Origin: a virus
Reading direction: 5' to 3' (one strand)
IMG/VR virus record: IMGVR_UViG_3300046690_000784
Coordinates: 1-30,038 of that record
DNA length: 30,038 nt
This document shows, piece by piece, positions 1 to 30,038 of this stretch (position 1 is the stretch's first letter; every line of letters starts with the position of its first letter). Below the pieces are notes generated by a model that was given only the letters and a program-made list of their open reading frames with translations, was not told the DNA's origin and did not search any database. Both the position numbers and the translations under genes were made by a program.

Positions 1-753
1 AGCCGTACCGTTGGCGCTCGGCTTGTTAGCGAACGCAAAGCGGAACGGGTACATCAGATCGTCGGTGATGTACGCGTCGTTGATCGGCGTGCTCGACACC
101 GAGGTGGGCGCCCACATACGGAAGCCGTGCCAGTTGCCTTCGGCACCGATGTGCGGCACTTCCAGATCAAAGATCGGGTAGCGCTGCGATTGAGCGGACG
201 CGCCGTCAGTCATGTCGCCCGGAATGATCTCGCCCGCACCGAAGTTGGTCGTGCCGTCTTCTTCCGGGGTGATGTAGGCCGTGACCCACTTCACTTGATA
301 GCCTGCGATCGTGGCACCTTCGCCGGTCACTGGAACCGGGTTGCCGCCCGTGTCGAGCTTGATCGAGCCGTCGACGTTACGGACATAATCCGGCACGTTA
401 GTCGGCAACACATCGAGGTAGACGCGCAGGTTCGCGCGCGGCGCTGCATCCGTCGGAATGACCCGCTCGATCATCATCTGGTTGCCCGCTGCATTGAGCG
501 TGTTGGCCAGCACAGTTTGGTGGTTAGCGTACGACTTCAGATAGTCGAACGTGTCGGCACCGTACATCTGGGTCATGCCGTCACCGCCGACCAGCATCGG
601 TTGGCTCGGGCCAGGGCCAGTCTGCGCAAACAGATAGACCTTCGCCAGGTGGGTCGGCAGGTTCTCCGGAATCGGAACCAGTGCTCGGGTGCTGTTATCC
701 TGCACGCCGAGGAAGTTCGTCATCGGAGCGGCGTTGATAATTGCATTCGCCAT
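1..753 (-). CDS. Tail sheath protein, phiKZ gp29-like (partial, 3' end outside window)
   Basis: The reading frame is open to the left edge, so about 251 N-terminal residues are visible. The start is the ATG at 753-751, behind an AAGGAA Shine-Dalgarno 7-8 nt upstream. The protein begins MANAIINAAPMTNFLG and continues with a segment rich in Pro, Gly and polar residues (ALVPIPENLPTHLAKVYLFA, then GPGPSQPMLVGGDG). I recognise this as the N-terminal domain of the contractile tail sheath of phiKZ-type myoviruses. Such proteins polymerise around the tail tube and contract to drive DNA injection. It is divergently transcribed from the structural gene at 1037. The family call is by recognition of sequence pattern, not by alignment; a different large tail protein of the same phage group is the main alternative. 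Confidence 0.75.
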   Translation of the reverse strand, partial: MANAIINAAPMTNFLGVQDNSTRALVPIPENLPTHLAKVYLFAQTGPGPSQPMLVGGDGMTQMYGADTFDYLKSYANHQTVLANTLNAAGNQMMIERVIPTDAAPRANLRVYLDVLPTNVPDYVRNVDGSIKLDTGGNPVPVTGEGATIAGYQVKWVTAYITPEEDGTTNFGAGEIIPGDMTDGASAQSQRYPIFDLEVPHIGAEGNWHGFRMWAPTSVSSTPINDAYITDDLMYPFRFAFANKPSANGTA

Positions 754-1036
754 TTCGCGATTCCTTAGTTGAATGGTATGGTTTCGAAGACGATGCTGAA
801 CATCCTGGCGTCCTCTGGTGAGGCTGACCGTATCCCTCCAAATCAGTTGGCCAAAAACACCAGCTGCAGGAAAATGTCAGTCATAAGTATTTAAAATTTA
901 ATTCGCCGGGGCTGCTACAGAGGGGTACTTTCGAGCTGCAAAGCGCCCAAGTAAAAATCGCCATAGGATGGGCAGTAAGTTTTCACTATGAATAGACACT
1001 TTGGTCCAAGCGACCCCAACCACTCTGGGATGAAAC
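754..1036. promoter_or_regulatory. Divergent intergenic region between sheath and structural operon
   Basis: This 283-bp gap must contain the start signals for both the leftward sheath gene and the rightward structural genes. It holds an AT-rich stretch at about 880-905. TATG-containing sequences face each way (TTATGAC on the minus strand near 880, CTATGAA on the plus strand near 986). TATG alone is too short to identify a promoter. No obvious terminator or ORF is seen. Confidence 0.4.
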
Positions 1037-1954
1037 ATGAGTATCTTCAGAACAGCCTACGACACGAAAGCTTGCGAAGGCTTCGCGGTCAGTAAGCTCC
1101 AAGGCGAAGTCGCCAAAGCAATGACCGTGGGCTGGCTGAGCCCGGTAGCCGATACGCCCATCCGTCAGGTTGACGGCAGCGATACGCTCACCTCCACCAT
1201 CCCGAGCTTTTTGCATCCGCTCCTGATCGAACGCGAAGGCAACCAACTCGATCTGGTTATCGACACGCGACCCTTCGGCAAATGGAATCCGCATCAGCGC
1301 GAGTTCGTCGTGCGCAATCCGATCGAATACGATTTGCTGGTGTTTCGCGCCAAGCTGAACTCGATCTGGTTGTCGCACCCAGCCGAAGTGCTGCGCGATG
1401 TGTCGCCCTTTGCCATGCAGGTGTTCTGTGCCTGGATCAGCGAGAACGTCTCGCGCCGCTTTGCGCTCGATCCGCTCGAACAGATGAAGCTGGCAGTCTA
1501 CACGGGCTTCTTCTATCAGTCGCTCTTTACCGACATGAAGGAGCTCACCGAGCGCGATAAGCTGCGCATGGTGCAGTCGATTGCCAAGAACACGCACGCG
1601 AAGAACACCGACGTGCTCGACGTGCTCGATCAATTCACCGCGCCGCTCACCGGCATCAAAGAGTTCTGTGATCGCGCTGAAGAAGTGACGGGTTCGATCC
1701 GCCTGCAAGACTTTAACGTCGGGGTGCTCTACCAGATTCTGGGGCGCACCTGGTTCGGTCCGAATGCGCCGGAACTCATCGCCGTGGCCCTCGAGCATCC
1801 GCCGACCTGGCTGTCCATCATGATGGCGGCGACCAGCGAACGCACGTTCAAGAACTCGCAGATCGCCAAGATTGCGGAGCGCTCGAGCATGTCGGTGAAC
1901 CAGCAGTTTGCGCGCCAGATCGTGAACCTCGTGAACGTGGCGATGGGCAAGTAA
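1037..1954 (+). CDS. Virion structural protein of phiKZ type (305 aa)
   Basis: A 305-residue, mostly helical and soluble protein with no signal peptide or membrane segment. The start is supported by a GGGATG purine stretch 6-8 nt upstream. It sits between the tail sheath and two larger structural genes, and the run ends opposite terL. This is the position occupied in phiKZ by the structural genes numbered between TerL (gp25) and sheath (gp29), from memory. A tail or neck/baseplate-associated structural role is therefore inferred from position and general composition; no catalytic motif is visible. The following gene starts 17 nt after its stop, so the three genes 1037-6311 probably form one operon. 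A long antisense ORF over the same bases is a compositional shadow. Confidence 0.75.
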   Translation: MSIFRTAYDTKACEGFAVSKLQGEVAKAMTVGWLSPVADTPIRQVDGSDTLTSTIPSFLHPLLIEREGNQLDLVIDTRPFGKWNPHQREFVVRNPIEYDLLVFRAKLNSIWLSHPAEVLRDVSPFAMQVFCAWISENVSRRFALDPLEQMKLAVYTGFFYQSLFTDMKELTERDKLRMVQSIAKNTHAKNTDVLDVLDQFTAPLTGIKEFCDRAEEVTGSIRLQDFNVGVLYQILGRTWFGPNAPELIAVALEHPPTWLSIMMAATSERTFKNSQIAKIAERSSMSVNQQFARQIVNLVNVAMGK

Positions 1955-1971
1955 CTTCTCCAAGGCAGGCT

Positions 1972-4545
1972 ATGGCTTACGACTACCTCGAAGCATACGC
2001 GCTGTCAAACGTGTGGTGTGCTCCCTACCAGGATAATCAGGCGATCCTTGAACTGGCTCGTCTGACTCCGGTGGGGGGTGCGTTCAATTATTTCAAGGTT
2101 CAGAACAATACGGTCTGGTTCCCGGTCAAGAAGACACGTTTTCATGTCTACTCGATTGGCCAAGTCAACCCGATGCTGCTGGGGATCTACCCCAAGTGGA
2201 CCTGGAATACGTTTGCTGACGCGTGCAACAAAGAGAACCTGATGGTGGACCTGTATGCGAACAGTGGCCTGCAAATGCCGCGTACGCAAAGCTGGTACAT
2301 GATCACGGAGAATCACAACCTGATCGTCGCGGTGCAAGTGCAGCCGAAGATCAACATCAACCTCGACACCGAGCCGCTCTTCTTGCGGGTCTATAGCAAC
2401 GCGTATTACAAGTCGCAAGCGGCCACCGATGCGAGCGCGAAGATCTATGTCGAGGGTCGCACCCCGCTGAACACCGACGCGATCCTCACGTTGCAAAACG
2501 ATCTGGCTGCTTACAAAGCGAAGCAAGGCGTGGTGTATGCGTACGTGAATGGCTACAAGGTCAGTCAGATCGATCTGTTCACGGTCAATGTCGGTGATGT
2601 GGTCGAATTCGTTTATGACGCCTCGATCTACAAGGTGGTGGACTTCAAGGTCAGTGACCTGCAGTCTTTCACCAGTACGCTCGACACCAAGCAGAAGTGG
2701 CTCCTTCACTATGCGGGCAATGTCAACGAGATCGACTACGAAGACGACATCGATGTCTTCGTCTGTCAGCCGCAACCCTCCAATCGCTGGAAGGGCGTGT
2801 ATTACCATCGCAATGCAGGCGACAGTCTGCGCATGGTCACGCACAAAGACTATGCGATTGTTCCGGCCTATGTGAATGCATTCTGTTCGGACCAAGGTTG
2901 GGACCCGATGCAGTGCTACGTGCGACTGCATATTCGCAACGGGGGCTGGAACCGCTCGCTGGTGTTCGAGCATAACCGCATCCATGAGCTCTACAAGCTG
3001 CCGGATAACCTGATCCGTGGGGCGCTGCTCGGGATTAACTCGAACGTCGAGAACTGGAAGGCAGCGAACCTGGAATCGTCGACCTATACGCAGATCATGG
3101 GCTCGTTGATGCCGGTGCTCTCGAAGGCGGAAGTCGAAGACGCGCTGGGTTACAACGCGATCAGTAAGCTGCTGGGTGATACGCCACAGCAAGTGCGGAT
3201 CGAATCCAGCCAGAACGTGGTGGATGTGCCGTATGGCTTGCAGGTGAAGTCCACCGGATACGAGTACGACAGCAATGGCGCGCTGCTAGGCTGGACCTCG
3301 CATCAGGCAGGCTCGATCTACGCGTGCGGTTACTCGAACGCTACCCTGGTGGAGCTCATTTCGGGCACAGGCAATACCCAACTGGATGAGAACTACGGGA
3401 TCGCGTCGCAAACGCTGGATTCAGCAACCGATTACCGGATGTACACCTGTCCGATCGTGGGTGGAGTGCCGACCAACGTCTGGACGGATGTGACAGGCTC
3501 GGGTGCGTACGCAGTGGATGCGAATGGCAAACTCACCTGGCTGGTGGACCCGACCAAGTTCTACACGCTAGTGCGCGGCGATCGCTTCTTCTTGGCGTAT
3601 TCGCTGGATCTGACCACCACCGACGGCTTGCTGGAATTCACGCTCACGCAGCGCATGCATCGCAATAACCAGACGACCAACTGGACCATGCAGATCCCAA
3701 TGGGTGAGCTGGACCTGTGGTTAAATGGCAAGGCGCTGGTGGAGAAAATTGACTACTACGTCAATTTTCCGCAGATCGTGATCGTCAACAAAGCGTTTCG
3801 GCTGGCGGGCAGCGGCACCCAGCACGTGGACATTCGCTTCACGGGCTTTTGCAATGCCGACAAAACCCGTACGCCCCAAGAGGACAAGGGTTTTATCCAG
3901 TACGGGCTGCTCTCGGATAACAACCGCTTTGACATCCGTGACGACAAGGTGCTGCGCATCCAGGTAAATGGAGCGACGCTTGATCGTTCTGCGTTGCTGT
4001 TCCAGGAAGGCAATGCCGGGGTCTCGGCCCCCAATGCCCTGAATGGCACACCGTACTTGGTGCGCGACATCGTGGTGCCGCTGCGTGGGTTGACAACGAC
4101 CGATACGTATTCGTTGCGAGCCATCGCCATGGAAACGGATCAGGTGGTAAGCGACTACATGTCGCAGTACTACCCGATGCCGCAACCGAGTGGGCCGGAT
4201 CAGATCGAACAGAAATGGGCGGTCTACAGTCCCTTTGCCTGCAAGCTGCTGTACGACATGAACAATGGCTTGCTGGATGATCCGCGCATGTACCTGCAGT
4301 ACAACGACGACGTAGTGCGCGAGCTGTGTGCGCCGTACGAGTATCTGCTCACGATGGACCCGACCCAGCCAGCCAACACACCGGACCTGCGCTTTGTCGA
4401 AATCCATCCGCATGACTTGATGACGGTGATTGGCACCTCGATCTACCACTACAAGTTCTTGCTGCGCGCTGTCAACCTGTATCTGAATGGGTTGGTGAAT
4501 CTGGCCAACTTTGTCAACATCCAAAACTACACAGGTGGAAGTTAA
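1972..4545 (+). CDS. Large virion structural protein (857 aa)
   Basis: An 857-residue protein, start ATG behind an AAGGCAGG ribosome-binding site. It is rich in Tyr, Asn, Asp and beta-branched residues and has almost no Lys/Glu clusters. This composition is typical of beta-rich baseplate, tail-fibre or virion-surface proteins. No membrane segment or enzyme signature is seen. Its TAA overlaps the ATG of the next gene (TAATG), which implies translational coupling and probably stoichiometric or joint assembly with the 588-aa protein. By position it corresponds to one of the phiKZ structural proteins between TerL and sheath. The specific virion location cannot be read from the sequence. Confidence 0.75.
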   Translation: MAYDYLEAYALSNVWCAPYQDNQAILELARLTPVGGAFNYFKVQNNTVWFPVKKTRFHVYSIGQVNPMLLGIYPKWTWNTFADACNKENLMVDLYANSGLQMPRTQSWYMITENHNLIVAVQVQPKININLDTEPLFLRVYSNAYYKSQAATDASAKIYVEGRTPLNTDAILTLQNDLAAYKAKQGVVYAYVNGYKVSQIDLFTVNVGDVVEFVYDASIYKVVDFKVSDLQSFTSTLDTKQKWLLHYAGNVNEIDYEDDIDVFVCQPQPSNRWKGVYYHRNAGDSLRMVTHKDYAIVPAYVNAFCSDQGWDPMQCYVRLHIRNGGWNRSLVFEHNRIHELYKLPDNLIRGALLGINSNVENWKAANLESSTYTQIMGSLMPVLSKAEVEDALGYNAISKLLGDTPQQVRIESSQNVVDVPYGLQVKSTGYEYDSNGALLGWTSHQAGSIYACGYSNATLVELISGTGNTQLDENYGIASQTLDSATDYRMYTCPIVGGVPTNVWTDVTGSGAYAVDANGKLTWLVDPTKFYTLVRGDRFFLAYSLDLTTTDGLLEFTLTQRMHRNNQTTNWTMQIPMGELDLWLNGKALVEKIDYYVNFPQIVIVNKAFRLAGSGTQHVDIRFTGFCNADKTRTPQEDKGFIQYGLLSDNNRFDIRDDKVLRIQVNGATLDRSALLFQEGNAGVSAPNALNGTPYLVRDIVVPLRGLTTTDTYSLRAIAMETDQVVSDYMSQYYPMPQPSGPDQIEQKWAVYSPFACKLLYDMNNGLLDDPRMYLQYNDDVVRELCAPYEYLLTMDPTQPANTPDLRFVEIHPHDLMTVIGTSIYHYKFLLRAVNLYLNGLVNLANFVNIQNYTGGS

Positions 4546-6311
4546 TGGACGTCTTGGGTAAATCAACCCTGATGATGCCGCTGGGGGCTACCCTTGGCGC
4601 ATCCATTGGGAATACCAGCGTCACGGGCACGGACGGGGGTGTCCCCGTCTATAACCCGGACAGCGGGTTTCGGATCTGGGCATTGTCCGAGGTCTATCGT
4701 GGCCAGGTGGGCACCAACATGTACGTGCCGAATGTGGGCGACTACGTGGTGGATAACTCACCGGGTTCCAATGCGTGGTATCGGGTCGCCGCTCTGGACC
4801 AGACTACGCTCATTCCAACCCTCCTCTCAATCACCACCGCAGCGACGGGGGAATTCAGCGAGGACGATCTGCTAATGGGCGTCGGCCCTGGGACACAGTC
4901 CGATACCTATCGCTGCTACCTCGATCAGAGCGTGATGCCGTTCTCGATGGCGGTCGACGTGCGTCTGGTGGTGGGCGGTAGCCAGGCATCGTACGCGAAG
5001 ATCTTCAAGGGCGCCATCCTCGGTGATGATGGTACGGTGATTTCGGCGTTTTACGATCAGTCGGGCAACCTGCTGGGCGAGAACGTGCCGCTCGAAGTCG
5101 TGCAAACGTCGCAACAAGGCGTGGTCACCACCGCACTGAAGGTCATCAAGCAGTGCTACACCAAGGTCGCGCTGCTCGATGGCGAGATTGTCACCGTGGT
5201 GATCTACGCGGCGGATGGCACGGTGCTCTCCAAGCGCCAGCTGCTGATTGAGAACACGGCGTTTATCCGCTCGACCGATGCGAGCGAGAAGTACATCACT
5301 GGTATCTCGATGACTTCGCCGTTTATGAGCTCGAGCGATCCGAACACGTTGGTCTACCCGATCAATGTGCCCAAGGATGGTCTGAACCTGATGGGACAGG
5401 TCCATTACTCGGACGGGACTACGGGCTCGATGCCGGTCGACGGGACCAAGTTCCAGCTCTTCGGGCTGGACGCGTACGTGGCCACCATCGTCGGTCAGAA
5501 GTTCAAGCTGGTGCTCAAGTACAATCTGTCGCAAGACGAGCTGGTGTACGGCGCCACAGCCAATGTCGATGGGTCGGGCGGAGCCGCTTTCATCCAGGAA
5601 ACGTACAACGCTACCACCGAGAATGTCGACGGTGCGTACACGCTTAAGCTCTTCTGCGTGCCGCGCTTCATTGACTCGGTCAACGGCTGGTATCTGGATT
5701 GGTACCTCTTTAACCTCGATCGCAACCTTGCGCAACTGGTCACGCCGTATGTGACGTTCGCACCGAATAGCCCGGCCTTCTTGCCGCACGGCTACGGCGT
5801 GAATCAACAGTTGCAGGTGCAGTTGAAGCTCTCGGATGTGAATCCGGCCTACAAGAACGTGCAGTTCACGCAGACCATCGGGCTCGTGCTCAATCGTGAC
5901 GGTACGGATAAGACGGGCACCAACTGGACCATTGCGTACGATCCGGGTCAGACGCCTGCGTATGGCTTGAACACCCATGCGTCGACGACCTTCGTGAACC
6001 AGAACCTGATGCAGGTGTACATCAATCAGGGTCTCACGGACTTCGACACGTTCCTCGACCAGGTGTACTACCCGGCCAAGCCGCTCACCGATCCGAACGT
6101 CGAGACGCAGGCACCGCAACCGAACATGTTCGCGTTGCTGCTGCCCAACCAGGCACCGGTGGAGTTCCCGATCAGTCAGTGGGCTTCTCAGCTGGCGATT
6201 GGTCAGGCCATTGCGGCAGGCAGCACGCTCGTGGTGAAGTTCTTCTTCCGCACGCCGGAGAACGATCTCGAGCTGGCACTCTGTCCGATGGCAGTCTGGC
6301 AAACCAACTAA
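4545..6311 (+). CDS. Virion structural protein (588 aa)
   Basis: A 588-residue protein translated from an ATG that shares its first base with the previous stop codon (TAATG); AGGTGGA lies just upstream as ribosome-binding site. It is Gly/Thr/Asn/Val rich with low charge, consistent with a beta-sandwich-rich structural protein. Segments such as LLPNQAPVEFPISQWASQLA near the C-terminus, followed by VVKFFFRTPENDLELAL, look like the closing strands of a beta domain. It is the last gene of the three-gene structural operon and is closed by a strong hairpin at 6338-6359 that also faces the end of terL. The role (tail or baseplate component) is inferred from context only. Confidence 0.72.
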   Translation: MDVLGKSTLMMPLGATLGASIGNTSVTGTDGGVPVYNPDSGFRIWALSEVYRGQVGTNMYVPNVGDYVVDNSPGSNAWYRVAALDQTTLIPTLLSITTAATGEFSEDDLLMGVGPGTQSDTYRCYLDQSVMPFSMAVDVRLVVGGSQASYAKIFKGAILGDDGTVISAFYDQSGNLLGENVPLEVVQTSQQGVVTTALKVIKQCYTKVALLDGEIVTVVIYAADGTVLSKRQLLIENTAFIRSTDASEKYITGISMTSPFMSSSDPNTLVYPINVPKDGLNLMGQVHYSDGTTGSMPVDGTKFQLFGLDAYVATIVGQKFKLVLKYNLSQDELVYGATANVDGSGGAAFIQETYNATTENVDGAYTLKLFCVPRFIDSVNGWYLDWYLFNLDRNLAQLVTPYVTFAPNSPAFLPHGYGVNQQLQVQLKLSDVNPAYKNVQFTQTIGLVLNRDGTDKTGTNWTIAYDPGQTPAYGLNTHASTTFVNQNLMQVYINQGLTDFDTFLDQVYYPAKPLTDPNVETQAPQPNMFALLLPNQAPVEFPISQWASQLAIGQAIAAGSTLVVKFFFRTPENDLELALCPMAVWQTN

Positions 6312-6337
6312 CGCTTTGGCGTCCTCAGCGTCATAAG

Positions 6338-6359
6338 GCCCAGGGGGAAACCCCTGGGC
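6338..6359. terminator. Convergent bidirectional hairpin
   Basis: GCCCAGGGG / CCCCTGGGC is a perfect 9-bp stem with a GAAA loop. It lies between the stop of the 588-aa structural gene and the stop of terL (6385), so it can serve both strands. The U-tract is short, as for most hairpins in this window. Confidence 0.75.
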
Positions 6360-6384
6360 TCTATGCTGTCGTTCTACCAACGGC

Positions 6385-8655
6385 TTACCAACGAGCGCCT
6401 GAGGCTGTCGAATACACGCCGTAGTTAGCCGGTGCACCAAACATGTCCACATGCGTCATCGGTAACTCGCTCGTCACCAGCATCCCCGTATTGTGACCGA
6501 GGTACTGGTTCTGCTGGCTTTGCTGGTACAGGTTCGAGGTCCTCACCTTGTTGCGCTTGGTTTCCCGAGCACTGCGGATGAGTTCGTCCACCGAATAGAT
6601 CTCATCCTGTTCGAGGATGATCTTCTTATCCAGCATACGCAGCTCCTGCTCCAGACGCGCGGCCACAAAGTCATCGTGCTCACCGGTGAGCGCATTGTAG
6701 ATCTCCTCGATGCGACTGCGCACAGTCTGTTGCTCCATGCGCCGGAAGAAGTCCTCTTGCGACTCAGTCTGCTTGGTTTTGACTGCACACATAACCTGGC
6801 GGGGATCGATGCCATAGTGTTGCAGGTTCTTGCCATGCATGAGGAACCAGTGACACAACAACCAGCCGATCACCAAGTCATCGTGTTCGCCATCTTCGTG
6901 GTCGATGCGACCATTCTTGTACACGAGACCGAGGATCTGCCCGGCGAGCATCTTGTCATGCACCTTCATGCCGCTGCGCTGGGCCGCAGCTTGAAGCACC
7001 TGACCATACAAGGCATTGCGACTGTTGGCCCCCGAACCGGAGGTGGCAAAGCCGAACGTGGTCTTGTAGCGCACGTAGATGTCAGTCGGACGACGACCGA
7101 TCGGCACCTTGATTTCCTTGAAGCGATCCGGATACTCGTCGTAATCCTGCACCACCTTGTTAAAGACGCGTTTAAACGGATCTTCGCCATAGTTGGGCAA
7201 CATCAGGAGCAGGTAGTCCAGCAACATCGCCCCAGTGGAGCGCCGCTCGATGACTGCTGTGATGTTCGAATACCTGACAAGCGTATCGCACACCCACTTG
7301 GAGAAGGTAATCAGGTTGGTTTCGTTATACGAGCCCGCTGCGACCACCTCCAGGGTTTCCACATCCATCAAGACGAGGGAAATGTCATCACCCCCGCCTG
7401 CTTCAGACGTATCCATGCCGAGCACGAATTTGCCGGTCGCCATGCGCTCTTCAATCTCTTCCTGTGCAATGTACCAGCGCGTGATGTAGCCGTCCGGATC
7501 ACTGATGGAGGTGTAGAGCTCGTCCAGACGCGACGAAGCGATCATCTCAGCCGTGCTGGTGGAGAGCGGGGAGCTTTCCGTGCCCGAGGTCCACAGGTTA
7601 AAGTAATCTCGGTTCGCATCATCACCGGTCTGCAGCGATTCTTCAATCTTCTGCTTGAGCCACTCATCGCTCTTACCCAACTGACGGTGACTGAAGGTGC
7701 CATTGATACGGAACAGACCCGCCCGGCTATTACGACGGACCATGCGATCGAGTTCAGCCCAGTTCTGGCAGTCGAAGAACTTCTCAGTCCACGAAGCCGA
7801 GTCTTCTAGCAGCTTGTAGATGAAGCGACCATCGCGGTCGTCCTTCTTGCCTGCGGTCGTCGTCAGGATCGTCCCGTACGGCGCGCCTGCGGCCTTGGCC
7901 CGTTCCACAGCAGCACCGGTAGCAGCCAGAGCAGCTGGCAATGCAATCGCGATGTTGGGCTGGAACGGCGGCTCGTCGATATGGAAGATCGCAGTCGTGA
8001 GACCTCGACCCATGTTGTACGCGCGCTTCGGGCTCGATTGCGGCACGTGCGTGTTGTACGAGTTCTTCAAGGCCTTCACGGTGATTTCTTCACCGTTCTG
8101 CGCATCGTCCTTCGAGCGTTGGCTCAGGTACGGTGGCAGCTCGGACATGATTTCCTTGATCCGCTCGATATTCTTGCGGCGCAGGTTATCGTCCTTCGTC
8201 AACAGGTTGATGCTGGTACCCGTACAGACGACGTTCATCAGGTAGCTCATCAGCGTATCAGTCGAGAACGACTTACCGGTCTGACGTGGCTGAATGAGCG
8301 TAAAGAAGATGTGGTTAAAGAAGGACCAGTAGAGCGCAATGTTCGCCCGGTTGGCTTCCAAGGGCACCGCATCGGAACCGGAGTTACCCGGAGCCCGTGC
8401 GATTTCCCGGAAGAAGTACCAGGGGTTGATCTTGCACTCGACGGCGATCATGTACATCTGCTCAGGGGTGAGGTCCTTGCTGAAGGGGTCCACCCCTTGC
8501 AGTTTCGGATTCACCAGCGCGAGCAGGAAGGCGTGGTTCTTGATACCCATCGAGCGATACACCGCCGCCAGACGAATCCAACTTTTGTTGGTGGTCTTGG
8601 TGTCGATGATCGCGGTCGGATAACGATACCAGTCCTGTTCGAAGAGTATGATAAT
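6385..8655 (-). CDS. terL: Terminase large subunit (DNA packaging ATPase/nuclease), start codon anomalous
   Basis: This is the motor that drives DNA into the prohead and cuts the concatemer. Counting residues from 8655 (about 756 aa), the Walker A-like QPRQTGKS is at ~122-129, Walker B AIFHIDE at ~222-228, and the coupling motif TILTTTAG at ~262. The RNase H-like nuclease has its first acid in LGMDTSEAGG (~D415), a Glu in AVIERRSTG (~E470) and a late acid pair in EHDDLVIGW (~D592/D593). The first canonical start is GTG at 8562, but the frame stays open upstream through FEQDWYRYPTAIIDTKT, a stretch that resembles the conserved TerL N-terminus. In-frame codons after the SD-like GAGGTGA are ATT, ATC and ATA only. 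The true 5' end is thus unresolved: a rare non-AUG start, loss by HNH insertion, or joining to an upstream exon (9527-9504). Confidence 0.93.
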   Translation of the reverse strand: MIILFEQDWYRYPTAIIDTKTTNKSWIRLAAVYRSMGIKNHAFLLALVNPKLQGVDPFSKDLTPEQMYMIAVECKINPWYFFREIARAPGNSGSDAVPLEANRANIALYWSFFNHIFFTLIQPRQTGKSFSTDTLMSYLMNVVCTGTSINLLTKDDNLRRKNIERIKEIMSELPPYLSQRSKDDAQNGEEITVKALKNSYNTHVPQSSPKRAYNMGRGLTTAIFHIDEPPFQPNIAIALPAALAATGAAVERAKAAGAPYGTILTTTAGKKDDRDGRFIYKLLEDSASWTEKFFDCQNWAELDRMVRRNSRAGLFRINGTFSHRQLGKSDEWLKQKIEESLQTGDDANRDYFNLWTSGTESSPLSTSTAEMIASSRLDELYTSISDPDGYITRWYIAQEEIEERMATGKFVLGMDTSEAGGGDDISLVLMDVETLEVVAAGSYNETNLITFSKWVCDTLVRYSNITAVIERRSTGAMLLDYLLLMLPNYGEDPFKRVFNKVVQDYDEYPDRFKEIKVPIGRRPTDIYVRYKTTFGFATSGSGANSRNALYGQVLQAAAQRSGMKVHDKMLAGQILGLVYKNGRIDHEDGEHDDLVIGWLLCHWFLMHGKNLQHYGIDPRQVMCAVKTKQTESQEDFFRRMEQQTVRSRIEEIYNALTGEHDDFVAARLEQELRMLDKKIILEQDEIYSVDELIRSARETKRNKVRTSNLYQQSQQNQYLGHNTGMLVTSELPMTHVDMFGAPANYGVYSTASGARW

Positions 8656-8661
8656 GTCACC

Positions 8662-9480
8662 TCATTCGGTTAATGGAGAAAAGAGCCAACCCTTGTAGGG
8701 GGTAGCGGCTCCCTTTCGTGCCTTATGATTGCGATACCCGACGATGTCGAGCTTTAGCAATCGGCAAGCGTGTTTGACTGAACAAAAAAGTGTGCGTTCA
8801 CCTGTTTCGATATTCTCTCCGACAATATCGCAGACCCTGCCTAGCGTGTACTCCTCGCTATCATCCGGAGCAAGGAATTCAGGCCATGGTTTTCCGTCAT
8901 CGAACTTGTACACCCGGCCTAGGTGTTTGATTCGACCGGCTGCCACAGACCAGAGGTGGATGAACATGACCGACTGGGTCACACCGGCTTTTCGAGCACA
9001 CTCGCTTACCGAGTAGTAGCTCTCCATTTCGCCAGTCTCTACGTCTTTGGACAAAACCTTGAGCTGGTTGCTAAACAACCCGTGCTCTCGGGCATGTTTC
9101 ATGTTTTCTTCACCAGTGACCCACTCGAGGTTATCCCAAACGTTGTTCAGCTTGTCACCGTCGATATGGTTCACTTGCAATTCATCGAAGCTGATCTCTT
9201 TGTGTCGTTCAGGTTTATCCACGAACAGCAAAGCTACCAGCCGATGGACTAAGTAGTTTTTCCAAATCCCATCGTCACAGAGCGTGGTAATTACGTACCC
9301 TCTCCCGGCAATCCGCGTGAAGTGTTTCTCGCCTGTAATGAGATTGATGAGCTCGCCACGCTTGTTAATCACCACATGACTTTGACCAACTGGGACTTGG
9401 TAATACCCTTTGTAGTAGGGATGCTCGCCCGTAAACGGGGGAACATAGCTGTCTACAGCATTGTCTATTGTTTCGTTCAT
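8662..9480 (-). CDS. HNH homing endonuclease with C-terminal DNA-binding repeats
   Basis: A 272-aa protein. The HNH core is [11 protein letters not shown] (H79), then [11 protein letters not shown] (N104/H105, D107) and [14 protein letters not shown] (N117, N126, H129), the arrangement of the I-HmuI/HNH_3 type. The N-terminus has a NUMOD4-like start ([21 protein letters not shown]). The C-terminal half has two similar units, each beginning with VETGE or IETGE and followed by a helix-turn-helix-like segment ([10 protein letters not shown] and SVKHACRLL), as in NUMOD1-type DNA-binding repeats. It lies directly upstream of terL and in the same reading frame, separated only by its TGA stop. Its ATG overlaps the stop of a 16-codon upstream ORF (ATGA). 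Flanking sequence is too short for a normal group I intron core, so it is probably a free-standing element or a recent insertion into terL. Confidence 0.9.
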
Positions 9481-9527
9481 TTACTTGCCCTGAGTCTTCT
9501 GTAAATGTAATCATACTGATGCGGCAT
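9477..9527 (-). other. Candidate terL 5' fragment (16-codon ORF before HNH gene)
   Basis: The short frame [16 protein letters not shown] ends in TGA overlapping the HNH start. Its ATT codon at 9506-9504 lies in an ACATT that is repeated at 8657-8653, where the ATT is in the terL frame. Removing the 851 bp between the repeats would give an uninterrupted ORF that begins MPHQYDYI and continues IILFEQDWYRYP. However, its ATG is inside the TATGCCG promoter-like element, and no Shine-Dalgarno precedes it. It may therefore be only a leader. Confidence 0.3.
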
Positions 9528-9530
9528 AGA
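9521..9530 (-). promoter_or_regulatory. TATGCCG element upstream of HNH/terL
   Basis: On the minus strand TCTATGCCGC follows directly after the hairpin at 9531-9548 and precedes the HNH-terL genes. It matches the terminator-adjacent TATGCCG elements found elsewhere in the window. TATG is the core of phiKZ-type late promoters, which suits a packaging gene. Confidence 0.5.
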
Positions 9531-9548
9531 GGGAGGCCGAAGCCTCCC
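9531..9548 (-). terminator. Hairpin terminator after 136-aa gene
   Basis: GGGAGGC-TTCG-GCCTCCC on the minus strand is a 7-bp stem with a UUCG tetraloop, just downstream of the stop at 9558. The U-tract is minimal (TCTATG). Confidence 0.65.
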
Positions 9549-9557
9549 CCATACGCG

Positions 9558-9968
9558 CTAGATGAAGCTACTTTGCTTGAGCGCTCTTAATTTGTCCGTG
9601 ATCAAATCCACGTACGCATCAATGGCGTAGAGCTTTTGCACTTCGTCTTCTACATAACCGGGACACAGGGCAGGCAATGTAACCGCTAAGTCACATGCCC
9701 GACGAATCAGTTCCGGTGCATCATTGGTCGTCGTTGAAAACAACTGGTAAGCCAGGTGTTTCTTCTTCGGCCATTGCCAGAGCGAGTAGCCCGTCTCGAA
9801 CTGCAAGCGCTGACAGTAGATGGTGATGTCGTAACCTGAATGATGAATCACCCGAAGCGTATTGCGGCGATTCGTCTGGATCACGATCTCTTGCTGGAAC
9901 GACCTGTTACCCTTTACGTGCTCCAGCCACAGGAACCCTCGGGTAGCTAACCTCTTCAAAAGCGACAT
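9558..9968 (-). CDS. Unknown phage protein (136 aa)
   Basis: The preferred start is ATG at 9968 with AGG eight nt upstream; a TTG at 9992 would add eight residues but has poor spacing. The protein is basic at the N-terminus (MSLLKRLATRG) with many Trp, Gln and Tyr residues (GYSLWQWPKKKHLAYQLF) and an acidic helical C-terminal half (YVEDEVQKLYAIDAYVDLI). No motif is recognised. It follows the 413-aa gene by 27 nt, so the two are probably co-transcribed as part of the late minus-strand run that continues to terL. A structural or assembly role is possible from context only. Confidence 0.72.
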   Translation of the reverse strand: MSLLKRLATRGFLWLEHVKGNRSFQQEIVIQTNRRNTLRVIHHSGYDITIYCQRLQFETGYSLWQWPKKKHLAYQLFSTTTNDAPELIRRACDLAVTLPALCPGYVEDEVQKLYAIDAYVDLITDKLRALKQSSFI

Positions 9969-9995
9969 GGTAGAACCTGGTCGTGCGACCAAGCC

Positions 9996-11237
9996 TTATG
10001 CAGCGGCGCTCTGGGAGTAATACCGCATCGAATACGCGCGGGCGATCAAGTACAGCAGTATCCCGGTGCGCACAGCCGCAATCACACTGGAGTTCTTATT
10101 GTTAGTCGCGAGCTTCACGATCTTTTCTGCTTTCTCCCGCAGCGAGAACAGAGCAGGGTCCGTGGACCGCGAACTCATGTACACACCACGCAAGCGTGTG
10201 AGTAGGCTGGCCAAGTCCGTAGAATTCCTCACCAAGTTCCGATTCTCCGCGAGGTAGTCAAAACTGTGGATCAGGGTTTCGTTAAGCAGCTCTTCGATCA
10301 TGCTCGCGCCGGACTGGCGGTAATTGTCCGACATCCATTCGAGCGATTCGCGGAAAAGACGGGGCGGCATCGTCTTCATCTGCTTCTCGATAACAGTGAG
10401 AAGCTCTTCGCGAATAAAGGAGTTCCGGTCGGTGATGATCGAGTTGATGTACCTGGTGTAAGCCAGGAGGTTTTTCGACTTGTCCTTCAAGATCTCGACC
10501 CCGTCGTGTTCGACTAGCGAACTCGTCGAGCTGATCTTGATACCCTGCCGATGCACTTGCAAGAAGACGTCGTAAATGTTTTTCAACATGTCACGAATCC
10601 GGCCTTGCGTATCATTGAGCAAATAAATGACGGTGCTATCGGGGTCCATCAGTTCGATGGCTTTGCGGTGAAGACCGGTCGGGCTGATCACTTCTTCGGC
10701 ACGGGCATTGAGCACGGCGGCCCAAGAGCCGTACTGTTTAATAGCGTACTTAAACGTCAGGGCTGCATACGTGGCTTCTGCCGTCGCACGATCCGCCGGG
10801 TACTTAAAGTGCCGGTACAGACGGGATGTGAGGAACTTGTACTGCATCACCAGGACGACATCCAACATCGCCTGATGACGCTGAGCGTCGCTTAGCTTCT
10901 TGCTGTGGAGCAACGCATGCAAGAGCCAGGCACAGGAAAGATTGAGCGTGTCGGAGGACACCACCCAGTCACTGTTGACCGTGGGCAGCGCCACCAGCCG
11001 TGCTTCGAGTGTACTTTCGTCCGCTTGGAGAATCTCGGTGAACCAGCGGTCTTTATCACTGTCAGTAAAGCGCACCACTTGCACACCGGTCAGGTTCCCG
11101 CCAAAGAACTCGATGTGGTCCTGGTTTTTATGGGCGAAACCGACTGTGTACAAATGGATGCGTTTGGCCAATTGCGCGTCCAGCGCGAGGTGGGCACACT
11201 CGCTCTCAAACACGCCCTTGATAGAAACGTCTACCAT
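9996..11237 (-). CDS. Phage protein of unknown function, probable virion or assembly protein (413 aa)
   Basis: A 413-residue, largely alpha-helical soluble protein starting at ATG 11237 with GAGG seven nt upstream. Many amphipathic helices are apparent (for example IRDMLKNIYDVFLQVHRQG and SLREKAEKIVKLATNNKN), and the C-terminus is hydrophobic and aromatic (GILLYLIARAYSMRYYSQ). No enzyme signature is visible. It is the first gene after a terminator plus TTTATGCCG element, so it likely begins a transcription unit (413 aa - 136 aa) next to the HNH-terL unit. By position near terL it is expected to be a late gene; an internal head or packaging-associated protein is possible but unproven. Confidence 0.78.
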   Translation of the reverse strand: MVDVSIKGVFESECAHLALDAQLAKRIHLYTVGFAHKNQDHIEFFGGNLTGVQVVRFTDSDKDRWFTEILQADESTLEARLVALPTVNSDWVVSSDTLNLSCAWLLHALLHSKKLSDAQRHQAMLDVVLVMQYKFLTSRLYRHFKYPADRATAEATYAALTFKYAIKQYGSWAAVLNARAEEVISPTGLHRKAIELMDPDSTVIYLLNDTQGRIRDMLKNIYDVFLQVHRQGIKISSTSSLVEHDGVEILKDKSKNLLAYTRYINSIITDRNSFIREELLTVIEKQMKTMPPRLFRESLEWMSDNYRQSGASMIEELLNETLIHSFDYLAENRNLVRNSTDLASLLTRLRGVYMSSRSTDPALFSLREKAEKIVKLATNNKNSSVIAAVRTGILLYLIARAYSMRYYSQSAAA

Positions 11238-11280
11238 TTAGCATCCTCTCAGATAGGGCAACGATACACAGAATTAGGAT

Positions 11281-11292
11281 CAACGGCATAAA
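11281..11292 (-). promoter_or_regulatory. TTTATGCCGTTG element
   Basis: On the minus strand, TTTATGCCGTTGATCC begins directly at the base of the hairpin 11293-11312 and lies about 45 nt upstream of the 413-aa gene. It closely matches the elements at 13015 and 26152 (TTATGCCGCTGATTCG), supporting a shared late-promoter or processing function. Confidence 0.6.
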
Positions 11293-11312
11293 GGCGGGGC
11301 CGAAGCCCCGCC
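11293..11312 (-). terminator. Hairpin terminator after acidic 358-aa gene
   Basis: GGCGGGGC-TTCG-GCCCCGCC is a perfect 8-bp GC stem with a UUCG loop, followed by TTTAT on the minus strand. It lies 28 nt after the stop of the upstream gene. Confidence 0.8.
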
Positions 11313-11340
11313 GTTTACACCATCCGTTCCAGGGATGAGA

Positions 11341-12417
11341 TTACTTACGTGCGCGCACGCGTTGACGAGGCGCCAACGTAACGAGACGAACACGGAAGCT
11401 TTCGAGGGCAGCGTCGCCATTGGCCACGGGGACCGTCGGGTCTTCGCCGTTAGCCTGGTTCTGCGGGACTTCGCCTTCCTTCTTGGGAGCGGGGACCTTG
11501 TCGTCACCCGCGCCGATGGCAGCTTGCGCTTCAGGGCTCAAAGCACCCGGATCGTTCGGCAAGGCCGAGACCGGTTGCACGACCGGTTGACCCGTGTCGG
11601 TATTGCCTTCTTCCAGCGCAGGTGCCACCCCGGTGTCTTCACCAGCCGGAGCTTCGGCAGCAGCAGCGGCTTCTTCAGCGGCGATCTTCGCGATCTCGAC
11701 GACACGCGAGGTGATCGACGGATCTTGCGGGCAGGGATTGGTTGCCGGATCACCTGCGACGCCTTCACCACCTTGCTGGGCCGTCACATCACCGGCCGTA
11801 CCCACACCGTCCGCACCGTCGTTGCCACCGTTACCGAGATCGGTTTCCGGATTCACCACGCCTTCGACGAATTCTTCGAACGAACGATAGAACTTGCCAC
11901 CCAGCCGCTTGGTCAGGGCTTCCATCGCTTCGGACAGATATTCGACTTCTTCCTTGGGTGCGCCACCCAGACCGTTGACCGAGGGCAAGGTGCCGTCGAC
12001 CACCACCACGAATTCCTTCGGACGGCTTTCGCTGTCTTCGTTCATCAGCGCATCGGCCACATCGACCACGTCAGCGTCGGTGATGTCAGCTTTCGCCACA
12101 CCGTACACTTGCAGGTCAGCACCTTCGGCACCAGGGGCACCGATTTCGCCGTTGACTTCGCTCACCGGCTGGACCGACTGCTGCTGGTTGTTGCTGATGG
12201 ATTCGACGATCTTTTGCATGACCGTCACGTCTTGGGCTTGGCTTTCCGTGGCCACTACACCCTCACCTTGGCTCGGCTCTTTGGCGTAGGCCACATCCAG
12301 TGCCTTGGTGAAGATCTCGGACAACGGACCGCTCATCACGATGGTCGGCTCGTTAGGACGCGAGGTCATCTCGACCGTCTCGCCTTCTAGCGCCATTCGG
12401 AACATGCTCTTGCTCAT
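11341..12417 (-). CDS. Acidic Ala/Glu/Pro-rich protein, unknown (358 aa)
   Basis: The start is ATG at 12417, with AAGGAA upstream; a longer frame to 12630 exists, but it crosses a strong hairpin and reads as non-coding. The N-terminus (MSKSMFRMALEGETVEMTS) is folded-looking. Most of the remainder is low-complexity and acidic: VEIAKIAAEEAAAAAEA, repeated Gly-Glu-Ala-Pro runs and short Gln-Pro stretches. The C-terminus is sharply basic (LAPRQRVRARK). This composition suggests a flexible or disordered protein, such as a scaffold-like, inner-head or DNA-mimic protein. In phiKZ-type phages, many inner-head proteins are proteolytically matured, which would fit, but no cleavage site is proven. The function is not recognised. 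Confidence 0.75.
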   Translation of the reverse strand: MSKSMFRMALEGETVEMTSRPNEPTIVMSGPLSEIFTKALDVAYAKEPSQGEGVVATESQAQDVTVMQKIVESISNNQQQSVQPVSEVNGEIGAPGAEGADLQVYGVAKADITDADVVDVADALMNEDSESRPKEFVVVVDGTLPSVNGLGGAPKEEVEYLSEAMEALTKRLGGKFYRSFEEFVEGVVNPETDLGNGGNDGADGVGTAGDVTAQQGGEGVAGDPATNPCPQDPSITSRVVEIAKIAAEEAAAAAEAPAGEDTGVAPALEEGNTDTGQPVVQPVSALPNDPGALSPEAQAAIGAGDDKVPAPKKEGEVPQNQANGEDPTVPVANGDAALESFRVRLVTLAPRQRVRARK

Positions 12418-12529
12418 GGGTTCTTTCCTTAGGGAGTAGGAACGGAATTGGAGATTCACAGTATTGCTATCTACAGGATAAAAGATCCTGCTGCGTGCGG
12501 TGCATAACAAGATAGGGGAACACGATAAA

Positions 12530-12577
12530 AACCCGCCGCCCGCCGCGCCCCTAAGACGGGTTTGCAACGCTGGGCGG
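12530..12577. terminator. Long inverted repeat (terminator or attenuator)
   Basis: AACCCGCC near 12530 pairs with GGCGGGTT near 12570, with T-runs outside on both strands. It may terminate read-through in either direction. It lies in the leader of the 358-aa minus-strand gene. Confidence 0.5.
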
Positions 12578-12698
12578 GTTTTCGACCATGCGGTGTCATT
12601 CATCAACAATACAATCCAATACCTATCCAAAACTATCTCTGTCGCTACGCTCGTGCCTTACTTCCTTTTCCCTAGCGCGCCAGCGCTCACTCTCTAGG

Positions 12699-12727
12699 TT
12701 GACAAACCCCGGTCTAAACTTTTTAAA
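12699..12727 (+). promoter_or_regulatory. Possible host sigma70 promoter
   Basis: A perfect -35 hexamer TTGACA, a 17-bp spacer and a weak -10 TTTAAA (4 of 6 matches). A hairpin follows within a few bases, so productive transcription is doubtful. Confidence 0.3.
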
Positions 12728-12730
12728 AAG

Positions 12731-12755
12731 GGGAAGGGGGACCAAGCCCCTTCCC
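12731..12755. terminator. Hairpin GGGAAGGGG/CCCCTTCCC
   Basis: A perfect 9-bp stem with a 7-nt loop. No U-tract follows, so it may be a processing or regulatory structure rather than an intrinsic terminator. Confidence 0.5.
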
Positions 12756-12836
12756 GGATAAGTTAATATCGGGTTTAGAAGCTAAGTACTTGATTTATAA
12801 GGATAAAGTAAAAAAATACTGTGTAGGAACTTAGAT

Positions 12837-12887
12837 ATGTGTCAAGGAGCAGAGGCGACGCGGAGCGAAGCGGAGGAAGAGAATTAA
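12837..12887 (+). CDS. Possible 16-aa leader peptide
   Basis: The frame MCQGAEATRSEAEEEN starts at an ATG with AGGA eight nt upstream and stops four bases before a strong terminator hairpin (12892-12914). Only the arrangement of ribosome-binding site, short ORF and terminator supports it. It could be a leader peptide or chance; the acidic composition comes from a purine-rich GCGGAGCGAAGCGGAG stretch. Confidence 0.25.
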   Translation: MCQGAEATRSEAEEEN

Positions 12888-12891
12888 GCGT

Positions 12892-12914
12892 AGAGAGGGG
12901 CGGAGCCCCTCTCT
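12892..12914 (+). terminator. Intrinsic terminator
   Basis: AGAGAGGGGC / GCCCCTCTCT is a perfect 10-bp stem with a GGA loop followed by TTTATTATT. It ends a short transcript that must start between about 12700 and 12880. Confidence 0.75.
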
Positions 12915-12990
12915 TTATTATTCCCTAGAAAGGAATACTCCCTGGAGTCATACTCTGTAAGAATAGAATATTTAATTACAAGACCAGACT

Positions 12991-13014
12991 GAGCCGGGCA
13001 CAGCAGCCTGGCTC
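12991..13014 (+). terminator. Hairpin terminator
   Basis: GAGCCGGGC / GCCTGGCTC forms a 9-bp stem (one G-U pair) with a 6-nt loop, directly followed by TTATGCCG. Confidence 0.6.
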
Positions 13015-13030
13015 TTATGCCGCTGATTCG
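13015..13030 (+). promoter_or_regulatory. TTATGCCGCTGATTCG element
   Basis: This 16-nt sequence is identical to the one at 26152-26167 upstream of the DNA polymerase gene. Both start at or just after the end of a terminator. It contains the TATG core known for phiKZ-type late promoters. Confidence 0.6.
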
Positions 13031-13032
13031 CG

Positions 13033-13062
13033 ATCCTAGAAAGATTCAAACATATATTCTCC
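13033..13062 (+). promoter_or_regulatory. phiKZ-type early promoter (copy 1)
   Basis: TATATT is at 13053-13058, preceded by AGAAAGATTCAAACA. The arrangement matches the copies at 13760 and 19426 except for one base less between the two blocks. A hairpin (13067-13095: GAGC and GCAAGT paired with ACTTGC and GCTC) follows immediately and would cap the transcript. The closest gene start is 13122. Confidence 0.7.
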
Positions 13063-13121
13063 CGGCGAGCACAAGCAAGTAAAGACTTGCAGCTCGTTCC
13101 TATCACTACACGCCGAGACCT

Positions 13122-13352
13122 ATGCCTGAACGCTTTACCGCCATCCTGGCTAACTTTAAGAAGATCCATGAGGAAACTCAGGATCTCACGCAAGACCGTA
13201 GCTGTCGTCAACCGCCTCACGGCATGCAGTGGCTGATACGAAATCGTAAACGGACTAACTGTGCGTCGTCGGATTGGTCGGCGATTCATGGTCATGGTGG
13301 TCCGTGCAATTGCGGCTTGATGGATAGCCATCGTCGCTTAAGAACCCATTAA
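13122..13352 (+). CDS. Small Cys/His-containing protein, uncertain (76 aa)
   Basis: The first ATG after early promoter copy 1 opens a 76-codon frame with a plausible N-terminus (MPERFTAILANFKKIHEETQ) and a C-terminal half holding Cys and His (CRQPPHGM, NCASSDW, HGHGGPCNCG). These could bind zinc. The Shine-Dalgarno is poor. The last third has less typical codon use, so the end may not be a natural C-terminus. It stops 18 nt before the next gene. It could be a real early gene or the untranslated leader of the gene at 13371. Confidence 0.45.
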   Translation: MPERFTAILANFKKIHEETQDLTQDRSCRQPPHGMQWLIRNRKRTNCASSDWSAIHGHGGPCNCGLMDSHRRLRTH

Positions 13353-13370
13353 CCGTTCAAGGAGAACGAC

Positions 13371-13706
13371 ATGAGTGAAGAACGTTTCCAGTGTGCTGAA
13401 GACTTCTCCCGCGATCACCCCGCGGCCGTGAAGTATCTCGAGCGCCTCCCGTACGATCGGGACAAGGGTTCGACGCTGGCCCAGTTCATGAAAACGCTCA
13501 CGTGGGAGTTTCGCACGGAGCACGCGATCGAAGCGCAGGTGAATGCCAATGCGACGATCGTGCATGAGCTCTCACCGGGTCGGCTGCACAGCTTTCCGAT
13601 CTGGGGCGAGTTGCTCTGGAAGGACAGCAGTGGCAACCACCAGGAGCCGGAGCTCTTCGACTCGATGGAATGCTTCGCGGCATTCTGTTTGGCGAAGTGG
13701 TGGTAG
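13371..13706 (+). CDS. Unknown early protein (111 aa)
   Basis: Starts behind a perfect AAGGAG eight nt upstream and is closed by a hairpin at 13721. The 111-aa protein is mildly acidic and aromatic, with a Trp-rich C-terminus (FAAFCLAKWW). The N-terminal half is helical and charged, the middle strand-like (SPGRLHSFPIWGELLWKD). No known domain is recognised. Its placement downstream of an early-type promoter suggests expression at the onset of infection, when jumbo phages act on host processes. The function is unknown. Confidence 0.75.
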   Translation: MSEERFQCAEDFSRDHPAAVKYLERLPYDRDKGSTLAQFMKTLTWEFRTEHAIEAQVNANATIVHELSPGRLHSFPIWGELLWKDSSGNHQEPELFDSMECFAAFCLAKWW

Positions 13707-13720
13707 TCGGGTAATATAGG

Positions 13721-13740
13721 GGCCTGGGTCACCCCAGGCC
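13721..13740 (+). terminator. Hairpin terminator
   Basis: GGCCTGGG / CCCAGGCC is a perfect 8-bp stem with a TCAC loop, followed by TTTATGCCG. Confidence 0.75.
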
Positions 13741-13750
13741 TTTATGCCGT
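13741..13750 (+). promoter_or_regulatory. TTTATGCCGT element
   Basis: It lies directly after the terminator at 13721-13740 and just upstream of early promoter copy 2, so the next gene may be served by both an early and a late signal. Confidence 0.55.
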
Positions 13751-13759
13751 AGAGTCGTG

Positions 13760-13790
13760 GATTGAAAAAGATTTCAACCATATATTCTCC
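13760..13790 (+). promoter_or_regulatory. phiKZ-type early promoter (copy 2)
   Basis: GATTGAAAAAGATTTCA is followed by TATATT at 13781-13786. Spacing from GATTG to TATATT is exactly that of copy 3 (19426). A stem GTTAGA/TCTAAC (13797-13821) follows. The next start codon is 78 nt downstream. Confidence 0.75.
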
Positions 13791-13863
13791 GGCTGAGTTA
13801 GAGCAAGTAACAAGTTCTAACCACTTTCGTTGTTCAACCTCTTCTCAAGCAATTGGAGAAACC

Positions 13864-14127
13864 ATGTCGCAAAACAAGCCCTTTCGCTTCGTTCGTCCGG
13901 ACCACATCTTTCGCAAGTCTGAAGCGAAGGACCATACGCCGAAGCGCAGGCAACTCCTGGACATCTACGACATCGAAGAAATGTCAGTGTTCGAGGAGGT
14001 TCAGGAAGTCTCGCTGCGCCATGAGCTGAATCTGCCTGAGCAGTTCGGCTTAGCAGAAGAGACGTCCTTTGGCTACACCGAAGCCTGGTCGAGTGACGCC
14101 CTCGATGCACTCTTCGCAGCTGAGTAA
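13864..14127 (+). CDS. Unknown early protein (87 aa)
   Basis: The start is the ATG at 13864 with GGAG seven nt upstream; an earlier in-frame ATG at 13762 overlaps the early promoter and is rejected. The protein has a basic N-terminal third (KPFRFVRPDHIFRKSEAKD, KRRQ) and a strongly acidic remainder ending DALDALFAAE. The charge is thus very asymmetric, as in small nucleic-acid- or RNA-polymerase-interacting phage proteins. It is closed by the terminator at 14140. No family is recognised. Confidence 0.75.
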   Translation: MSQNKPFRFVRPDHIFRKSEAKDHTPKRRQLLDIYDIEEMSVFEEVQEVSLRHELNLPEQFGLAEETSFGYTEAWSSDALDALFAAE

Positions 14128-14139
14128 GTCGTAGTACCG

Positions 14140-14165
14140 ACAGGGGAGAGAAGATGCTCCCCTGT
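14140..14165 (+). terminator. Intrinsic terminator
   Basis: ACAGGGGAG / CTCCCCTGT is a perfect 9-bp stem with an 8-nt loop, followed by TTTT. Confidence 0.8.
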
Positions 14166-14205
14166 TTTTGAATACCCCCTACATTTAAACAAGGAAGCAA
14201 AAGCC

Positions 14206-14631
14206 ATGTTCACTCTGCACATCAACGCCGCTCATCGTTCTAACGTCATCCGTGCTACGGTTCGCCGTACGCTGGAAGAAGATACCGTTACTGGCCATGT
14301 GAGCCGCAGCTGGTCGCAGGAAGAAGACATCGTCCTCGAAGCAGGTACGGTGTTGGGGAAGACCGAAGTCCTCTCGACGATCTTTGGCAAGAAGATCACC
14401 ACGATGGTCGTCGAAGGCCTGGACGGTCTGGGGCTGAATCTCACGACCGATGCGTCGGCACGCGATTCGATCTTCGGTGAAAACAGCGTGACAGTGGTTC
14501 GTATCCAGTCGGACGTCGAATCCCTGCTGAGCGCCGCACGGGTGTCGCGCCCGATGCCGCGTCGCAATGTCGAAGAAGTGCGCATCTCGGTGCGCCGTGC
14601 AGAACGTCCGCGTACGCGCTTCGGCTTCTAA
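14206..14631 (+). CDS. Unknown protein, paralogous to the next gene (141 aa)
   Basis: Starts behind AAGGAAG. The central part resembles the next gene: an Arg/Glu-rich run, then SIFGKKITTMVVEGLDGLGL, then a second strand pair (SIFGENSVTVVRI). The equivalent in the next gene is SFYGRRIKSFMVEGIEHLPL and GIYGATTIKIYKI. The C-terminus is basic (RVSRPMPRRN, RRAERPRTRFGF). It has no membrane segment or catalytic signature. The paralogous pair probably arose by tandem duplication within the early block. Function unknown. Confidence 0.75.
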   Translation: MFTLHINAAHRSNVIRATVRRTLEEDTVTGHVSRSWSQEEDIVLEAGTVLGKTEVLSTIFGKKITTMVVEGLDGLGLNLTTDASARDSIFGENSVTVVRIQSDVESLLSAARVSRPMPRRNVEEVRISVRRAERPRTRFGF

Positions 14632-14649
14632 GCCCGCCCGACACATTCA

Positions 14650-14668
14650 GCCAGGGGTGACCCCTGGC
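14650..14668 (+). terminator. Hairpin terminator
   Basis: GCCAGGGG / CCCCTGGC with a TGA loop follows the stop at 14631. There is no U-tract, and the next gene's AAGGAG lies just downstream, so read-through or processing is possible. Confidence 0.6.
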
Positions 14669-14697
14669 GTACCTCATTCCTGACAAGGAGAATTACC

Positions 14698-15300
14698 ATG
14701 CTGAGCATCAACAACCTGCCTGACTACGAGTATCGCGCTAACGAAACAGCAGCGGAGCGGGCTGAACGACGGCTGCGTGAACTGCGTGCGCGTCCGCAAG
14801 CCCTGAACGTGACGTACATCACGAACGAAGATCGCTTCGGTGGTCGTCGTGAGTCGCAGGAGCACCGTCGCAACGAGCTCGTGCGTCTTTACGAAGGCGC
14901 GATCGTCGGTGTCGAGTACAACGAAGGCAGCTTCTACGGTCGCCGTATCAAGTCTTTCATGGTGGAAGGCATCGAGCATCTGCCGCTGACGCTGGAAGTC
15001 GTCGAGAAGAACCCGAACGGTATCTACGGTGCCACGACCATCAAGATCTACAAGATCGCTTCGATGCAGCCGACGATGTCGCACGCTCACACCGAAGTGC
15101 ATCATGAGCATACGGCCTTCGGTACCAAGACGACGACTGTGCACGTAGAAGAAACCTACGCGCCGCATCGCCCGACGGTCACGATGACAGTTGGTCGCCC
15201 GGCTCGTCGCGAAACCTACAGCACGGAAGAAGCTGTGGGCACCCTCGCAGGCGCGCTGCTTGGCATGGCCATGGTTGGCCTGAGCCGTAGCCGTCGCTAG
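14698..15300 (+). CDS. Unknown protein with His-rich segment and C-terminal hydrophobic helix (200 aa)
   Basis: Starts behind AAGGAG. The order along the chain is an Arg/Glu-rich helical N-terminus (~17-35), a two-strand module shared with the previous gene (~65-120), a His cluster (MSHAHTEVHHEHTAFG, ~127-142) and a final Gly/Ala/Met segment (GTLAGALLGMAMVGL, ~181-195) followed by SRSRR. The last segment could be a short membrane-associating helix held by basic residues. The His cluster could bind metal. No family is recognised; it may be a peripheral membrane early protein. Confidence 0.75.
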   Translation: MLSINNLPDYEYRANETAAERAERRLRELRARPQALNVTYITNEDRFGGRRESQEHRRNELVRLYEGAIVGVEYNEGSFYGRRIKSFMVEGIEHLPLTLEVVEKNPNGIYGATTIKIYKIASMQPTMSHAHTEVHHEHTAFGTKTTTVHVEETYAPHRPTVTMTVGRPARRETYSTEEAVGTLAGALLGMAMVGLSRSRR

Positions 15301-15310
15301 ACGACATAGC

Positions 15311-15332
15311 GGCCTGGGGGCAACCTCAGGCC
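15311..15332 (+). terminator. Hairpin terminator
   Basis: GGCCTGGGG / CCTCAGGCC is a stem with one G-U pair and a GCAA loop; it is followed by GTGTGCCG, a diverged relative of the TATGCCG element. Confidence 0.65.
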
Positions 15333-15393
15333 AGTGTGCCGTTTAAATAATCTCAGTTTTTACATCCCTCTTTTCATCTCTTGGAGTATTACC

Positions 15394-15576
15394 ATGATCG
15401 ATCACGCAAACAAAGACTACCTCGCTGACAGCGCCAAACTCGTGAACGCAGTGAAGAAGGTTGCCTTCGTCGTTCTGTGCTTCATGACCTTTGGTGGCGT
15501 CTTGGCTACCACCTGCGAAATGGGTCACTCGATGCAGATGGCGCGCATCGCTGAGATCCAATCTCAAGGCCAATAA
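15394..15576 (+). CDS. Small single-pass membrane protein (60 aa)
   Basis: The start is the ATG at 15394 with TTGGAG nine nt upstream; the earlier in-frame start at 15334 lies in the terminator and is rejected. After a charged N-terminus (MIDHANKDYLADSAKLVNAVKK) comes one clear transmembrane segment (VAFVVLCFMTFGGVLATTC, ~23-42) and a short polar tail. Positive charges before the segment favour an N-in orientation. Such small phage membrane proteins often affect the host envelope or exclusion, but no specific function can be assigned. Confidence 0.72.
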   Translation: MIDHANKDYLADSAKLVNAVKKVAFVVLCFMTFGGVLATTCEMGHSMQMARIAEIQSQGQ

Positions 15577-15586
15577 GGAGTTCTCA

Positions 15587-15913
15587 ATGTACGGAACCAG
15601 TATTGTCAGTCACTTGCTTACCTTGCGCTATCAGGATGCACAGCAGTCGCAAGCCGAAGCCACGATCAACGAGCTTAAGAAAGCACTGCAGCGCTACGTG
15701 TTGCCTGAAGGTCCGGGTAGCCGACGTAAAGTGATCGCACTGCCGAACCAAATGTTCCTGGCTGAGCTCTTTGGGTTTACCCTGCCGCGCGCCGGTGACG
15801 CACAGCACCCCGTATTGGGCAATATCGAATGGCAAGACCATTGGTTGATCTTCGATCAGTTCAATGTCTGCATCGGTGAGACCAGCGTTAACCTGCTCGG
15901 CCCGTCGCACTGA
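15587..15913 (+). CDS. Unknown protein (108 aa)
   Basis: The start is the ATG at 15587, ten nt after the previous stop, with TAAGGAG upstream. A longer frame from 15491 overlaps the membrane-protein gene and is rejected. The N-terminal half is helical (QQSQAEATINELKKALQRYV); the C-terminal half is beta-like with Trp and Phe (NIEWQDHWLIFDQFNVCIG). It is co-transcribed with its neighbours. No family is recognised. Confidence 0.72.
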   Translation: MYGTSIVSHLLTLRYQDAQQSQAEATINELKKALQRYVLPEGPGSRRKVIALPNQMFLAELFGFTLPRAGDAQHPVLGNIEWQDHWLIFDQFNVCIGETSVNLLGPSH

Positions 15914-15951
15914 GTCGTTCGCATAACCCCCTCGTAACAAGGAGAGCCAAA

Positions 15952-16485
15952 ATGGCCGAAACTAACACTACAGCAATTCCCGTCACCTCGCTGAAGGCTC
16001 ACACGGAAGAGATCCGTAAGATTGCTAACCTGAGCCTCGATCAGCGCATCATCGGTAAGTTCAAGTTCGCCAGCGGTGATTTGGATACCACGCTGTGGGC
16101 AGGCAAGGTGCGTGACAGCTTGCGTGCCATGGCTGATCTCATCATCATGGCCGATCGTGCAGGGGTGAAGCCTGCAGATCTGCGCCGCAAACGCGCCTAC
16201 AACGTCGTGGTCGATAATCTGCGGGTGCTCATGCAGAATGTCATCATGGTGAAGCTGGGCGAAGATGCTCAGTATGCTTTCGCGCTTGAGCGCGGTTTCG
16301 AGGAACTCCTCAAGCGCGAGTGCAAAGTGATTGACGATGAGTCGGCTGTCAAGTGCAAGATCCGCTTCGTCAAGCCCCGCGAGCTCACGCATGACGGTGA
16401 GTATCCGGTTTACGAACGCGTGACGATGCGCTTTGATGGCCAGTTCGAAGTGTCGTTCATTGACGGCGCGCGCTATGGCTCGTAA
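15952..16485 (+). CDS. Unknown protein (177 aa)
   Basis: Starts behind AAGGAGAG. A helical N-terminal two-thirds (VTSLKAHTEEIRKIANLSL, then a run of helices with LRRKRAYNVVVDNLRVLMQ) is followed by a C-terminal beta part (RVTMRFDGQFEVSFIDGARYG). It looks like a compact two-part soluble protein. The last 11 nt overlap the next gene's start, implying coupled translation. No catalytic motif is visible and no family recognised. Confidence 0.75.
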   Translation: MAETNTTAIPVTSLKAHTEEIRKIANLSLDQRIIGKFKFASGDLDTTLWAGKVRDSLRAMADLIIMADRAGVKPADLRRKRAYNVVVDNLRVLMQNVIMVKLGEDAQYAFALERGFEELLKRECKVIDDESAVKCKIRFVKPRELTHDGEYPVYERVTMRFDGQFEVSFIDGARYGS

Positions 16486-16669
16486 TAAGGCACTCCTGCT
16501 CAGGGAGATCAAGAACGATCTAGCTCAGGCAACCCATGTGCTAGAGTCTGCTGAGCTTCAGACACTGACCTTTCAGGAGATCAAGACGGCCGCGGCCTCG
16601 GCAACTCAAGCCGCTGCTGCCTTGCATCGCTTGGCTGGAATGCTGGATGTGGAAGCCGATCACACTTAA
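16475..16669 (+). CDS. Small helical protein (64 aa)
   Basis: The preferred start is ATG at 16475, overlapping the previous gene by 11 nt; an alternative at 16433 would overlap by 53 nt. The chain is almost wholly helical and Ala/Leu rich (LLREIKNDLAQATHVLESAE, IKTAAASATQAAAALHRLAG), likely a helical hairpin or coiled coil. It is followed eight nt downstream by another small gene with a strong AAGGAG that overlaps its own stop. Confidence 0.65.
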   Translation: MARNKALLLREIKNDLAQATHVLESAELQTLTFQEIKTAAASATQAAAALHRLAGMLDVEADHT

Positions 16670-16679
16670 GGAGCCCGTG

Positions 16680-16934
16680 ATGCATGAGCAACGTCAAGGT
16701 ACGATCAACGAATTCGGCGAGTCCGGTGGATTCACGATCACGCAAGGCGAAGGCGCACTCACGCCTGCTGATCCGGCTTACGATCCCTATGAAGCCGAGA
16801 AATACGCCCGCGCTGCGGCCATAGTCAAGATCAAGTTCTGTTCGGGCGGGCGCGCAAGCGACTTGGAAATCACGCGTTTTGAAGCCGAGGTACTGGTCGA
16901 AGCGCTTGACACTTTCATCGCCTCGACTAAATAA
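16680..16934 (+). CDS. Unknown small protein (84 aa)
   Basis: The start is the ATG at 16680, seven nt after AAGGAG. It begins with a Gly-rich strand-like part (TINEFGESGGFTITQGEGAL), then a Pro/Tyr/Ala linker and a helical C-terminus (ITRFEAEVLVEALDTFIAST). It ends the coupled run 15394-16934, before two hairpins. Not recognised. Confidence 0.7.
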   Translation: MHEQRQGTINEFGESGGFTITQGEGALTPADPAYDPYEAEKYARAAAIVKIKFCSGGRASDLEITRFEAEVLVEALDTFIASTK

Positions 16935-16956
16935 CGGTCTCTTAGCTACTCCCTTG

Positions 16957-16972
16957 CCCCTCGCCTGAGGGG
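16957..16972 (+). terminator. Hairpin CCCCTC/GAGGGG
   Basis: A 6-bp stem with a GCCT loop and no U-tract; it is the first of two stacked hairpins after the 84-aa gene. Confidence 0.4.
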
Positions 16973-16982
16973 TGAGTTAATA

Positions 16983-17009
16983 GAGGGGCTTCGGCTCCTC
17001 TTTTTTTTT
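16983..17009 (+). terminator. Strong intrinsic terminator
   Basis: GAGGGGC-TTCG-GCTCCTC (one G-U pair) followed by nine T residues. It is the clearest intrinsic terminator of the early block. Confidence 0.85.
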
Positions 17010-17030
17010 GGTCTTTTCTCTAGGTTTGTG

Positions 17031-17219
17031 ATGGCAAAAAAGGAAGTAGGACTGGTGGAACTCCCCCACGGGCATATCGGTGCGTTCTTTAGCAAGAACT
17101 GCCTGTACAATCTGCACGCACTCCAGACGAGCCTGCCGCTTCACGAGAGTAAAGAGCTCGCGGCCGTCAAATGGCCCGGTCAAGTCGACCCTCCAGCACC
17201 CCCTTCGAAGCAAAAATGA
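17031..17219 (+). CDS. Small protein, uncertain (62 aa)
   Basis: ATG at 17031 (a GTG three nt earlier is also possible) opens a 62-codon frame directly after a terminator. The N-terminus MAKKEVGLVELPHGHIGAFF and a middle with SKNCLYNLHALQTSLPLHES look protein-like, and it ends Pro/Lys rich. The Shine-Dalgarno is weak (TAGG). It is short and unrecognised; a real small gene is somewhat more likely than not. Confidence 0.5.
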   Translation: MAKKEVGLVELPHGHIGAFFSKNCLYNLHALQTSLPLHESKELAAVKWPGQVDPPAPPSKQK

Positions 17220-17314
17220 TGGGATGCTTTCTTGGTATGTCGGGATACCTAAATTACATGAGAGGGGACGAGAAGCCCTTCTTATTTTCCCAACCTACCC
17301 GCGTGAGAACTAGC

Positions 17315-17587
17315 ATGCCTAACGCGCGCTTTACCGAAGACGAGCTTCAGGCGATCCTGATTAAGCTCAAAGTTTCCTTGCATGGCAAACTGCGGGAATG
17401 CAAGGCTCTGACCTCTAACATCGGGCAACTCGTGCGCCTCGCTCAGATCGAGCAGACGCTCAAACACCCCGAAGCGTTGGGTGGCGACACGGTCCACAAA
17501 CTGAACACCTACCAGACAATGCTCAACGAGGTGAAGGCTTATATCAAGGCTATCGAAGACGGTAGCGCTACCCCACTTGCTGCGTAA
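17315..17587 (+). CDS. Small helical protein (90 aa)
   Basis: The chosen start is ATG at 17315 because the sequence from MPNARFTEDELQAILIKLKV onward is coherent. Upstream in-frame codons to 17171 overlap the previous ORF and look non-coding. The chain is helical throughout (LRECKALTSNIGQLVRLAQI, LNTYQTMLNEVKAYIKAIED), possibly a helical bundle. The Shine-Dalgarno is weak, so an alternative start at 17216 is not excluded. The next gene begins nine nt after the stop. Confidence 0.65.
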   Translation: MPNARFTEDELQAILIKLKVSLHGKLRECKALTSNIGQLVRLAQIEQTLKHPEALGGDTVHKLNTYQTMLNEVKAYIKAIEDGSATPLAA

Positions 17588-17595
17588 GGTCGACG

Positions 17596-17862
17596 ATGTA
17601 CTCTATTTCCTCGACCCGCGAGAATCAACCGCCTGCTTTTTGGACGGAAGAGCGACAGCGTTGCAGCGACATGTACGTGGCAGCAAAACGAGAACGTAAG
17701 CGTGTTGAGCGTGAGCACACCAAAATGTTGCTTGACATGAATTCCGCTTACGGCCTGGCTACGGCCTACTTTCGCTCGGGGGTTGTGCTGCGAAGGATCA
17801 ATCTCTTCTCGCTCGCCATCGAACAGTTCGATCGCGCGTACCAGTTGCTAGTACTCTTTTAA
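17596..17862 (+). CDS. Small helical protein, TPR-like C-terminus (88 aa)
   Basis: Starts behind AAGG, nine nt after the previous stop. A highly charged helix (YVAAKRERKRVEREHTKMLL) is followed by YGLATAYFRSGVVLRRINLF and SLAIEQFDRAYQLL. These recall one TPR-like helix pair, but a single repeat is not diagnostic. It is probably co-transcribed with the 90-aa gene. Function unknown. Confidence 0.65.
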   Translation: MYSISSTRENQPPAFWTEERQRCSDMYVAAKRERKRVEREHTKMLLDMNSAYGLATAYFRSGVVLRRINLFSLAIEQFDRAYQLLVLF

Positions 17863-17920
17863 TAAACACCAGGGGCGACGCCAGGCTTGCCCAAGTACCA
17901 CACAGACCACTGAGATTCAC

Positions 17921-18520
17921 ATGAACCAGAAAGCTCTTTCCTTCTTCTTCGCCAACTACGACTTCAAGAATTTCGAAGCGACAAACGCAGATGAAGGGTT
18001 TATCGAAAACCATATCAACTCGCTGTATACGCCCGACGAGCAACCCGTGATGCGGCTCGTGCGTCGCACGGTGCGCGAACTGAGTGCTCACCCGGCGCTC
18101 GCGACCGACTTCGTGTTCGATGCGGGCTCCCACCAGGGCATGTACCGTCGCCTGGAAGGCTATCGCGTGAATGTCGACGAGCAACTCGTCATGAAGATCA
18201 CGATCGAGATGGGCGAAGATGCCGGAACCTACGTCGCGGCCAAGGTCATCTACCCGAAGCTCGAGAAAGCGGCGAAGCGCGAATTCGGCAAGCGCTGGCA
18301 GAAAGCGGCCGGAGTCGACTTCGACTATGCGGCGGCCTTCAGCCAGATGCGTAATCTCGTGAGCCAGCTCTCCAACAGCTGCGTCTTCAAGGTCGATGAG
18401 AACGGCGTGGGCTTCACGCTCACCATCATGCCGCTCACCAAGGGCCTGGTAGACTTCGCTAAGGGCCAGGAAGCCGCCGCGGGAACCTTCGTGAAGATCC
18501 AGTTGCGCAACGCTGCATAA
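17921..18520 (+). CDS. Unknown protein (199 aa)
   Basis: A 199-residue soluble protein, mixed alpha/beta, with no membrane segment. The central part (LVMKITIEMGEDAGTYVAAK) and C-terminal part (GVGFTLTIMPLTKGLVDFAK, then GTFVKIQLRNAA) are strand-rich; helices with basic residues lie between (LEKAAKREFGKRWQKAAG). The Shine-Dalgarno is weak (GAGATT). It is the last gene of the plus-strand small-gene block and is closed by a bidirectional hairpin shared with the converging 267-aa gene. Not recognised. Confidence 0.75.
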   Translation: MNQKALSFFFANYDFKNFEATNADEGFIENHINSLYTPDEQPVMRLVRRTVRELSAHPALATDFVFDAGSHQGMYRRLEGYRVNVDEQLVMKITIEMGEDAGTYVAAKVIYPKLEKAAKREFGKRWQKAAGVDFDYAAAFSQMRNLVSQLSNSCVFKVDENGVGFTLTIMPLTKGLVDFAKGQEAAAGTFVKIQLRNAA

Positions 18521-18537
18521 GCCGCTACAGCGGCATA

Positions 18538-18559
18538 CGGGCAGCCCTAGGGCTGCCCG
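18538..18559. terminator. Convergent bidirectional terminator
   Basis: CGGGCAGCCC / GGGCTGCCCG is a perfect 10-bp stem with only TA between, placed between two convergent gene ends (18520 and 18571). Confidence 0.75.
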
Positions 18560-18570
18560 CTATGACCGTG

Positions 18571-19374
18571 TTACCGATAGCCACCAATCAAACTGCGTAC
18601 AAAGCGGTTAAACGTTTCGTTGTCGTTCATGTACGCCACCTTCTGCCAGGTGGTGGCGAGGAACTCCTGATACTGTTCTTCCGCGTCCTTGTACTCCTCG
18701 ACGATTTCCTTGAACTTACCGATTTCCTGACCACCCCGGATCTTGCCGATGTCCACCTCGATGACTTGGTCATTGTAGATGTAGGCTTTCACCGCGAGTT
18801 CCACCAGCCGACAGAACGGCCGGTAGCTGCGCATCTGGATGTGCGACATGTTCTCGTCATTGGCGAGAATACAGCGCAGATACACATCAGGGGGCAGCAC
18901 TATGGTGTCGCGCACCATGATCGTGTTTTCCCCGATCAACTGCACGCGATGCGTTGAGGTCACGGGTAAGGCCCCGTAAGCATCCATCACGGCCTGTCCG
19001 GCTTGCAGCATGGTCGTGTTCTGCGCACCCGCGGCCACCCCGTAGCTTGAGACTTTGGTGGGGTCGGCGAACGTGATGTTCAGCACCGACAGAATCGAGC
19101 GCCCCTGCGTCTTGGTCTTCGGGATGCGATACACCGACGTATAGTCGTTCATCCGCTCGTACGGAATATCGTCCAGATAGACGAATGCTTCCGTGCCACC
19201 CACGAGATTGCAGTCCACCAGGACACGAGGGCGGACCACTTGTTCCAGAATACATTCGTCGATCGAACGCGGGGCTGTGCGCCAACGGGCCGTGCGCTCG
19301 ACAAACACCTCTTCCAATACACGCCGTGGAATCCGGAACTTCAGATCATCCACAGCTCGGGTGATAGGATTCAC
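18571..19374 (-). CDS. Probable virion structural protein (267 aa)
   Basis: Starts at GTG 19374 behind a perfect GGAGG. A 267-aa protein with a regular beta/alpha pattern, no signal peptide and no enzyme motif. It is acidic and charged near the C-terminus (IGKFKEIVEEYKDAEEQYQE), then VAYMNDNETFNRFVRSLIGG. It is the only minus-strand gene in a plus-strand region, as is usual for isolated late virion genes among early genes in phiKZ-type genomes. A neck, tail-completion or baseplate role is a guess from composition and context. Confidence 0.72.
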   Translation of the reverse strand: MNPITRAVDDLKFRIPRRVLEEVFVERTARWRTAPRSIDECILEQVVRPRVLVDCNLVGGTEAFVYLDDIPYERMNDYTSVYRIPKTKTQGRSILSVLNITFADPTKVSSYGVAAGAQNTTMLQAGQAVMDAYGALPVTSTHRVQLIGENTIMVRDTIVLPPDVYLRCILANDENMSHIQMRSYRPFCRLVELAVKAYIYNDQVIEVDIGKIRGGQEIGKFKEIVEEYKDAEEQYQEFLATTWQKVAYMNDNETFNRFVRSLIGGYR

Positions 19375-19425
19375 TCTAGGCCTCCGCTCAAAAAAGAATC
19401 TACATAGGATCGCGTGTTAAAAGTC

Positions 19426-19455
19426 GATTGAAAACAATTTCAGACCTATATTACG
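19426..19455 (+). promoter_or_regulatory. phiKZ-type early promoter (copy 3)
   Basis: GATTGAAAACAATTTCA is followed by TATATTAC at 19447-19454, an exact match to the reported phiKZ early consensus. A hairpin AGAAGC-AGAA-GCTTCT at 19465-19480 follows. The start codon of the next gene is 57 nt downstream. Confidence 0.8.
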
Positions 19456-19510
19456 CACGTAGACAGAAGCAGAAGCTTCTAAGATTATCTAACCTATCAG
19501 GAGCATTACC

Positions 19511-19921
19511 ATGAACAACGTTGCTAACATCAAGGCTTACGCAGCTAACCTCTCCGCTCTCGTGTACATGAACAAGCACTATGTGGTGGACGAAGTGTCC
19601 ACCGATGGCGCTACTATCCTGTACCGTGTGTCGCAAAACGCCAACGGTGACTTCGTGATTGAAGGATTTCGCGCATCGATGGCTGATGGCGCAAACAAGA
19701 CTTTCAAGGGCGAACTCGAAGCTGGCGTGCTGTGGGCCGGTTCCAAGCGCAAGGTGTTTGACTACCTGAACGCGAAGGATCGCCAATCGACGGAACTCAC
19801 CCCGCTCGAAATGCACTTCCATGAATCGAAGTTTGAAGAGTTCTTCATCGCTGAACACAAGCCGATGTCGACCCTCATCATCACGGCTGACGTCCTGAGC
19901 TCGGAAGCGGTTGCAGTCTAA
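19511..19921 (+). CDS. Unknown early protein (136 aa)
   Basis: Directly controlled by early promoter copy 3, with AGGAG upstream of the ATG. The 136-aa protein is mixed alpha/beta and soluble (LVYMNKHYVVDEVSTDGATI, GVLWAGSKRKVFDYLNAKDR, FEEFFIAEHKPMSTLIITAD). The initial codons favour A/T-rich choices (MNNVANIKAY), which suits strong early translation. It is closed by a good terminator before phuZ. A strong promoter plus single-gene unit suggests an abundant early product. No family is recognised. Confidence 0.78.
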   Translation: MNNVANIKAYAANLSALVYMNKHYVVDEVSTDGATILYRVSQNANGDFVIEGFRASMADGANKTFKGELEAGVLWAGSKRKVFDYLNAKDRQSTELTPLEMHFHESKFEEFFIAEHKPMSTLIITADVLSSEAVAV

Positions 19922-19923
19922 GG

Positions 19924-19949
19924 TGCCCGTTTCACCACGGGCATTTTTT
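19924..19949 (+). terminator. Intrinsic terminator
   Basis: TGCCCGT / ACGGGCA is a 7-bp stem with a 6-nt loop followed by TTTTTT. Confidence 0.85.
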
Positions 19950-20007
19950 ACGAGCACATCCCCTACTATGTAGGAGTGCTTCAATTTGAAAAAACTAGGA
20001 AAGAAAC

Positions 20008-21012
20008 ATGTCCGAAATCATCGAGAAAGTCAAAGGTCGTATCAGCATCTACGCAGCGGGCGGAGCTGGCACGAACATTGCGACGCGCTTCGAGAAGTAC
20101 CGCGGTAAAGCACAAGCTGGCATGGCTGTCGTCGAGCCGACGTACATCGACACCAGCAAGTCGAACATGCTCAACGCGAACATCGATGCGAACGCGATCT
20201 ACCACTTCCAGGGCCTCGACGGTTCTGGACAAGTGCGCCGCGAACATGCCGCTGTCGTGAAGGAACGCGTCAAGGAAATCCTGCACGCGCACAAGCCGGG
20301 TAACCTGGCACTGGTGTTGCATTCGGCGTCGGGTGGCTCGGGTTCGGTGATCGGCCCGATTCTTACGCAAGAGCTGCTCGCACGTGACGTGCCGGTGGTG
20401 GTGGTCATGGTGGGCGATGCCTCGACCCGGCTGTACGCGGAGAACACGCTCAACACGATCAAGTCCTACGAAGCCATCGCCAAGGCCGCGGGCGCCCCGA
20501 TCGTCATCGCCTATCTGCAGAACACGCAAGACACCCCGCGCGCTGCGGTGGACGCTGAAATCGAAACCGTCGTGGTCGGCCTCGCTGCGCTCTTTAGCCG
20601 CGAGAACACCGAGCTCGATACGCGTGACCTCTACAACTGGTTGCGCTTCGACAAGGTCACCACCTTCAAGCAGCCGATGCTCGCAGGCCTGCACATCGTC
20701 AAGAACGGCGAATCGCACGCTCACGTGGGCAATGTCATCAGCGTTGCGACGCTGGCGAAAGCGGGCGCTGATGCGACGCTACCGTTCATGCCCGAAGTGC
20801 GCTTTCTCGGACTGTTCCCGGCCGACATGCCCGAGAACATCGCCAAGGAATCGCCGGTGCATTATATCACGGGCGACCGGGTGATCCACGAAGCCGTGGC
20901 CAACGTGCAAAAGGTGCTCTCGCACCTGAGCGAGGAACAGCAGTCGCGCGTCGCGCACAAGTCCATTCTGGGCGCGGGCGACCGTGCGGATGAAACGGGG
21001 CTGATCCTCTAA
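20008..21012 (+). CDS. phuZ: Tubulin/FtsZ-like GTPase, PhuZ type
   Basis: A 334-aa GTPase expected to polymerise into the bipolar spindle that centres the phage nucleus and carries capsids in phiKZ-type infection. The N-terminal nucleotide-binding strand-loop is ISIYAAGGAGTNIATRF (~12-28). The tubulin signature (T4) loop is HSASGGSGSVIG (~105-116), in the position of GGGTGSG. The segment GDASTRLYAENTLNTIKSYE (~137-154) matches the region after T5. A C-terminal helix and short acidic tail (GAGDRADETGLIL) resemble the PhuZ tail that contacts the neighbouring subunit. The length is close to PhuZ (about 315 aa). The start is an ATG behind AGGAAAG. It lies downstream of a terminator, so it has its own promoter, perhaps near the TATG in CTACTATGTAG at about 19964-19974. 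Confidence 0.88.
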   Translation: MSEIIEKVKGRISIYAAGGAGTNIATRFEKYRGKAQAGMAVVEPTYIDTSKSNMLNANIDANAIYHFQGLDGSGQVRREHAAVVKERVKEILHAHKPGNLALVLHSASGGSGSVIGPILTQELLARDVPVVVVMVGDASTRLYAENTLNTIKSYEAIAKAAGAPIVIAYLQNTQDTPRAAVDAEIETVVVGLAALFSRENTELDTRDLYNWLRFDKVTTFKQPMLAGLHIVKNGESHAHVGNVISVATLAKAGADATLPFMPEVRFLGLFPADMPENIAKESPVHYITGDRVIHEAVANVQKVLSHLSEEQQSRVAHKSILGAGDRADETGLIL

Positions 21013-21054
21013 CAACAACGCTGGACGACACGATAAGGAAAGCAATAAGAACCG

Positions 21055-21282
21055 ATGTTTAGCCAGATTAGCTCTCTGGCCCGTTGGTGGTGGTCTGACT
21101 TTGGACGGTTTATCTATCACGATTTTTCGTGGTTCCCGTCCATTCAGGCCGCCGCCACTCGTAAAGTTCATCGGTCCTCACCCTTGCAGGCGCATGCGAG
21201 GGTGAATAGACATCATGCGCGACGTCCCCAGCTGGGGAAGGCAACGCGAGCTAAGGGTGCTCGTAGTACCTTCAGCCATTGA
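21055..21282 (+). CDS. Doubtful small ORF after phuZ (75 aa)
   Basis: ATG at 21055 opens a frame whose first 35 residues are aromatic and plausible (MFSQISSLARWWWSDFGRFI). From about 21178 onward it reads through two strong stems (TCACCCTTGCA/TGCGAGGGTGA and CCCCAGCTGGGG), and the amino acids become His/Arg/Ala rich like translated structured RNA. Only a short N-terminal peptide, or nothing, may be made. Confidence 0.25.
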   Translation: MFSQISSLARWWWSDFGRFIYHDFSWFPSIQAAATRKVHRSSPLQAHARVNRHHARRPQLGKATRAKGARSTFSH

Positions 21283-21690
21283 GGCGATGCGCTTGGCCCG
21301 TTGACTCGGACCGATGATTTGGCCACGCGCAGACTTTAGTCCCATTCCAGCCGAACCGCGCATCAGGCGCAGGGGGTGCATCAGGGGCTAGGGTCTTTTA
21401 CATTCCGTGAGTAATGGCCTGCCGCCTACTGGTGCGCAGGAGGCAATAAGTGCGACAGTTTTCAAGGGAGTACCCGAAGCAATTGTTTAGAGGTCCATGG
21501 ACTGTCTAAAAATTAGCACTAGGGCCTAACACTTGGCTCGCAGCTTGAGATGTCCAGACCGCCTCAGTTCCGACCGCAACAATACCACAGTCCGTTTTAC
21601 GGGTAGCTGCTTGGGTGAGCATCGGACGAGGCGAGTCCCTTTTATGCCTTCCTACGGGAGGGTGCAAAAGGGACTGATTATTTTTTTATG
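21170..21690 (+). ncRNA. Candidate structured non-coding RNA A
   Basis: About 520 nt without a convincing gene. Visible stems: TCACCCTTGCA/TGCGAGGGTGA (21178-21205), the palindrome CCCCAGCTGGGG (21226-21237), GCTAAGG/CCTTCAGC (21250-21276), TGCCGCCT/AGGAGGCA (21420-21445), GACAGT/ACTGTC closing a 41-nt domain (21454-21506), CCGT/ACGG (21592-21602). It ends in a strong terminator. I cannot match it to RNase P, tmRNA or a group I intron by eye. It may instead be a long structured 3' or 5' UTR. Confidence 0.5.
21634..21687 (+). terminator. Strong intrinsic terminator ending candidate RNA A
   Basis: AGTCCCTTTT / AAAAGGGACT is a perfect 10-bp stem enclosing an inner CCTTCC-TAC-GGGAGG hairpin, followed by ATTATTTTTTT. 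Confidence 0.85.
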
Positions 21691-21693
21691 CCG
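21685..21693 (+). promoter_or_regulatory. TTTATGCCG element before the small-gene array
   Basis: It overlaps the end of the terminator U-tract and lies about 60 nt upstream of the gene at 21753, as in the other TTTATGCCG copies. Confidence 0.55.
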
Positions 21694-21752
21694 CAGTTAC
21701 ACAAATAGTCAAAACAAACGTAGCCGCTGGATACTGTGTATAAGGAGCCGCC

Positions 21753-22160
21753 ATGAACCTCTTAACCGTCGAACCTAGGGCGCTATTGATCCAGGAGATC
21801 CATGACTTCCTGAGCGTCTTAAAGGGCGCTACGAGGGCAGTTGCGAGTCAACTGATCTTCTCCGGGTTGACTGAAGAGCGCTTAATCGAATGGATCGTCA
21901 AAGAACAGATTGAGCAGGTGTATCATTTGTTCTCGGTGAACCACGACCCGCAGGACTGGCGCTTTGCCCGACTGCATGCCCAGATCCGCTCCGAGTTGGA
22001 CCTGGACTACTACACCGGCCAATACATCAAGGTGCCGCAGCTGTACGGCGACAACTGCTTCATCGACTTAGAAATCCGCGGGATTGACTTGTACATGTGG
22101 TACTACGTGCACAATCGCCCTGCCAATACGAACTACGACTACCAAAGAAAATGGAACTGA
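21753..22160 (+). CDS. Unknown protein, first of a small-gene array (135 aa)
   Basis: Starts behind AAGGAG. The layout is an N-terminal helix (LLIQEIHDFLSVLKGATRAV), a charged middle and a C-terminal strand/aromatic segment (IDLEIRGIDLYMWYYVHN). The helix and aromatic tail resemble those in the genes at 23967, 24328 and 24812 (compare LLIDFTQEIHGFL), suggesting a diverged family. Its stop overlaps the start of the next gene by 10 nt. No known domain is recognised. Confidence 0.72.
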   Translation: MNLLTVEPRALLIQEIHDFLSVLKGATRAVASQLIFSGLTEERLIEWIVKEQIEQVYHLFSVNHDPQDWRFARLHAQIRSELDLDYYTGQYIKVPQLYGDNCFIDLEIRGIDLYMWYYVHNRPANTNYDYQRKWN

Positions 22161-22960
22161 AAATCACTGGAACGCTGGTGCTGGATCTGGGAGACTGGGT
22201 CGACGCGGTGGAAGCTGCCGCAGGTCCCTACATGTTGCCCAATCCGGAAGGCTTGTACCTGCCGACTCAGTGTGAGCCGGTGATGGTCGCGGGACAGCCG
22301 TATTTCTACGCAGGTGAAGCGGTCAACAATGTCGCCACGCCTATCCCGATTACGTCTTTCGAGTTGCCGTTGCGCGACGAAGTCTACGATGCGAAAGCCG
22401 ATCTGGTCGTACCCAAGGTGCATCTGCCGTATTTGAAGCCGCAGTCACGCTTCTCACTGCGCGCACGCAATTTGCTCATCGAGCTGATTGACCACATGGT
22501 GATCAACCATGCGAAGTGGTCCAGCCAAGGCCGGATTCGTCGCGGCCACAAGAAGCTGAATTTCGACGCGGTGATCCGCCCGTTTCTTTTCGAGCAGTTC
22601 CAGCGCTCAGGCATCACGGTCGATTCGGTGTTCCAGTATCCGAAAGATCCGAATAACGCCAATTTCAGCTGGGGAGAAACCGGCAACATCGTCGCCGTGG
22701 AGCATGAACCCACGGATGACCTGGGCCGCACGCGTATCACGGAACAGGACAAGCAACTTTTTTACGCGTCGCAGGAGATCTGTGAGAGCATCACGCTGCA
22801 ATTGAGCGACATGCTACATCAGTTGACAGACTTCTTGGGACAAGATCGCTGGATCATGCACTTCATGAAAGTGGATAACACGGTGGTGCGGGTGGAAAAG
22901 ACCATCGACTATCGGATCTATTCGTGGATGATGGAGCACGGCCGCGATTTTGAAGATTAA
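22151..22960 (+). CDS. Unknown protein (269 aa)
   Basis: The start is taken as ATG 22151, just before the previous stop; the frame extends to 22097 but that part overlaps the previous gene. The N-terminal ~100 aa are beta-like (LKITGTLVLDLGDWVDAVEA, and PYFYAGEAVNNVATPIPITS); the rest is helical with His, Lys and Arg (IDHMVINHAKWSSQGRIRRG). It is the largest gene of the array and is not obviously related to the others. The tight overlap implies coupled expression. Function unknown. Confidence 0.72.
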   Translation: MELKITGTLVLDLGDWVDAVEAAAGPYMLPNPEGLYLPTQCEPVMVAGQPYFYAGEAVNNVATPIPITSFELPLRDEVYDAKADLVVPKVHLPYLKPQSRFSLRARNLLIELIDHMVINHAKWSSQGRIRRGHKKLNFDAVIRPFLFEQFQRSGITVDSVFQYPKDPNNANFSWGETGNIVAVEHEPTDDLGRTRITEQDKQLFYASQEICESITLQLSDMLHQLTDFLGQDRWIMHFMKVDNTVVRVEKTIDYRIYSWMMEHGRDFED

Positions 22961-22985
22961 CAGAGCGCGTGGCGGGGATGAGTAG

Positions 22986-23453
22986 ATGAAAAGCAGTACG
23001 GTGATTTCGCTGCTGGATGTGGGCATGTTCGTGCAACGCGAGCTGGCTCTGTATCAAGCACGCAAGCGTAACCCACGCAATCCGGAAGCCGCACTTGATC
23101 CGAACTGGAGAAGCTACGACAGTGGCCCGCTCCTGGAAGCCTTGCTCAAGGACGTGTTTGACAACACGTGTGAGGCGCATCCTTCCGAATACCTGGTCGC
23201 GGCCAAAGCCCTGTTGCAGAATTCGGGCATGAATCATAATGCCGCGCACCAGTTATGCAACCGTGCGTTTGACATGATCGTCGATTACATCGGCGCCGTG
23301 TTGCCGCACCTGAAAATAAACGATACGTCGACCCAGGCGTACGCTGATCTTACGGGCTCGTGGGATGTGGTGGTGACGGAATTCCCGAACTACATGGACA
23401 CGATTGAACGCCTCCCGATGGAAGATCTCATCAACGCGCCCGTACGACTATAA
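22986..23453 (+). CDS. Unknown helical protein of the array (155 aa)
   Basis: Starts at ATG 22986, preceded by GGGGATGAG. It is mostly helical (VGMFVQRELALYQARKRN, LLEALLKDVFDNT, AHQLCNRAFDMIVDYIGAVL) with a final part containing GSWDVVVTEFPNYMDTI. The helix pattern ahead of a C-terminal aromatic/Asp segment is like its neighbours, but the similarity is weak. No domain is recognised. Confidence 0.7.
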   Translation: MKSSTVISLLDVGMFVQRELALYQARKRNPRNPEAALDPNWRSYDSGPLLEALLKDVFDNTCEAHPSEYLVAAKALLQNSGMNHNAAHQLCNRAFDMIVDYIGAVLPHLKINDTSTQAYADLTGSWDVVVTEFPNYMDTIERLPMEDLINAPVRL

Positions 23454-23491
23454 GTAACAGGTCATTACAATCGAAACAAGGAATAGCAACC

Positions 23492-23977
23492 ATGTCCGTT
23501 TTCATATTGCCGACGTGTGATCTGATCACGGAATCCATGGTGTACGATGAGTTGTTCAAGCTCTTTCTGAAGGGCGGTGTGCATTCCGTCGTGAAGAATG
23601 CAGTCTTGGGTACGTCGTTTCAGGAAACCTCGCCGTACACTGAGTACCAGCGCTCGCTGCAGCATCACCACAGTGAGTTGGTGGATTTCGTGTTGAAGAA
23701 GTTTGACAGTTACGTTAACCGGCGTCATGAACAGTTCGATGAGCGCACGGGCCGTATCAAACATACGTCCGTGGACTTAAGCGAATACATGAGCCGGGTG
23801 GGTGAGCTGGAGATGATCACGCAATCCATTGAAGAGCAAGTACTGCTCATCATGCAAGATCTCTTTAGCACTCGACCTTACCAGATCGATGACCAAAGTC
23901 CGCGCTGGATCGGTCGAGATCTGGTGGTGGGTATCGAGGTCCTCACCAACAATTGGGGAAAACGCCGTGTATACTGA
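23492..23977 (+). CDS. Unknown protein, array family (161 aa)
   Basis: Starts behind AAGGAA. Helical, with a C-terminal segment YQIDDQSPRWIGRDLVVGIE that aligns with YYQFHDWLGRDMVLRHL of the 158-aa gene and YYVHQFLGDDVILDHL of the 133-aa gene. The preceding amphipathic helix (LEMITQSIEEQVLLIMQDLF) is at the equivalent place. These are the best evidence that the array is a set of diverged paralogs. Its last 11 nt overlap the next gene. Confidence 0.72.
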   Translation: MSVFILPTCDLITESMVYDELFKLFLKGGVHSVVKNAVLGTSFQETSPYTEYQRSLQHHHSELVDFVLKKFDSYVNRRHEQFDERTGRIKHTSVDLSEYMSRVGELEMITQSIEEQVLLIMQDLFSTRPYQIDDQSPRWIGRDLVVGIEVLTNNWGKRRVY

Positions 23978-24422
23978 AAACCTATTGATCGACTTCACGC
24001 AAGAGATCCATGGGTTTCTGCGCGTGGCGACCCAGCCTTTTCGTCCGCCCTTTGATTTGAGCGAAGTGCTGGCGAGCGTGTTTGGCGCAATTAGCGTGTA
24101 TGATTGTGCAGAGTCTGAGCTCACGGAAGTGGCGATCGTACTGGCGTACGACTGTGGCTACCAGGAGTTCCGCATCGAGGAAGCCGATATTCCCCGTGGT
24201 CCTCATCGCGATATGTTTGAAGCCGTGATGAAGATGGGACTCGCCATGCGAGATCGGTTGCGCTTTGAGTACAACGCTTATCTGCCGCCTGACGGCTATT
24301 TTCCCTATCTTTTTGCGGAGGTCCACAGTGACCATCTTGTCCGGTTTGCCAAGGCCGATTTTGAGGAGTTCGGTCAACCGCCAGCCTCCTTCGACCTTTT
24401 TGGTTCTGGATACCGACTCTGA
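23967..24422 (+). CDS. Unknown protein, array family (151 aa)
   Basis: The start is GTG at 23967 with GGGGA about nine nt upstream; it overlaps the previous gene by 11 nt. A longer frame to 23829 is rejected because it lies inside that gene. It begins YTENLLIDFTQEIHGFLRVA, close to the N-terminus of the 135-aa gene, and ends with GYFPYLFAEVHSDHLVRFA, similar in place and pattern to the C-terminal segment of the other members. Function unknown. Confidence 0.68.
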   Translation: MYTENLLIDFTQEIHGFLRVATQPFRPPFDLSEVLASVFGAISVYDCAESELTEVAIVLAYDCGYQEFRIEEADIPRGPHRDMFEAVMKMGLAMRDRLRFEYNAYLPPDGYFPYLFAEVHSDHLVRFAKADFEEFGQPPASFDLFGSGYRL

Positions 24423-24804
24423 GTTGGCCACGCTGCTGTGGAAAGCTCGGGATCTGGAGTCATTGATTCCGGATACGCCCGTCATGCTGGTGGATAAGTT
24501 TCCCCACACGGTGATGGACATGGTCGCCCAGATCGTGATGGAGTCGATCCACTACGAGCGCACAGCCCGTGATGAGTTGAACTTCGCCTGTGCCGAGATG
24601 TTCCTGAATGAATTGGGTTCCTCGTGCGAGGACTCGTATCGGCGTTTTGCCGGGCTCTTGAATCGCTTTGGCGAAGAGGTGCTCGAGAAGCTGCGCATGA
24701 TGCGGGCCTACCAGAACGGTTACCTGTATTATCAGTTCCACGACTGGCTCGGTCGTGACATGGTGCTGCGACACCTGCATGCTGAGCACATCCCCAACCT
24801 GTGA
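24328..24804 (+). CDS. Unknown protein, array family (158 aa)
   Basis: The start is GTG at 24328 with a perfect GGAGG seven nt upstream, although this overlaps the previous gene by 95 nt. Helices are followed by SYRRFAGLLNRFGEEVLEKL and the conserved YYQFHDWLGRDMVLRHL near the C-terminus. If the overlap is judged too long, a later start is possible, but the Shine-Dalgarno argues for this one. Function unknown. Confidence 0.65.
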   Translation: MTILSGLPRPILRSSVNRQPPSTFLVLDTDSELATLLWKARDLESLIPDTPVMLVDKFPHTVMDMVAQIVMESIHYERTARDELNFACAEMFLNELGSSCEDSYRRFAGLLNRFGEEVLEKLRMMRAYQNGYLYYQFHDWLGRDMVLRHLHAEHIPNL

Positions 24805-24811
24805 ATTGACT

Positions 24812-25213
24812 ATGGCAAACGAGCATTACAGCAGACTCATGATCGTTGAGACGGCGGATCTCTGGGCGCAGTTTCTGTTTGAAGTGCAAGGTTTGCCTAT
24901 TCACTTCAACGATAAGCGCGAAATCATCACGCAGATCTTCGAAGTGTTTTTGGACTATTCAGCAAACGGTCCTGCCCGACTCGAGGCGCTGCCCATTACC
25001 AATCGTATAGTAGACCCGGTTTATGAAAACACGGCGTCTAGCGAGTATCAGCGATTGCGGGCAGCGGTTCAAAATCTGGCACAGAGTGTGTACGCGCGTC
25101 TCGAGGGATTGCGTGGACTACGTACAGGAGCGGCCGGTAGCGGCTACGGCTTCCCGTACTACGTCCACCAGTTTCTCGGTGACGACGTGATTTTGGATCA
25201 CCTGCCCTTCTGA
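24812..25213 (+). CDS. Unknown protein, array family (133 aa)
   Basis: The start is ATG at 24812, seven nt after the previous stop; the longer frame to 24755 overlaps the upstream gene. The structure parallels the 158-aa protein: an N-terminal helix (LWAQFLFEVQGLPIHF), a middle helix (YQRLRAAVQNLAQSVYARLE) and the C-terminal YYVHQFLGDDVILDHLPF. It is followed by a T-run (25216-25224). Function unknown. Confidence 0.68.
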   Translation: MANEHYSRLMIVETADLWAQFLFEVQGLPIHFNDKREIITQIFEVFLDYSANGPARLEALPITNRIVDPVYENTASSEYQRLRAAVQNLAQSVYARLEGLRGLRTGAAGSGYGFPYYVHQFLGDDVILDHLPF

Positions 25214-25246
25214 TCTTTTTTTTTGTTCATTTGGGCACGGGAAACC

Positions 25247-25648
25247 ATGGCTTACAATTTTGCTATCGGGCAGACGTACTCGTTTAACGTCTATCCGCCT
25301 CTGCTGGGCAGTGACTGGCAGAACGTCAAGGTCACCTCGGTGATGTCGTACGAAGACGCGATGAAGGACGAAGACATGACGTCCTTGCACGTGCAGTTCT
25401 ATCCGTTCTTCGGTCCGCAGACCCACACGCCGAACGATCCGGCCGCGTACCTGTACATCAAGGTCAAGACGCAAAACGGCAACACCCAAATTCTGGGTGT
25501 GGCATGGATTGACGACTCGTCCGTGACGCTCGTCACAGCGCAGACCATCACGGCGACCATCGCCCAGGTGACCCCGCAGGACATTCCGAAGGTTCAGGCT
25601 ATTTTGGCCGCCAACGGTTACAACTTCGTTACGGTAGCGATCAAGTAA
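25247..25648 (+). CDS. Phage SH3-like small protein (133 aa)
   Basis: The start is ATG at 25247; the frame is open to 25223 but the extension (MFIWARET) lacks a good ribosome-binding site. The chain is beta-rich: a YNFAIGQTYSFNVYPPLLG opening strand, then MTSLHVQFYPFFGPQTHTP, YLYIKVKTQNGNTQILGVAW and a helix-strand end (IPKVQAILAANGYNFVTVAI). I recognise this layout (short N-terminal FxIGxTYxF, central YxYxKxKTxxGxxxxLGVxW) from small SH3-fold proteins common in tailed phages, many of unknown or virion-associated role. The assignment is by pattern memory. Confidence 0.7.
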   Translation: MAYNFAIGQTYSFNVYPPLLGSDWQNVKVTSVMSYEDAMKDEDMTSLHVQFYPFFGPQTHTPNDPAAYLYIKVKTQNGNTQILGVAWIDDSSVTLVTAQTITATIAQVTPQDIPKVQAILAANGYNFVTVAIK

Positions 25649-26151
25649 ACGTGGGTTTACCCTAGTTAATTTATATCGCCCATCCGTAATGTTCTGAAGA
25701 GAAAGGCCCGGCAAGCCTGTACCCTCATCGACAGCAGACCTCCTCCTGACTGGTGCCGATAAGGACTCTCGCGCGAGCCCTCCCGCGGGCTACCGCGCCG
25801 TATGCCTAGACGCGGGGCTGGCTTATTCACGCTGCTGGGGTTTCCTCCTTGTTTCCCCTGGCACCAGCGTTTCCTCGTACATCGATCCTACTCCTATCGC
25901 TGCTCTGCGCCTCCGCAAGCGCTCTTTGGCGAATATAGGAGTCTCCTGTGGAAGTTGGTCGATCGCGTGGATTAAGAGTAAGCTGGCCCCTGTCTATCTC
26001 GATTTTGGTTGAAGTGGTAGTGGTGGTAGAGTCTCTGTGGCTCCGAATTGATCGGGCATGTTCAGTGACTGGTTTTCCTTTTCGGTACTTGTAACGACCT
26101 GTATTTAGGCGAGGTGGCGGCCCGAAACCGCTCCTCGCCCTTTTTTCCTTT
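25649..26151 (+). ncRNA. Candidate structured non-coding RNA B
   Basis: About 500 nt without a gene. Stems seen: CTGGTGCC (25750-25757) pairs with GGCACCAG (25860-25867) and closes a 102-nt domain that holds AGCCC-TCCCGC-GGGCT and CTCGCGCGAG. A second domain is ACTCCTAT (25890-25897) with ATAGGAGT (25935-25942), enclosing CGCT-GCTC-TGCG-CCTC-CGCA-AGCG. An AT-rich TTAATTTATATCG near 25665 could hold its promoter. It ends in the terminator at 26108-26139. The family is not recognised; a long UTR is the alternative. Confidence 0.55.
26108..26146 (+). terminator. Intrinsic terminator ending candidate RNA B
   Basis: GGCGAGG / CCTCGCC is a 7-bp stem with inner GG/CC pairing, followed by TTTTTT. 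Confidence 0.8.
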
Positions 26152-26167
26152 TTATGCCGCTGATTCG
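26152..26167 (+). promoter_or_regulatory. TTATGCCGCTGATTCG element before DNA polymerase
   Basis: An exact 16-nt repeat of the element at 13015-13030. It follows the terminator's T-run and is about 50 nt upstream of the polymerase start. Confidence 0.65.
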
Positions 26168-26215
26168 TTTTTATTGGGCTCCTTGATCATGTAGGTCGAC
26201 AAGGAGTAAAACAAA

Positions 26216-28345
26216 GTGTCAGAAGCGAACAACCCATTTGTACTGGCGCCTTCCCAGTACAAGCGCGATCTAAACGTCCTCGGCTATTATGTCCAGGACT
26301 GCGCGACCTATTTGCATCAAATGACGGGGGCACCGATCGAGGACTGCACGACCTTTGTGAAAACGGAGATGCGTCCCGGCGGACAGTTTGAATTCAAGGA
26401 CCCGAAGATCGTCTACCTCGAGCGTCAGGAAAACGGTGACCGGGTCCAGATGGAAGGCACGCTGCAAGCCTACCTGAATGATTCGATCCGTAACAAAGAA
26501 CTGATTGCGCCGACGCTCACCACGTATTTGCATCCGGACCAGAAGCAGTCACCGCTCGTCGACTACATCGAGGGCAACGTGAAAGCACGGGGGGTGGCGA
26601 AGAAGGCAAAGTTCAAGGCGGAAATGGAAGGCGACATCGTCCTGATGCAGATCAAGGACAATGAGCAGACCAATAAGAAGCTGGCGAATAACTCGATCTC
26701 GGGTGCGCACGTTTCACCTTCGACGCCGCTGTACAATAAGACCGCTCACTCGACGCTCACCTCGAACTGTCGCTCGACCTCGGGCTTTGGTAATGCGAAT
26801 AACGAGAAGTTCCTCTCGGGCAATCGCCATTACTGGTCGATCGAGATCTGCATGCAAAATATCATCTCGATTATCAACCACACGGACTATGCAGCGCAAG
26901 CTGCGGCGATGCAGAAGTTTGGCATTCGTCACCCGTCGGTCGATGAGACGATGGAATGCATCATGTACTCGACGAACTTCTATGTGCGCGACAAGTTCAA
27001 GATGAAAAAGGTGTATGACCTGGTGAAGACGCTCTCGCCCGAGCAGCGTTCCGCCTTTGTCTACACGGGTGACTTGTACCACCTGATGCGCTTTAATGAC
27101 GAGGTGGTGCGTAAGTTCATCAGCAAGCTGTCGATGCTGGTGGAAGTGCCGCATCCGGAGCCGGACAGCATCTTGAAGACGGTGCAAGAAGAACACGTGC
27201 ACCTGGCAGCCCAAATCTGTGAGCGCTACACCAAGGGCTTGCAGATGCATGAAATCGTCGGCGAAGCGCGCGGTATCCTGGCCTCGACGGCCAAGAACAT
27301 CGGCGACGTGGGTGAAGAGTATCGGGACCTGATTGCGGCCTTCTGGGTGACGACGAATGTACCGGCCTCGCTCGCGTTCTTCCCCGACTCGATTCGTCGT
27401 TCGGCGATTACGTCGGATACGGACTCGACCATCTTTACCGTGCAAGACTGGGTGCTCTGGCATCAGGGCTGGCTCGGTTTTGACGAGAAGTGTAATGCGG
27501 TGGCAGCGTCGATGGTGTACCTCGCTGCGCAGACCATCATTCACGTCTTGGCGCGCATGAGTGCGAACTTTGGCATTGTGGAGAAGTACATCCACAAAGT
27601 CGCCATGAAGAACGAATTCAAGTTCGACGTGTTTGTCGCGACCCAAGTGGCCAAGCACTATTTCGCCTTGATTGGCTGCCAGGAAGGCAACCTCTTCAAA
27701 GAGTACAAGAAGGAAATCAAGGGCGTGCACTTGAAGGCGTCGAACGCCCCGCGCTTCGTGATTAAGGAAGCCGAGAAGATGATGCTCTTTATCATGAACT
27801 CGGTCCTGAAGGGCGAGAAGATCAAGATCCACGACATCCTGAAGACGATTGCTGACATCGAGCGCCAGATCTTTACGGCGATCGGCGAAGGCGGCTATCA
27901 GTTTTTCCGGATGGGTCAGATCAAAACGCCCGATTCGTATGCGAAGTCGGCGGATGAATCGCCGTATCAGCAGTACGTGATGTGGAATGAGGTGTTTGGT
28001 CCCAAGTACGGTATCGCCCCCCCTGTACCGTACACCTGTGTCAAGATTGCCACTGAGCTGGACACACCGACTAAGACCCGTGAGTGGTTAGAGTCGCTCG
28101 AGGATCGGGAACTGGCAGGTCGCATGGAAGCGTACATGAAGCGAATGGGTAAGCGCTATGTGGGCTCGGTGCAATTGCCGGAACAGAATCTCCAGACTAA
28201 AGGGATTCCGACTGAAATCCTCCAGGTGGCTGGGGTGCGTAAGATCGTCGCGGATGCTACGCGCGTATTTTACATTATCCTCGAAACGCTCGGGATTTAT
28301 CTCTCGAACGACAAATTGACACGCCTCGTGTCAGACTCGCACTAA
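26216..28345 (+). CDS. Divergent family B DNA polymerase, C-terminal (palm/thumb) part
   Basis: The start is GTG at 26216 with AAGGAG nine nt upstream. The 709-aa protein carries a motif B-like helix (QTNKKLANNSISGAHVSP, ~151-168, K155 and N159-S160), motif C as ITSDTDSTIFTVQ (D401, D403), and downstream the family B tract HYFALIGCQEG followed by KGVHLKASNAP (~481-512), equivalent to the KKRY and KGxxxxRxxxP region that binds template. No motif A (DxxSLYP) and no 3'-5' exonuclease motifs are present, so these must be encoded by another gene. The split-polymerase layout is known from phiKZ-type phages. The protein should function only with its N-terminal partner. Confidence 0.85.
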   Translation: MSEANNPFVLAPSQYKRDLNVLGYYVQDCATYLHQMTGAPIEDCTTFVKTEMRPGGQFEFKDPKIVYLERQENGDRVQMEGTLQAYLNDSIRNKELIAPTLTTYLHPDQKQSPLVDYIEGNVKARGVAKKAKFKAEMEGDIVLMQIKDNEQTNKKLANNSISGAHVSPSTPLYNKTAHSTLTSNCRSTSGFGNANNEKFLSGNRHYWSIEICMQNIISIINHTDYAAQAAAMQKFGIRHPSVDETMECIMYSTNFYVRDKFKMKKVYDLVKTLSPEQRSAFVYTGDLYHLMRFNDEVVRKFISKLSMLVEVPHPEPDSILKTVQEEHVHLAAQICERYTKGLQMHEIVGEARGILASTAKNIGDVGEEYRDLIAAFWVTTNVPASLAFFPDSIRRSAITSDTDSTIFTVQDWVLWHQGWLGFDEKCNAVAASMVYLAAQTIIHVLARMSANFGIVEKYIHKVAMKNEFKFDVFVATQVAKHYFALIGCQEGNLFKEYKKEIKGVHLKASNAPRFVIKEAEKMMLFIMNSVLKGEKIKIHDILKTIADIERQIFTAIGEGGYQFFRMGQIKTPDSYAKSADESPYQQYVMWNEVFGPKYGIAPPVPYTCVKIATELDTPTKTREWLESLEDRELAGRMEAYMKRMGKRYVGSVQLPEQNLQTKGIPTEILQVAGVRKIVADATRVFYIILETLGIYLSNDKLTRLVSDSH

Positions 28346-28520
28346 GACTCGACCCAGGTAAGCAGAAAGCAGGACATTCACGTCGGCTTACCTGATTCAC
28401 TTGGTGCACCCTTACCCTATCTAGCTGTCTGGGCGAGCACCTCTCTCACTGTTAATTGGAGAGGGGTGCAAAAGATCACCGACCGCGTCCTGTACCGGGC
28501 GAGGTGGGTGATCGACCCCA
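28346..28520 (+). ncRNA. Candidate structured RNA C (3' UTR or small RNA)
   Basis: Three clear stems after the polymerase stop: AGGTAAGC/GCTTACCT (28356-28392), GCACCTCTCTC/GAGAGGGGTGC (28437-28469, one G-U) and GATCACC/GGTGATC (28474-28513, with inner CG and CC/GG pairs). The third may serve as the terminator but lacks a T-run. The sequence GAGGGGTGCAAAAG resembles GAGGGTGCAAAAG in RNA A. Confidence 0.4.
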
Positions 28521-28530
28521 TATGCCGTTA
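28521..28530 (+). promoter_or_regulatory. TATGCCGTTA element
   Basis: Same core as the other TATGCCG copies. It follows the GATCACC/GGTGATC hairpin and precedes the 93-aa gene by about 75 nt. Confidence 0.5.
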
Positions 28531-28603
28531 AATAGTGCATCGTTATGAGTGGGGTTTCGGGCCACTCGAGAAAAGGAAACAATACGCTACTTTTGGGGTT
28601 ATA

Positions 28604-28885
28604 ATGTCCGCAACACAGTTGGAGACCAGTCACATCGCGATCATGGTGAAAATGGTCGAGGAAGGTCCTTTGCATAAAGACGATGTCGAGGACAAACTCG
28701 CCGTGAACACCCTGGTACGCGACGGGTATCTATCAAAAATCGTTTACGCAGGCGATGATGGTTTTATCGCTGCCACTTACTCGGGACAGCAGCTGTATTG
28801 CAAGAAGATTGTGGGCGTGGACATCTTGCGTTTGGCAGTTCAAGAGCGCAAGAAGCGCGGGGTCATTACTCGTTGTACCAAGTAA
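28604..28885 (+). CDS. Small winged-helix-like protein (93 aa)
   Basis: The start is ATG at 28604 with GGGG six to seven nt upstream; a longer frame from 28535 is less likely because it begins next to the TATGCCG element and lacks a ribosome-binding site. The order helix (ETSHIAIMVKMVEEGPLHKD), helix (VEDKLAVNTLVRDGYLSKI), then strand-turn-strand (VYAGDDGFIAATYSGQQLYC) and a basic C-terminus (QERKKRGVITRCTK) resembles a winged helix-turn-helix with a two-strand wing. It could be a DNA-binding regulator. This is structural inference, not a family match. Confidence 0.7.
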   Translation: MSATQLETSHIAIMVKMVEEGPLHKDDVEDKLAVNTLVRDGYLSKIVYAGDDGFIAATYSGQQLYCKKIVGVDILRLAVQERKKRGVITRCTK

Positions 28886-28900
28886 CGGCAGCGACGTCAT

Positions 28901-28926
28901 AGGAGCCAGGGGCGTCCCTGGCTCCT
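28901..28926. terminator. Convergent hairpin terminator
   Basis: AGGAGCCAGGG / CCCTGGCTCCT is a perfect 11-bp stem with a GCGT loop, between convergent gene ends. On the plus strand it is followed by GTGGCTTTTATGCC. Confidence 0.8.
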
Positions 28927-28930
28927 GTGG

Positions 28931-28940
28931 CTTTTATGCC
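28931..28940 (+). promoter_or_regulatory. TTTTATGCC element at convergent junction
   Basis: The same placement after a terminator as the other copies, but here no plus-strand gene follows in the window. This weakens a simple promoter reading and leaves RNA end formation as an alternative. Confidence 0.4.
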
Positions 28941-28941
28941 C

Positions 28942-30033
28942 TTAAGTCGGCGTAGCTTGCACGGTCCCGCTGCGTTGGCGAATCTTCTCGACCAGCTCAT
29001 CGATTTCCGTATTCACGTCGTACAACACATCACCCGTCAGTACACTTGAGAAGTAAGCGCCTGAGCGGTACTGGCGCACGGCCTGCATCAGGATGTTTAA
29101 CTGTTGCTGGTTGCGGATATTGGCACCGCCCTGGTTACCGCCTTCGGTGAGATCCACCATCACATCCAGCACCGGGAAGCGCGACAAGGCCAAGGCCCAT
29201 TCCACTTGCCGAGTGGGGGCCATCTCTGGAATCGCCAGGGCCTCATCCAGATTGTCTTTGCTCACGCACGGAATACTGCGCAGCACCCCAGTAAAGTCCT
29301 GGCCCACTGCTTGCAGATTCGTGAGGATGGTGGTGTGCACGGCATTGAGCTTTTGGCTGAAGTCCGTGATGTAGAAGGAATGGGGTTTGCCTTCGCCCAT
29401 CGGGGCACCATGCAGCAGATTCCAGATCCGGTTCAGGATCACATAGTCCAGATGCGTGTAGAGCATATTGGGCAACACGTGCATATGGACAAACTGCTGG
29501 ATGGTACGACCGGGCTCCCCAGTGCGCACCGTATAGGCATCTTCCTGTAGGCGAAACGCCCGGTATTGAATCGCCAGCATCGGGATATTGATCGCGATCA
29601 CGGCGATGCCTTCTTCCGAACCGGTGTTCTTACCATCGGGGAGATTGAGCATCAAATCACTGCGCGGATGCCGCAACACCCGGATAGCCTGTACGTGCTC
29701 CCAGTTACGGGTGGCGTCGACGGGATCGAACTCAGCATTTTCGGCAATCAAGACTTCGGTGCAACCTGGCCCATAGAACACCCCGGAAAACACGTGACCC
29801 TTGGAAATCGACGAAGTCATTTTTAACGCCATGCCAAGATTCAATGACAGTGCGTCCACGATTGCGTAGTAACGATCGAGGCTCAGGGCTTTAGGTGTGC
29901 TGATGGATTGCAGCAAACGAATCAGGAAGTGCTCCGATTCGACTGCCATGGAATGCGAGTGATAGAACTCCACGACCTTTTTGAGGTTGTGTTTGAGTCC
30001 CTCTTTGGCGTAATGCCAATTTGCTGCATACAT
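28942..30033 (-). CDS. Probable virion structural protein (363 aa, 5' end near window edge)
   Basis: The frame opens with ATG at 30033, only five bases from the right edge, so the ribosome-binding site cannot be judged and the true start may lie outside. The protein is mixed alpha/beta and soluble (AVIAINIPMLAIQYRAFRLQ, RTIQQFVHMHVLPNMLYTHL) with a Gly/Asn/Gln-rich stretch near residue 305 (EGGNQGGANIRNQQQLN) and a charged tail. Its size, strand and convergent placement resemble other minus-strand late virion genes in the window. No enzyme motif is seen. The structural role is inferred. Confidence 0.7.
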   Translation of the reverse strand: MYAANWHYAKEGLKHNLKKVVEFYHSHSMAVESEHFLIRLLQSISTPKALSLDRYYAIVDALSLNLGMALKMTSSISKGHVFSGVFYGPGCTEVLIAENAEFDPVDATRNWEHVQAIRVLRHPRSDLMLNLPDGKNTGSEEGIAVIAINIPMLAIQYRAFRLQEDAYTVRTGEPGRTIQQFVHMHVLPNMLYTHLDYVILNRIWNLLHGAPMGEGKPHSFYITDFSQKLNAVHTTILTNLQAVGQDFTGVLRSIPCVSKDNLDEALAIPEMAPTRQVEWALALSRFPVLDVMVDLTEGGNQGGANIRNQQQLNILMQAVRQYRSGAYFSSVLTGDVLYDVNTEIDELVEKIRQRSGTVQATPT

Positions 30034-30038
30034 GGTGG

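Follow-up and report, generated by a model that had tools for sequence, protein, structure and literature searches.

A covarying non-coding RNA beside the DNA polymerase gene of jumbo phages

The spacer between the SH3-like gene and the DNA polymerase gene

Does the long spacer upstream of the DNA polymerase gene in this viral DNA hold an RNA gene and, if so, how might such an RNA act? The window, that is the whole stretch analysed here (30,038 nt, positions 1 to 30,038 of IMG/VR record IMGVR_UViG_3300046690_000784), encodes a PhuZ-type tubulin, a large terminase and a DNA polymerase, as judged from PHROG matches, and near-identical records are ~313 kb long; the window is thus part of a jumbo phage. 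An SH3-like gene of unknown function (25223–25648, plus strand; PHROG 3235), the homologue of which in SURPRISE13 is annotated as an SH3 domain, is followed on the same strand by the polymerase gene (26216–28345; PHROG 2927, E 5.9e-252), annotated as family B in relatives. The 567 nt from the stop of the former (25648) to the start of the latter (26216) contain no credible gene. The same gene order is found in FLC9, a cultured phage with Burkholderia glumae as host, and there too the spacer carries no annotated gene. The proposed non-coding RNA gene occupies 25691–26146 of the plus strand, leaving the polymerase gene outside, and has a 73-pair core structure with covariation; its length of ~455 nt is counted from the conserved 5′ block to the terminator, with a start guessed at ~25691.

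The first-pass annotation, made from the letters and a list of reading frames, had seen no gene in 25649–26151, and our results concur with this. Besides the unannotated FLC9 spacer, open reading frames (ORFs) inside the region encode only 54–57 aa, and relatives differ by insertions and deletions that are usually 1, 2 or 4 nt long, which implies that no reading frame is kept. In blastn searches, the window spacer matched FLC9 with 67.8% identity and 96% query coverage; no other phage record with the window's RNA was found in this way (WXIN gave a 36-nt match with E 2), and the RNA of a second subclade (subclade B, below) retrieved no phage record when used as the blastn query. Close relatives are present in IMG/VR. 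Three ~310-kb records and FLC9 each have a single copy of the RNA, and the 5′ block of the window's subclade is absent from the bacterial genome contigs searched.

Conservation poorer than that of ordinary spacers was named in the first-pass annotation as a point that would refute the RNA. The RNA part (25680–26151) is 98.3% identical to that of the relative L009, a value higher than those at third codon positions in the polymerase gene (85.1%) and the SH3-like gene (87.2%). Identity to L011 is 89.6% ungapped (85.6% with gaps), as against 67.9% at third positions of the polymerase, and identity to FLC9 is 61.9% ungapped (58.1% with gaps), as against 55.0%. Taken together, these values point to purifying selection at short range and to free change of letters over longer distances. 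On the other hand, of the 16 spacers of ≥150 nt in ~138 kb of FLC9, 14 match the 313-kb record, and the identity of the RNA (68%) is the lowest of the 14, some of the other spacers being possible carriers of unannotated genes. Accordingly, identity alone does not single the RNA out; covariation does.

Covariation and architecture of the RNA

Nine distinct sequences, namely the window and eight relatives including FLC9, were aligned up to the terminator (alignment A6) and folded with RNAalifold, which returned 93 pairs; manual removal of 20 weaker or isolated pairs left the 73-pair core that was counted. Standard pairs are formed in 98.5% of its 654 cells. As many as 21 pairs are changed on both sides (57 cells so changed), counted in the same alignment from which the structure was derived and in rows that represent few lineages (window-like, L011, L012/L033 and L014/FLC9), so that independent events are fewer than the cell counts. 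None of 500 shuffles reached the observed values of pairing or of both-side change, and sliding the 3′ partners by 1–3 columns lowered pairing to 44–47%. In the number of further pair types, A6 could not be told apart from shuffles (216/500). Single-sequence folding energy gave a weak signal (z = −1.71; 4 of 100 shuffles fold as well), and the case for an RNA therefore rests on covariation. A helix with the polymerase leader, seen in alignment A1, which runs past the terminator, fell mostly in invariant columns; it was rejected and the sequences were re-aligned up to the terminator to give A6. With covariation above both shuffled and slid controls in two subclades, the locus is a real structured non-coding RNA, and we are highly confident that it encodes a structured RNA.

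The architecture comprises a pair of 5′ hairpins, hairpin P2 and a central domain in which a 20-pair long-range helix encloses three hairpins. The presumed promoter region and RNA 5′ end (25664–25691, plus strand, like all parts below) consist of an AT-rich block and the conserved TCCGTAATG; AGTTA and TCCGTAATGTTCTG are unchanged in all 13 rows of A1, and CCGTAATG forms a conserved block at the presumed 5′ end. The late promoter of phiKZ is given as TATG, with +1 at the G, in PMC4666361, whereas the 25664–25691 block has TAATG. A shared promoter made up of a T-tract and ATGTAG was also considered; it has just two intergenic matches in FLC9, and we make no claim for it. In the 5′ element (25692–25718), an invariant UUCU/AGAA hairpin precedes hairpin P1 (AGGC-CCGGCAA-GCCU, 25704–25718), the outer pair of which is A-U in five of nine rows and G-C in four. 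Hairpin P2 (GCGCG-A-GCCC ... GGGC-UAC-CGCGC, 25771–25798) has two pairs changed from C-G to U-A on both sides, while its GCGCG/CGCGC part shows no variation in A6. The central domain (25807–25996) is closed by P3 (25807–25828 with 25976–25996, 20 pairs; helices 5 and 6), which is paired in 100% of cells and has four pairs changed on both sides. Within it, hairpin P3a (25834–25862) presents the pyrimidine loop UUUCCUCCUUGUUUC, almost invariant in A1; hairpin P3b (25890–25942; helices 8–10, with inner GCGC/GCGC and loop CUCCGCAA) has four, one and two pairs changed on both sides in its successive helices; and hairpin P3c (25944–25971), 92.1% paired, has three. The block TTGTAACGACCTGTA (26089–26103), identical in 13 of 13 rows of A1, directly precedes the intrinsic terminator (26108–26146; stem 26108–26139, T-run 26141–26146), in which two of seven counted pairs are changed on both sides.

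Several elements read off by the first-pass annotation reappear in this structure and others dissolve. The AT-rich block that it placed at the 5′ end is located at 25664–25678 and is AT-rich in relatives too; the compensatory changes for which it proposed a check in homologues are found in the 21 pairs counted above; and the RNA does have its own intrinsic terminator, the arms of which vary by lineage, those of L033 and FLC9 having different sequences with complementarity kept. This terminator was missing from the list produced by a simple terminator scan. The stem ACTCCTAT/ATAGGAGT (25890–25897/25935–25942) holds well as the outer part of P3b, being paired in 97.2% of cells with four of eight pairs changed on both sides. 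The CGCT/AGCG and TGCG/CGCA stems proposed inside it turn out to be out of register (77.8% and 83.3% paired), the supported inner helices being TCGC/GCGA and GCGC/GCGC, the latter with loop CTCCGCAA. The long-range pair CTGGTGCC/GGCACCAG (25750–25757/25860–25867), said to close a 102-nt domain, was not upheld: it is paired in 62.5% of cells, five of its eight pairs are broken in four of nine sequences and the other three in one to three sequences. Perfect 8-bp inverted repeats number two in the region, and by our estimate ~2 would be expected by chance in 500 nt.

Beyond the terminator, TTTATGCCG (26151–26159) may be the start signal of a downstream transcript, and a conserved GATC(A/C)TGTAGG block is also found 3′ of the terminator. 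In positions 1–113920 of FLC9, 7.1% of which is intergenic, TATGCCG has 17 intergenic versus 5 coding matches; it fits TATG, the phiKZ late promoter as described in PMC4666361. In the window, TATGCCG sites lie at 11284, 13741, 21685 and 26151; several of the sites in the window and FLC9 come after a terminator.

Distribution among related phages

The survey of this locus covered 122 usable spacers of at least 60 nt, dereplicated to 77; shorter spacers, including that of L025/L075, were left out of the set and of the tree. The distance between the SH3-like gene and the polymerase is ~88–321 nt in one set and ~400–700 nt in another. The short-spacer set includes every named isolate examined other than FLC9; measured between annotated genes, the spacers are 97 nt in Noxifer, 110 in SURPRISE13, 116 in Moabite, 171 in BONAISHI, 180 in pEa_SNUABM_54, 184 in PhiPA3, 201 in PA7, 270 in LucasX and 298 in Goslar. 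Non-redundant spacers of 380–700 nt number 33, and in the 82-row DNA polymerase tree the label for the RNA means a spacer of this length (33 rows) or addition by hand (L054, L057, L085 and L097). All 37 labelled rows fall into one 56-row clade (100% SH-aLRT) and none of the 26 rows outside it is labelled; the other rows inside the clade have short (six) or unclear (13) spacers. The tree omits Goslar, for which the polymerase sequence spans 146 aa. Sixteen of the 37 labelled rows are in alignments with a computed shared fold (A6, A3, A4 and A5), the slid and shuffled controls covering A6 and A3. L025/L075, a relative with 50% polymerase identity, has a 1-nt spacer and hence no RNA at the locus.

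At the same locus, the six sequences of subclade B, with polymerases 43–46% identical to that of the window, have a covarying fold of their own, with 64 pairs, 92.0% pairing and 33 pairs changed on both sides; none of 500 shuffles reached these values, and slid structures were 28–45% paired. Folds with compensatory changes were also obtained for subclades C (three sequences) and D (two), sets too small for a test. For the 5′ hairpin, a model built from nine seed sequences of several subclades and run over 641 kb from 69 sources recovered all nine seeds. It also matched two non-seeds in the SH3–polymerase spacer: L085 (E 1.6e-6), which nearly duplicates seed L057, and L041 (E 3.1e-5), the sole non-seed match at the locus that resembles no seed so closely. 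In FLC9, L014 and L071 (subclade C), the 5′ hairpin was hit precisely but weakly (E 1–2.4), among chance matches of similar score, and within the same 641 kb the window itself and subclade B were unmatched. It is likely, on the basis of position and modelled architecture, that the RNAs of all subclades form one family.

In pattern searches, a 3′-block pattern occurred in seven stretches, including the unrelated L131 and L132, and a 5′-element pattern in nine, of which L125, L127 and L129 have no blastn relation and look like chance matches in coding sequence. A general 5′-hairpin pattern occurred in 15 stretches: five lie beside the polymerase, all on already known contigs, and the other ten, which have neither a polymerase nor an SH3-like gene, were set aside as likely coding chance matches.

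Other spacers of these genomes gave observations in their own right. A region between the PhuZ gene and the next gene (~21283–21712) is probably a second large structured RNA, as modelled with RNAalifold: five sequences gave 119 predicted pairs, 25 of them changed on both sides, and an extended terminator-like hairpin. The whole spacer is 75.4% identical to FLC9 over 755 nt. A 75-aa ORF follows PhuZ at 21055–21282, where FLC9 has no annotated gene at the matching place; the 3′ half of this ORF is unusually conserved in DNA, and gene and RNA perhaps overlap. Another long spacer, at ~12600–13370 of the window as inferred from distances, is conserved too (FLC9 13752–14470 versus the 313-kb relative, 73.1% over 580 nt). 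In L085 (203–380) and at the start of the L059 spacer, a further short element with its own terminator-like hairpin seems, by eye, to lie between the SH3-like gene and the RNA. Finally, an HNH endonuclease gene lies on the minus strand at 8662–9480 (Pfam HNH_3, E 9.3e-10; I-HmuI NUMOD-like, E 1.3e-6), directly upstream of the terminase gene, and is possibly a free-standing homing endonuclease.

Mode of action and relation to known RNA systems

The position of the RNA may be explained in two main ways. In the first, 25691–26146 would be a structured RNA gene, co-directional with its neighbours and ending at its own terminator; its product would be a discrete transcript acting in trans, independently of the polymerase gene, and would serve as the core of an RNA–protein particle or as a riboregulator. 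In the alternative, the polymerase mRNA would carry the RNA as its 5′ leader, with a conditional terminator, and the fold would decide polymerase expression as a sensor or protein-binding site. The leader hypothesis is consistent with most long-spacer loci, where the RNA immediately precedes the polymerase gene in the same orientation, with the presence of a terminator between RNA and polymerase, and with the 180-nt terminator-bearing 5′-UTR RNA that precedes another gene of phiKZ, as recorded in PMC8545117. It fits less well with loci in which ORFs intervene. In L085, ~800 nt separate the RNA terminator (~667–700) from the polymerase start (1501), and two overlapping opposite-strand ORFs of 102 and 120 aa lie between them (705–1372), although these are overlapped by ORFs on the other strand and are candidate genes only; neither has a Pfam match up to E 0.01, and the guess of a toxin gene in L085 gained no Pfam support. 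A same-strand ORF lies between RNA and polymerase in L054 (77 aa) and in L097 (99 aa). Moreover, the start-like TTTATGCCG and the conserved GATC(A/C)TGTAGG block come after the terminator, which argues against a leader.

Potential antiterminator pairing cuts both ways. Pairing of the P2 strand with the terminator 5′ arm reaches −20.5 kcal/mol in the window and L011, close to the −21.7 of the terminator itself, so that the two could compete there; this strong pairing is, however, not kept in L033, L014 and FLC9. In five of five sequences the 5′ arm can also pair moderately well with the P3b strand (columns 213–215, ~−10 kcal/mol), at about half the strength of the terminator (−20 to −24 kcal/mol). 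No strong partner for a terminator arm common to all five sequences tested (window, L011, L033, L014 and FLC9) was found. The intervening ORFs together with the lack of a shared strong antiterminator make an independent RNA gene likelier than a leader, and we consider a cis-acting leader rather unlikely. As a whole, the locus is best explained by an independent, trans-acting RNA gene of ~455 nt, an explanation that we hold to be probable; with the same degree of confidence we infer that the RNA acts in trans rather than as a polymerase leader.

An element acting at the DNA level, such as a replication origin with inverted repeats, might also be expected to adjoin a polymerase gene. This appears very improbable, since G-U intermediates are kept in the long-range pairs, as RNA pairing allows. 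Over most of the 313-kb record the cumulative GC skew declines, and its minimum near the record end, where the RNA site lies, is uninformative for an origin.

If the RNA is an independent, trans-acting gene product, its pyrimidine loop may hint at a partner. Of the 33 non-redundant spacers, 31 contain UCCUU, a count that none of 200 shuffles reached (15.1 expected); the motif is mostly unpaired in the predicted fold in 23 of the 31, and some copies lie near terminators. The stricter CTCCTT, present in 6 of 23 one-per-subclade representatives, is not clearly enriched (13 of 200 shuffles reach this count), and a pyrimidine-run score per sequence gave p ≤0.05 in just 8 of 33. The UCCUU loop, which is similar to the 3′ tail of 16S rRNA, would contact ribosome-binding sites or a protein; a Shine–Dalgarno-like contact, suggested by the motif, is a doubtful reading of it. 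In Goslar (L135, 460–775, minus strand), the 298-nt spacer contains, as seen by eye, a UCCUU pyrimidine-loop hairpin before a terminator, which is possibly a reduced form of the RNA.

In a narrower version of such pairing, the RNA would be an antisense regulator of the polymerase start site, loop 25841–25852 pairing with 26199–26210. A repeat search had returned this 12-nt complementary pair (11/12, 92%), and in FLC9 the polymerase start region comes fifth among 100 genes tested as pairing partners of the loop. When loops alone were compared among 31 related phages, their own pairs had mean ranks of 0.41 and 0.40, a borderline improvement on the 0.5 expected by chance, but with the whole RNA in 33 phages the means were 0.51 for the own site versus other sites and 0.47 for the own RNA versus others. 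A pyrimidine loop of any kind can pair with ribosome-binding sites in general, and CAAGGA is not enriched among the ribosome-binding sites of FLC9 (10/20 versus a genome background of 0.46). Antisense control of the polymerase start seems improbable. A preference for ACAAGG in the same sites was likewise rejected, being no higher than genome background.

From its length and its conservation, the RNA may act within a ribonucleoprotein or as a catalyst. This ~455-nt RNA beside the DNA polymerase gene, supported by covariation, is a conserved phage part overlooked by annotation, and because FLC9, a cultured phage, carries it, its expression, its structure and the effects of its deletion are testable. 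One may speculate, tentatively and with less than even confidence, that it belongs to a new jumbo-phage RNA class ancestral to a large, mostly uncultured clade, with at least two RNA genes within 5 kb in one PhuZ-encoding genome, and that these RNAs form RNA–protein machines for translation or for the replication compartment. If true, the class would be something like a phage counterpart of ribosomal or 6S-type RNA functions.

The RNA is apparently new, with no family in the Rfam library searched and no published description found. As the first-pass annotation had surmised from the lack of a sequence match, none of 4227 Rfam families (RNase P, tmRNA, 6S, riboswitches and others) reached its gathering cut-off in the window, and none appeared up to E 5 in 25500–26300; over 18 related loci, the only matches were two tRNAs in L027, ~4 kb upstream of the RNA locus. 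No description of this RNA was seen among the literature matches listed for phiKZ-like ncRNA, FLC9 and ROOL/GOLLD, which consisted of titles and abstract openings, mainly open-access. By the count in PMC8545117, 21 phage ncRNAs had been described up to 2021, and Grad-seq of phiKZ adds two short UTR-derived candidates, one of ~100 nt between PHIKZ298 and PHIKZ297 and one of 180 nt in the p40 5′ UTR. These are likewise ncRNAs of a phiKZ-like jumbo phage, but they come from other loci, are much shorter and are UTR fragments; at the SH3–polymerase locus itself, PA7 and PhiPA3 have merely 201 and 184 nt.

The anti-Shine-Dalgarno 'cuckoo' RNAs of Rhodobacter and Rhizobiales are small and have a hairpin loop rich in CCUCC/UCCUU; the loop described here is similar, yet it takes up only a small share of a large fold. 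Terminator-bearing leaders such as attenuators and riboswitches share the combination of a structured RNA and an intrinsic terminator upstream of a gene, but differ in that here no strong antiterminator is common to the five sequences and other ORFs may intervene.

Like ROOL and GOLLD, the present RNA is a large, multi-helix, apparently non-coding phage RNA of unknown function. ROOL and GOLLD are often encoded near tRNA islands, unlike this RNA, which lies beside the DNA polymerase gene with no tRNA in the 30-kb window. It is also shorter, at ~455 nt, than the solved ROOL of 659 nt and the many GOLLD of more than 800 nt mentioned in PMC12286853, and the covariance models of both families left it unmatched. 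The large, ornate phage RNA imagined in the first-pass annotation is supported by covariation, whereas its likeness to GOLLD or ROOL is one of analogy. By the same analogy, copies of the RNA might assemble into an RNA-only cage or ring, as large, ornate, phage-borne RNAs are known to do in the homo-oligomers of ROOL and GOLLD (PMC12286853); the palindrome CCGG in the 5′ loop of the window's subclade would suit such contacts, but by eye it is missing from the loops of the other aligned subclades, and these differences in family, length and tRNA context make an RNA-only particle improbable. As with ROOL and GOLLD, the RNA could be produced and imaged directly.
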